NCBI GenBank assembly: GCA_002254845.1
Contig: NKPT01000024.1
Coordinates: 1-48,401 of the forward strand
Origin: Chloracidobacterium sp. CP2_5A
Lineage (GTDB): Bacteria > Acidobacteriota > Blastocatellia > Chloracidobacteriales > Chloracidobacteriaceae
Direction: 5' to 3'
Length of the DNA stretch: 48,401 nt
The notes below the pieces were generated by a model. That model made no database searches and was not told the origin of the DNA. It saw only the letters and a list, made by a program, of their open reading frames with translations. Shown piece by piece: positions 1 to 48,401 of this stretch; positions within the stretch are counted from its first letter, which is position 1; each line of letters opens with the position of its first letter. A program made the translations under genes and the position numbers.

Positions 1-16
1 GCTTCAATGAGGCCGC
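1..16. CRISPR. Probable edge of a CRISPR repeat (array lies outside the window)
   Basis: The window opens with GCTTCAATGAGGCCGC, which resembles the end of repeats associated with type I-G/I-U systems (from memory, not searched). It lies next to cas2, where the array of such an operon is expected. Only this one partial unit is visible, so no repeat-spacer periodicity can be shown. If the AT-richer stretch at 17-232 is the leader, the array reads leftward on the minus strand, starting GCGGCCTCATTGAAGC. Confidence 0.4.
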
Positions 17-232
17 TTTTTTTTAAAGCGGAAAACGCCGTTCGTGCAAGCCCTGTGTTATCAAAGAGCTACAGACCATTACGCGAGCGCCTCCCAATTC
101 GTAGACGAGGACACGCCGGACCGTCAAGCCATCTTTCACAACTTTTTGACTCATAAGCTTTTATCTCTGCGAGCGGGTCCCGGCAAATGAATCGCCGCCA
201 CGCCGCTCGCAAGCTCCTGGTCGTCGCCTGAA
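17..232. other. Likely CRISPR leader between cas2 and the array
   Basis: This stretch carries no convincing gene and is less GC-rich than its surroundings. It sits between the cas2 stop and the probable repeat edge, the usual leader position. A perfect 7-bp inverted repeat, CCGCTTT (13-19) and AAAGCGG (25-31) around five T residues, straddles the repeat/leader boundary. It could be an integration-related structure or a weak hairpin. The function is inferred from position only. Confidence 0.35.
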
Positions 233-529
233 CTACACAATGACAGCAATGCGCTCGCTTGGGCTAGGCTCCAACGGCTTGCCGAGCGCCTCAATGCACG
301 CCTTGCCGCGTCCATCCACCGGCCCGACATCCACCAGCATGACCCGATCCTCGCGCTGATTTATCACATCCCCCAATGCCATCAAGAGCAAGACCCGCTC
401 GGTCGGCGACAAATCACAACGAAAGACTGAATACTGTACGGCGTCGCCAAAGCCGCGCATAACGCGATACACCTGCCGCCACCGCTTTGGGTCGGCAATA
501 TCATAGCAGACAATATATCGATTGCGCAC
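233..529 (-). CDS. cas2: CRISPR-associated endonuclease Cas2
   Basis: 98-residue protein of typical Cas2 length. It starts RNRYIVCYDIADPKRWRQV, with the beta-1 strand and the Asp of YDIAD that Cas2 proteins use around the dimer interface. VQYSVFRCDLS follows at about residues 32-42, the conserved second strand. The start is a GTG preceded by GAGG five bases upstream (AAAGAGGCTCTTGTG). Cas2 bridges two Cas1 dimers in the spacer-integration complex. It is the last gene of the operon, next to the presumed leader and array, and is separated from cas4-cas1 by 126 bp of AT-richer sequence. It reads intact, unlike cas3 and csb1. Confidence 0.93.
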   Translation of the reverse strand: MRNRYIVCYDIADPKRWRQVYRVMRGFGDAVQYSVFRCDLSPTERVLLLMALGDVINQREDRVMLVDVGPVDGRGKACIEALGKPLEPSPSERIAVIV

Positions 530-655
530 AAGAGCCTCTTTCTTAGGTTCTTATCTGGACTTCAGCTTTCTTATGTTTCTTATGAAAGCAAACTCGAGAA
601 TCCGCGCTTTTTAGTCGCCAAGGACGTCTCCTTCTACATACGCTAACTAAATACA

Positions 656-2425
656 CTAACGTGTTGTGAAAGGGATATAGCGCGGGATTTCACCCATGAT
701 TGTCCGCGCCAAAAGGCGAGCCTGAATTTCAAAGATCCGCCGATAGCTCACCTGATAACCAAAGACCGGATGCGTTACCAGCTGATCAAGGCGGCGCTCA
801 AAAGCCTCGATGAAGGCTTTGCGCCCACTCGCTTTCAGCGCAAAGGCCCCGGCTCGCTCAATAAAGTCGGATGGGCCAATCTCGCCATTGTTAATCACCG
901 TAATGACAACCGAATCCGCCACCAGTGGGCGAAATTCCTCCATCAGATCAAGCGCCAAGGCTGGGCGTCCGTAGCGCGGCTGGTGGTAAAAGCCAAGGTA
1001 AGGGTCAAAGCCGACGCCGATGAGCGCCACCAGCAGCTCCTTGACCAAGAGACTATAACCAAACGAAAGCAGCGCGTTGACCGGGTCCTTCGGCGGGCGA
1101 CGGTTGCGCCCCGTAAAGTCAAACGGCGGGGCTTCCTCTGGCGGCAGCTTGAACATCGCGGGGAAATACTCGAAGTACGCCCGCGCAGCGCTGCCTTCCA
1201 CCCCCAAAAGCGACGCCAGCGTATCCGAACGCTCGGCAACCGAGCGCAGCGCCGCCAACTGTGTCAAGGCCTCTTGGGGAAGGGCGCGCCCGTTGCGTCG
1301 GAGCATGAGACGACTGTTGCGGATTTTGCCGCCGACAAACCCCTTAGCTAGCTGTAAACACAGCGCCGGATCGGAAGCCGCCTGAAACTGACGCCGGCGC
1401 AGCTCGATGTTTTTGTGGGGCGGCGGGGTCGTCACCGCCTGCAACCATCCCCCATAACTTAGGTGCAAAATCGGCGTTTCACGGCTGGCCAACTGGCGCA
1501 GCGCCTGCGCCGAAATCTGGACGTTCCCAAACAAATTCACCTGCCCAACTTCAAGCAGGCGCGCGGCGTCCACCGTCTGCGCCTTGTCGCGGATTTCCAG
1601 CACATCGCCTTTGAGGCCCAGCGTATAACCCTGCCCCTGTACATAAACCGCCTTGTTGTCGTCACGCGCCGGCATCAGCCGGCGCACCTCGCGCCGCGAA
1701 GGCGCCGGCAATGGCGCCGACGCGTCTGGCGCAGGCGCTTCGGTCGGCAGCGGCGCGGCGTCGGTCGGCGCCGGCGCGCTCGCCTCGGCTTTGCGTAAAT
1801 GGTTGATTTCATCAGGTAAGCAAATGCCCACCAGCGAACAGCGCGGACATTTGTTGGAATGTACCAGCGGGGGCGGCGCAACGCCCGACGCCGCCAACGC
1901 GCGCGCATCGGCCAAGAGTTGGAGCGTTCGCGCTACCAAAGCCGGCGTGAAATCAACCCGCGCGCGGGTTTTGTCCGCCGCGTAATAGATCACGCCGTAA
2001 CTTGAAGCGTAGCCATTGGCGCGCAGCAAAAGTCCCTGCAAACACACCTGAATGCGCTCCGGCTCCCACGCGCCTTCGGGCGTGTCCGGGGCGGCGCCGC
2101 GCTTGTAATCCACCGGGACAAGCTCTCCGTTGTCGCTTTCCAGCACATCAATGATGGCAAGCGCGCCAAGCTCCTCCGAGCCGACTTCCACCGAGCGCGC
2201 GTGAATCGCCGTCTCGGACGTAACCGCTGCGGCCCTCGTAGGCACGCGCCCGGCCGCGGCGTCGGCGCGCCGATGGACGTAGCGCCCCTCGACAACCTCC
2301 AGATTCTCCGCCCATTCCCGCTGAACGTACTCAAGGTAAAACAAGCGCGGGCAATAAACGTACTCGTTGAGCATGCGCGCCGGCAGCCACTCCGGCGACA
2401 ACGTGATGATGTCAGACATAGGCAT
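656..2425 (-). CDS. cas4-cas1: Cas4-Cas1 fusion, CRISPR adaptation protein (type I-G)
   Basis: 589-residue fusion characteristic of type I-G/I-U loci. Residues about 12-215 are Cas4: NEYVYCPRLFYLEYV carries the first iron-sulfur Cys, IIDVLESDNGELVPVDYKRG is the RecB-type nuclease core, and KCPRCSLVGIC carries the C-terminal Cys cluster. An Ala/Pro-rich linker (about 215-250) leads to Cas1 (about 260-589), with GVEGSAARAYF (metal Glu), GFYHQPRYGRPALALDLMEEF (metal His and nearby acidic residues) and a complete C-terminus. Known role: Cas4 trims and selects prespacers by PAM, and Cas1 integrates them at the leader-repeat junction. Translation may start at the second Met (MSDII), two codons in. 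No lesion is visible, so adaptation could persist although interference genes are broken. Confidence 0.95.
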   Translation of the reverse strand: MPMSDIITLSPEWLPARMLNEYVYCPRLFYLEYVQREWAENLEVVEGRYVHRRADAAAGRVPTRAAAVTSETAIHARSVEVGSEELGALAIIDVLESDNGELVPVDYKRGAAPDTPEGAWEPERIQVCLQGLLLRANGYASSYGVIYYAADKTRARVDFTPALVARTLQLLADARALAASGVAPPPLVHSNKCPRCSLVGICLPDEINHLRKAEASAPAPTDAAPLPTEAPAPDASAPLPAPSRREVRRLMPARDDNKAVYVQGQGYTLGLKGDVLEIRDKAQTVDAARLLEVGQVNLFGNVQISAQALRQLASRETPILHLSYGGWLQAVTTPPPHKNIELRRRQFQAASDPALCLQLAKGFVGGKIRNSRLMLRRNGRALPQEALTQLAALRSVAERSDTLASLLGVEGSAARAYFEYFPAMFKLPPEEAPPFDFTGRNRRPPKDPVNALLSFGYSLLVKELLVALIGVGFDPYLGFYHQPRYGRPALALDLMEEFRPLVADSVVITVINNGEIGPSDFIERAGAFALKASGRKAFIEAFERRLDQLVTHPVFGYQVSYRRIFEIQARLLARTIMGEIPRYIPFTTR

Positions 2426-2498
2426 TCTCTCTCGGTAGGGCCAGCGGGCGCTGGAGAAAGGCGCGCTTTGGCAGGCTGGAAGCCCGCGCGCTCATGGG

Positions 2499-3416
2499 TT
2501 AGGCGACCTTCCGCGCCGGCGTAAAGTTGGGCGTTTTTCCGACCAAAATCCGCCGCGCGCGATAAACCGCGACAATGCCCATCTGTCGCAACCGCCGCCG
2601 GTCGCTATCCTCAATCGGGTCATCCTGAAGCGGTTTTAGCGCCAACAGCGATGGAATGAGGTCAGGCGGCGTGAACGGTTCCCACACCGGCCACGTCCAG
2701 CGCGTGTCTTTGACGCCAAAGCCAGTAAATCCCAAGGTCTTGAGCTTGTCCCCGACTGGCCACGCCGTAAACCACGCCCAGGCCTCCGCCGCCAGCCGGT
2801 TCGCGCCCAGCATGCCGCCGCGCTTCCTCCGGGCCGGATCGCCTGACGGCTCGCTCCACTGGTAGGCGTAGCGCCGGTCCTCCGACGGGTCGAGATGCAG
2901 GGACTGGCTGTCCAGCGGGTCGGCGTAATCCCACGGCTTGAACAGTGTCCGGCGCAGAGGCTCGCGCCGCGTCCGCTCCAGAATGGATTCGATGTTGCCG
3001 AGATGATAATCGCGGCGCGTGGTCTGAAGCTGGCGAGTCGCTTTCGGCGACGCGAGATTGCTCGCGATGGCCGCCAGAAAGTCGGCGTCGCGGCGGTCGC
3101 TCGCCGTCGCGCCCCTCCCAATGGCGACGAAGTCCGCTCTGTCCTCTTTCTGTAGCGCTTGGTATAGCCGCGCCGGATGGTCGGCGACGCTCTTCGCCAG
3201 GGCTGCGTCCAGCGCGTCCAAGATGATCCCCTCGTTTAGCCTCCGGGCGCAGCGCAGCTTGGCAACCCAGCCGCCATCACGGACCGTCCACGCCAATTCC
3301 AACTCCGGCGTTTCCGACCGGTCGCGCAACACCCGCGCCAATCCCAACGTCGCCAAAAAGCCTAGCGGCGTGCCGCCATCCAGTCCTGGTAAAACCAGAT
3401 CGGGGTAGGTTGTCAT
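2499..3416 (-). CDS. Type I-G CRISPR-associated protein, probably the Cas3-extension family
   Basis: 305-residue protein directly downstream of the broken cas3 (13 bp gap), opening with LVLPGLDGGTPLGFLATLGL. This N-terminal 'LDG-PLGFLAALGL' pattern is one I associate with the small type I-G protein annotated beside cas3, not with the larger Csx17/Cas8 subunit. That assignment is from memory and needs a profile search. No catalytic motif is evident. Conserved-looking aromatic stretches include FKPWDYADPLDSQSLHLDP, GANRLAAEAWAWFTAWP and RWTWPVWEPFTPP, the last typical of effector-complex subunits. The frame is open from ATG to stop. Alternatives are a Cas8-like large subunit or Csb3. Confidence 0.6.
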   Translation of the reverse strand: MTTYPDLVLPGLDGGTPLGFLATLGLARVLRDRSETPELELAWTVRDGGWVAKLRCARRLNEGIILDALDAALAKSVADHPARLYQALQKEDRADFVAIGRGATASDRRDADFLAAIASNLASPKATRQLQTTRRDYHLGNIESILERTRREPLRRTLFKPWDYADPLDSQSLHLDPSEDRRYAYQWSEPSGDPARRKRGGMLGANRLAAEAWAWFTAWPVGDKLKTLGFTGFGVKDTRWTWPVWEPFTPPDLIPSLLALKPLQDDPIEDSDRRRLRQMGIVAVYRARRILVGKTPNFTPARKVA

Positions 3417-3429
3417 CGTGAATGCGCTC

Positions 3430-4616
3430 CTAAGAGGGGTAGGCCGTATCCGCCGTCACAACGGTCCCGCGCTCTTCGTCGGCGCTGGCCTGGTGGTCGG
3501 CCAAGCGCAGCGCGGCTTCCAATACGCCGCTCCCCACCAGCCGTACCGCCGCTGCATCCGCCAAAAGCGCGCGCCGACGCCTGAATCCAGGCTGTGCGGC
3601 GGCGACTTCCGGCGCTCCGCCCCCGTCAGCGACAGGGCGCAAGGTCGCCCCAACAGTTCCGCGGTCAGCGCGACGTCGGGCGGGTTCGCATCCGTCACCA
3701 CCGGCGCGAATGGTCGCCCCCGTCCGTGGTGCGCGCCGACGAGATATAGGATGAGATCCAGCTCTTTCTCGTCAAGCGGTAAGCCTTCGCAGGACGCCAG
3801 CAACTGGACCGACAGCATTTGCCGAAAGCCGCTCGGCAGCCCGGCGCGCTCGCGCGCCTGGCGCCGCGCAGCCGGCGTCAGCGGGAGCGCTTCCGACTTG
3901 GCCAACAGGTCGGTTGGCGTCGCCTGCAACAGCCACGCCTCCGTCCGATCGGCGCGGCGCAGCAGCGCCTGAAAGCGCTCGTCGGCCTTGCCCCAGTCGC
4001 GCGCTTCCGCCGCCGCCAGCAAAACTTTTTCCTGGATCTTCAGGCGCGCAGATGAATCGGCGCCGCGGCGGCTGAGACGCCGTCGCCGCGGAACAGCAGG
4101 CGCGAGCCAAACTGGTCAATCGTCGTGCAAACGACCATCGGCTGCGTCGCCGACCGCGCCCAGCGATTGTCGCGGTAGAGGCCGCCACGCAGTTCCAAAA
4201 CGTCCAGCGGCGGCGCGCTTTCCGGCCGCAGCGTCGAGCGCGCGCGCAAGGCGGCGGCGACTTTCGCCAAGGTCGGGCGCAGCGCCGGCGCTTGCTCGGC
4301 TTCGAGCAAGCGCTCGGCCAAGCGCGCCGCGCGCTGGTAGGCGGCGTCCACAATGACGCGCTGATGGACGCAGAAAAAGACGCGGCGCGCAGCGGTTCGC
4401 GCCTGCGGCGCCAGCGCGGCCTGACAGGCGAGCGCGAACACGGCGATGTCGATGACCGCCGTCTTGCCGGTTCCGGTCGGCAGATCGAGCGCGTCCGGCC
4501 ACCGGCCGTTGTCGACGACTTGCTTTGCCAGCCGGCATTGCCACGGATAGGGCTCCGCGTCAGGCGCCTCTTTTGAATAAATTCTCGAAATCCTCCACGC
4601 CAACCGGCGACGTCAT
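3430..4616 (-). pseudogene. cas3: Broken cas3 (type I-G helicase-nuclease) with internal deletion and frameshifts
   Basis: Remnant of the Cas3 helicase-nuclease, about 395 codons against the 700-900 usual for the family. The authentic start is ATG 4616, overlapping the csb2 stop (ATGA) and preceded by AAGGAGG. Its frame (TSPVGVEDFENLFKR) closes after 18 codons; the sense frame resumes at EAPDAEPYPWQCRLA, implying an extra A in the run at 4571-4574. The helicase then reads through Walker A (LPTGTGKT) to CTTIDQFGSRLLFRGDGVS and stops at about 4040 before any DEAH box. A second frame begins at RLKIQEKV and carries the C-terminal HD region, where ARDWGKADERFQ has Arg where HD proteins have His, then AHHGRGRPFAPVV. 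A last frameshift at about 3520-3524 moves WWGAAY into LEAALRLADHQASADEE. Motifs II to VI of the helicase are missing. Confidence 0.88.
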
Positions 4617-6208
4617 ACGCCCTCCTTCAGCCGCGAGAAGCGGCGCAGGGGCTTGAATAGCCCATAACCCAGGAAGCGTCCCGCGCCGAGCAAAACGGGG
4701 CCGATGACCGGTTCGGCGAAACGCAGGAAGACGTGGAGTTGCGGTTTGGGGGCGTTCGCGCCCTTGGCAAAGTAGGGCGGAAAACCGTCGCCGAGTCGCG
4801 CTCGCGCCACGGGCGCCGTGGGCTGCCCGCGCAAGCGCCGCTTCTTGGCGATGGCGGGCGGCGCGCCGCGCTGCCAACCGATCGCGCCGAAGTCAATTTC
4901 GACGGGTTCCGGCAATCCGGCGCGCCGACAGGCTTCAAAAATGAGCGCGCCAACTTCCATTTCCCACGCGGTCCGCTCTTTCAGGCGATGCGCTTTGGGG
5001 AAGCGATCCAGAACGACCGGCGTGACGCTGGCCCAAACTTCCGCGCCGCTCGGCGCCGCCGTCCAGGTCTCCGGGCAGAGCGTGGCGCGGTTGTCGTCCC
5101 AGGCGCGCTTGCGGAGGCTCCACGCGCCAAGCTGACCAAGCTTGAGCGTGACTTCGGCGGGCCGTCCCTGCGCGTCAACCAGCAGCGGCGCCAGCGCCCG
5201 TCCGCGCTCGCGACGCGCTACCGCGGGCGGGAAAGCCAGCGCGACCCCCAGCAGGCGCCCGTCGGCGTGTTCACGCCCGACGAACGGCAGCGGCAAGATG
5301 GCGAGGTGACCGCTTCCCGTGGTCAACGGCCGTCCGTCAGGCTCATGCCCGCTCAGCCAGGCGGGGGGCGGCTGCTGCGGGCAATGTTTCATGAGGGCCG
5401 CCCGGAGCGCTTGCGTCACCTGCAGCGCCGCCGGCGACGGCAGGGACGGGCCGTCGGTTTGCGCGAGAATGAGCAAGTCCTGGTCGAAAGCCATGGTCAG
5501 TTTTGGCGTCGGCCGCGGCGAAGAAACGACAGCGGCCCGGACGTAGCCGGTTGCCAGGCACACGGTCGGGCGATGGCCGGCGCGAAAGATCTCGCGCAGA
5601 CGGTCAAGCGATGGGCCGTTGCGGATACAGCGAAGCTGAAAGTCAGTCAAGCCGTCGGCGGCCAAATCGCCGTCGTCGGCTTCGGGCCGCCAGCGCTCAA
5701 AGCCGTCTTCGGGCTTTGGCGGCTCAGCGACCAGCCACATCCGGACCAGCGACGCCGAATGACCAATCCGCGTCACCTTAGCGCAGAGCCCCGCCAGCGC
5801 GGGGGCGTGGGCGGCGACGCCAGGCGCCTCCGGCCAGTGCAAAAAGCACGGCGCGTCGCCGACCCAGACCGTTGGAAAGCCGCGCCCCTGCTTGCTGCGC
5901 GCCAGCGGGATGGATGGCAACAGCCCCGCGCCTTCCGCTCGGTCGTTGACCGGCACGTAGACCGTGGTGCCGCCGCGGCGGCGCCCCGCGCTCGTCGGCA
6001 ACCAGACCTGCGGATCGGGCAGCGTCGTCAGCCACTCCAGCGCCGCGCCTTCCGGCGGGTCTTCGCCGGTCTCAAAAAAGGCCGCCGCCAGCGCCAGCCA
6101 GACGCGCGCCGGGTGCGGCGGCCACTCTGCCGCCTCGCGGTTCGCCGGGTCGGTCGCCCGCGCGTAGCCAGTCAAATACTCCCAAGCGATGATCAGCGGC
6201 TCGCTCAT
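4613..6208 (-). CDS. csb2: Type I-G CRISPR-associated protein Csb2 (Cas5-Cas6 type RAMP, GSU0054 family)
   Basis: 531-residue RAMP protein of the type I-G effector complex. Opening MSEPLIIAWEYLTGYARATD and WPPHPARVWLALAAAFFE match the Csb2 N-terminus. The C-terminus contains a glycine-rich RAMP loop, GAGRFLGYGLFKPL. In this subtype the protein is taken to combine Cas5-like scaffolding with Cas6-like crRNA processing. The frame extends further upstream, but ATG 6208 is best supported: GAGGAG lies seven bases before it. A second candidate, ATG 6223, overlaps the csb1 stop as ATGA. Its stop overlaps the cas3 start. The reading frame is intact although both flanking effector genes are broken. Confidence 0.87.
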   Translation of the reverse strand: MSEPLIIAWEYLTGYARATDPANREAAEWPPHPARVWLALAAAFFETGEDPPEGAALEWLTTLPDPQVWLPTSAGRRRGGTTVYVPVNDRAEGAGLLPSIPLARSKQGRGFPTVWVGDAPCFLHWPEAPGVAAHAPALAGLCAKVTRIGHSASLVRMWLVAEPPKPEDGFERWRPEADDGDLAADGLTDFQLRCIRNGPSLDRLREIFRAGHRPTVCLATGYVRAAVVSSPRPTPKLTMAFDQDLLILAQTDGPSLPSPAALQVTQALRAALMKHCPQQPPPAWLSGHEPDGRPLTTGSGHLAILPLPFVGREHADGRLLGVALAFPPAVARRERGRALAPLLVDAQGRPAEVTLKLGQLGAWSLRKRAWDDNRATLCPETWTAAPSGAEVWASVTPVVLDRFPKAHRLKERTAWEMEVGALIFEACRRAGLPEPVEIDFGAIGWQRGAPPAIAKKRRLRGQPTAPVARARLGDGFPPYFAKGANAPKPQLHVFLRFAEPVIGPVLLGAGRFLGYGLFKPLRRFSRLKEGV

Positions 6209-6219
6209 GTTGGCGCTCC

Positions 6220-7490
6220 TCATGCTTCCTTCGTCCCTTGGCTTTGCGCCAACTGCTGGCTCTTGACGACGAGCTTGACAAGCGCGGGCGAGGGCGCGAG
6301 CTGAAGCGGTTTCGTCAGCCACGGCAGGCCCAGCTTTTGGGCTTCGGCGACGGCCTCCTGGAAGAGAGTCACAGCCGCGTCGGCGTCGAGCGTCAGGTCG
6401 GACTCGATTTCGCCGGGCTTGCCGAGCAGCTCCCACCGCAGCGGCTCGGTCGGCCACAGCAGGCAGCGCGAGCGCAGGTCAAGGCCGGCGTCGTCCGTCA
6501 GCGTCGCCGCGCAGAGCCCCAGCGCGGCGAGAACCGTCCGCGCCGCGGCGTCAACGCCCGCGTCAGAGCGACCGTTGACCGGAAAGCGCAAGCGCCGCAG
6601 AGCCGGCAGCGACAACACGATGGTTTGCTCGGCGTAGTCAATGGTGACCCCGCTGTCGCCGGAAATGGTCGGCGTGACGTTGCCGTGGTTGGCCTCCGAC
6701 GGTCGCCCATCGCTGCCGAGCTTCATGGGTTTGCCCTTTTCCTTGACGGCTTGCTCCGGGTCGGGCGTCCAGCCGGGCGCGGCTTCAGCGCGGTAAAGCG
6801 GCCCGGCTTTGAGTTGAATGCCCAGGGGGTCAATCCGGCTGCTGGTTTTGACGCCGAGCACGGCGTTGATCCCGACAATTTCGCTCACTAGCGCCCGCTC
6901 GATCTTGGCGCCTAAGCCGCCTTTTGGCCCAGTGGAGTCCCACATGCCAAACAGCAGCGCCGTCGGGCACAGCTCAAACAGCGCGGTCGCGTTGGCGGCG
7001 GAGGCTTCGCGCAGCCGCCGACCGTAGTCAGACTCCTGTTTGACGTTAGCGCTGCGAAACGGCTTGCCGTCCGCGGCGACGAGGCTGTCGCGGAGAATGG
7101 CGTCCGCAATGCGGTGCGGCGCCTGGAGCGAGGTGATCTTGCCGATGGGTTCCAGCAGGCGCAGCTCTTCCGGCTGGCCGTGGCCGGGGAAGTGCGCGGT
7201 GAAGTCCACTTCGACGACCGGCAGCGCGAGGCGCCCGTCGTCAAGAGCTTGCTAAAGCGCCTCTTCTATCCGGTTCGCCTGCGATTGGACGGAATCCATC
7301 AAAACGCACTCGACCGAGTCGGGATAGTCAGGTAGGCGACGCTTTTCAAGCGCGTACTCCCCCCCCCTTCGTAGGTGGGCGGGAAAACCTTCGCGCTGGG
7401 GCCGCCGGCGGGCTGAAGCTTCAGGCGGCAGCGAAAGGCGGTGGCGTTGTTGACGGCGTGTTGGAGCTTGTCGAGCGTGATAGACGTCAT
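6220..7490 (-). pseudogene. csb1: Broken csb1 (type I-G Cas7 backbone subunit): frameshift plus in-frame amber stop
   Basis: Csb1/Cas7 would coat the crRNA in the effector complex. The N-terminus starts at ATG 7490 (GAGG nine bases upstream) as TSITLDKLQHAVNNATAF and continues to GGPSAKVFPPTYEGG. There a run of nine G (minus strand; plus 7359-7367) puts translation out of frame, and it ends at about 7299. Continuing in the corrected frame gives EYALEKRRLPDYPDSVECV, then LMDSVQSQANRIEEAL, then a TAG at 7252-7254, then QALDDGRLALPVVEVDFTAHF joined to the long remaining 329-codon frame. That part holds LCPTALLFGMWDSTGPKGG and GVKTSSRIDPLGI, conserved in I-G Cas7. A GTG at 7209 could in principle restart translation but would lack about 95 N-terminal residues. 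Two independent lesions argue for a pseudogene. Confidence 0.85.
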
Positions 7491-7816
7491 AGCAAAAGCC
7501 TCAGAAGTAAAATGGGCGTCGAGCGCCATCAGGTTGAGCGCCATCAGGTTGAGCCGCGCTTTTCAGGGCGCGCCGGGTCAGCGCGCCAATGAAACGCGAA
7601 CTTGGTTACCGGCAAGCTTGCCGGCGCTTGGGCGGGAAGCCTGCATGCGGAGCGCGCCTGCATCCGCGCGCGCCTTGCGTTAGGTGGGTGCTCTCAGTCG
7701 CGCTGGCTCAATGCCAACCGCCGTCTCGCCGCGGGACGCGGCAAATCCAGTCAAAGCGCGGCGCGTCCGCCGCCGCAGGGTTGCCAGGGGCCGCGGCCAT
7801 CCGTAGCCGCGCGCCT
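7491..7816. other. Gene-free stretch upstream of the cas operon, with a 15-bp tandem duplication
   Basis: No supported gene lies between the csb1 start and the galK stop. The region must hold the cas operon promoter, but I see no clear -35/-10 pair. A perfect 15-bp tandem duplication, GAGCGCCATCAGGTT, occupies 7521-7535 and 7536-7550. It lies immediately upstream of the csb1 start and creates extra in-frame ATG codons there. Confidence 0.5.
7521..7550. repeat. Perfect 15-bp tandem duplication upstream of csb1
   Basis: Two exact copies of GAGCGCCATCAGGTT lie head to tail. On the minus strand each contributes an ATGGCGCTC, so two in-frame ATGs lie upstream of the likely csb1 start at 7490. It is one of many similar short duplications in this window. 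Confidence 0.9.
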
Positions 7817-8986
7817 TTACGCCCGCTCTGGAATCGTCTCGCCGACGCCGTCGCTTGGCGCGACGACCCAGAGCCGCGTCGCGCGGCCGGTGGCCCGCTC
7901 GTAAGCGAGCGGAACCTCGCGCAAAAACGCCTCCAGCGCGGCGGGCGCGACCAGGTTGACCGTGCAGCCGCCGAACCCGCCGCCGGTCATCCGCGCGCCG
8001 TGGCAGCCTGGAGCCGCCTGCGCCGCCGCCACGAGCGCGTCCAGCTCCGCGCAGCTCGCCTCGTAGTCTTCCCTCAATGAGCGGTGCGAATCTGTCAGCA
8101 GCGCGCCGGCCCGCGTCCAATCGCTGGCCGCCAGCGCCCGCGCAAACGCTTCCACCCGCTCGATTTCCGTCACGACGTGCCGGACGCGCCGCGCCAACGG
8201 CGCGCTCAGCTCGGCCAGCGCCGCGTCCAGGTCGGCTGGCGTCACCTCGCGCAGGGACGAAAGCGCCGGGCGCTTTTGCCGGAGCGTCGTCAGCGCCGTC
8301 TCGCATTCGCGTCGCCGCGCGTTGTACGCCGACGTCGCCAGTCGGTGACGCTTGCCCGTATCCGCCACGACGACCGCGCACTGCGTTGCGTCCAGCGGGA
8401 TCAGGTCAAAGTCGCGCGTCCGGCAATCCAGCCGGATGGCGCGCCCGGCTCGCGCATGCGCCGCGACGAACTGATCCATCAGTCCGCAGCGCGTCCCGAC
8501 AAAATCATGCTCGGCGGCTTGCCCGGCGCAAGCGAGCGCCAGGCGGTCAATGTCATGTCCGGCCAGCGCGAGCAGCGCGAACCCGACGGCGACCTCCAGC
8601 GCCGCCGATGAGGACAAGCCCGCGCCCGCCGGAACATCGCTCGTCACCAGCAGATTGGCGCCGCCGAGCCGGAAGCCGGCCCGCTCAAGATGAAAGGCGA
8701 CGCCGGCGACGTAGTCGCGCCACGTTCCGGTCAGGCGCGCGGGCGCATCCAAATCCAGCTCGGCTTCCTCGCCAAGGTCATACGCGATGACGCTCAGCCG
8801 CCGGTCGCCGCGCGGGCTCGCCCAGACGCGCGTCCGCCGGTCAATCGCCATCGGCAGCGCGAGGCCGTCGTTGTAGTCCACGTGCTCGCCGATCAGGTTG
8901 ACGCGCCCCGGCGCGGAAAACTGTCGCCCCGCCGTCCCAAAGCGCGCCTTGAAGACATCAGCCGGCGCGGCGCTCGCGCTCCCCAT
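7817..8986 (-). CDS. galK: Galactokinase
   Basis: 389-residue GHMP kinase that phosphorylates galactose to galactose 1-phosphate with ATP, the first step of the Leloir pathway. The galactokinase signature GRVNLIGEHVDYNDG is at about residues 27-41. The ATP-binding motif PAGAGLSSSAALEV is near residue 120. CGLMDQFV, carrying the catalytic Asp, follows, and the C-terminal motif ARMTGGGFGGCTV closes the fold. Length matches the family. ATG 8986 gives the expected N-terminus. No galT, galE or sugar transporter is adjacent. The next gene upstream on this strand is an unrelated dehydrogenase 88 bp away, so it may be a single-gene unit. Confidence 0.95.
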   Translation of the reverse strand: MGSASAAPADVFKARFGTAGRQFSAPGRVNLIGEHVDYNDGLALPMAIDRRTRVWASPRGDRRLSVIAYDLGEEAELDLDAPARLTGTWRDYVAGVAFHLERAGFRLGGANLLVTSDVPAGAGLSSSAALEVAVGFALLALAGHDIDRLALACAGQAAEHDFVGTRCGLMDQFVAAHARAGRAIRLDCRTRDFDLIPLDATQCAVVVADTGKRHRLATSAYNARRRECETALTTLRQKRPALSSLREVTPADLDAALAELSAPLARRVRHVVTEIERVEAFARALAASDWTRAGALLTDSHRSLREDYEASCAELDALVAAAQAAPGCHGARMTGGGFGGCTVNLVAPAALEAFLREVPLAYERATGRATRLWVVAPSDGVGETIPERA

Positions 8987-9074
8987 GCCAGTTTCGCCCC
9001 TGTTGACTTGAGTTCATCGCGCCCAAGGCTTGACGCGCTCGCGCGGAAGGCGCCCCGCGCGGGGCCCTGGCTGG

Positions 9075-9854
9075 CTACAATGCTCCCTTGATCAGCGCCC
9101 CGCCGTCAATGGTCACCACCTGACCCGTCATGTAGGCCGCTTTGTCGGAAGCCAAAAACAGCGCGGCGAAGCCGATGTCGTCCGGCTCGCCGATGCGCGG
9201 AACGGGCTGGGTCGCTTGCAAGCGTTGCATGAGCGCCTCGTTTTTCCAGAAAAACTCGCTGAAGTCGGTGCGGATCAGGCCTGGCGCGAGCGCGTTGACG
9301 CGCACGCCCTGCGGGCTGAATTCCTGCGCCCAGTTGCGCGTCATCATGATGAGGCCGGCCTTGGTGAAGCTGTAGAGCAACCCCTGAAACTGCGGCTGCA
9401 GGCCGGAAATGGACACCACGTTGATGATCGAGCCGCCCGTCCCGCGCTCGATCATCTTGGGGACGGTCAGCCGGATGAGCCGCAAGGCCGCCTTGACATT
9501 GATGTCCACCATCTTGTCGAGCATTTCGTCCGTGACGTCGAGCGATGGTCCTTGGCCAATGTTCGTTACGCTGTTGTTGACGAGAATGTCCGCCGGGCCA
9601 AAGGCGCTTTCCGTCTCAGCCACGAGGTTTTCAATCTCTTCCTTGCGTCCGACGTTGCAGGCGACGCAGTGGAGGCGTCCGGGCGCGTCGGCGAGTTCGG
9701 CGGCCGTCGCCTTCAAAACGTCCAGCTTGCGGCTGGCGATGACAACGTTCGCCCCAGCCGCGACAAAGTGTTTCGCGATGGATTTGCCGATGCCGCGCCC
9801 GCCGCCGGTGATAATGGCGACTTTGCCGGCCAGTGAAATTTCGTTAATGCCCAT
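9075..9854 (-). CDS. Short-chain dehydrogenase/reductase (SDR), substrate unknown
   Basis: 259-residue classical SDR with an N-terminal Rossmann fold. The cofactor motif TGGGRGIG is near residue 16. ILVNNSVTN replaces the usual NNAG, keeping the Asn-Asn pair. The catalytic Ser lies in VVSISG and the Tyr/Lys pair in YSFTKAG. The C-terminus [12 protein letters not shown] is typical. The frame could extend 26 codons upstream, but ATG 9854 ([19 protein letters not shown]) gives the family-like start. Sequence alone does not fix the substrate; 3-oxoacyl reductase-like and sugar/alcohol dehydrogenase-like roles are both possible. The pseudokinase gene ends 53 bp upstream on the same strand. Confidence 0.88.
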
Positions 9855-9906
9855 AGCGGAAGCGTGGGCGTCGCGCCTGCCCGTTTCGTAAGATGACCTA
9901 GTTATT

Positions 9907-11526
9907 TCAGCGCAGTTCAGCCGCCGGCGCAACCGTCACGTTGCCGAGCGTCGCCTGGCCGTTGCGTTCCAGAAGGCAGCGCTCCAGGCGGGCGGCGGCG
10001 CCTCCCGTCGCGCTGACGCCAACCTGACGATTGCCCTGGATGCGGCTGTCGCGGGCGATGAGTCGAGCCTGCTTGTCCAACCGGACGCCGTCGCCGGCGT
10101 GATCGGCGATGTCGCATTCGACCAACTCGACCTGCGCGCCGTTGGTCGCGGTCAGCCCGTGGCCGCCGCCGTGAATGCAGCTGCGGCGCAGCGTCAGCCG
10201 CGCCTCCGCGCCGCTCGCCGCCACGCCGGCGGACTGAGCGGCGGTGATGTGGCAGTCCTCCAGCGTCAGCGCGCCGCCGTCGAGCTGGACGGCCGGCTGC
10301 CCCGCGCTCCGCAGCGTCAGGCCCTGCGCAACCTGCGACCCCAGCCGCTGGCGCAGGCACGGCCCGCTGGCGCTTTCCACCACGACGCTGCCCGGCGGCC
10401 CATCGGCGATGATTTCAAGGTTTTTCGTGAGCGTGACGGTTTCTCGATAGACGCCCGGCCGGACGAGAATGCGGTCGCTCGCTCGAGCGACGTTCAGCGC
10501 CGCGGAAATGGTTGAGAAGTCGCCCCCGCTTGGCGCGACAATGGCTTCCCGGCTCGTCATGCGCCACAGGTCTTTGCCCTCAAAGCGCCGAATGGCGAGC
10601 CAGATGCCGATGAGCATCGCCAAGCTGACAAAGGCGATGACGACGAGCGCCCACCGGCCGGCATGCCGCGGCGGGTCATCCGCTTGGCCGACTGGAAGGA
10701 TCTGCCAAGAGCCAGACGACCGCCGTCCGGCGTCTTCCGCGAGCTCTTCAGCGCAGGCGGCGAGTTCCTCGCGCATGGCTTCGGCCGAGACATAACGCCG
10801 CCGCTCGTTGCGCTCCAGCGCGTGGGAGAGAATGTGCCGCAACCGCGTCGGCAGCGTCGGCGGGGGCGGGTCGGGATAAAGCGTCCGAATCGCCAGCCGC
10901 AGCTCGGCCGGGTCGCGGCGCGGGAAGGGCAAATCGCCGCTCAACAGCTCGAACAGGATGACGCCCGCCGCCCAGAGATCGTCGCGCGGCGTCGGCGGCC
11001 CCGCGAGCGCCCACGGCGAGGTATAAGCCAAGCTGCCCGCCGGGCGCGGCCGCGCAGCCATGAGCCCATAGCCGCGCACCTGGATTTGGCTGTCTTCCAG
11101 CCCAACGAAGATCGGCGTCAGCGCGCCGTGGACGACGTTATGGTCGTGAAGAAACTGAAGCGCCGCCAGCAAGTCTTGAGCGTAAGCGACGGCTTCCAGC
11201 GGCTCCAGCGGACGCGGCAAGTCGGCCAACGTGTGAGCGTGGCGCGGCGTGACGAGGAGGGTTTGCTCGCCCTGGAACAGGACGTCCAGCACGGGCGCAA
11301 TCCGCGGATGCGGCGGGAGCTTCGCCAGCGCAAAGGCCGCGCGGGCCAGCGGACTCGTCGGCGGCGTCGCGTAAAACACATCCAACCGCACGGCTTCGCC
11401 CTCTGACAGGCTGTCGGCGCGCCAAGCGGCGTCGCCGATGTCGGCGGGCAGCGGCGCTTCGAGCCGGTAGTCGCCGATGACGAGACCGGGCTGAAAGGGC
11501 GCCGGATTAGGTGTCGGTTGCGTCAT
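9907..11526 (-). CDS. Membrane pseudokinase fused to a right-handed beta-helix domain
   Basis: 539-residue protein with a protein-kinase-like domain (about residues 15-275), one membrane segment (about 296-318, [20 protein letters not shown]) and a C-terminal parallel beta-helix domain (about 335-539). The last begins [20 protein letters not shown], as in NosD/pectate-lyase-type repeats. Kinase landmarks survive only as shape. The catalytic loop reads [13 protein letters not shown] instead of HRDLKPxN, so the catalytic Asp is missing. The DFG position reads [20 protein letters not shown] and the terminal RxxRYxSAEAM helix are normal. It is therefore probably a catalytically dead receptor or scaffold that displays a beta-helix outside the membrane. 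ATG 11526 overlaps the end of the next gene upstream by 20 bp, suggesting coupling. Confidence 0.8.
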
Positions 11527-12166
11527 GCCGGGGCGCGGAGAGGCGGCTAAGCGCCGCTGCGTAGTCTTCCTCCGTATCAATGTCGCAGTCGCCGTCGGGA
11601 AAGGGCAGCGCCGCCACTTCGCGGCGGTACAGCGACAAGAAGCGCCGCGCGCCGACATCGCCGCTCGCCGTCAGCAATCGCTCGCGCCAAGCATACCGAA
11701 AAAGCGCTGGAACGCCCACCGTCCCGGCGTAGGCGCAGGCCACGGCCGTGACTTCGGGGCGGGCTTCCAGCAACTTCCGCAAGCCCGCCAACTGCGGCGT
11801 TGAAACCAGCGGCTGGTCGGGAGCCAGGACGAAAAATGTCGCTTCAGGCGGCCAATCCGCCGGCAGCGCCGCGACGCCCCGGCGCAGCGAGCCGCCGAGA
11901 CCTTCGGCCCAGTCTAGATGGTGAACAAGGCTGACCGCCGCCCGATCAGTCCAGCTGTCCAGCTCGGAGCGGTAGCTTTCGGCATGCCGCCCCGCGACGA
12001 CGATGATCGGGCGGGCCGCCGCTTCCCGCGCCAGTCGCGCGGCGCGCCTGAGCAGCGACTCGCCGTCAATTTTCAGCAGCAGCTTTGGACGCTCGCCCAT
12101 CCGCCGCGCCGCCCCGGCGGCAAGCAGAATCGCCGCGCAGGGCGCTGGCGCTGTGGTTGTCGTCAC
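11507..12166 (-). CDS. mocA: MobA-like nucleotidyltransferase, probable molybdenum cofactor cytidylyltransferase (MocA-type)
   Basis: 219-residue glycosyltransferase-A-fold nucleotidyltransferase. The signature AAILLAAGAARRMGERPKLL is at residues 11-30. APDQPLVS carries the metal-binding Asp, and DCDIDTEEDYAAAL closes the domain as in MocA and MobA. MocA transfers CMP from CTP to molybdopterin for xanthine-dehydrogenase-family enzymes. That substrate is favoured over MobA's GTP because the gene is coupled to xdhC: its GTG start at 12166 overlaps the xdhC stop as GTGA. No xanthine or CO dehydrogenase structural genes lie in the window. Confidence 0.85.
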   Translation of the reverse strand: MTTTTAPAPCAAILLAAGAARRMGERPKLLLKIDGESLLRRAARLAREAAARPIIVVAGRHAESYRSELDSWTDRAAVSLVHHLDWAEGLGGSLRRGVAALPADWPPEATFFVLAPDQPLVSTPQLAGLRKLLEARPEVTAVACAYAGTVGVPALFRYAWRERLLTASGDVGARRFLSLYRREVAALPFPDGDCDIDTEEDYAAALSRLSAPRHDATDT

Positions 12167-13302
12167 GCCGACGAAGGCGGCGGCTCGTGAATAGGCGCTG
12201 CGCGGTCGCGCAGGGGCGTCCCGCTGTGGCCGCGGGTGACGGCGAGGATTTCCGCGACGATGGCGGCCGCGATCTCGGCTGGCGTTTCCGCGCCGAGATC
12301 AAGACCGACCGGGAAGCGCCAGTCGGCGACGACGCCAGCGGGAACGGGCGCGCCTTCATCCGCCAGCTCCTTGAGGATGCGCTCGGTTCGGCGGCGCGGC
12401 CCCAACAGCCCGACGTAGCGCGGCCGGACAGCCGCCAGACGGCGCGCGATGGACTTATCGCTCGGATAGTGGTGCGTCATGACGACCACGCAATCCAGCG
12501 CCTCCATGGGAAGTTCGTCAACGGTCGGCGCGGTCACGACGCGGCAGGCGGCGGGAAAGCGTTCCGGCGCGGCCAGCGCCGGCCGCCAGTCCGCCACTGT
12601 GACGCGCCAGCCAAGCTGCGTGGCGAGCTGGGCTAAGGGAATCGCGTCGTCGCCCGCGCCGAGAATGGTCAACTGAAGCGGCGGCGGCAGAAATTCGATG
12701 AAAGCTTCCAACCGGCCCTGTTCTGTGCCGTACGTTGTGTGGCGGGAGCGGCGCTCCGTCAGGCAAGCTTGCAGTTCGCGGTGCAGGTGGCGGAGCCAGC
12801 CCGCCTGCTCCGCCGAGTCGCCTTCGGCGGGCGGGGTGGCAGCCGTGTACAGCAGCTGGAAGCCGGCGCGTCCGGCAAGGTTCCCTTCGGCGCGGAAGAC
12901 CTGCGCTCGCGCCGCCGCTTCGCCCGTCGCGGCGGCCAGCGCCAACAGTTCGAGCGGGTGATGGGCGAGACTGGGATAAAATGGCTCAACGTAGATCAGC
13001 GTTTCGCTCTCACAGCCGAGGCCGACGCCCCACGTCATATCGGCGGCGACGTCGCGCGTATCATACGTCACGAGTTGCGCTCTGCCCGTGGCCATAATCG
13101 CCTGCGCCTTTTCGATCAGGTCTTGCTCAAGGCAGCCGCCGCTGACGCTGCCGATGGTTTCGCCGTTTTCCGCGATGAGCATGCGCGCGCCAGGGCGGCG
13201 GTAGGCCGAGCCGCTGACGCTTGCCACTGTCGCCAACGCCAGGCGAAGTCCAGAGGATGTGAAGCGGTGGAGTGCAGCGAGTAGCGCGTCAAGTTCGTTC
13301 AT
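12163..13302 (-). CDS. xdhC: XdhC/CoxF-family molybdenum enzyme maturation protein
   Basis: 379-residue protein with the N-terminal XdhC/CoxI domain and a C-terminal Rossmann domain. GARMLIAENGETIGSVSGGCLEQDL (start of the conserved block at about residue 38) carries the SGGC cysteine motif. LTILGAGDDAIPLAQLATQ begins the Rossmann part, and GLLGPRRRTERIL ends the typical core. XdhC binds molybdopterin cofactor, aids its sulfuration and inserts it into xanthine dehydrogenase-type enzymes. ATG 13302 was chosen over an upstream extension that lacks family residues. It is co-transcribed with the MocA-like gene by a 4-base overlap. A perfect inverted repeat 55 bp upstream may be an operator. Confidence 0.88.
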   Translation of the reverse strand: MNELDALLAALHRFTSSGLRLALATVASVSGSAYRRPGARMLIAENGETIGSVSGGCLEQDLIEKAQAIMATGRAQLVTYDTRDVAADMTWGVGLGCESETLIYVEPFYPSLAHHPLELLALAAATGEAAARAQVFRAEGNLAGRAGFQLLYTAATPPAEGDSAEQAGWLRHLHRELQACLTERRSRHTTYGTEQGRLEAFIEFLPPPLQLTILGAGDDAIPLAQLATQLGWRVTVADWRPALAAPERFPAACRVVTAPTVDELPMEALDCVVVMTHHYPSDKSIARRLAAVRPRYVGLLGPRRRTERILKELADEGAPVPAGVVADWRFPVGLDLGAETPAEIAAAIVAEILAVTRGHSGTPLRDRAAPIHEPPPSSA

Positions 13303-13356
13303 TGTGGTATGTATCCGCCGGGCAGGCGAAAATTGCCCCGCCGACTGTTGATCCAG

Positions 13357-13378
13357 CGCAAACAGGACGCTGTTTGCG
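13357..13378. promoter_or_regulatory. Inverted repeat in the xdhC / 13482-gene divergent promoter region
   Basis: CGCAAACA (13357-13364) and TGTTTGCG (13371-13378) form a perfect 8-bp inverted repeat around GGACGC. It lies 55 bp upstream of the xdhC start, between divergently transcribed genes, the usual place for a dimeric repressor or activator site. A direct repeat follows immediately (13380-13399). No regulator is encoded next to it, so the binding protein is unknown. Confidence 0.45.
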
Positions 13379-13379
13379 T

Positions 13380-13399
13380 TTTGTAACACTTTGTAACAT
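13380..13399. repeat. 10-bp direct repeat TTTGTAACA(C/T) in the divergent promoter region
   Basis: TTTGTAACAC (13380-13389) and TTTGTAACAT (13390-13399) are adjacent with one mismatch. The spacing of one helical turn places both copies on the same DNA face, as expected for a tandem protein-binding site. It could equally be another example of the short tandem duplications common in this window. Confidence 0.6.
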
Positions 13400-13481
13400 A
13401 AGCGGCGAGGCCGCGCCGGAACCTTTTCTTGCCGACAACGACTACAACCCCATAGATGGTAGCCTGCGCTGAGGATTCGTC

Positions 13482-14600
13482 ATGCCGTCCTTACCGGGAG
13501 AGAGCCAGCTCGACAATCCGCTATACGGCGATTTCGAGGATTACCTCGACGGCGCGCTCCCCGAAGCGCGTCGCCAGGAAGTGGAAGCGTTCTTGGCGCG
13601 TTCGCCGACGGCGCGCGCGCTGCTCGATGAGCTCGTCACGGCGCGCGCCTGGCTGCGTGAAACCAACTGGGACGTTCCCGAGCCGGCTCGCTGGCCGGCG
13701 GCGGAAGCGATTTTGGCCCGCGCCGGTCATCGCCCGGCTTCAGCTTCGGCGGCGAAAAGCCGGCGGGCGAATTGGCGCGGGCTCGCCTTTTTCCCTTCGC
13801 CGGCTTGGGCGCTAAGCGCGGCGGCCGGGTTGGCGCTGTTGATGGGCGGCGGCCTGCTGTGGCGGATGCTTGGCCCGTCGTCATCCGACGAAGTGGCGCA
13901 ATCAAGCCGATCCCAGCCGCCGGAGGCGGTGGCGCCGCCGACCATCAGCGCGCCTGCGCCCGCCGCGCCGCCGCTGGCCGAGCGTCCGCCAGCCGGCGGC
14001 GCGCCGAAAAAAGGCAAGCCGGAAAAGCCGCTCCTCGACGCCGCGCCCGCATCCGCGCCGGCGCCGCTGGGACAAGCGGAGCCGGCGCCGCCGGCGGCAT
14101 CCGCTCCGGCGGCGCGCGCGCCCAGCGCGGCGGGAGAAGCGCCATCTCGGGCCGAGCGCGATTCCGAAAGTCGCAACCAAGCCCCGGCAGCCGGCGCGCC
14201 CAGCGCGCAGCCGGAGGCGCGGAAAGAAGCGTGGAAAGCCCGAAGCGACGAGCGCCCGTCACCGGCTGCGGTCCGCGCGCCGGACGACCCCGGCGCCAAT
14301 CAAGCTGACGCCATGGAAGCGAATGAGTCGCTCGCCGCTCGCTCGCGCTCGTCCGTGGCGGATGCCGCGGCTTCCGCGCCGGTGACGCTGCGCTTCGTCG
14401 TCGCGGATCGGTCGCGCGCGGCGGAGCAGGCGACCGCCGTGGCGCGCGCCCTTGGCGGCGCGGCGCGGCTCAGCGGCGAGCGGCTCATCATCGCCGTTCC
14501 AGCGGCGCGCGTGGCGGAATGCGCGGCTCGCCTTCGCTCGGGCATCTCGACGACGGCGGAGGGGCAGCCGCTGCTGGTGACGGTGCGCGCGCAGGAATAG
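13482..14600 (+). CDS. Probable anti-sigma-factor-like single-pass membrane protein with long Ala/Pro-rich linker
   Basis: 372 residues. The N-terminal about 75 residues (DFEDYLDGALPEARRQEVEA, then LLDELVTARAWL) resemble the short helical cytoplasmic domain of ECF anti-sigma factors, but lack the HxxxCxxC zinc motif. A membrane segment follows at about residues 107-128 (SPAWALSAAAGLALLMGGGL). A low-complexity Ala/Pro/Ser/Glu linker covers about 130-300. A small C-terminal globular domain, about 302-372 (APVTLRFVVADRSRAAEQAT...), resembles part of the ferredoxin-like periplasmic domains of such proteins. ATG 13482 has GAGG seven bases upstream. No sigma-factor gene is adjacent, so the partner is unknown and the assignment rests on architecture. 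Confidence 0.6.
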   Translation: MPSLPGESQLDNPLYGDFEDYLDGALPEARRQEVEAFLARSPTARALLDELVTARAWLRETNWDVPEPARWPAAEAILARAGHRPASASAAKSRRANWRGLAFFPSPAWALSAAAGLALLMGGGLLWRMLGPSSSDEVAQSSRSQPPEAVAPPTISAPAPAAPPLAERPPAGGAPKKGKPEKPLLDAAPASAPAPLGQAEPAPPAASAPAARAPSAAGEAPSRAERDSESRNQAPAAGAPSAQPEARKEAWKARSDERPSPAAVRAPDDPGANQADAMEANESLAARSRSSVADAAASAPVTLRFVVADRSRAAEQATAVARALGGAARLSGERLIIAVPAARVAECAARLRSGISTTAEGQPLLVTVRAQE

Positions 14601-14658
14601 CCGCGCCGCGGGACCGCCTGGCGCGCTTTGGGCGGAGCGCCATCCCCGGCGACCGCGA

Positions 14659-14678
14659 GCGCCGCGCCGGCGCGGCGC
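14659..14678. repeat. 20-bp perfect palindrome between the 13482 gene and cofH
   Basis: A perfect palindrome centred on CCGG (GCGCCGCGCC and its complement) lies 58 bp after the stop of the anti-sigma-like gene. It has no loop and no T-run, so it is not a standard intrinsic terminator. In sequence this GC-rich it could be chance. Confidence 0.4.
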
Positions 14679-14789
14679 AGGGATCTCCGGTTGGCTTGCC
14701 GCCTTCGTCCGACATCAAGCAAATTAGCTGGGCGCGGTCGCCGACGTCGCCCGGGCGACCTTTCCAGTCCCTTCCGAGATACGCCTTGC

Positions 14790-16013
14790 ATGCCCGCCAT
14801 CGCTTCCATTCTTGACGCGGCGGCTCGCTGTGAGCCGCTGTCGCCGCGCGCGGCGCTTCAGTTGCTCGCGACGACCGACCCGGCGGCGCGCCGCGACATT
14901 TGGGACGCCGCCGCTGAGTGCAAGCGGGCGCTGGTTGGCGATACGGCGACCTACGTTGTCAACCTCAACCTCAACTTCACGAACGTGTGCGCCCTGCACT
15001 GCGCGTTCTGCGCCTTTCGACGCGAAGCTGACGCGCGCGACGCCTACGCCCACGGCATCGAGGCGATCGTCGCCAAGGCGCTCCGCTACCGAGCGCAGCA
15101 CGCCATCACGGAAGTCACCATTCAGGGCGGCCTCAATCCGGCGCTGCCCGTCGGCTACTACTTTGACCTGCTGCGCGAGCTCAAAAGCGCCTGCCCTGAC
15201 GTCCACCTCCACGCCTACTCGCCGCAAGAAATTGACTTCATCCAACAGCGCAGCGGCTGGTCGCTCGGTCGCGTCTTCGACGGGCTGCGCGCCGCCGGAC
15301 AGGGGACGCTCTGCGGCACGGCGGCGGAAATTCTCGTCGAGCCGACCCGCCGGAAAATTTGCCCGGAAAAGATTTCGACGGCGCGCTGGCTGGAGATTGT
15401 CCGCGCCGCCCACCGCGCCGGGACGCGCTCGACCGCGACGATGATGTTTGGACACATCGAGTCGCCCGCCGACCGCGTGACGCACCTGCAACGCTTGCGC
15501 GCGCTCCAACGCGAAACCGGCGGCTTTACGGAGTTTATTCCGCTGCCCTTCATTGCGGCGAAATCGCCCCTGGGCCGCGCCGTCGGACGGCGCGAAATTG
15601 ACGACGACGAAGCGCTGCTGACGCTTGCCGTTGCGCGGCTGTTTTTTGGGCGCGACCTTCCGCACCTGCAACTGGGCTGGGTCAAGCGCGGCTTGGCGAC
15701 AGCGCAGCGCAGCCTGCAGTGCGGCGCGGACGACATTGGCGGCACGCTGCTGGAAGAGGAAATTTCCAACCGCGCCGGCTCGCGCTTTGGGTCGTATGTG
15801 CCGGCGGAACGGCTGGCGGCGGCCATCCGGGAAGTCGGGCTGGCGCCCATCCAGCGGACGACGACCTATGGCCGCGTCGCGTCGGACTGGTCGTCAGCCA
15901 CCACCCAGGTATCCTTGCTGCCGCCGCCCTGCGAGGAGTTGACCACCAGCGAGCCGCGCCGAAGCGCGACGCGCGTCAACCCGCCAGGCAACACGAAGAT
16001 GTCGTCGCCGTAG
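14790..16013 (+). CDS. cofH: CofH, 5-amino-6-(D-ribitylamino)uracil-L-tyrosine 4-hydroxyphenyl transferase (FO synthase subunit 2)
   Basis: Radical-SAM enzyme of deazaflavin (FO/F420) synthesis. It couples a tyrosine-derived fragment to the ribityl-uracil; CofG then closes the ring to FO. The cluster motif CALHCAFC (CxxxCxxC) is near residue 68. [46 protein letters not shown] and [13 protein letters not shown] follow in CofH order. [19 protein letters not shown] separates it from MqnE and MqnC. ATG 14790 fits the family length. The conserved part ends near TTTYG (about 15870), but the frame runs 45 more codons antisense to the convergent ATP-grasp gene, so the true 3' end may have been lost. 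No cofG or other F420 gene is in the window. FO can also serve as a photolyase antenna. Confidence 0.88.
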
Positions 16014-17320
16014 AGGATATACGGGCGCAGGTCCACGTGGCGACCTTCGATGCGGTCGCCGACAATGGTCGGCACGCGCGACAGGCGGAGCGTCGGCTGC
16101 GCGATGTAGTCCTCCGGGCGACCGAGGATGCGCTCCCGAAACTCGTCGCGCTCCAGCGCGGTCGCCGCCGGCCCGACCAGCATGCCGTAGCCGCCCGAGC
16201 CGCCCGTTGTCTTCACCACCAGCTTGTCGAGATTATCCAGGACGTAGGCGCGCGCCGCCGGATCGCGGCACAGATAGGTCGGCACGTTGGGTATGATCGG
16301 CGCTTCGGCCAAGTAGTAGCGAATGATGTCCGGCACGTAGGCGTACACGGCCTTGTCGTCCGCCACGCCCGTCCCCGGCGCGTTCGCCAGCGCGACGCGC
16401 CCGGCGCGATACACTTGCATCAAGCCCGGCACGCCGAGCAGCGAATCCGGGCGGAACGTTTCCGGGTCGAGAAAGGCGTCGTCAATGCGACGGTAGATAA
16501 CGTCCACAGGCTTGAGGCCGCGCGTCGTCCGCATCTTGACAAGCCCCCCGTCCACAACAAGGTCGCGCCCTTCGACCAACTCGACGCCCATCTGCTGCGC
16601 CAGAAAGGAATGCTCAAAATAAGCGGCGTTGGCGACGCCGGGCGTGAGCACCACCACGGTTGGGTCAAGCATATGTTCGGGCGCGAGTCGCTGGAGCGTT
16701 TCAAGCAGCTTGCTGGGGTAGGTAAAGACCGGGCGAATCGTCGCCGCTTCAAAGAGCTGCGGCAGGGTGTATTTCATCACCGACCGATTGCCTAACACGT
16801 AAGACACCCCCGACGGACAGCGCAGGTTGTCTTCGAGGACGTAGATTTGGCCTCTCTGGTCGCGCACCAAGTCAGTGCCGGTGATGTGGCACCAGATGCC
16901 GCGCGGCGGCTGCAAGCCTTGGCAGGCTTGCAAATAGCTCGGGTTGCCGAGGATGATGTCCGGCGGCAGAACGCCGTCCTTGAGAATGCGCTGCTCGCCG
17001 TAAACATCGGCAATGAAAGCGTTGAGCGCGCGAATGCGCTGTTGTAGCCCGGCTTCGATCCAGGCCCATTCCCGGGCGGCGATGACGCGCGGGATGAGGT
17101 CAAAGGGGAAGATCTTCTCGATGCCGTCGCTGCTGCCGTAAACGTTGAAGGTGATTCCAAGGTGGAGGAGCAACTGCTCCGCGGCGGCTTGACGCCGCAG
17201 CACCTCGTCGCTGCGCAGCGTCGCCAGCGTCCGCGTCAGAAACGCGGCTTCGGGACGCGGCACGCCCGGCATGAGAAACATCTCGTCATAAAAATCGCCG
17301 ACTTCGTAAGCCTCAAACAT
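15866..17320 (-). CDS. Circularly permuted ATP-grasp protein (COG2308 type)
   Basis: 484-residue protein of the circularly permuted ATP-grasp family. Landmarks are [40 protein letters not shown] (mid-protein conserved block), [15 protein letters not shown] (glycine-rich ATP loop) and the terminal [14 protein letters not shown]. Family members are predicted ligases acting with an alpha-E protein and often a transglutaminase and the Anbu peptidase, in a proposed peptide-tag or peptide-metabolite pathway. In this window the alpha-E and Anbu genes lie at 23251-24969 on the other strand, so the cluster is split. Its 3' end overlaps cofH by 148 bp tail to tail. ATG 17320 gives the family N-terminus [14 protein letters not shown]. 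Confidence 0.92.
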
Positions 17321-17463
17321 CGCTGGCCACGCCTTGGCATGGGGTTTAGCTCGTCGCCGCTCGCAGGCGAAACGCGCCGGCGGCGCGCAGTCCGCTCCGG
17401 AGCGCTCTTAACGGTTTGGAACGACTGTTTGGAACGCCCAACCATAGCCAACTGTCGGGGAGG

Positions 17464-17495
17464 CGTCCAGCTTCGCCGCGCGGCGCGGCTGGACG
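17464..17495. terminator. Strong GC hairpin downstream of the 17526-18300 pseudogene
   Basis: CGTCCAGC (17464-17471) pairs with GCTGGACG (17488-17495), and an inner CGCCGCGCGGCG strengthens the stem. It follows the stop codon of the minus-strand pseudogene by about 30 bp, where a terminator would be expected. No T-run follows on either strand, so termination is uncertain. A direct repeat, GTTTGGAACG at 17414-17423 and 17427-17436, lies just beyond. Confidence 0.35.
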
Positions 17496-17525
17496 GCGGC
17501 GCGCGAGCCGCCGCGGTCGCCGGCG

Positions 17526-18300
17526 CTATGGACGCCGTTGCTGTTGACGGCGCTGGATGGCCCTGGCCAGCTCGCTGGCGTGGCGCTCGATACGCTCGGC
17601 GACCACCCTTCCGCCGGCTTCAAACATCGTCGGGACGCGCTCGACGAATTTCTCACAGACCGCCGTCCGGGAAAAAGCCTGAATCTGCCTGAGTTCCACG
17701 TCATCGAACAGGCGACGAAGACGCTCTTCGAGAGGGTTCTTCTTGGCAAAGCGCTCAAGGTTGCCAAAAAGCTTGCGCCCGGCGCTTGTCGCGGCGAAAG
17801 CGTTGAGCTGAGGCGATTCGCGCTCCTCGAAGCTGTCGGAAGAAACGCGGCGAGGTCCTCGGAGCTTGCCCGCCGCGAGGCGCGCCGCTCAAGGAAGGCG
17901 CCCAGGATGTCGCCGTAGGGCCGCAGCTCAGCGTTGTCGCGAAGCTGCGGTTGCAGGATGGATTGCGCTTGCTAGTCGTAAAACGCCGGGATGCCGGTCA
18001 GGCTGAGAAATTCGCGCGCCGCCTGGAGGCCGTCCGAGGCGCTAGCTTGCCCCGGGCGCGTCGGCTGCGCCGGTCTTTGCGGCTCGCGCTGGGCGTCGGT
18101 CGGCGGCGTCTCCGAAGGAATTACGCGCCGACCGCTTGACGGCGCGGATGACTGCCCGTTGGACGGGCGATTCTGGAAGTCGTCCTGAGCGAAGGCTACG
18201 CCGCTGGTCAGCAGGAGCGAGCCGGCCAGCGCGCCGAGCTTATGCCGCAGGCAGCGGCGCGGCGTTGTAGGGGAGGCGGGTTCTTTCCGAAGATCGGGCC
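17526..18300 (-). pseudogene. Broken gene for a small secreted protein (DUF2059-like)
   Basis: Minus-strand translation shows a protein disrupted at least twice. The first part reads LRHKLGALAGSLLLTSGVAFAQ, a clear signal peptide, then a Pro/Gln-rich spacer and LQAAREFLSLTGIPAFYD. A TAG at 17972-17974 interrupts it before QAQSILQPQLRDNAEL. Near 17845-17870 the frame shifts, and the rest continues as SFEERESPQLNAFAATSAG, GRKLFGNLERFAKK and RTAVCEKFVERVPTMFEAGG to a stop at 17526. The pattern of a helical domain after a signal peptide is like DUF2059 proteins, a tentative link. No in-frame ATG, GTG or TTG is visible ahead of the signal peptide, so the start also seems lost; 18300 is approximate. 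Confidence 0.65.
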
Positions 18301-18331
18301 GGTCAAAGCGGAACCGCGAAGAGCGGCGCTA

Positions 18332-19228
18332 CTAGCGCTGGCCAAGGCGCGGGAAGCGGGACTTGAGCAGCAGGGAGGCGACGACTAGCCCCTTTTGAAG
18401 CTTGGAAAGGCGTGGCCGGTGGCGAAACACATTAAAGCGCGCGGCTTCCATTTGATCGAGCAGCTTGAAATAGATCGTCCCCATGATTTCCGCCGCGATC
18501 ATCGCGGGGCGATCTTCCGGGTGGAGCGCCCGGAGCGCCTGAGCGCGGAAGTCCCGCGCGCGGCTGGCCTGGCGCTGAGCCAGCTGCGCGAAGGCGTCGC
18601 TGTAGCGTCCGTCGTGCAGATCGCGCTCGGTGACGCCCGCGTCCGCCATTTCATCGAGCGGCAGGTAAACGCGCCCGCGGGCGGCGTCTTCCTTGACATC
18701 CCGAACGATGTTGATGAGTTGAAGCGCCTTGCCCAAGCCTATGGCATAGCTGCGAGCGCCAGCGTGGCGGTAGCTGAAAATCTCGATGCACATCAGCCCA
18801 ATGACCGAAGCGACACGGTAGCAATACTCGTCGAGCTCAGCGAAACTGGCGTACCGGCGGCGGGTTAAGTCCATCTCCATGCCCTGAATGAGCGCCAGAA
18901 AATGCTCCTGCGGAATTGGAAACGCTCGGAGCACGCCCTTGAGTTCGCGGGCAAGCGGATGGCGCGGCGCGCGACCATTGAAGCAGGCTTGAATCTCGTC
19001 GCGCCACCGGTCGAGCTCGGCCTGCGGATTGGCTTGGCCGGGGGTGTTGCCGTCCACAATGTCATCCACGACGCGGCAGAAGGCATAGACGGTCTCGATG
19101 GCTCGCCGCTGCGGCTTGGGCAAAATGAGAAACGAGTAAAGAAAGTTTGTGCGCGAGCCGCGAGTAATGCCTTCGGCGACGGGCAGGTCGAAGCGGCTCA
19201 AGGCGGAGATGGAGGCAGGCTTTGTCAT
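18332..19228 (-). CDS. hpnD: Presqualene diphosphate synthase HpnD
   Basis: 298-residue squalene/phytoene-synthase-fold enzyme. The first Asp-rich motif DDIVDG is at about residues 55-60 and the second, INIVRDVKEDAARGRVYLP, in the middle. HpnD condenses two farnesyl diphosphates to presqualene diphosphate in the three-step bacterial squalene route (HpnD, HpnC, HpnE). The pairing with a second homologue upstream, plus the GSRTNFLYSFLILPKPQRR N-terminus, favours HpnD over phytoene synthase CrtB. ATG 19228 overlaps the hpnC stop as ATGA. hpnE is not next door; the downstream neighbour is the broken secreted-protein gene. Confidence 0.85.
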   Translation of the reverse strand: MTKPASISALSRFDLPVAEGITRGSRTNFLYSFLILPKPQRRAIETVYAFCRVVDDIVDGNTPGQANPQAELDRWRDEIQACFNGRAPRHPLARELKGVLRAFPIPQEHFLALIQGMEMDLTRRRYASFAELDEYCYRVASVIGLMCIEIFSYRHAGARSYAIGLGKALQLINIVRDVKEDAARGRVYLPLDEMADAGVTERDLHDGRYSDAFAQLAQRQASRARDFRAQALRALHPEDRPAMIAAEIMGTIYFKLLDQMEAARFNVFRHRPRLSKLQKGLVVASLLLKSRFPRLGQR

Positions 19229-20151
19229 GCGGGCGTTTGGAGGATGGAAGCGTTGGACGACGGCAAGAAGCGCGACCGGCGCAACGCGCTCAGCGCCAGG
19301 CGCGCCTTGTCGCGCGCGCCGAGCGTCGGCCGCTGGTCAAAAACGTTGAACCGGATGCGCCGCAGCGCCGTCAGGATGGTCATCCCGCCCAGCCAGATGA
19401 GGCGCAACTCAAAGCCAAGGCGGCCGGGGGCCAGGGCGCACAAGGGGCGGCCGCGCTCAAACAACGCCTCCGTGCGGTTGGCAAGGCCTTCCATCAATCG
19501 CTCGTAGCCCGGCGCGTAGCGCCGCGCCAAAAGGTCTTGCTCCGCGTAGCCCTGGGCCGCCATTTCGCTCAGCGGAATGTAGATGCGGTTTTTCTGCGCA
19601 TCCACGGCCACGTCCTGCCAGAAGTTGGTCAGCTGCAACGCGGTGCAAATGGCGTCCGACATCTGATGCCAGGCCGGGTCGCGGTAGCCAAAAAGCAGCA
19701 AAATCAGCCGCCCCACCGGGTTGGCCGAGCGTCGGCTGTAATCGAGCAGGTCTTCAAAGGTGGCATGCCGGGAGCGGCGAGCGTCGAGTTCAAACGCATC
19801 CAGCAGGTCATGAAAAAGCTGCATTGGCAGCCTATGCCGGCGAATCGTATCGCCTAGCGCCACGAAAACCGGATGCGCGGCTTCGCCGTCCGCGCAGCCC
19901 GCGAGCTGCCGTCGCCAGTCAGCGAGGCGCGCCAGCCGCTCTTCGGCGGGCAGCGCGCCTTCGTCGGCGAAGTCGTCCGCCGCGCGGGCGAAGGCATAGA
20001 CTGCATAGACGCGCGGGCGAATCGCCTTCGGCAAGACGAGCGACCCGACAGGAAAGTTCTCGTAATGACCTAGGGCGACGCGCCGACAGTAAGCATAGGC
20101 TTCCTCAAGCGACAGCGCAGGCGAACGAGGTTGAGACAGAGCGCGTGACAC
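19225..20151 (-). CDS. hpnC: Hydroxysqualene synthase HpnC
   Basis: 308-residue paralogue of HpnD. The first Asp-rich region is ADDFADEG (about residues 58-65) and the second LTNFWQDVAVDAQKNRIYIP. The opening EEAYAYCRRVALGHYENFPVGS and LPKAIRPRVYAVYAFAR is typical of HpnC. It converts presqualene diphosphate to hydroxysqualene, which HpnE reduces to squalene. The start is a GTG at 20151 without an obvious ribosome-binding site; no in-frame ATG near it fits the family better. It is translationally coupled to hpnD. Confidence 0.86.
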   Translation of the reverse strand: MSRALSQPRSPALSLEEAYAYCRRVALGHYENFPVGSLVLPKAIRPRVYAVYAFARAADDFADEGALPAEERLARLADWRRQLAGCADGEAAHPVFVALGDTIRRHRLPMQLFHDLLDAFELDARRSRHATFEDLLDYSRRSANPVGRLILLLFGYRDPAWHQMSDAICTALQLTNFWQDVAVDAQKNRIYIPLSEMAAQGYAEQDLLARRYAPGYERLMEGLANRTEALFERGRPLCALAPGRLGFELRLIWLGGMTILTALRRIRFNVFDQRPTLGARDKARLALSALRRSRFLPSSNASILQTPA

Positions 20152-20328
20152 GGCGTGGAATGACTTGCGCGGTCGCCAGCGGCGGAAGATGTCGGCTGCC
20201 CCGATCCCGACGGATTAGTCGCAGCCTAAAGGCGGAAGATATTGGTCAGGCCAGTGACGACCGTCAAGCGCGTTTCAGCAACGAAGCCTCTTCGAGAGTC
20301 GCCGCTGAAGTCGCTCCGGCTTGGACTT

Positions 20329-23013
20329 TCAGCTTGCCGCTTTATAAAGCGATTGTCGCAGGGCTTCATCAAAAGCGGCGCGCGTGGCCGCAAAGACCTC
20401 CGCGACAAGCTCGATCTGGCGCGGCCAGTCGGATGTGTCGGGCGACTTCTCAATATGTCGGAGCGCGCACGCCAGTTGTCGCGCGCCCAGTTGCGCGGCG
20501 CTGCCATAAAGCCGATGCGCGAGCATCCGCACGGCTTTCTCATCCTGACGCTCGATGGCGACCCGCATTTGCTCAAGCTGAGTCAGCCCGTCCTTCAGAA
20601 AAGTGGCGACAATCTGGCGGGCCAGCTCTTCGGCCGCCTTGCCGCTGGCGGCAAGGCCGGTGCCGATGTGAAAGGCGCTGGGGTCGAGCAGCGGCGACTC
20701 GCTGTTGTCCCCCTCGTCCGGCGGGCGCGGGCAGCTCGCTGTCTGCTGTTTGTTGAGCAGGCGCCGTAACAGTTGGTCCAGGTCGTCCAGCTTGAAGGGC
20801 TTCGCCAAGTAATCGTCCATGCCGGCTGCCAGGCAGCGCTCCCGCTCGCCGGGAAGCGCATTGGCCGTGAGCGCCACGATCGGCACTCGGCGATGATCAG
20901 CCGAGCGCTCCTGCTCGCGGATGCGCGCCGTCGCCGTGTAGCCATCCATTTCCGGGAGCTGGCAGTCCATGAGAATGACGTCCGGCGGCTTGGCTTGCGC
21001 CAGAGCGAGAGCTTCGCGCCCATTGCCGGCCACCACGACGCCGTAGCCAAGCGACTCCAGCATGCGCTGAGCGACTTTTTGGTTAACCACGTTGTCCTCG
21101 ACCAGCAGGACGAGTTTTTGTCGGGCGGCCGCGGATGCCGCTGGGCGCAGCGGGAGCGGCGTTTCCGAAGGCGTTATTCTTTCCGTCGCCTTGGGTTGCG
21201 GACTGCTCAGCGCCAGGCGGAGCGCATCCTTGAGGGCGGACATGCGCACCGGCTTTGTGACGCAGGCTACGACGCCCATCTGCGCAAGCTCAGCCTTGGT
21301 CGGCACGGGCGGCGCCGTGAGCAAAATGCAGGCCAAATTGTCGAGCGTCTCCTCGGCGCGAATTTGCTGAAGCAGCGGCAACTCATCCAGGGCGGGCGGA
21401 TGCGCGGCGAGCAATGCCACCCGAAAGGGATGGCCGCTCGCTGCCGCTTCGCGCAGCGCGGTCATCGCTTCCTGAGCGTCGGCGACGACATCGCAGAACA
21501 GCCCGAAATCAGTAAGTTGCTGCGCCACCACCAGCCGATTCGTCGCGTTGTCGTCCATCACCAAGGCGCGCAGGCCAAACCATAGCTCATAGGTGGAAGG
21601 CGGCTGGTCAGCCGCGACTTTTTGGAGCGTGACTGTGAACCAGAAGGTCGAGCCTTTGCCGACTTCGCTCTCAACGCCGATATCGCCGCCCATGATGTTG
21701 ATCAGTCGCCGCGAGATGGCGAGTCCAAGCCCCGTGCCGCTAAAGCGGCGCGACTGCGAAGCGTCAACTTGACTGAAGGCTTCAAAAACATCGGCTTGCG
21801 CTTCCTTTGGAATGCCGATGCCAGTATCCGTAACTGCAAACCGCAAGGTGACAGACGCTTCCGTTTCAGCCTGCTTGGTCACCCGAACGACCACCTCGCC
21901 CTTGTCGGTGAATTTCACGGCGTTTCCGACCAAGTTCAGAAGCACTTGGCGCAAGCGGCCGGCATCGCCGCGCAGATGATCGGGAACATCCCGGTAAACC
22001 AGCGTCACGAGTTCAAGCGACTTCTTCCGGGCGGAAGCGGCCAGGGTTTCGACCGCCTGCTCAACCAGGGCTCGCAGCTCGAAGTCGCTTGACTCCAGCG
22101 ACATCTTGCCGGCCTCAATCTTCGAGAAATCCAGGATATCGTTGACCACGACGAGCAGCGCGTCGGCGCTGTAGCGAATGGTTTCAGTCAGCTCTTTCTG
22201 ATCCTGGCTCAGGCGCGTTCTCAAAAGCAGGTCGGTCGTGCCGATGATGCCATTCATCGGCGTGCGAATCTCGTGGCTCATATTGGCCAGAAAATCCGAT
22301 TTTTTCCGCGCCAGCGTAAGCGCGGCGTCGCGCGCGCTCTCCAGTTGAGCCATGAGCCGGCGACGCTCGCTGAGTTCGCGCGCGATAAACCAATACAGCA
22401 TGACGAGCACCGCGATAATGATCGCCGCGCTGGCGATGACAAGCCACTCCAGGACTTCGACGCTTTTTCGAGCAATAGCCAGGAACTCTCCCAGGCGCTT
22501 GCGCTCTTCCTGTCCAAACGCTTCAAACAGGCTGCCCATGCGTTCCGCGAGGCTGTCGCCTTCCGGGCTCGGCACCAGCTCCAGCGCGGCCTCGCGGCCG
22601 CGCTGGCCAGCGGCGATGACGCGCTCCAGATAAGCCTTCCCTTCCTGCAGGACGCGCTCAAGCCGCTTGGCGCGCTCGAGCTGGGAAGGGCGATGCGCCA
22701 CCCGCTCCCGAAGCTGAGACAGGGCGTCCTCCAGTTGAGCGGACTGGCGGCGCGCCTCGCCGGCGTACGTTTCCTGGCCGGTGATGACATAGCCGCGCAC
22801 GTGAAGCCGGATGCGCAGCGTCGTCTCTTCCGCGCTCGACGCGAGGCGGAGGATTTCCAGGCTTCGGCTGACCTCGGCTTCGGCTCGCTGCAACTGGTAA
22901 ACCGCGATCGAGGAAGCCGCCGCCAGCCCGGCCAAAATGAGCCCGACCGCCACGAAGCCCGCCGCCAGCCAGTGGCGCGGTTGTCGCTCTTGCTTGCGAA
23001 GATTTGCGGACAT
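20329..23013 (-). CDS. CHASE3 hybrid histidine kinase with pseudo-receiver, receiver and Hpt domains
   Basis: 894-residue membrane sensor. Order: TM1 (about 15-37), helical periplasmic CHASE3-like domain with VRGYVITGQETY (about 40-190), TM2 (about 195-218, WLVIASAAIIIAVLVMLYWF), then HisKA with the phosphorylated His in SHEIRTPMNGIIG. The HATPase has NAVKFTDKG, DTGIGIP and GTGLGLAIS. A first receiver (about 500-620) begins LRALVMDDNATN but has VALLAAHPPALDELP where the phospho-Asp should be. A second, intact receiver has VILMDCQLPEMDG. A C-terminal Hpt has LAHRLYGSAAQLGA. This is BarA-type relay architecture with one degenerate receiver. ATG 23013 (MSANLRKQERQ) is preferred over the longer frame. 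No response regulator is adjacent, but a stand-alone Hpt gene lies at 24966 on the other strand. Confidence 0.93.
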   Translation of the reverse strand: MSANLRKQERQPRHWLAAGFVAVGLILAGLAAASSIAVYQLQRAEAEVSRSLEILRLASSAEETTLRIRLHVRGYVITGQETYAGEARRQSAQLEDALSQLRERVAHRPSQLERAKRLERVLQEGKAYLERVIAAGQRGREAALELVPSPEGDSLAERMGSLFEAFGQEERKRLGEFLAIARKSVEVLEWLVIASAAIIIAVLVMLYWFIARELSERRRLMAQLESARDAALTLARKKSDFLANMSHEIRTPMNGIIGTTDLLLRTRLSQDQKELTETIRYSADALLVVVNDILDFSKIEAGKMSLESSDFELRALVEQAVETLAASARKKSLELVTLVYRDVPDHLRGDAGRLRQVLLNLVGNAVKFTDKGEVVVRVTKQAETEASVTLRFAVTDTGIGIPKEAQADVFEAFSQVDASQSRRFSGTGLGLAISRRLINIMGGDIGVESEVGKGSTFWFTVTLQKVAADQPPSTYELWFGLRALVMDDNATNRLVVAQQLTDFGLFCDVVADAQEAMTALREAAASGHPFRVALLAAHPPALDELPLLQQIRAEETLDNLACILLTAPPVPTKAELAQMGVVACVTKPVRMSALKDALRLALSSPQPKATERITPSETPLPLRPAASAAARQKLVLLVEDNVVNQKVAQRMLESLGYGVVVAGNGREALALAQAKPPDVILMDCQLPEMDGYTATARIREQERSADHRRVPIVALTANALPGERERCLAAGMDDYLAKPFKLDDLDQLLRRLLNKQQTASCPRPPDEGDNSESPLLDPSAFHIGTGLAASGKAAEELARQIVATFLKDGLTQLEQMRVAIERQDEKAVRMLAHRLYGSAAQLGARQLACALRHIEKSPDTSDWPRQIELVAEVFAATRAAFDEALRQSLYKAAS

Positions 23014-23124
23014 AGCGATGCAGCTTATCGTAAAGTTTTCCCTGGAGCGGATTTCGCCAGCTCTCAGGAGCGGATTGCCCCGAGCGTCCAACGACGTTGG
23101 CCCCAAGGCTTGAATCAGTTGACG

Positions 23125-23153
23125 AGCTTAGCCTGAGCAAGGCAGGCTAAGCT
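23125..23153. promoter_or_regulatory. Perfect 11-bp inverted repeat between the hybrid kinase and alpha-E genes
   Basis: AGCTTAGCCTG (23125-23135) and CAGGCTAAGCT (23143-23153) flank a 7-base loop. It lies in the divergent region, about 110 bp upstream of the kinase start and about 100 bp upstream of the alpha-E start. There is no T-run on either side, so it is better read as an operator or RNA hairpin than as a terminator. Confidence 0.5.
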
Positions 23154-23250
23154 AGCGAGACGTCAAGTCAATTACCTGCCACATGGTTTTAGACCGCCCG
23201 TAGGACGGCGTTGTGGCGCGCCTGTCGGAACATGGCGTTGCTGGACGGTT

Positions 23251-24201
23251 ATGCTGAGCCGGGTTGCCGATTCGATTTTTTGGATGAGTCGCTATATTGA
23301 GCGGGCGGAAAACATTGCGCGCTTCGTGGACGCCACGATGACGCTCACGCTCGACCTGCCCGCCGACGATACCGCCGCCTGGAACGAGCTGATCGCCAGC
23401 GTCGGCGACCCCGAGGACTTTATCGCCCGCTACGGCGCGCCCGCGCCGGCGGCCGCGCTGCGCTACCTCACCTTCGACGAGCGAAACCCAAACTCGATTC
23501 TCTCCGCGCTGGCGCGCGCGCGCGAAAACGCCCGTTGCGTGCGCGACGCCATTTCATCGGAAATGTGGGAGCAGGCGAATACTTTCTACTTGGATGTCAA
23601 AGGCGCGGCCGCCCAGGGGCGCTTCGGGGCGATGCCCCATGCCTTTTTCACGCAGGTCAAGCTGGCCAGTCACCAGTTTGTCGGCGTCACCGACTCCACC
23701 ATGTCGCATGGCGAGGCCTGGCACTTCAACCGGATTGGTCGGCTTCTCGAGCGCGCCGATAAAACCGCCTGCATTCTCGGCGTTGAGCGCCTCAACGCCG
23801 CCGCCGTCTTGAACGGCGAAGCCCTCATCAACGATCTGCAGTGGTCGGGCTTGCTCAAGGCGGCCAGCGCCCACGAAATGTACCGGAAAAAGCACGGGCG
23901 GATCGAGCCGCGCCGCGTCTTTGCGTTTCTTCTCCTGAGCCGCGAGTTTCCGCGCGCGGCTCACTATTGCCTGCTGCGCTGCGTCGAGTCAGTGCATGCC
24001 ATTTCCGGGACGCTCCCCGGCACCTACACGAACCTGCCCGAGCAGCGGCTGGGACGATTGGCGGCCCAGCTTGACTATGCCGGCGTCGAGGACATTCTTC
24101 CGCCAGAGTCGCCAAACGACGCCCGCCCGTTCCTCAGCCGCTTTCGACGCGATCTCTATGCAGCCGGCGACGCCATCGCGGCGGCGTTTTTCCCCGGCTG
24201 A
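23251..24201 (+). CDS. Alpha-E domain protein (COG2307), partner of the ATP-grasp protein
   Basis: 316-residue all-helical protein. The N-terminus LSRVADSIFWMSRYIERAEN is diagnostic for the alpha-E family. RDAISSEMWEQANTFY, HFNRIGRLLERADKTACIL and LLSREFPRAAHYCLLRC are further family blocks. Members accompany circularly permuted ATP-grasp proteins and are thought to act with them in peptide or amide ligation; the biochemistry is not established. It is followed 39 bp later by the Anbu protease, as in the usual cluster, but the ATP-grasp gene is 6 kb away at 15866 on the other strand, and no transglutaminase gene is present. Confidence 0.9.
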   Translation: MLSRVADSIFWMSRYIERAENIARFVDATMTLTLDLPADDTAAWNELIASVGDPEDFIARYGAPAPAAALRYLTFDERNPNSILSALARARENARCVRDAISSEMWEQANTFYLDVKGAAAQGRFGAMPHAFFTQVKLASHQFVGVTDSTMSHGEAWHFNRIGRLLERADKTACILGVERLNAAAVLNGEALINDLQWSGLLKAASAHEMYRKKHGRIEPRRVFAFLLLSREFPRAAHYCLLRCVESVHAISGTLPGTYTNLPEQRLGRLAAQLDYAGVEDILPPESPNDARPFLSRFRRDLYAAGDAIAAAFFPG

Positions 24202-24226
24202 TTTCCCCGGCTGGCTTTCCCGGCTG
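24188..24226. repeat. Three 13-bp tandem units at the end of the alpha-E gene
   Basis: TTTTCCCCGGCTG, ATTTCCCCGGCTG and GCTTTCCCGGCTG follow each other at 24188, 24201 and 24214. The first encodes the last residues of the alpha-E protein; the others lie in the short gap before the Anbu gene. The added units supply most of the 39-bp intergenic spacer. Confidence 0.8.
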
Positions 24227-24240
24227 AGGCGATAGCGCTT

Positions 24241-24969
24241 ATGACGTTTTGCTTAGGCATTAAAACCGTGGCGGGGCTGATCGCTGTCGCCGACACGCGC
24301 ATTACGTCGGGGACGGAGTGTCGCACCTCGCGCAAGCTGACCATCCACCGCGCCGCCGCCGCGCCGGTCTTTGTCATGACCTCGGGGCTGCGCTCGGCGC
24401 GCGACAAGGTGGTGACGTATTTTGATGAGTGGCTGCGCGGCGAAGCCGTTATTCATCGCCGGCTGTACGAGCTGGTCAACGCCTACGGCGAGCAGGTGCG
24501 GCGCGTGGTGCGGGAAGACCAAGCCCTGCTGGAACGCGACGGCCTGCGCTTTGACCTGTTTTCCATCATTGGCGGGCGACTGCCCGACGACGGCGAGCAT
24601 CGCCTGTTCCTGGTCTATCCGCAGGCGAACTGGGTCGAAATTGGCGAGTCGTCGCCTTACGCCATTATCGGCAACGCTTTTTACGGCAAGCCGATTCTCG
24701 ACCGCATGCTGGACTATGGCTGCCCGCTCAGCGCGGCGCTCAAAGCCGCGCTGCTGGCCTTTGACTGCACGCTGACCAGCGCGAGCGATGTGAGCTACCC
24801 GCTCGATGTCGCCGTGCTGCGGGTTGGCGCGGCGGAGTTCATCGAGCATCGCTTTACGGAAGGCGACATGGCAAGCTACGCCGCCTGGTGGGGCGCGAGC
24901 TTGCGCCGCCTGAACGCCGACGCCCCTGGCGACTGGCTCGCGGCGCTCAACCTGGAGACCGGTCAATGA
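24241..24969 (+). CDS. Anbu-type proteasome-like peptidase (COG3484)
   Basis: 242-residue N-terminal-nucleophile hydrolase of the proteasome beta-subunit fold. It begins MTFCLGIKTVAGLIAVADTR, placing Thr2 as the mature nucleophile, Asp18 in the expected acidic position and the catalytic-type Lys in SRKLTIH. FSIIGGRLPDDGEHRLFLVYP and SSPYAIIGNAFYGKPILDR are typical Anbu stretches. Anbu forms a self-compartmentalising or spiral ring and co-occurs with ATP-grasp, alpha-E and transglutaminase genes; its substrates are not known. The start has GAGG about 11 bases upstream. Its stop overlaps the start of the Hpt gene (ATGA), an unusual partner. Confidence 0.9.
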   Translation: MTFCLGIKTVAGLIAVADTRITSGTECRTSRKLTIHRAAAAPVFVMTSGLRSARDKVVTYFDEWLRGEAVIHRRLYELVNAYGEQVRRVVREDQALLERDGLRFDLFSIIGGRLPDDGEHRLFLVYPQANWVEIGESSPYAIIGNAFYGKPILDRMLDYGCPLSAALKAALLAFDCTLTSASDVSYPLDVAVLRVGAAEFIEHRFTEGDMASYAAWWGASLRRLNADAPGDWLAALNLETGQ

Positions 24970-25322
24970 ATGCGCTTGATCCCGCAACCATCGCTTCGCT
25001 CAAGGCGCTCGATGATGGCGACGGCTTCTTCGCCGGGATGGTACAAGCGTTTCTGGAAAACGCCCAGCCGACCCTGGAGCGGTTGCGTCAAGCTCGGTTG
25101 AACAACGACGTTGCAGAGCTGGAGCGCGCCGCCCACAAGCTGCGCGGCGCGGCCAGCGCGGTCGGCGCTCGAGCCCTCGCGGCCTGTTGCGAGCGACTCG
25201 AGCAAGCGGCCCGTCAGGGCGGCGCGCCGAGCGCCGCATCTGAAGCCGCATCTGAAATTGATGCCATCGAGGCCGAGTTTCAGCGGGTGGTCGCCGCGCT
25301 CGACGCTGAGCTGCGCATCTGA
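24966..25322 (+). CDS. Stand-alone histidine phosphotransfer (Hpt) protein
   Basis: 118-residue four-helix-bundle Hpt protein. The phospho-acceptor His lies in AAHKLRGAASAVGA (about residues 56-69), matching the HxLKGxAxxxGA consensus. MVQAFLENAQPTLERLRQA is the preceding helix. Such proteins shuttle phosphoryl groups between hybrid kinases and response regulators. ATG 24966 overlaps the Anbu stop, so the two are probably translated together. The hybrid kinase at 20329-23013 is the nearest candidate donor, though it already carries its own Hpt domain. A coding tandem repeat (ASEAASE, 25233-25256) lies near the C-terminus. Confidence 0.85.
   Translation: MNALDPATIASLKALDDGDGFFAGMVQAFLENAQPTLERLRQARLNNDVAELERAAHKLRGAASAVGARALAACCERLEQAARQGGAPSAASEAASEIDAIEAEFQRVVAALDAELRI
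25233..25256 (+). repeat. In-frame 12-bp tandem duplication in the Hpt gene
   Basis: GCCGCATCTGAA occurs twice without a gap (25233-25244 and 25245-25256), adding four residues (Ala-Ser-Glu-Ala) between helices of the Hpt protein. Confidence 0.9.
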
Positions 25323-25353
25323 AACCTCTTTACAGCAAGCAAAGGAGCTTTTC

Positions 25354-26175
25354 ATGCCCCCAATCGTAGACGTTGGTCAAGCGCTGAAAGACCAGGTCGC
25401 CTTAGTGACCGGCGCCAGCTCTGGTATTGGCGCTTCAGTCGCGCGCGAGCTGGCGCGCGCCGGGGCGGCCGTGGCCGTCAATTACGCCGGCAACCCGTCC
25501 GGCGCGCAAGCGGTGGCTGACGACATTGCCGCTAGCGGCGGTCGGGCCATCATCGTCAAAGCCGATGTCAGCGTCGAAACCGAGGTGACGGCCATGTTCG
25601 CCGCCGTCAGCGAGGCGTTCGGGCGCCTCGATATTTTGGTCAGCAACGCCGGGCTCCAACGCGATGCCGCCTTCGCGGACATGACGCTTGAGGAATGGGA
25701 CCGCGTCATCGCCGTCAACCTGACGGGGCAGTTCCTGTGCGCGCGCGCCGCCGTCCGGCAGTTTCTCGCCCAGCCGCCGCGCCCGGAGGTTTCCGCCGCG
25801 CTTGGCAAGATTATCTGCATGTCGAGCGTCCACGATGTGATTCCGTGGGCCGGTCACGTCAACTACGCGGCCTCCAAGGGCGGCGTGTCGCTCTTGATGA
25901 AGTCGCTGGCGCAGGAAGTCGCCGAGAAGAAAATTCGCGTCAACGCCGTCTCGCCCGGCGCTATTCGGACGCCCATCAACCGCCCCGCCTGGGAGACGCC
26001 AGAGGCGGAAGCCGCCTTGCTGAAGCTGATTCCCTATGGGCGCGTCGGCGACCCTGAAGACATTGGCCGGGCGGTGGTTTGGCTGGCGTCGGACGCCTCG
26101 GACTACGTCACCGGGACGACGCTTTACGTGGACGGCGGCATGACGCTCTATCCTGAGTTTCGGGAAGGCGGCTAA
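25354..26175 (+). CDS. SDR-family oxidoreductase, glucose 1-dehydrogenase-like
   Basis: 273-residue classical SDR. Cofactor motif TGASSGIG is near residue 20. ILVSNAGLQRDA replaces the usual NNAG with SNAG. The catalytic Ser is in ICMSSVHDVIPWAGH and the Tyr/Lys pair in YAASKGG. RVNAVSPGAIRTPINRPAW and TGTTLYVDGGMTLYPEFREGG match bacterial glucose 1-dehydrogenases, whose C-terminus is very similar, so oxidation of glucose to gluconolactone is a reasonable guess. ATG 25354 has a strong ribosome-binding site (AAAGGAG). Its TAA stop overlaps the bluB start as TAATG. Confidence 0.85.
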   Translation: MPPIVDVGQALKDQVALVTGASSGIGASVARELARAGAAVAVNYAGNPSGAQAVADDIAASGGRAIIVKADVSVETEVTAMFAAVSEAFGRLDILVSNAGLQRDAAFADMTLEEWDRVIAVNLTGQFLCARAAVRQFLAQPPRPEVSAALGKIICMSSVHDVIPWAGHVNYAASKGGVSLLMKSLAQEVAEKKIRVNAVSPGAIRTPINRPAWETPEAEAALLKLIPYGRVGDPEDIGRAVVWLASDASDYVTGTTLYVDGGMTLYPEFREGG

Positions 26176-26894
26176 TGGCGGGCGACGCGCCGGCATGGCG
26201 GTTTTCCGACGCTGAGCGGGCGGCTGTCTATCGCGCGATTCACGCGCGGCGCGACATCCGCTCGACGTTTCTTCTGTCGCCAATCCCTGACGATGCGGTG
26301 TGGCGTTTGCTGGGCGCGGCGGCGGCCGCGCCGTCGGTGGGCTTTATGCAGCCCACGGAAGTCATCGTCATCCGCGATGTCGAGAAGCGGCGGCGCATCC
26401 AGCGGCATTTTGAAGTCGTCAACCAGGCTGCCGCCGAGGCTTACGTTGACGACGAGCGGGCGGCGTATGACGCGCTCAAGCTGGCGGCGATTCTGGATAC
26501 GCCGCTCAACGTCGTCTTTACCTGCGACACGACGACAACGCGCGGGCGGGGGTTGGGCCGGCAGACGATGCCCGAAACGGCCGTGTTCTCGACCGTGTGC
26601 GCGGTGCAGAACTTCTGGCTTGCCGCGCGCGCCGAAAACATCGGCGTCGGCTGGGTCAGCATTCTTGAACCGGCCGCCGTCAAGGCGGTATTGGAGATTC
26701 CCGACTACCTCACGCTAGTGGCGTACCTGTGCGTCGGCTACGTGAGCGACTTCCCGCGTCAGCCGGAGCTTGAAGCCAAAGGCTGGGAGGACGCCCGCGC
26801 GCTCGCCGAGATGGCTTACCTTGACGCTTACGGCCGCCCCCTGCCGCCCCCCGCCGACGCTTCTGGAGCAGCCTGGAATCATGATGAACCATAA
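26175..26894 (+). CDS. bluB: 5,6-dimethylbenzimidazole synthase BluB
   Basis: 239-residue flavin-destructase of the nitroreductase fold. It fragments reduced FMN with oxygen to make 5,6-dimethylbenzimidazole, the lower ligand of vitamin B12. Landmarks are HARRDIRSTFLLSPIPDD, APSVGFMQPTEVIVIRD, GLGRQTMPETAVFSTVCAVQ and ENIGVGWVSIL, all conserved in BluB and not in ordinary nitroreductases. The start overlaps the upstream SDR stop, and the gene's own end overlaps the start of the propeller gene. No other cobalamin genes or B12 riboswitch are visible here, so the rest of the pathway lies elsewhere or cobinamide is salvaged. Confidence 0.92.
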   Translation: MAGDAPAWRFSDAERAAVYRAIHARRDIRSTFLLSPIPDDAVWRLLGAAAAAPSVGFMQPTEVIVIRDVEKRRRIQRHFEVVNQAAAEAYVDDERAAYDALKLAAILDTPLNVVFTCDTTTTRGRGLGRQTMPETAVFSTVCAVQNFWLAARAENIGVGWVSILEPAAVKAVLEIPDYLTLVAYLCVGYVSDFPRQPELEAKGWEDARALAEMAYLDAYGRPLPPPADASGAAWNHDEP

Positions 26895-29800
26895 TATGAA
26901 CCATAATGTCTCGCCTGCTTCAACCTTGCGCTCGTCAACGCTCTCGCGCCGCCGCTCGCGCCTGACCGGATGGCTGGCGCTCCTGTTGCTGGTCGCGTCC
27001 GCGGCGCGCGCCCAGCCGCCGGACGCCAAGCCCGCCGCGTCCAGGGCGGAGAGCGCCAAGGCGGAGAGCTACGCCGCGCTCAAGTACCGCCAAATCGGGC
27101 CCTTTCGCGGCGGGCGCGTCGACGCGGTGGCTGGCGTCGCTGGGCAACCCCATCTGTATTATTTCGGCGCGACCGGCGGCGGCGTCTGGAAGACGACCGA
27201 CGGCGGCGCGAGCTGGCAGCCGCTTGGCGACGGGACATTCCGCGTCGGCTCGGTGGGAGCCCTTGCCGTCGCGTCAAGCGACCCGAACGTGATCTATGTC
27301 GGCATGGGCGAGCATACCTGGCGCGGCAACGTCTCGCATGGCGACGGGGTTTATAAATCCGCCGACGCTGGCCGGACGTGGCGGCGCGTCGGCTTGGAAA
27401 ACACGCGCCACATCGCGCGGATCCGGATTCACCCGGCGAATCCCGATGTCGTCTATGTCGCCGCGATGGGGCATTGTTTCGGCCCAAACCCTGAACGCGG
27501 CGTCTATCGCTCGACCGACGGCGGCAAGACCTGGCAGCGCATCTTGTTCGCGAGCGACAAGGCCGGCTGCGCCGACTTGGCGATGGATCCGACCAACCCG
27601 CGCATCCTCTACGCCGGGATGTGGGAAGCGCAGCGCGGGCCGCACTTTTTCTCCAGCGGCGGCCCGGGCAGCGGGCTGTGGAAAACAACGGACGGCGGCG
27701 ATACGTGGCAGGAACTGACGCGCAAGCCGGGGATGCCCAAGGGAACGCTTGGCAAAATCTGCGTCACCGTCTCGCCGGTCAATCCCGACCGGCTGTGGGC
27801 GAGCGTCGAGGCTGAGGAAGGCGGCATTTTTCGGAGCGACGACGGCGGCGCGACCTGGACGCGGGCAACCGGCGACCGCAGCCTCCGGCAGCGGGCGTGG
27901 TACTTCTCGCGCGTTCAGGCCGACCCGAAGGATGCTGACGCGGTCTATGCGCTCAACGTCCAGTGGTATCGCTCCGGCGACGGCGGACGGACGTTCACGC
28001 CCATGCCAACGACGCATGCCGACCACCACGACCTGTGGATCGCGCCCGACGACCCGCGCCGAATGATTTTGGGCAATGACGGCGGCGCGTCGGTTTCCAT
28101 CGATGGCGGCCGCTCGTGGACGGAGCAAGATCAGCCGACAGCGCAGTTTTACCGCGTGGCGCTCGACAACCGGTTTCCGTTTTTCATTTATGGCGCGCAG
28201 CAGGACAACTCAACCGTCAGCATCGCGAGCCGGGCGACGCGCGGCTTTGGCATCGGCGTCCGCGACTGGGAAGAGGTCGGCGGCGGCGAGTCGGGCTGGA
28301 TTGCGCCCCATCCGGCGAACCCGGAGGTCGTCTTCGCCGGAAGCTACGGCGGGTTGCTGACGCGCTATGACCGGCGGACGGGTCAAGCGCGCGACATCAC
28401 CGTGTATCCTGAAAATCCGATGGGCGCGGGCGCGGAAGGCATGAAGTATCGCTTCCAGTGGAACTTCCCAATTGTGATGTCGGCGCATGCGCCGCATCCT
28501 CTCTACGCCGCCGGAAATCGCCTGTTTCGCAGCGACGACGAGGGCTCAAGCTGGCGCGCGATTTCGCCCGATTTGACGCGCAACGACCCGACAAAGCTCG
28601 GCCCGTCGGGCGGCCCGATCACGAAGGACAACACGAGCGTCGAGTACTACGGCACGATTTTCGCCTTGGCCGAATCCCCCAAGACGCCCGGCCTCATCTG
28701 GGTCGGAACCGACGACGGCCTGGTTCACCTGACGCGCGACGGCGGCGCGACGTGGGAAAACATCACGCCCAAGGGGTTGCCGGAGTGGATTCAAATCAAC
28801 GCCATTGAAGCCTCCCCGCACGAGCCCGGCGCGGCTTATCTGGCGGCGACAATGTACAAAAGCGACGACTTCGCGCCGTATCTTTATAAAACGACCGACT
28901 ACGGCAAAACGTGGGCGAAAATCGTCAACGGGATCCCAGCCGACGCCTTCGCGCGGGTCATTCGGGAAGACCCGCGCCGCCGCGGGCTGCTCTACGCCGG
29001 CACGGAAACCGGGATGTACGTTTCATTTGACGACGGGGCGAGCTGGCGGTCGCTTCAGCTCAATCTGCCGGCGACGCCGATTACCGATCTGGCCATTCAT
29101 CCGCGCGACAACGTCCTGGTCGTCGCCACGCAGGGGCGGTCGTTCTGGGCGCTGGACGACTTGACGGTGCTTCAACAATACGCGGCGCGGGCGTCGGACG
29201 GCGGGTTGCGGCTATACGCCCCGGAAAAGGCCTACCGGTTGCGCGGCTTCGGCGGGAGCAACCTCCCGCCGACGGCGACCGTCGGCGCTAACCCGCCAGT
29301 TGGCGTCACGGTCTGGCTCGAGTTGCCCGACAAGCCGCTCAAGCAGGTTTCGCTTACGTTTGAAGACGCCTCCGGAAAGCCGCTGCGAACCTTTGTCGGC
29401 AAGCCAAAGGACGAGGCGGAAGGCAGGTCGTCGCCAGGCGGGCGCGGCGATGCGCCGCCGGATACGTTCGCCTACGAGCCGGGGCTGAATCGCTTGGTGT
29501 GGGACATGCGCGCCCCGGGCGCGACGCGCGTGCCGGGAATGGTCTTGTGGGCGGCGGATTTGCGCGGGCCGCGCGTGTTGCCGGGCGCTTATCGCGTGAC
29601 GCTCAAGGCCGATGACGAGCAGCAAACGCAGACGCTTGAGATCATTGCCGACCCGCGCGTGGCGACGACCTTGGCAGACCTCAAGGCGCAGTACGACTTG
29701 CTCATTGCCATTCGGGATAAGCTCTCCGAAACGCACCAGGCGATTCTCGACATTCGAGACGCGCGGCGGCAGCTTGAAGAGGTTGAAGGGCGGCTGCGCG

Positions 29801-30144
29801 GTCGCGACAACGCTCGCCCGCTGCTCGACGCGGCCAAGTCGCTCAAGGACAAGCTGACGGCGATTGAGGAGACGCTCGTTCAGACAAAGATTCAAAGCGG
29901 ACAGGACCCGCTCAACTACCCGATTCGCCTCAACAACAAGCTGGCGGCGCTGGCCGGCGTGGTGGACAGCGCCGACGCCGCGCCGACGGCGCAGGCGCGC
30001 GAAGTCTTCGCCGACTTGAGCGCTCGGATTGACGCGGAGCTTCAGAAGCTGCGCGAGGTTATGACGGGCGACCTTGCGGATTTCAACGCGAAGTTTCAGG
30101 CGTTGGGCCTGCCGCGCATCGCGCCGCGCGCGGCGGCCCCGTAA
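26881..30144 (+). CDS. Secreted VPS10/sortilin-like BNR-repeat beta-propeller protein
   Basis: About 1087 residues with an N-terminal signal peptide (LTGWLALLLLVASAARAQ). RQIGPFRGGRVDAVAGV is the usual start of these large bacterial glycosyl-hydrolase-like propellers. At least eleven Asp-box/BNR motifs of the S/T-x-D-G-G-x-T/S-W type are visible, among them KTTDGGASW, RSTDGGKTW, KTTDGGDTW, RSDDGGATW and LTRDGGATW. After the propellers (to about residue 760) come a beta-sandwich region ending PGAYRVTLKADDE and a helical coiled stretch (AILDIRDARRQLEEVEGRL). No catalytic residues can be named; a binding or processing role outside the cell is inferred. Three in-frame ATGs (26881, 26884, 26896) compete as starts because of a 12-bp duplication. 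Confidence 0.85.
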   Translation: MMNHNMNHNVSPASTLRSSTLSRRRSRLTGWLALLLLVASAARAQPPDAKPAASRAESAKAESYAALKYRQIGPFRGGRVDAVAGVAGQPHLYYFGATGGGVWKTTDGGASWQPLGDGTFRVGSVGALAVASSDPNVIYVGMGEHTWRGNVSHGDGVYKSADAGRTWRRVGLENTRHIARIRIHPANPDVVYVAAMGHCFGPNPERGVYRSTDGGKTWQRILFASDKAGCADLAMDPTNPRILYAGMWEAQRGPHFFSSGGPGSGLWKTTDGGDTWQELTRKPGMPKGTLGKICVTVSPVNPDRLWASVEAEEGGIFRSDDGGATWTRATGDRSLRQRAWYFSRVQADPKDADAVYALNVQWYRSGDGGRTFTPMPTTHADHHDLWIAPDDPRRMILGNDGGASVSIDGGRSWTEQDQPTAQFYRVALDNRFPFFIYGAQQDNSTVSIASRATRGFGIGVRDWEEVGGGESGWIAPHPANPEVVFAGSYGGLLTRYDRRTGQARDITVYPENPMGAGAEGMKYRFQWNFPIVMSAHAPHPLYAAGNRLFRSDDEGSSWRAISPDLTRNDPTKLGPSGGPITKDNTSVEYYGTIFALAESPKTPGLIWVGTDDGLVHLTRDGGATWENITPKGLPEWIQINAIEASPHEPGAAYLAATMYKSDDFAPYLYKTTDYGKTWAKIVNGIPADAFARVIREDPRRRGLLYAGTETGMYVSFDDGASWRSLQLNLPATPITDLAIHPRDNVLVVATQGRSFWALDDLTVLQQYAARASDGGLRLYAPEKAYRLRGFGGSNLPPTATVGANPPVGVTVWLELPDKPLKQVSLTFEDASGKPLRTFVGKPKDEAEGRSSPGGRGDAPPDTFAYEPGLNRLVWDMRAPGATRVPGMVLWAADLRGPRVLPGAYRVTLKADDEQQTQTLEIIADPRVATTLADLKAQYDLLIAIRDKLSETHQAILDIRDARRQLEEVEGRLRGRDNARPLLDAAKSLKDKLTAIEETLVQTKIQSGQDPLNYPIRLNNKLAALAGVVDSADAAPTAQAREVFADLSARIDAELQKLREVMTGDLADFNAKFQALGLPRIAPRAAAP
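26884..26907 (+). repeat. 12-bp tandem duplication at the bluB/propeller-gene junction
   Basis: ATGAACCATAAT is exactly duplicated (26884-26895, 26896-26907). The first copy contains the bluB stop (TAA at 26892-26894), and each copy supplies an in-frame ATG for the propeller gene. Confidence 0.9.
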
Positions 30145-30183
30145 ATCCCCCTGAGTCCGGCGCGGCGCTGCGCGGCGGGTCGG

Positions 30184-33012
30184 TCACTCATCCTCGGGCA
30201 GGAGGGCCTGCCCGTCGAGCATCTCCGCGTAGTCGTAGGCCGCCTGCTTGACCACCCGCGGCTTGCTTCCGTCGATGGGGCCAATAAAGCCTGCGCGCTC
30301 CATCATGTCGAGAATGGCCGCGGCTCGCCCGTACCCAATCCGCAGCCGCCGCTGAAGCACCGAGGTGGAAGCTTTCCCCATCTGCACGACGATCCGAACC
30401 GCCTCGTCGTAGAGCGCGTCGCGCTCGCCAACGCCAGCCTCGGCCGCTTCCGCTTCTTCCTCTGACATCTGGACGCTCTCATCGTACTGTGGCGCGCCCT
30501 GCTCCTTGATGAAGTTGGTGATGCGGTTGATTTCGGCTTCGCTGACGTAGGCCCCATGAATGCGGATGAGCCGCGACGAGCCGGGCGAAAAGAGCATATC
30601 GCCCTGCCCAAGCAGCTGCTCCGCGCCGTTTGTGTCGAGAATCGTGCGCGAGTCCACCTTGGAGGAGACCCGGAAGGAAATTCGCGCGGGAAAGTTCGCC
30701 TTGATGAGGCCGGTGATGACATCCACCGACGGCCGTTGCGTGGCGATGACCAAGTGAATCCCAACCGCGCGCGCCATTTGCGCCAGGCGGGCAATGGCGG
30801 TTTCCACCTCGCTTGACGCCACCATCATCAGGTCGGCCAACTCGTCAATGACGATGACAATGTAGGGCAGGCGCGGCGGCGGCCCGTCGGGAAACCGCGC
30901 CGGATCAGGCGGCTCGCTCACGGCGCGATTGAAGCCCTCGATATTGCGCACGCCAACGCTGGCGAGCAGCTTGTAGCGGTTTTCCATTTCGCTCACCGCC
31001 CAGTTGAGCGCGTTGGCGGCCCGCTTCGGGTCCGTGATGATGGGCGTCAGCAGATGCGGAATCCCAGCGTAAAGCTCCAGCTCGACGCGCTTCGGATCCA
31101 CCAGAATCATCCGCGCATCGCTTGCCGTGGACCTAAATAAGATCGAGCAAATCAGCGAGTTAATCATGACTGACTTGCCAGAGCCCGTCGAGCCCGCGAT
31201 CAGCAGGTGCGGCATCTTGGCCAAGTCAGCCGCGTAAGGATCGCCGTTGATGGTCTTACCCAGCGCGATGGGCAGGCGTCCGGGGTTGTCGCGGAAGACC
31301 TCCGACTCGATGATCTCGCGCAGATAAATTGTATCGCGGCGCGCGTTTGGAACCTCGATGCCGACGGTGGCCTTGCCGGCGGCGCGATCAATCCGCACCG
31401 ACTCGGCCTGAAGACCAAGGCAGAGGTCATCCACCAGGCTCGCCACCCGACTGTATTTGACCCCCGGATCGGGCTTGAATCCAAACGTCGTGACGACCGG
31501 TCCCGGCTCAATTTCCTGAATCTCGCCCATGACGTTGAACTCGCGGCATTTCTCCGCCAATAAGCGAGCGCGGGCGCGCAGCTCTTCATCGGACTGGCTG
31601 GTTTGGGGCGGGGCCGGCGTCAGCATATCCACCGAGGGCAGGGTATAGACGGCTTCGCCCGGCGCGCGCGCCGGCGCGGCGGCCGCGCCGCCGCCGGCGC
31701 CGGCCGGACTGACTTCCGCGGACAGGCTCGGGCGCGGCGTCCCGCTTCCAACCTGAGCGACCGGCAGCCCGGCTGGCGGCGTCAGTTGGCGCCGCACGAT
31801 GGAAGCGCCCTGGATCATTTTGGCGACTTCCTGGTGGGCGTTGCCGCAGGCTTGGCTATCGGTTGCCGCCAGTCGTCGCCGCGCCGCCGAAACTTCGAGC
31901 GCCGCTTCGGGCGCGCCAGGGCGCGCCTCCCGGACAAGCGCGTTACTTCCGCTGTTGCGCCGCTCGATGGCCTCGCGGGCTAGGCGACGCACATCGGCGC
32001 CGGGACGGCGTGGCGGCGCGGCGCTCGCTGGCGGCGGCGCAGGCGCGGCTTCGCTCGCCCGATCAGCCGCCGCCAGGCCGGTTGGCATTTCCGTCACGGC
32101 GCGCGCGTCCGCTTCGCCAAGCGGCGCGGCGCTAGGCGGCGCTTCGCCAAGCGGCGCGGACGGCTCAGGGCTTAGCGCCGGGATGCCGGGCGGCGTCCGG
32201 CGCGCCCCCGATACGATGCCGGGCGCGTCATCGCCATAGAGCGCCTTGGCGATCCGCTGTTCATGGCGACTTTTCTCGCTCGCCTCGTTAGCGATCGTCA
32301 GAGGGCCGGTGACGCCCGCCCTGGCCTGTCGCCGCTGAGCGGCGTCCGGCGTGTCGCCATTGGTCAGCGCCGCGCCCGCTTGGGCGGCCGCAGGGGATGG
32401 CGCCGTGACTTTGCCAAACCGAAGCTCTTGCCATCCGTTGAGCAGCCAGCGGCGCGGCGAGAAGGTCGTCGCCAGCATCAGCGACAGGCAGGCCGCGCCG
32501 CCCAGCGCGAGACCCGCGCCGAGCGGGTTGAGCGCGCCTTCAAGCCAGTTCTCGAGCGTAAAGCCGATGAAGCCGCCAGGACGGATGCGCTCCCGAAACA
32601 GGGGCGCCTCGCGGAACAGCGAGAGCAGTCCTGCCAGCGCGAGGAGCAGCCCGGTGACGCCGGCAGCCTGCTCGGCTGACACCATCAGCGACCGTCCGCG
32701 AAAAACGTTGACGGCGTGCAGACCCATCAGCGCCGGCAGCGCGTAGGCGACCAGCCCCAGCCCCTGGAGCAGGATGTCCGCCACGCTCGCGCCGACCACG
32801 CCAATCGCGTTGCGGCTCGCGCGGCTCGCTGCGCTGACGCTCCAGGAAATGTCGTCCGGGTGGAAGGACGCCAGCGCGATGGCGAGCGTCACCGCGCATA
32901 ACCCAAGGATGATGCCGATGGCTTCGCCGAGTCGCGAGGAGGAAGCGAAGTGAGCCGAATGAGAACGCGCCGCGGCTGGGGGGCAGCTTTTTGTCATGGT
33001 GGATTCGCTCAT
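30184..33012 (-). CDS. ftsK: DNA translocase FtsK/SpoIIIE
   Basis: 942-residue membrane-anchored DNA pump for chromosome-dimer resolution and segregation at the division septum. The N-terminus has about four membrane segments (residues 29-190). A low-complexity Ala/Pro linker spans about 200-455 and contains a 19-bp in-frame repeat. The motor has Walker A AGSTGSGKSVMINSLIC, LVDPKRVELELYAGIPHL, Walker B PYIVIVIDELADLMMVA and ATQRPSVDVITG. The C-terminal gamma winged-helix domain (LYDEAVRIVVQMGKASTSVL, RLRIGYGRAAAILDMME) recognises polar DNA motifs. ATG 33012 is the annotated start; Met6 is an alternative. It is downstream of prfB by 40 bp, probably co-transcribed. Confidence 0.96.
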   Translation of the reverse strand: MSESTMTKSCPPAAARSHSAHFASSSRLGEAIGIILGLCAVTLAIALASFHPDDISWSVSAASRASRNAIGVVGASVADILLQGLGLVAYALPALMGLHAVNVFRGRSLMVSAEQAAGVTGLLLALAGLLSLFREAPLFRERIRPGGFIGFTLENWLEGALNPLGAGLALGGAACLSLMLATTFSPRRWLLNGWQELRFGKVTAPSPAAAQAGAALTNGDTPDAAQRRQARAGVTGPLTIANEASEKSRHEQRIAKALYGDDAPGIVSGARRTPPGIPALSPEPSAPLGEAPPSAAPLGEADARAVTEMPTGLAAADRASEAAPAPPPASAAPPRRPGADVRRLAREAIERRNSGSNALVREARPGAPEAALEVSAARRRLAATDSQACGNAHQEVAKMIQGASIVRRQLTPPAGLPVAQVGSGTPRPSLSAEVSPAGAGGGAAAAPARAPGEAVYTLPSVDMLTPAPPQTSQSDEELRARARLLAEKCREFNVMGEIQEIEPGPVVTTFGFKPDPGVKYSRVASLVDDLCLGLQAESVRIDRAAGKATVGIEVPNARRDTIYLREIIESEVFRDNPGRLPIALGKTINGDPYAADLAKMPHLLIAGSTGSGKSVMINSLICSILFRSTASDARMILVDPKRVELELYAGIPHLLTPIITDPKRAANALNWAVSEMENRYKLLASVGVRNIEGFNRAVSEPPDPARFPDGPPPRLPYIVIVIDELADLMMVASSEVETAIARLAQMARAVGIHLVIATQRPSVDVITGLIKANFPARISFRVSSKVDSRTILDTNGAEQLLGQGDMLFSPGSSRLIRIHGAYVSEAEINRITNFIKEQGAPQYDESVQMSEEEAEAAEAGVGERDALYDEAVRIVVQMGKASTSVLQRRLRIGYGRAAAILDMMERAGFIGPIDGSKPRVVKQAAYDYAEMLDGQALLPEDE
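32111..32159 (-). repeat. 19-bp repeat with 30-bp period inside the ftsK linker
   Basis: GCTTCGCCAAGCGGCGCGG occurs at 32111-32129 and 32141-32159. The 30-bp period keeps the reading frame and lengthens the Ala/Pro linker by ten residues. Confidence 0.85.
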
Positions 33013-33052
33013 GGGTCGCGCGCCAGCGAAAACTGACCATTCCGGGCGGCGG

Positions 33053-34199
33053 TTACGCCTCGTCGTACGCCTCGTCGTCGGCTGTCAAGACGCCGTCCGG
33101 CTGGCGGCTCTTGGCAACGAGATACGCTTGGATGAAGTCGTCCAGCTCGCCGTCAAGAACGCTTTCCACGTCGCTGCGCTCCAGCTTGGTGCGGGCGTCT
33201 TTGACGAGCCGGTATGGGTGTAGCACGTAATTGCGAATTTGGGAACCAAAAGAAATATCGCGCTTGGCAGCTTCCAGCTTGGCGCTTTCCGCCCGGCGCC
33301 GCTCCAGCTCCAGCTCGTAGAGCCGCGACTTGAGCACCTTCATCGCCACTTCGCGGTTTTGATGCTGCGACCGCTGGTTCTGACACGACACGACGATGCC
33401 GGTCGGCAGGTGCGTGATGCGAATGGCCGAATCCGTGACGTTGACGTGCTGGCCGCCCGCGCCCGACGAGCGATAGGTATCCACGCGGAGGTCTTTCTCG
33501 TTGATGTCAATCTCGATGTCGTCTTCCGCCTCGGGCGTCACGAAAATCGAGGCGAAGCTGGTTTCGCGCGTCCCCGCCGAGGAAAACGGCGAAATCCGCA
33601 CCAGCCGGTGCACGCCGCTTTCACACGAAAGCAACCCGTAGGCGTAATCCCCCTCGACCACGAACTCCGCCGACGCGATGCCGGCTTCCTTGCCCGGCTG
33701 CACGTCGAGAACGCTGGTCTTGAAGCCGCGCCGCTCGCACCACCGCAGGTACATGCGCAGGAGCATCTCGGCCCAATCCTGCGCGTCCGTGCCGCCCGCG
33801 CCCGCCTGCACGCGGACAATGGCGTTGTTGGCGTCGCGCGGGCCCGACAACAGCATCTGAACCTCGGCCGCCGCGACCTTGGCGTGCAGGGCGCTCAGGC
33901 GCTGCTCGAGCTCCGCGAGCGAAGCCGCGTCCGCTTCGGCGAACTCAAGGAGCACTTCCAAATCGCCCAGCTCGCGGTCGTAAAATTCCGCCAAATCAAT
34001 GGCTTCAGACAGCCGCCGCCGCTCCCGAAGCGCCTTCTGGGCCTGCTCCTGGTCCTCCCAGAAGCTCGGCTCGGCCACGCGGGCCTCAAGCCTTTCTAGC
34101 CGCGAGCGCTTGCCATCAGGGTCAAAGAAACCTCCGCAGATGCATAATCCGCTCGCGAAGGGCGTCGTAAGTCTGGCGAAGCTCAGGTAAGTCCGGCAT
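33053..34199 (-). CDS. prfB: Peptide chain release factor 2, expressed by programmed +1 frameshift
   Basis: About 381 residues after frameshifting. ATG 34199 opens a 25-codon frame (MPDLPELRQTYDALRERIMH...) that ends at TGA 34122-34124. Translation must shift +1 there and continue DPDGKRSRLERLEARVAEPS in the main frame. RF2 features follow: the SPF tripeptide (ISPFSSAGTRETSF) that reads UGA and UAA, the catalytic GGQ in SSGAGGQHVNVTDSAIRI, and CQNQRSQHQNREVA. The shift lets RF2 levels control their own synthesis through UGA termination. It is followed by ftsK. The C-terminal codons contain a 12-bp tandem duplication (DEAYDEA). Confidence 0.96.
33054..33077 (-). repeat. 12-bp tandem duplication at the 3' end of prfB
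   Basis: TACGCCTCGTCG (plus-strand reading) occurs twice, at 33054-33065 and 33066-33077. It encodes the terminal DEAYDEA and includes part of the stop codon, so one extra unit lengthens the C-terminus by four residues. Confidence 0.88.
34119..34135 (-). promoter_or_regulatory. prfB programmed +1 frameshift site
   Basis: On the minus strand GCGGAGGTTTCTTTGAC holds the three classical elements: an internal Shine-Dalgarno-like GGAGG, a three-base spacer, and the slippery CTT-TGA-C. The TGA is at 34122-34124 and the shifted frame resumes with GAC. Coordinates are approximate to a couple of bases at the ends. Confidence 0.93.
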
Positions 34200-34469
34200 G
34201 GCGAAAAGACCTTTTCCGTATCGTTTTTGACGCTGTGAAACTAAACCAAACGGGCGCGTCTGAAAACCGCGCCGGGCTTGGAAAAAAAAAGCGCGCGGAA
34301 AACGCCATTTCAAGCGGCAGGGAAGTTCAAGCGTTCAGGGAGTCCGCGCCGATGATCGGCGCCGAGCCGCCTGCGGCCGCGGCTGTTCAGCGGGTTGACC
34401 TTTCGCTACTGTAGTCCGCGCCGGCGCTTGGTTCCAGTCGAAAAGCGCCGGCGGGGACGCTTTTTTCTC

Positions 34470-36362
34470 ATGAGTCAGCCTGACGACGAAGCGCTTGGCA
34501 AAGCCTATGATCGCCTCCTAGTCAAGCGATTATTGACCTACCTCAAGCCTTATCGCGGGCGGGTGGCGCTGGCCATTCCCCTCATCGCCTTCACGTCCGG
34601 CTTTGAGCTGTTGGCGCTCAACCTGACGATGGCGGCGGTGGACCTCTTTCTGCTGCCGCTGGACTCCAGCCAGCTTAGGGCCTTTCCGCGCCTGCTGTCC
34701 GCCAGCTTCGAGCGCTTGGGCTGGCAGCCGTCGCCGCTGGATGGCGTGAGCTTGATTGGCGGCCTGTATCTGGGGCTGATGCTGGTCGTCTTCGGGCTGA
34801 CCTATTGGCAAACCGCGCTGCTCAACGAGACAGGGCAACTCGTGATGTATGACCTGCGCCGCGAGCTGTTCGCCAAGTTCCAGCGGCTGCCGCTCAGCTA
34901 TTACGACCGGACGCCCATCGGGCGCATGACGACGCGCCTGACCTCTGACGTGGACGCCCTCAATGAGCTGTTCACCTCGGGCTTCGTGACGCTGTTGAGC
35001 GATATCGTCGCGCTGGTCGGCATTCTCGGCTTTCTTTTCTTGATCAACTGGAGGCTGGCGCTCGCGAGCCTGGTGGTCGTGCCGCTGCTGACGGCGGTGA
35101 CGGCCTGGTTTCGGGTCAACGCCACGCGGACGTATCGCGAAGTCCGAACCCGGCTAGCCCGCATCAACGCCTTTTTGCAAGAGCATCTAGCGGGAATGGC
35201 GACAGTGCAGTTGTTCAACCGCGAGGGCCGCGAGCTGCGCGCCTTCGAAGCCATCAACGACGCGCACCGCCGCGTCAACATCGAGACCATTTTCTACTAC
35301 GCCGTGTTTTATCCGGCGATTGGCTTTGTCAGCAATGTCGGCGTGGCCCTGGTGATTTGGCACGGCGGCGGACAGGTCTTGACCGGCGCGCTTTCGCTTG
35401 GGGCGCTCATTTTCTTCGTCCAGGCGATGCAGCGGTTTTACGAGCCAATTCAAGACATCAGCGAGAAATACAACATCCTGCAAGCGGCCATGGCGGCGGC
35501 GGAGCGGATCTTCAAAGTGTTGGATGAGCCGCTGGTCATCGCCTCGCCGCCCGCGCCGAAAAAGCCGACCGTTCAGCGCGGCGAAATCGAGTTTCGGGGC
35601 GTATGGTTCGCCTACAAGGGCGAGGACTGGGTGTTGCGGGACGTATCGTTTCGCGTTGCGCCGGGGCAAACCGTCGCTCTTGTCGGCGCAACGGGCGCGG
35701 GGAAGACGTCCATCACCAGCTTGCTGATGCGCTTTTATGACGCGCAGCGCGGGCAAATTTTGATTGACGGCGTGGACGTTCGGGAGTTCGACCTCCGCGA
35801 GCTCCGGCGCTACTTCGGCGTCGTGTTGCAGGATCCGACGCTCTTTGCCGGAACTATTGCCGATAACCTCCGCCTGGGCGCGACCGACATTAGCGAGGAG
35901 CGCCTCCGGGCCGCCGCGCGGGAAGCGCGGGCTGACGACTTCATTCGCCGCTTGCCCGGCGGCTATCAGGCCGAGGTCAAGGAACGGGGCGCGACCTTGT
36001 CCGTCGGGCAGAAGCAGCTCATCGCCTTGGCGCGGGCGCTGGCCTTCAATCCGCGGATTCTCATTCTCGACGAGGCTACGGCCAGCATTGATAGCGAAAC
36101 CGAGGCTTTGATCCAGTCGGCCGTGGAGCGGCTGCTGGTTGGGCGGACGTGCGTCGTCATCGCGCATCGGCTGTCCACCGTCCGCCGGGCGGATTGCATT
36201 ATCGTGATGCACCGGGGCGAGATTCGTGAAATGGGCGCGCATCGCGAGCTGGTGTCCCGCCCGGAAGGCATCTATCGTCGGCTGTATGAGTTGCAATACC
36301 GTGCCGCGCCGCCGCGCCCCGAGAATCCGGCGCGGCAGGCGGCGGCGCATAGCCCGCGGTGA
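34470..36362 (+). CDS. ABC exporter, fused membrane and ATPase domains (MsbA/multidrug type)
   Basis: 630-residue half-transporter. The membrane domain covers about residues 20-335, with six predicted segments and QRLPLSYYDRTPIGRMTTRL in the first intracellular loop. The ATPase domain (about 370-600) has Walker A GATGAGKTS, Q-loop VVLQDPTLF, signature LSVGQKQ (Val where LSGGQ has Gly), Walker B ILILDEATAS and H-loop IAHRLS. It is expected to work as a dimer exporting lipid or drug-like substrates; the substrate is unknown. ATG 34470 was chosen because the upstream extension is basic and not family-like. It stands alone between the divergent prfB and the convergent giant kinase gene. Confidence 0.9.
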   Translation: MSQPDDEALGKAYDRLLVKRLLTYLKPYRGRVALAIPLIAFTSGFELLALNLTMAAVDLFLLPLDSSQLRAFPRLLSASFERLGWQPSPLDGVSLIGGLYLGLMLVVFGLTYWQTALLNETGQLVMYDLRRELFAKFQRLPLSYYDRTPIGRMTTRLTSDVDALNELFTSGFVTLLSDIVALVGILGFLFLINWRLALASLVVVPLLTAVTAWFRVNATRTYREVRTRLARINAFLQEHLAGMATVQLFNREGRELRAFEAINDAHRRVNIETIFYYAVFYPAIGFVSNVGVALVIWHGGGQVLTGALSLGALIFFVQAMQRFYEPIQDISEKYNILQAAMAAAERIFKVLDEPLVIASPPAPKKPTVQRGEIEFRGVWFAYKGEDWVLRDVSFRVAPGQTVALVGATGAGKTSITSLLMRFYDAQRGQILIDGVDVREFDLRELRRYFGVVLQDPTLFAGTIADNLRLGATDISEERLRAAAREARADDFIRRLPGGYQAEVKERGATLSVGQKQLIALARALAFNPRILILDEATASIDSETEALIQSAVERLLVGRTCVVIAHRLSTVRRADCIIVMHRGEIREMGAHRELVSRPEGIYRRLYELQYRAAPPRPENPARQAAAHSPR

Positions 36363-36401
36363 AACTGGGGGCCATCTTTGGCGATCTCAGCCAGGCCGCC
36401 G

Positions 36402-39400
36402 CTACGCCTTTGCGGAAAGCGCGCTGAGCTGAAGGCGGATGCCGATGAGCGTCACGTCGTCGCGTTGCGGCTCATCCGCCTGGTGTTGGTCCAGGACTTG
36501 CTCAAGCCGCTGTCGCTGCACGGGAAGCGGCTGCGAGGACAGCTCGTGCAGCGTCCGCTTCAGGGCGAGCGAGCCGTAGCGCTTTCCGAGCGGGTTATTT
36601 TGGTCGGCGAAGCCGTCGGAGCTCAGATAAAGCATCGTCCCTGGCGGCAGATGAAGCCGATGCTCGGCAAAGCCCCGCTGCTTGACGCGACTCCCGACGC
36701 CGCCCCGCTCGCCGCGGATCTCGCGGAGCGCGCCGCCTTCAGCCACGTACAGCGGACGCCCCGCGCCGGCGAACGTCACGCCGCCGGCGGGATCAAACCG
36801 ACATAGGACAAGATCCATTCCATCCCGTTGCGCGTCGCGGCGGGCGTCATGGCGTAACGCCGCGCGGATGCCGCTGTCGAGCGCGGCGAGAATGTCCGCC
36901 GGCGATTCGATCCCGCGCTCAATGACAATCTGGTTGAGCAGCTCGTTGCCGATCATCGCCATCAGCGCGCCGGGAACGCCATGGCCGGTGCAGTCCGCGA
37001 CAGCTAGCCAGCGAGTTTCGCAAGGGCCGGCGCGCCCCGCTTCGCGGCGACAGTGCAGCCAATAAAAGTCGCCGGAGACGATGCCGCGCGGCCGCCAAAG
37101 AACAAAATGCTCCGCAAAGGCTTGGGCGAGCTCTTCCGCAGTCGGCAGGATGGCGCGCTGAATGCGCTCGGCGTAGCGCAGCCCGTCTAGAATTTCGCTG
37201 GTCGTTTGCTCCAGTTGGCGGTTTTTTTCGGACAGCTCTTCCGTCCGCTGCCGAACCTTCTCTTCAAGGCTGGCGTACAGGCGGGCGTTTTCCAGCGATA
37301 CCGCGGCCTGGGCGGCCAGAAGGGTCAGCGCCTCGCGCCGCTGCGGGCTGAAAGCGTTGGCGACCGACTGATTTTCGAGGCACACGATGGCGCGCATCCG
37401 CCCGCAGTGTTGAACTGGCAGGCACATCACCGACTTCAGCCCCGACGCCCGGACGTAGGGGTCTTGCCCAAACTCGGCCGACTCGGCGGCGTCCGCCAGC
37501 AGCACGCCTTCGCCGGTTCGTAAAACGAACTTGATCACGCTCAGCGGCAGCGACGAGGCTTCGTCGAGCGGGCGCGGCAACCGCGTCGCGGCCGCTGGGT
37601 CGTGAACGTCGCGCTCGGCCTCGACGAGCCAGCCGCCATCCTCGCGCGGGAGAATGAGGGCGCCCCGCGTCGCCCCGGCATTTTCCAGCGCGATGCGCAG
37701 AAGCGCGTCCAGCAGCCGCTCCTGGACGATTTCGCCCGCCAGGACATTCGCCGCCTTCATCACGCTGGCGAAGTCGAAGTTGCCGGCGTCAGTCGTGGTG
37801 TCGCTCGTCACGCCAAACGCCGTCAGCGTCGAGCGCTTGCCCGTGGAGCGTAGCGCGTCGCCCTCGCTCAGGAGCGCGCCGAACGCCTCATCAAGTTGCC
37901 GCACCTTTTCCGTCGCGCCCCACCGCGCGTAGGCGCGACGCGCGTCGGCGGCGTACGCGCGGGCAATCTTGACCCGCCCCTGGTCAAGGAAAAATCGCGC
38001 GGCGCATTCATTCGCCAAGCCCTCCTCGTGGATAAAGCCATTCTCGCGGGCGGCGGCAATCGCCCGGTCGTAAGCGTCCAGCGCCGCGGCGACATCGCTC
38101 CGGACAGCCGCGATTTCAGCGTCCATCAGGTGGAGCTTCTGGGCGTAGTTGGCTGGGGCCAGCGCCGCCCACTGCGCCATCTGCCGGCGCGCGCCCTCCA
38201 GCCAGCCCCGCATGGCATCGGCCTCGGCCGCGCCCATCATTCCGGCGCGCAACAGCGCCAGGCGGGCGAGCGCGCCAAACAGATACGCATTCGGTTGCAG
38301 GCAGGACGACTGCAAGCCAGTCATGTTGTTTTCGCAGTTGATGGATTGCTCATAGGCGCGCTGGTAGTCGCCAAACAAATACGCTAGCTTCAGGCGCAGG
38401 TAGGCGAGCGTGCCGAGCGTGCCTTTGTCGCCCGTCGCGGCGACGGCAGCGTCATCCATCTCCTGACCGCTTTCGCCCCACGTCACCTCGAGCGGATGAT
38501 CGGTTTTGACGCGCAGGTTGCGGATGTAAGAAAGGCACAGGTTGTTGGTTAGGTAATTGCGTTCCTGCCGGAGCGCGCGGATGGCGTCGCGGCGCGCCGT
38601 GGCGTCGCGCTCCAGCGCGTCGAGCGGCTGGCCGATGAAGATGCCAACCCAGGTGATGGCCAGCAGCGCTGTTGAGGCAAACTCCAGATCGCCCGACTCC
38701 GCGCCTTCCCGGTAGGCCGCGAGGAGCGGCTCGATGGCCGTCCGCGCTGGCTCGCGCCAAATGTGCAGAAAGAAGTAGTACGAAGTCAGCGTTCGGGCGC
38801 GCCCCTCGCTGGAAGGCAGGCGATCGAGCAGTTGCAGCGCGAGCCTGCCGAGAGCATAGCCTTGCTCCGGATTCATAAAGCCGCCGCTGACGACCAGCCC
38901 CAATGCCGCAAAGGCGGACGCCGCCAAGCTGTTGACGCCCTGCCGGAGGACCAGCTCCACCCGCTGGAGCGCAACCAGCGCGAACAGGGCGCTGTCGCTT
39001 AGAAAGGCCGGGACGGACATCCGGTAGAGCAAGCGCGCCGCCGCCAGCGCCTGCGGGTCGGTCATGTCGGGGAGCGCCGGAATAGCGGCGAGGTCAAGGG
39101 GCGCGAGGCGCGATTTGACGCGCTCCCAGACCGCGCCAATGTCGGCTGGCGACGTCCGCTCCGGCAGGTCAACGCCAAGCTGTCGCAAGGCGGCGCGGGC
39201 ATGTTCCAGCGCGTCATGGAAGCGATATTCGGCCGAGTAAGCCAGGATGGCGATCTCATGAGCCGGCAGCGCGTCGGTCGGCGACTGGGCAAGATGCAGA
39301 GCCGCCTGGGCGAGTTCCTGGGCGAGCTGGGGGTTGGCGCTGAAAAAGGCCGCCTCGGCCGCTTCCGCGCGGAGACGAAGCGCAAGCGCATCCTGGCTTG

Positions 39401-41768
39401 GCTGCGGATCGTCGCCGAGCAGGTCAAGGCCAACGCGCAGATACGCTAACGCCGGGGCGAAGGCGGCGGCGGCTTTGGCGGCGCGTCCGGCATGCAGGTT
39501 GAGATGAGCCAGCTCTTCGCGCTCGGCCGCGTTGGCATGCCGGCGCCCGCGATTGAGATGGTTGACGATGTCAAACAGGCGCGGCGCGTCGAAGCTGAGC
39601 GCTGAAACGTCCGCCCCGCTCGGCTGCGAGGCGGCAAGCAAGCGCCGCCCGATGCGCCAGTGGCGCGCTTGACGCTCTTCCTCGGTCGCCAGCTCGTAGG
39701 CCGCCTGCTGAATCCGGTCATGGACAAAGTGAAAACGGGACGCGGGGCGACCGGGCGCGGCTTCGCCTAAAACAAGATCAGCCTCCGCGCCGGCTTCCAA
39801 CGCCGCCTGGACGCTCGGCAAGTCAGTTTCGGCGGCCAAGGCGACCTGCGCCGTATCAAACTCATTTCCAAGACAGGCGGCCGCATGCAACGCCCGCTGC
39901 GTTTCGAGCGGGCAGCGATGAAGCTTTTCGATAAGAAACGTCACCACGTTATCCGTCAGGTTGGCGGCGGCGATGCCGGCCAGATTGGCCGTCCAGCCCT
40001 GTCCGGGCTGAAAGGTCAGCCAGCCGTCGGCGGCGAGCCGTTCCAGAAGCTCCCGCGCGAAGAACGGATTGCCGCCGGTTTTCCGGTAAACGATTGCCGC
40101 GACGGCCGCTGCGTCCGGGGACTGGCCCAGCGCCGCCGCCGTAAGCTCGGTCAGGCTGTCCAGGCTAAGCGGCGACAGCGTCACGTACGTCATGGGCAGG
40201 CCGGCCCTTCGGATAGCGTCAAGCGTGAGCAAGAGCGGATGGCCGTCCCCCGCTTCCTGGTCGCGGTACGCCAAAATGATGAGCGACTGAGCTTTTTGCT
40301 GGTTGCGCGCCAGACTCGCCAGAAGGTCGAGCGAAGCCGCGTCAGCCCATTGCGCGTCGTCCAAAAACAGCGCCAGCGGACGCTGCCGAGCGGCAAAAAC
40401 GCCCAAAAGCGCTTCAAACGCCTGCTCAAGGCGATGACGCGCTTCAAGGGCTGGAATTGCAAGCGCCGGCGTCGCTTCGCCGCCAACCAGGAGCGCCAGC
40501 TCCGGGATGATCGGAATCAGGGCGGCGGCGAATGCGCCCAGACCTTCGGACAAGTCCGCGCGCCAGGCTTCCAGCTCGGCGTCGCTGCGCGCAAGAAGCT
40601 GGCGGACGAGCTGCCGAAACGCCGCGCTGATGCCTGAGTAGGGCGTGTCGTTCCGCAGTTGGTCATATTTGCCGGCGATGAAAAAGCCGCGCCGCGCCGT
40701 CACGGGCGCGTGAAGCTCGGCAACGAGCGCGCTTTTGCCGATGCCTGACATGCCGGAGATGACCACCATTTCGCGCTTGAACCGGCAAGCGCGGTCAAAA
40801 GCCTGGCGCAGGAGGCTAATTTCGCGCTCGCGCCCGTACAGCCGCTTGGGAACGACCAGCGTTGCCGCGTCGCGCTGCCCTAGCGGGAACGGACTGATGA
40901 CCGGCTCGCCGCCTCGCTGCAGTTGGCGCAGGCACTCCTCCAAGTCGGCGCGCGCGCCGGCCGCCGTCTGGTAGCGATCATCCGGCGACTTCGCCAGCAG
41001 CTTGTTCGCGATGTCCGAGAGCGCTTCGGGCACGCGCCGGTCGCGCTGGCGCGCCGGCGGCGGCGGGAGCGCCAGATGCGCATGGATCATTTCCAGCGCG
41101 TCGTCCGATTGAAACGGCAAGACCCCGGTCAGCAGCTCATAGAGCAAAACGCCGAAGGAGTACAGGTCGGCGCGCGCGTCAACGGCGCAGCTCAGGCGTC
41201 CGGTTTGCTCCGGCGCCGTGTAAGCCAGCGTTCCTTCAAAGGTATCGTCCGCGCCGTGCCGGGTTGCGATGCGCCGCGCGCGCGCCGCAATGCCGAAATC
41301 TATGAGCTTGACTTGTCTGGTTGCGCGGTTGATGACGACATTTGATGGGTTGACATCCTTGTGCAGCATGCCGGCCGCGTGAACGGCGTCCAGCCCGTCA
41401 AGAATGGCGATGGCGATTGTCAAGCGCTCGGCGATCGGCAAGTCCGTGTAGGACGCCGCCGCGTAGCGCAGCGCCTGGCCGCCAAAGTCCTCCAGGATGA
41501 GCGTCGGGCGATGGCCCGTGCGCGTCAGCTCGTAAGCGCGGATGATTGGCGCGCGCTCGCCAAACCGCGCCGCCAACGTCGTCAGCAGCGACCACTCATG
41601 CTCATAGCGTAGCGCGAGCGCCGCCGGCGGGACGGCTTCCACGGTCGTCTTGAGAATGACTGAGTTGCCGGTTTCCACATGCCGCGCCCGAAGCGCGAGC
41701 GTCCGGTCGCTGCGATAGAGATCTGAAGCAATCACGTAGCCCGGCGGCGCGCAATCGTAAGCCAACAT
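36402..41768 (-). CDS. Giant trifunctional Ser/Thr kinase, AAA-type ATPase, GAF and SpoIIE-type phosphatase protein
   Basis: 1788 residues counted from ATG 41768; a TTG 69 bases upstream is an alternative. Kinase domain (about 10-285): VILK gives the ATP Lys near 40, catalytic loop HKDVNPSNVVIN near 136 and DFG near 157, so it appears active. Next comes a predicted-ATPase/ORC-like domain: YGREREISLL, P-loop SGMSGIGKS near 340, Walker B LALFLDDAQWAD and sensor-like YRKTGGNPFFARELLE. A long TPR-like helical region follows (about 680-1290), then a GAF domain (about 1320-1490), a short coiled coil and a SpoIIE/PP2C phosphatase (about 1540-1786: RPRGIVSGDFYW, ADCTGHGVPGALMAMIGNELL). The design suggests opposing phosphorylation in one chain, probably feeding an anti-sigma-antagonist pathway. 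No regulator target is adjacent. Confidence 0.93.
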   Translation of the reverse strand: MLAYDCAPPGYVIASDLYRSDRTLALRARHVETGNSVILKTTVEAVPPAALALRYEHEWSLLTTLAARFGERAPIIRAYELTRTGHRPTLILEDFGGQALRYAAASYTDLPIAERLTIAIAILDGLDAVHAAGMLHKDVNPSNVVINRATRQVKLIDFGIAARARRIATRHGADDTFEGTLAYTAPEQTGRLSCAVDARADLYSFGVLLYELLTGVLPFQSDDALEMIHAHLALPPPPARQRDRRVPEALSDIANKLLAKSPDDRYQTAAGARADLEECLRQLQRGGEPVISPFPLGQRDAATLVVPKRLYGREREISLLRQAFDRACRFKREMVVISGMSGIGKSALVAELHAPVTARRGFFIAGKYDQLRNDTPYSGISAAFRQLVRQLLARSDAELEAWRADLSEGLGAFAAALIPIIPELALLVGGEATPALAIPALEARHRLEQAFEALLGVFAARQRPLALFLDDAQWADAASLDLLASLARNQQKAQSLIILAYRDQEAGDGHPLLLTLDAIRRAGLPMTYVTLSPLSLDSLTELTAAALGQSPDAAAVAAIVYRKTGGNPFFARELLERLAADGWLTFQPGQGWTANLAGIAAANLTDNVVTFLIEKLHRCPLETQRALHAAACLGNEFDTAQVALAAETDLPSVQAALEAGAEADLVLGEAAPGRPASRFHFVHDRIQQAAYELATEEERQARHWRIGRRLLAASQPSGADVSALSFDAPRLFDIVNHLNRGRRHANAAEREELAHLNLHAGRAAKAAAAFAPALAYLRVGLDLLGDDPQPSQDALALRLRAEAAEAAFFSANPQLAQELAQAALHLAQSPTDALPAHEIAILAYSAEYRFHDALEHARAALRQLGVDLPERTSPADIGAVWERVKSRLAPLDLAAIPALPDMTDPQALAAARLLYRMSVPAFLSDSALFALVALQRVELVLRQGVNSLAASAFAALGLVVSGGFMNPEQGYALGRLALQLLDRLPSSEGRARTLTSYYFFLHIWREPARTAIEPLLAAYREGAESGDLEFASTALLAITWVGIFIGQPLDALERDATARRDAIRALRQERNYLTNNLCLSYIRNLRVKTDHPLEVTWGESGQEMDDAAVAATGDKGTLGTLAYLRLKLAYLFGDYQRAYEQSINCENNMTGLQSSCLQPNAYLFGALARLALLRAGMMGAAEADAMRGWLEGARRQMAQWAALAPANYAQKLHLMDAEIAAVRSDVAAALDAYDRAIAAARENGFIHEEGLANECAARFFLDQGRVKIARAYAADARRAYARWGATEKVRQLDEAFGALLSEGDALRSTGKRSTLTAFGVTSDTTTDAGNFDFASVMKAANVLAGEIVQERLLDALLRIALENAGATRGALILPREDGGWLVEAERDVHDPAAATRLPRPLDEASSLPLSVIKFVLRTGEGVLLADAAESAEFGQDPYVRASGLKSVMCLPVQHCGRMRAIVCLENQSVANAFSPQRREALTLLAAQAAVSLENARLYASLEEKVRQRTEELSEKNRQLEQTTSEILDGLRYAERIQRAILPTAEELAQAFAEHFVLWRPRGIVSGDFYWLHCRREAGRAGPCETRWLAVADCTGHGVPGALMAMIGNELLNQIVIERGIESPADILAALDSGIRAALRHDARRDAQRDGMDLVLCRFDPAGGVTFAGAGRPLYVAEGGALREIRGERGGVGSRVKQRGFAEHRLHLPPGTMLYLSSDGFADQNNPLGKRYGSLALKRTLHELSSQPLPVQRQRLEQVLDQHQADEPQRDDVTLIGIRLQLSALSAKA

Positions 41769-42122
41769 ATCCTCTTGTTCGACAGTAAGCGGTGGATTGC
41801 GCCAGTGTACGCTTTCGTCCAGCCAAAAAACAGCCAAGCTTGATTAGCCTAGGGCCTTATTCGGCAAGCGTTGTCCTGCCGTCGCGCGCCGCCGAGGGCG
41901 CGCCGGCGGCGCAGGCCTGAGGCGGTCGAATGTCGGAAGGCCGGGCGCGCTAGTCAGCCCCGCTCCAAAGCGCGCTCCAAAGCGCGAGCTGATTCGCGAG
42001 CGCGAGCTGATTCGCGGCGCGAGCGACTGCTTTCCATGCGCTTTCCATGTGCTGGAGCGCTTGAGTATAGTGCCGGCCCTTGGCAACGCGGATTCCTGAA
42101 TGAGAAAGAAGAGGCTGCGCCG
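41769..42122. other. Divergent intergenic region packed with short tandem duplications
   Basis: No supported gene. Three different tandem duplications sit side by side at 41961-41984, 41982-42017 and 42029-42050. They lie between the giant kinase gene and the 42123 gene. Promoters for both directions must be here, but no clear consensus boxes are visible. Confidence 0.5.
41961..42050. repeat. Cluster of three short tandem duplications
   Basis: CGCTCCAAAGCG twice (41961-41972, 41973-41984). An 18-bp unit starting GCGCGAGCTGATTCGCG twice (41982-41999, 42000-42017; one mismatch). GCTTTCCATG plus one base twice (42029-42039, 42040-42050; one mismatch). They are unrelated in sequence but adjacent, which points to a local duplication process. 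Confidence 0.88.
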
Positions 42123-42593
42123 ATGGCTACCCCTGAAGACGCTCAACTGATTCTGAAGCTATATGAGTTGCGCCGCGAGCCGGTGATGCGCGAGGCGCGG
42201 GACTTTGTCGCTTTCAAGTTTTTCCCCGAATCGGCTCAGGACATCAAAGACCTGCTTTTTGATAAGCGCAATCCGGCGCATGGCGCGTACTGGCGGCAGG
42301 TGACGACCTACTGGGACATGGCCGCCGCGCTCGTCAACCACGGAACCCTTGACGAGGCGCTGTTTTTCGACGTCAACACGGAGTGCTTCGCCGTGTTTGC
42401 CAAAATCGAGCCTTTTCTGCCGGAGCTGCGCGAGATGTTCGGCCCGTGGTACATGGTCAACCTGGAAAAGCTTATCTGCCGCTACCCAAACTATGGCGAG
42501 CGCTTGGCGGGCTTACGGACGCGGCTTAAGCTGTATGGCGAGGCCTACAAAGCCAGGAAGACCCGCGGCTTTCATCCTGAAGAGGAGTGGTGA
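42123..42593 (+). CDS. Conserved-looking hypothetical protein
   Basis: 156-residue soluble protein that I do not recognise with confidence. It is rich in helices and aromatic residues: LILKLYELRREPVMREARDF, YWRQVTTYWDMAAALVNHG, LREMFGPWYMVNLEKLICRY and RTRLKLYGEAYKARK. This looks like a small all-helical fold, not low-complexity noise. ATG 42123 has AAGAGG about ten bases upstream. The peroxiredoxin-like gene follows after 27 bp, suggesting co-transcription, but no functional link can be stated. Confidence 0.75.
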   Translation: MATPEDAQLILKLYELRREPVMREARDFVAFKFFPESAQDIKDLLFDKRNPAHGAYWRQVTTYWDMAAALVNHGTLDEALFFDVNTECFAVFAKIEPFLPELREMFGPWYMVNLEKLICRYPNYGERLAGLRTRLKLYGEAYKARKTRGFHPEEEW

Positions 42594-42620
42594 CAGCCTG
42601 CGCGAAGGCGGGCGCGAGCT

Positions 42621-43145
42621 ATGAACATCGCCAAAATTCTGGAGCTCCCGTTCAAGGGCAACTTCATCCCCTATCCGAGCCGGTCGCTGGTCGAGGTTGG
42701 GCAGCCCGCGCCAGACTTCACGTTGCCCGACACGCAGGGGCGGCCGTTGACGCTGTCGGCGATTGAGCCGCGGTGGTGTCTGCTTTACCTGACGCGCATC
42801 GTGGATCGCGGCTTCATCTGACCATTCTGCTACCCGCGACTGGTCGAGTTGCGCGAACGATATGCGGAGTTTCAGTCCAAGGAGGCGGAAGTCGTGGTTG
42901 TGACGACGACGGATGTTCCCACGTCAAAGCTCATCGCGGAGGATTTGGCCCTGCCGTACCCGCTGTTGAGCGACCCGGGCTGGGCGGTTTTCAAGGGCTA
43001 CGGCGCGGGCGCGGCGCTCGGCGCGCCGTTGCCGGCGGAGTTTTTGATTGACGGCAGCGGTCGAGTCGTCGCACGTTACCTCTGCGACCTTGTGCCAAAT
43101 CACCCGCCGCTTGACGCGACGCTGGCGCGGATACCGGCGCGCTAA
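42621..43145 (+). CDS. Peroxiredoxin-like redoxin with in-frame UGA at the active-site cysteine: candidate selenoprotein
   Basis: A single 175-codon frame interrupted only by TGA at 42819-42821 (codon 67). Before it: NIAKILELPFKGNFIPYPSR, VGQPAPDFTLPDTQGRPLTL (the AhpC/TSA-fold opening) and WCLLYLTRIVDRGFI. After it, in the same frame: PFCYPRLVELRERYAEFQ, VVVVTTTDVPTSKLIAEDLA, LPYPLLSDPGWAVFKGYGAG and AEFLIDGSGRVVARYL. Related redoxins have a CPxC motif at this place, so the UGA stands exactly where the peroxidatic Cys belongs, giving U-P-F-C. A SECIS-like hairpin starts 13 bases downstream. Selenocysteine insertion is the favoured reading. The alternative is a Cys codon mutated to TGA, plausible in a window with other broken genes. 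No selA, selB, selC or selD is in the window. Confidence 0.62.
42835..42853 (+). promoter_or_regulatory. SECIS-like hairpin downstream of the in-frame UGA
   Basis: CGCGAC (42835-42840) pairs with GTTGCG (42848-42853; one G-U pair) around the 7-base loop TGGTCGA. The loop begins 20 bases after the UGA, inside the window used by bacterial SECIS elements, and carries G among its first two bases. The GGUC in the loop also occurs in the apical loop of the E. coli fdhF element. The stem is short, so chance is possible. Confidence 0.45.
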
Positions 43146-43221
43146 AACAGTCATCTTCGCTCGTCGCTGACCTGACCATCTTTTGATGACGGAGGCCCGG
43201 ACGGGGAGGCAGGACTGGTCA

Positions 43222-44487
43222 ATGAAAGCTTGTCCAAAGTGTGAAACGCTGTGGGACGACGGCAAGCGATTTTGTCCCTACCACGGGCTGCCGTTGACGC
43301 CTGCGCCGGAAGCCGTCCCGGAGGCTGTCGCGCCTGTGGACGCTGAGATCACCGTCCGGATGAGCGAGGAGGAGCGGGCGCGGCTGTTTACGCCGCAGTT
43401 TCTGATGTCCGCCGTTTCCTCCGAGGCGGGCGCCGCCGCCGCGCTTGAAGCGGCGCAGCCCGTGGCGGCGTCCTCGCCGCCGGTCGCGGAAGCCTTCTCC
43501 ATCGAGGACCCGCCGACCGCGAAGTCCTCCAATCAGGCGTCCCCGGTTGAGCCGTCGCCTCCCGAGCTGGACTTGTTCATCCCGCCCACGGTGGTGGTTT
43601 CGCCAGCGGCGCTTCCGCCGCCGCTGGGCGCCTTTATTCCGCCGACTGTGATGGTCGCGCCGGCCGAAGCGGAAGTCGCGATGCCGGCGCCGGCGGACGC
43701 GGAGGCTTCCGCGCCAACGCCGGTCACGACGGCTGCGCCTGTTTCAGCCGATGACGGCTTGCCGTTGACGAGAGCGGTTCCGGAGCTCAGAACCTCGCGC
43801 TTGGATCCGGCGGCAACCATTGTGCAGGCGGGACAGGTCGGACCGGTTGGCCCGTGTCTGCCGCCGCCGTTGCCCCCCGCGGCATCGCCTGATGATGAGG
43901 TTGCATTCATTCTCGACTTAGGCGAGAAAAGCGGCGCCTGCTTGCCCCCGCCGGCTGAAGCGAAGCCGGCTGAAGCGGAACCGGCGCCGCCGGCCCGCGC
44001 CGTGACGCCGTCGGCGGTGCCGGCGCTCGTTACGCCGCCGTCGCCAACGATCAAGCGGCGCACGGCGGTGCAGTATTTCAAGCTCTTCAACGAGCGCAAA
44101 AAAGTTATCCAGCAGTTCGTTCAGCGCCTCGATCCGAAAAAGGCTCGCGTCGTCGAAGGCCACAGCAACCAGGAAGACCACCTCATGCACCGCTATGACA
44201 TCGCTTTTCGCTGTCTGGGCGCGGCGCGAGCGTTTCCGCTGGTCATCATTTTGCAGCGCAAGCCGGTTTACGCGCTCATCACCTCGGTCGATCTGTTTGA
44301 GATCGCCGAAAATCCGCTGCTGCGCGCGGAGCGCGTGAAAAGCCTTGGCGGCGAGGCGAGGTCAACGCCCAACGGGGTCATCTATCACCTTTCGTACGGC
44401 GAGGACCTTCCGACCGAGGGGCTTGACGATTGGCTGAAAGCGACATTTCAGGCGATTGCGGGACTGCTTCCGGGCGCGAGCTTGTGA
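43222..44487 (+). CDS. Zinc-ribbon protein with Pro/Ala-rich middle and unknown C-terminal domain
   Basis: 421 residues from ATG 43222; the frame extends a further 13 codons. The N-terminus KACPKCETLWDDGKRFCPYHG is a small zinc ribbon (CxxC then CxxH). Residues about 30-285 are low-complexity Pro/Ala/Val, with repeats such as FIPPTV and a 15-bp in-frame tandem duplication (PAEAK, PAEAE). The C-terminal about 140 residues are globular: VQYFKLFNERKKVIQQFVQR, HLMHRYDIAFRCLGAARAFP and SLGGEARSTPNGVIYHLSYG. I do not recognise that domain. The architecture suggests a scaffold or regulator. It is followed by rluD with a 1-bp gap. Confidence 0.7.
   Translation: MKACPKCETLWDDGKRFCPYHGLPLTPAPEAVPEAVAPVDAEITVRMSEEERARLFTPQFLMSAVSSEAGAAAALEAAQPVAASSPPVAEAFSIEDPPTAKSSNQASPVEPSPPELDLFIPPTVVVSPAALPPPLGAFIPPTVMVAPAEAEVAMPAPADAEASAPTPVTTAAPVSADDGLPLTRAVPELRTSRLDPAATIVQAGQVGPVGPCLPPPLPPAASPDDEVAFILDLGEKSGACLPPPAEAKPAEAEPAPPARAVTPSAVPALVTPPSPTIKRRTAVQYFKLFNERKKVIQQFVQRLDPKKARVVEGHSNQEDHLMHRYDIAFRCLGAARAFPLVIILQRKPVYALITSVDLFEIAENPLLRAERVKSLGGEARSTPNGVIYHLSYGEDLPTEGLDDWLKATFQAIAGLLPGASL
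43950..43979 (+). repeat. 15-bp tandem duplication in the zinc-ribbon gene
   Basis: GCCGGCTGAAGCGAA (43950-43964) is followed by GCCGGCTGAAGCGGA (43965-43979), one mismatch, in frame. Confidence 0.85.
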
Positions 44488-44488
44488 G

Positions 44489-45457
44489 ATGGACATGGAT
44501 GCCGCCGCCGAAGCGAATTGGTGCCAGGTGCCGGCCGCCGCGGCTGGCGCGCGGCTCGACGCATTCTTAGCCGAGCGCTTGGGCGTGAGTCGGGCGCGCG
44601 TGCAGCGCGCCATTGCCGAAGGCGAAGTGCGAGTCAATGGGCGGGTCTTGCGCTCGAGCTACCGGGTTGAGCCGGGCGACGAAATTGACGCTGAAATTCC
44701 CGCGCCGGTCACAACCGATCTTCAGCCGGAAGACCTGCCGCTCACGATTCTGTTTGAGGACGAAGCCATCATCGCGCTCGACAAGCCGGCTGGACAGGTC
44801 GTGCATCCGGCAGCCGGCGTCGCCAGCGGGACGCTCGCCAACGCCCTGGCGTTTCACTTTGGCGGGCGCTATCCGGGCGGCGCGACGCGGCGTCCGGGGA
44901 TCGTGCATCGTCTTGACCGCGACACTTCCGGCGTGATGGTCGTGGCGAAGACCGATGTGGCGCTCGAGCGGTTGGCCGAGCAGTTTCGCGCGCGAGCCGT
45001 GGAAAAGCGCTACATAGCGCTGGTGCACGGCGATGTCGTCGGCGCCGGCGTCATTGATGCGCCCATCGGCCGCGACCGAAGAAACCGCCTCAAGATGACG
45101 GTTGATCCTGCCGGGCGCCCGGCGCGGTCAGGCTATGCCGTCAGCCAGCGGCTGGGCGCGGCGACGCTGCTTGATGTCCGGATTGAAACTGGGCGGACGC
45201 ATCAAATTCGCGTCCACTGCGCGCACATCCGGCATCCGGTGGTCGGCGATCCGCTCTACGGGCTGGGGCGGGATCGGCAACTCCGCGATATGGCCCAGCG
45301 CCGAGCGGTCGAGCGGCTGGGGCGACAGTTTCTCCATGCCGCGCAACTGGCTTTCGCGCACCCAATGGACGGGCGTCCGATGCGCTTCAGCTCTCCGCTT
45401 CCGGCTGATTTAGCGGCGTGCTTGCAGGCTTTTGCCGGGCCAGGCGAGAGCGCATGA
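44489..45457 (+). CDS. rluD: Ribosomal large subunit pseudouridine synthase RluD-like
   Basis: 322-residue RluA-family enzyme. An S4 RNA-binding domain occupies about residues 15-75 (ARLDAFLAERLGVSRARVQR). The catalytic domain has the signature HRLDRDTSGVMVVAKT with the essential Asp near residue 146, VEKRYIALVHGDV, and ETGRTHQIRVHCAHIRHPVVGDPLYG. The S4 domain plus length favour RluD (23S rRNA helix 69 uridines) over RluA or TruC. ATG 44489 lies one base after the preceding stop, so translation is probably coupled. A hairpin follows the stop. Confidence 0.9.
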   Translation: MDMDAAAEANWCQVPAAAAGARLDAFLAERLGVSRARVQRAIAEGEVRVNGRVLRSSYRVEPGDEIDAEIPAPVTTDLQPEDLPLTILFEDEAIIALDKPAGQVVHPAAGVASGTLANALAFHFGGRYPGGATRRPGIVHRLDRDTSGVMVVAKTDVALERLAEQFRARAVEKRYIALVHGDVVGAGVIDAPIGRDRRNRLKMTVDPAGRPARSGYAVSQRLGAATLLDVRIETGRTHQIRVHCAHIRHPVVGDPLYGLGRDRQLRDMAQRRAVERLGRQFLHAAQLAFAHPMDGRPMRFSSPLPADLAACLQAFAGPGESA

Positions 45458-45460
45458 AAA

Positions 45461-45487
45461 ACGCGCGGGGAGAGCGTCCCCGCGCGT
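45461..45487 (-). terminator. Intrinsic terminator between rluD and the Cys-rich gene
   Basis: ACGCGCGGGGA (45461-45471) and TCCCCGCGCGT (45477-45487) form a perfect 11-bp stem around GAGCG. Read on the minus strand it is followed by TTTTT, so it terminates the Cys-rich gene. On the plus strand no T-run follows, though the stem may still slow polymerase after rluD. Confidence 0.8.
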
Positions 45488-45513
45488 CGAAAAGAGGCGT
45501 CGCCAGCGAAGCC

Positions 45514-45786
45514 TTAGCGGACAGCTTTCTTGGACTTCTGGCTTGCGGAGCACTGACCGCCAGCGCAGCAGTCGCTACCTGGCGCGCAGCATTCCGCGCC
45601 CATGTCGCAGGACTGCCCGGCGCAGCAGTTGGGCTTGTCGCAGCAGGCGGCTGAGGCTTCTTTCTTCTTCGTCGCGCAGCAGGTCGCAGGCGCCTTTTTC
45701 GCCGTCTTTGGCGTCTTGGCTTCGACGAAAGCGCCGCCGAAGGTCGTGGCGGCAAGGAACAAAGCGGGAACAATGACTTTCAACAT
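45514..45786 (-). CDS. Small secreted cysteine-rich protein
   Basis: 90 residues. A signal peptide (MLKVIVPALFLAATTFGGAF, cleavage near AFVEA) precedes a Lys-rich spacer and a mature part with twelve cysteines, mostly in pairs: ATCCATK, AACCDK, PNCCAGQSC, GAECCAPGSDCCAGGQCS. The pattern suggests metal binding (metallothionein-like) or a disulfide-knotted extracellular peptide. ATG 45786 has AAGGAG nine bases upstream, a strong site, and a perfect terminator follows, so this is a well-defined single-gene unit. I do not recognise a named family. Confidence 0.8.
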   Translation of the reverse strand: MLKVIVPALFLAATTFGGAFVEAKTPKTAKKAPATCCATKKKEASAACCDKPNCCAGQSCDMGAECCAPGSDCCAGGQCSASQKSKKAVR

Positions 45787-45886
45787 GAGAGCGTCTCCTT
45801 AGGTTCAAATCGACCAAGTCGTGAATCGTTTGGCGCCCCAGGCGGAAGCGCCGTTGTCAATGCGACAGCCGGTTCACGCTTTAGGA

Positions 45887-46447
45887 CTAAATTCTGAAGA
45901 CGCGGCACCTCAGGTAAGTTTCACGACGCGAGGGAACATAAGTTGCGGGCGCTCTCCGCGGCGTCGGGCTGGGCCTGACATCCGCTGCCCGCGTTGCCAG
46001 CGTCAGGGTCGTCGTCGCCAGCGGGGCGTCAAGCGCAAAGACTGGGGAAACCGTAAAGCGGCTTAGCTCGGCGGGATGGTAGCATCCGCAGCCGGTCGCG
46101 CCGCCTTCCAGCAGCCAGCGCGGCGACTGGCCGCGCCTAACGCCGGTGTCCGCGGCGACGCTTGGCGAATCGGCCGTCGGCTGGGCGGCCGGCTCAGTTT
46201 GGCAAACCTTGACCCTCTTTGAGGCGCAGCAGGCCGGCTCGGGCTTTAACTTGGCTTTCGTCGCCAGACGAGTCTCCGCCGTTGGCGACTTAGACAAGGC
46301 GGAGGCGCCCGCCGGTTGCGCCGCGCGCGCTTCGGCGGCCTGCGCGCAGCCGCCAAGCAGACAGGTCAACACGCAGGCCAGCGGCGACGCCCAAAGGCTC
46401 GCGACAACCAGCATTGAAATAAGCGTTGACCATCGAGAAGCGCGCAT
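45887..46447 (-). CDS. Secreted protein with cysteine motifs, unknown function
   Basis: 186 residues from ATG 46447 (ATG 46462 is an alternative). The N-terminus MRASRWSTLISMLVVASLWA followed by SPLACVLTCLLGGC looks like a signal or anchor segment. The middle has EPACCASKRVKVC, then ATGCGCYHP, and the C-terminus is basic with Pro/Arg (PTPRRAPATYVPSRR, ending RCRVFRI). A CxC-His cluster hints at metal or redox binding. A possible promoter on the minus strand, TTGACT (46482-46487) and CATGAT (46458-46463) with an 18-base spacer, would give a nearly leaderless transcript starting at 46447; this is weak evidence. Confidence 0.6.
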   Translation of the reverse strand: MRASRWSTLISMLVVASLWASPLACVLTCLLGGCAQAAEARAAQPAGASALSKSPTAETRLATKAKLKPEPACCASKRVKVCQTEPAAQPTADSPSVAADTGVRRGQSPRWLLEGGATGCGCYHPAELSRFTVSPVFALDAPLATTTLTLATRAADVRPSPTPRRAPATYVPSRRETYLRCRVFRI

Positions 46448-46483
46448 TATGTCAAGTATCATGCCAAACTTTTGAAAGACAAG

Positions 46484-46978
46484 TCAAGTTTCAGCTTGGA
46501 AAGCTTCCAGAACAATGTGATTTGCCTCAAGCGCTTGCGTCCGGCAGACAACGGGCGTATCGGTGACGCCGCTGATGAGGGCTTCAAAGAAGCCAGCGAG
46601 CAGCGGGCTTGCCTTGCTCGCGCCATCTCGGATGTGAACCGCCAGCGTCGGCTCGCCTTCAACAAAGACGCACTGCCCGAAGCCATGCGCGCTCAGGTAA
46701 GCGTGGCATAAGGCAAGGAAGGGTTCAACAGGCGCTTGCGCCAACGGCAAAGCGGAGCCGGTTCGCTCGGCGAGCAGGCGCGCGAATCGCTCGACCATCC
46801 GCTTGCCCCAGGCTTGTCCAATCCGGCGCAGGTAGTCCGACGCATCGGCTTCCGCTTCGCGTAGCGCGTCCAGCAGATCGTCCAGGTCTGGGGCCGCCAG
46901 GCTAGGCGCGCCGGTTGCGTCCGCGCAAAGGCCGCGCTTGCCATCCAGCCGAAAAAAGGTCTCGTCGGTTGCCGACAT
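46484..46978 (-). CDS. Hypothetical protein, possibly V4R-like
   Basis: 164 residues. Helical N-terminal half (LDDLLDALREAEADASDYLR, IGQAWGKRMVERFARLL), then a beta-rich stretch with CHAYLSAHGFGQCVFVEGEP and GFFEALISGVTDTPVVCRTQ. The late Cys plus the G-x-F-E-A-L-I-S-G pattern vaguely recalls V4R small-molecule-binding domains; I would not name it on this basis. ATG 46978 has GGGAGAG nine bases upstream. It follows the 47008 gene by 29 bp on the same strand, probably one operon. Confidence 0.65.
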   Translation of the reverse strand: MSATDETFFRLDGKRGLCADATGAPSLAAPDLDDLLDALREAEADASDYLRRIGQAWGKRMVERFARLLAERTGSALPLAQAPVEPFLALCHAYLSAHGFGQCVFVEGEPTLAVHIRDGASKASPLLAGFFEALISGVTDTPVVCRTQALEANHIVLEAFQAET

Positions 46979-47007
46979 CGCTGGCCGCTCTCCCTACAGT
47001 CGCTTGC

Positions 47008-48396
47008 CTATCCGAAGCCGAAGCCGCCGCGCCCAAACGAGCCGGAGCGTCCGGCGCGGGTTCCGGTGACGCGCCCGCCCGAGCCAATCCGCACCGTGCT
47101 CCGCCCAAAGCCGCTGGGCTTGCTGCGCCCAACGCCGCGCGCGCCGCCCGTCCGGGCGCTGGAAAACATGGTCGGGCGCGACATCGGCGTGTAACTCGGC
47201 ACGCGCCCGGCCATCGGGTTCGTCGCCGGCGTAATCGTTCGGTAGTAAGGCGCGCGGCTGACGTAAGCCGGCGACGGCGCATAAAGCGGGTAGGAGTAGA
47301 AAAACCACGCGCTGCCCAGGGGATGGCCGCCGTAGTAATAACGCGGGCGACTCCCGGACGCCGTGGTCTGGTTTGGATCGGGGACGAATTCGCTTGCCGG
47401 GAGAATGGCAATCTGGATGCCGGCGTTTTTGTAGTCCACGAAGTCCTCGTTGAGGTCGTCCATCTCTTCTTTGCGCGAGCTGTCGGGCAGCACGTAGATG
47501 ACGCTTTTGATGCCCGCCGCGCGAAGCTTGTCCGCTGGCGGCACTTTGGCCAGGTAGCGGTTGTCGAACTGGTTGTCGGCGTCCTTGTATTCATTGAGCC
47601 GGTAAGCGTCGAGCAGGAATGCCGGCGGCGCGTCTTCCGGCAATGTCGCCTGCTTGGAGGCGACTTCATCGGCATAGTAGAGCATTGACGCCAACGTTTC
47701 ATGCGATGGCGTGACGCCCAGCGGGTGCGGGTAGTTGTCGAAAGTCGCGACCAGGCGGCAATGCGCCGCCAGCCCGGCCGCGTAGGCCACGCTGTCGCGC
47801 CCGATGAGGTCTATGATGATGGCGGTTTCCGTCGGATTGGAGGCGTTGGCGATAATGTCTTCGGCCAGCGCCTGCCCGCGTCCGTAGCTCGCTTCCATGC
47901 TCGGCGCGAAAACCGGGCTGAGCTGCTCCCGTAGCGAAGCGGACTGTAACGACTGAATCAGCGTCGGCACAAAGTACGGCTGCCATTTGCCGCGCGGCTC
48001 AAACGCCCGCAGGAGGGCGTCTTGGTCAAGGTACTTCTTCCATTCCTGGCTGTTGCGCGAATCAATCTGCGTTTTCGGGACGCTGAAGCTGAGCGGGCGG
48101 TCTTCCGAGCCAACGTTCCAACCGCTCTTTTTTTGAATTTCAAGGGAGTCAGCGTCGATTTCCTTTTCGTCAAAAAGAGCCACGAGCCCGGCGACGCCGC
48201 CGATGGCGACGACGCCAGCCGTCGCGCCGCCGATGATCCATCCGCGCCGCGAAACCTTTTGCCACCACGGCTTCGTGCCGCTCGCGTACCCGCCGGCCGG
48301 CGCGGCGTACGGATTAGCGGTGTAGGCCGGCGGCGCGTAATTGATCCGCCCAATGCCGCCGGACCCGGAAAATTGCTCGCTTGCGCCGCCCGGCAT
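47008..48396 (-). CDS. Single-pass membrane protein with Gly/Arg-rich tail, unknown function
   Basis: 462 residues; ATG 48396 is five bases from the window edge, so the gene could start further upstream. A short Ala/Pro/Tyr/Gly-rich N-terminus precedes a basic stretch and one membrane segment (about residues 53-74, WIIGGATAGVVAIGGVAGLV). A globular alpha/beta domain follows (about 95-330), with NPTETAIIIDLIGRDSVAYA, LVATFDNYPHPLGVTPSHET and GIKSVIYVLPDSSRKEEMDD. The C-terminal about 120 residues are rich in Tyr, Pro, Ser, then Gly/Arg/Ser, ending GRGGFGFG. I do not recognise the family. A surface-exposed or nucleoprotein-like tail is possible. Confidence 0.7.
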   Translation of the reverse strand: MPGGASEQFSGSGGIGRINYAPPAYTANPYAAPAGGYASGTKPWWQKVSRRGWIIGGATAGVVAIGGVAGLVALFDEKEIDADSLEIQKKSGWNVGSEDRPLSFSVPKTQIDSRNSQEWKKYLDQDALLRAFEPRGKWQPYFVPTLIQSLQSASLREQLSPVFAPSMEASYGRGQALAEDIIANASNPTETAIIIDLIGRDSVAYAAGLAAHCRLVATFDNYPHPLGVTPSHETLASMLYYADEVASKQATLPEDAPPAFLLDAYRLNEYKDADNQFDNRYLAKVPPADKLRAAGIKSVIYVLPDSSRKEEMDDLNEDFVDYKNAGIQIAILPASEFVPDPNQTTASGSRPRYYYGGHPLGSAWFFYSYPLYAPSPAYVSRAPYYRTITPATNPMAGRVPSYTPMSRPTMFSSARTGGARGVGRSKPSGFGRSTVRIGSGGRVTGTRAGRSGSFGRGGFGFG

Positions 48397-48401
48397 GGAC
48401 A

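Follow-up and report, generated by a model that had tools for sequence, protein, structure and literature searches.

The locus lies on contig NKPT01000024.1 of Chloracidobacterium sp. CP2_5A (assembly GCA_002254845.1), which belongs to a genus of phototrophic acidobacteria; the window is the whole stretch of DNA analysed, 48,401 nucleotides. On its forward strand a reading frame begins with the ATG at 42621 and ends with the TAA at 43143-43145. A preliminary description, made from the sequence alone, had reported that this frame is broken only by a TGA at codon 67. We confirmed that this TGA is the sole internal stop of the frame 42621-43145 and that a cysteine, Cys70, follows three residues later. 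The features assigned to the locus are as follows.

42621..43145, + strand: coding sequence of a proposed peroxiredoxin-like (Prx-like) UxxC selenoprotein of 174 residues, with a single internal TGA, a PF00578 domain, orthologues in 7/7 genus genomes and low dN/dS before as well as after the TGA
42819..42821, + strand: UGA codon 67, very probably read as selenocysteine (Sec); TGA in 7/7 orthologues, with SelA, SelB, SelD and tRNA-Sec in the genome
42828..42830 (TGC), + strand: Cys70, the presumed partner of Sec67 within the UPFC motif, invariant in the 7 orthologues and in 36 alignment rows
42835..42853, + strand: putative bacterial SECIS hairpin, CGCGAC-TGGTCGA-GTTGCG, proposed from its fold, its invariance and its fit to a published model

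The read-through product matched PF00578 (AhpC-TSA) with 83.2 bits (cut-off 26) and the Redoxin family PF08534 with 53 bits (cut-off 26.6). When the N-terminus was inspected by eye, neither signal-peptide-like features nor a membrane anchor were seen, and from this the redoxin is probably cytosolic. A standard gene finder would end the protein at residue 66 or call its start late. The gene is adjoined upstream by a DUF4760 protein and downstream by another protein, and both neighbours adjoin it at 6/6 of the other genus loci. The downstream neighbour (43183-44487, + strand) had no Pfam match; it carries a CxxC...C arrangement near its N-terminus that looks zinc-ribbon-like by eye, and it is kept in the six other genomes. 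Elsewhere in the window, a frame of 1811 amino acids is open on the reverse strand (36402-41837), with protein kinase, AAA_16, GAF and SpoIIE domains.

Orthologues were found at E ≤ 1e-15 in seven of the ten family genomes examined, and these were all seven of the genus; the three genomes of other genera gave no match at this threshold, yet SelB was present in all three. Each genus orthologue had exactly one internal stop, a TGA at the same codon in 7/7, and the identity of the gene in the six other genomes was 82-91%. On either side of the TGA, every pairwise dN/dS value that could be computed was below 0.16 (three comparisons upstream of it were saturated), and downstream the values were 0.05-0.13. 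Among the AhpC-TSA matches of the seven genomes at E ≤ 1e-5, 7 of 108 contained a stop, and they were exactly these orthologues. One stop interrupting an otherwise ordinary gene is what would be expected of a nonsense mutation or a sequencing error in a former cysteine gene; however, the same TGA occurs in every genome of the genus, dN/dS stays low past it, and both neighbour genes are retained at the six other loci. The observation that contradicts a pseudogene, the same TGA in independent genomes under purifying selection, is thus the one that was made, and we give this explanation practically no credence. Cysteine-bearing relatives combined with further inactivating mutations, which the preliminary description had named as evidence against a selenoprotein, were not encountered: none of the six other orthologues had Cys at codon 67 and none had a further internal stop. 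Translation as two proteins, one on each side of the UGA, is also unlikely, since the redox motif lies across this codon and the constraint extends past it. In plasmid records no relative was found at E ≤ 1e-10.

A different reading of the codon was considered as well, in which UGA encodes another amino acid, either by genome-wide recoding or by leaky readthrough with Trp or Cys. The frame is indeed open if the TGA is taken as a residue, but TGA is also the terminator of the six other orthologues (the window gene ends with TAA), which means that UGA still ends translation there and that its recoding depends on context. The UGA also falls in an active-site column in which some homologues have Cys, and the genome carries the selenocysteine machinery, so that we consider this explanation very improbable. 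The proposed insertion of selenocysteine at codon 67 is very well supported.

All four components that the preliminary description had proposed to look for were present in the source genome: SelA (432 bits), SelB (356 bits) and SelD (377 bits; this was the only genus genome searched for SelD) scored above their curated cut-offs, and a tRNA-Sec with the anticodon TCA reached 65.3 bits against a gathering score of 47. The lack of Sec machinery, which had been named as an argument against a selenoprotein, can therefore be set aside. Under stricter limits, SelA and tRNA-Sec were detected in 7/7 genus genomes and SelB in 6/7; SelB was missed only in G004, a genome that is 85% complete. In the 14 control genomes, the tRNA-Sec, SelB and SelD queries all matched at E ≤ 0.001, because other tRNAs, GTPases and relatives match at this level too. 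Over the cut-offs, tRNA-Sec was found in 5/14 controls and SelB, SelD and SelA in 2/14 each, and under the stricter limits tRNA-Sec and SelB were each found in 2/14. Formate dehydrogenase was tried as a further selenoprotein and rejected: at E ≤ 1e-40, all TIGR01591 matches in the seven genus genomes were below the family cut-off and free of stops.

The hairpin announced in the preliminary description, 6 bp with a TGGTCGA loop starting 13 bases 3' of the TGA, was verified; when an extra U-A pair is included, the folded stem has 7 bp and the loop is GGUCG, which begins 20 nt after the UGA. The 25-nt fold had an energy of -9.3 kcal/mol, and since 14 of 200 shuffled sequences were as stable, the fold alone is not striking. 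Its conservation is another matter. When 519 nt were compared in the seven orthologues, the longest stretch of the gene without any change was the 20 nt at 42834-42853, which the hairpin fills, and the next was 8 nt. All six degenerate codons of the hairpin (codons 72-77) were identical in the seven genomes, while elsewhere in the gene this was true of only 10 of 112 degenerate codons with an invariant amino acid (Fisher p 2.4e-6, shared ancestry being ignored). The stretch had not been picked for its conservation, because it was named from one sequence.

The published bSECIS model gives a loop of 3-9 nt with G in loop position 1 or 2, an upper stem of 4-16 bp, a distance of 16-37 nt from the UGA and a minimum free energy of at most -7.5 (PMC13188914, section 5). 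The hairpin lies within all of these limits (5-nt loop GGUCG, 7 bp, 20 nt, -9.3 kcal/mol). Longer folds were less uniform: at 44 nt the window sequence preferred a different pairing (z -0.77), and at 61 nt the hairpin was retained with a z of only -1.26. In 45-nt folds it was kept in six of the seven orthologues, the window being the one that lost it. Within the genus the hairpin is invariant and hence shows no covariation of its paired bases. A search of the whole window against Rfam at gathering level gave no matches, and at a loose E-value the region 42750-42950 gave no SECIS family; one CRISPR-repeat match on the opposite strand (E 3.5) was taken as chance. The hairpin at 42835-42853 is presumably bound by SelB.

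The preliminary description had also placed Sec at the position of the peroxidatic cysteine, and here our alignment disagrees. In 36 rows, U67 stood in the Thr column of the peroxiredoxin TxxC, whereas C70 occupied the column that we take to be that of the peroxidatic Cys. The Pro column of the motif PxxxTxxC was occupied by Arg63, and Pro138 stood in the column of the peroxiredoxin Arg, presumably the catalytic one. A proline at the place of Pro138 is typical of thioredoxin folds. Five fold models were made; the best, with a mean pLDDT of 75.9 and a pTM of 0.76 (the others had 43-60), matched structures of AhpC/TSA, AhpE and ResA, and the best sequence match in the PDB was the ResA structure 4nmu (E 1.5e-9). 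The alignment, together with the PDB and fold matches, points to a thioredoxin- or ResA-like UxxC centre on a Prx-like fold, with Sec67 and Cys70 as a thioredoxin-type pair. A true peroxiredoxin with Sec as its peroxidatic residue would agree with the AhpC-TSA domain and fold, and Sec is a good nucleophile towards peroxide; the columns of U67 and C70 nevertheless run counter to it, as does the replacement of the peroxiredoxin Pro, Thr and Arg, and we regard it as unlikely.

Sampled genomes of the phylum were searched at two thresholds. At E ≤ 1e-20, 4 of 396 genomes matched, among the best candidates scored per genome (up to 8), and all four belonged to the genus. At E ≤ 1e-12, 58 of 297 genomes matched among the best candidates scored (up to 11 per genome), and 27 of the matches listed outside the genus contained one TGA. 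Eleven of these 27 loci were examined, and in ten, from ten genomes, the TGA fell in the column of codon 67 (L035, L037, L040, L042, L045, L048, L050, L054, L055 and L058), within the motifs UPYC, UPFC, UPWC, UPAC or UVFC; in the eleventh, L049, it lay upstream of the domain. True peroxiredoxins, with their TPxC or SPxC motifs, had Thr or Ser in this column of the 36-row alignment, and proteins of the WCPYC type had Cys. The preliminary description had proposed to look for Cys/Sec exchange at codon 67; forms with Cys and forms with Sec in this column occur among more distant homologues, and none of the six other genus orthologues has Cys there. In a Candidatus Brocadiales contig, an AhpC/TSA relative (L022) also had an in-frame TGA, in the motif RGVW-U-AAC, and is possibly another Sec form.

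The genus formed a clade with support of 100/99 in the tree of the 36 rows; its placement among the other rows was weak (88/64) and joined it to one long branch. One clade (100/100) united the Cys forms L036 and L047 with L040, L042 and L048, which are Sec forms. We scored the sequences for a hairpin with a simple score written for this purpose. Scores were 15-19 for the 17 forms with Sec, of which 7 come from the genus and share one hairpin and 10 come from the other loci of the phylum, and 0-15 for the 17 Cys, Thr or Ser forms, with an overlap at 15 between the Thr form L038 and the Sec forms L050 and L058. Within the mixed clade the Cys forms L036 and L047 scored 0 and 10, against 19 for each of the three Sec forms. 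Single Sec-form sequences had their score reached by 3-39 of 300 shuffles, and we treat the separation as supportive only. The occurrence of Sec, Cys and Thr forms within one phylum provides a ready set for a study of Sec/Cys exchange.

It is very probable that the internal UGA, apparently a stop, encodes Sec in the active site of a redox protein with a thioredoxin fold. SelB, seated on the hairpin just 3' of the codon, would bring Sec-tRNA(UCA) to UGA67. Sec67 would then make the nucleophilic attack, in the manner of the first Cys in the CxxC of thioredoxin or ResA, and its target may be a disulfide or a peroxide. Cys70 could resolve the product with formation of a Sec67-Cys70 selenenylsulfide, which the thiol system of the cell would presumably reduce again. 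Taken as a whole, the reading of the gene as an AhpC/TSA-superfamily selenoprotein, with SelB- and hairpin-directed Sec at UGA67, Sec67-Cys70 chemistry and a probable place in the cytosol, is one that we hold with high confidence. The preliminary proposal of a U-x-x-C selenoprotein of the AhpC/TSA fold with a SECIS-like hairpin immediately 3' is strongly supported.

The selenoprotein belongs to a kind that had been described before. The Prx-like UxxC selenoprotein family is listed as known in 2005 (PMC1088965), so the earlier label of a new selenoprotein holds for the orthologous group only. At E ≤ 1e-20, and among the best candidates (up to 8) per genome, no genus but this one yielded a member of the group. 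A search of the literature for Chloracidobacterium with selenoprotein or selenocysteine gave, by title, only papers on ergothioneine or related compounds and none on selenoproteins; with the present gene, a genus for which no selenoprotein papers were found by title gains a well-supported selenoprotein, and ten further genomes of the phylum each contribute one locus with a Sec form of the UxxC Prx-like type. For Acidobacteria, the literature gives four selenoproteins of three families (PMC1794560) and, in one acidobacterium, three known selenoprotein genes (PMC12013277). Tentatively, the Chloracidobacterium proteins could form a genus-restricted UxxC subfamily, marked by the N-terminal stretch LPFKGNFIPYPSRS and RGFI-UPFC. 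The enzyme would then be a selenoprotein of the cytosol that acts on its own particular substrate and differs from the forms of W-UPYC type elsewhere in the phylum, with Sec fixed in every genus genome examined. This possibility deserves mention, though we would not favour it.

Several known systems resemble the protein. The closest are the UxxC or UxxU selenoproteins described as Prx-like thiol:disulfide oxidoreductases (PMC1088965, PMC1794560, PMC13188914), a name given to the UxxC family in PMC1794560 and PMC13188914 and equated with PF00578 in the latter. PF00578 is common to both, Sec is likewise first in a UxxC that replaces the TxxU of peroxiredoxins, and a SECIS-like hairpin directly follows the UGA, as here; the likeness is one of domain, motif and published description, with WP_010940744.1 as the representative and a Geobacter protein as the type. 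Within the phylum, the Chloracidobacterium protein has RGFI-UPFC, whereas the other loci have RG(Y/S/T)W-U or RSADW-U. Canonical peroxiredoxins are defined by the motif PxxxTxxC and a catalytic Arg. They share the fold superfamily, and the genome has its own TPTC paralogue, L030, with 33% identity; in contrast to these enzymes and their TxxU Sec forms, the Chloracidobacterium protein has Sec at the Thr position and lacks the peroxiredoxin Pro and Arg, while C70 is kept. SelL-related redox proteins gave a weak match (NF040769, 37.2 bits, below the cut-off of 120), and SelL has UxxU where the present protein has UxxC. ResA/TlpA thiol-disulfide oxidoreductases carry their CxxC motif at the same place and share the LPxxFLID loop; the match to NF002854 was 39.5 bits, below the cut-off of 170, and the Chloracidobacterium protein differs from ResA in having Sec instead of Cys and, by eye, no anchor.
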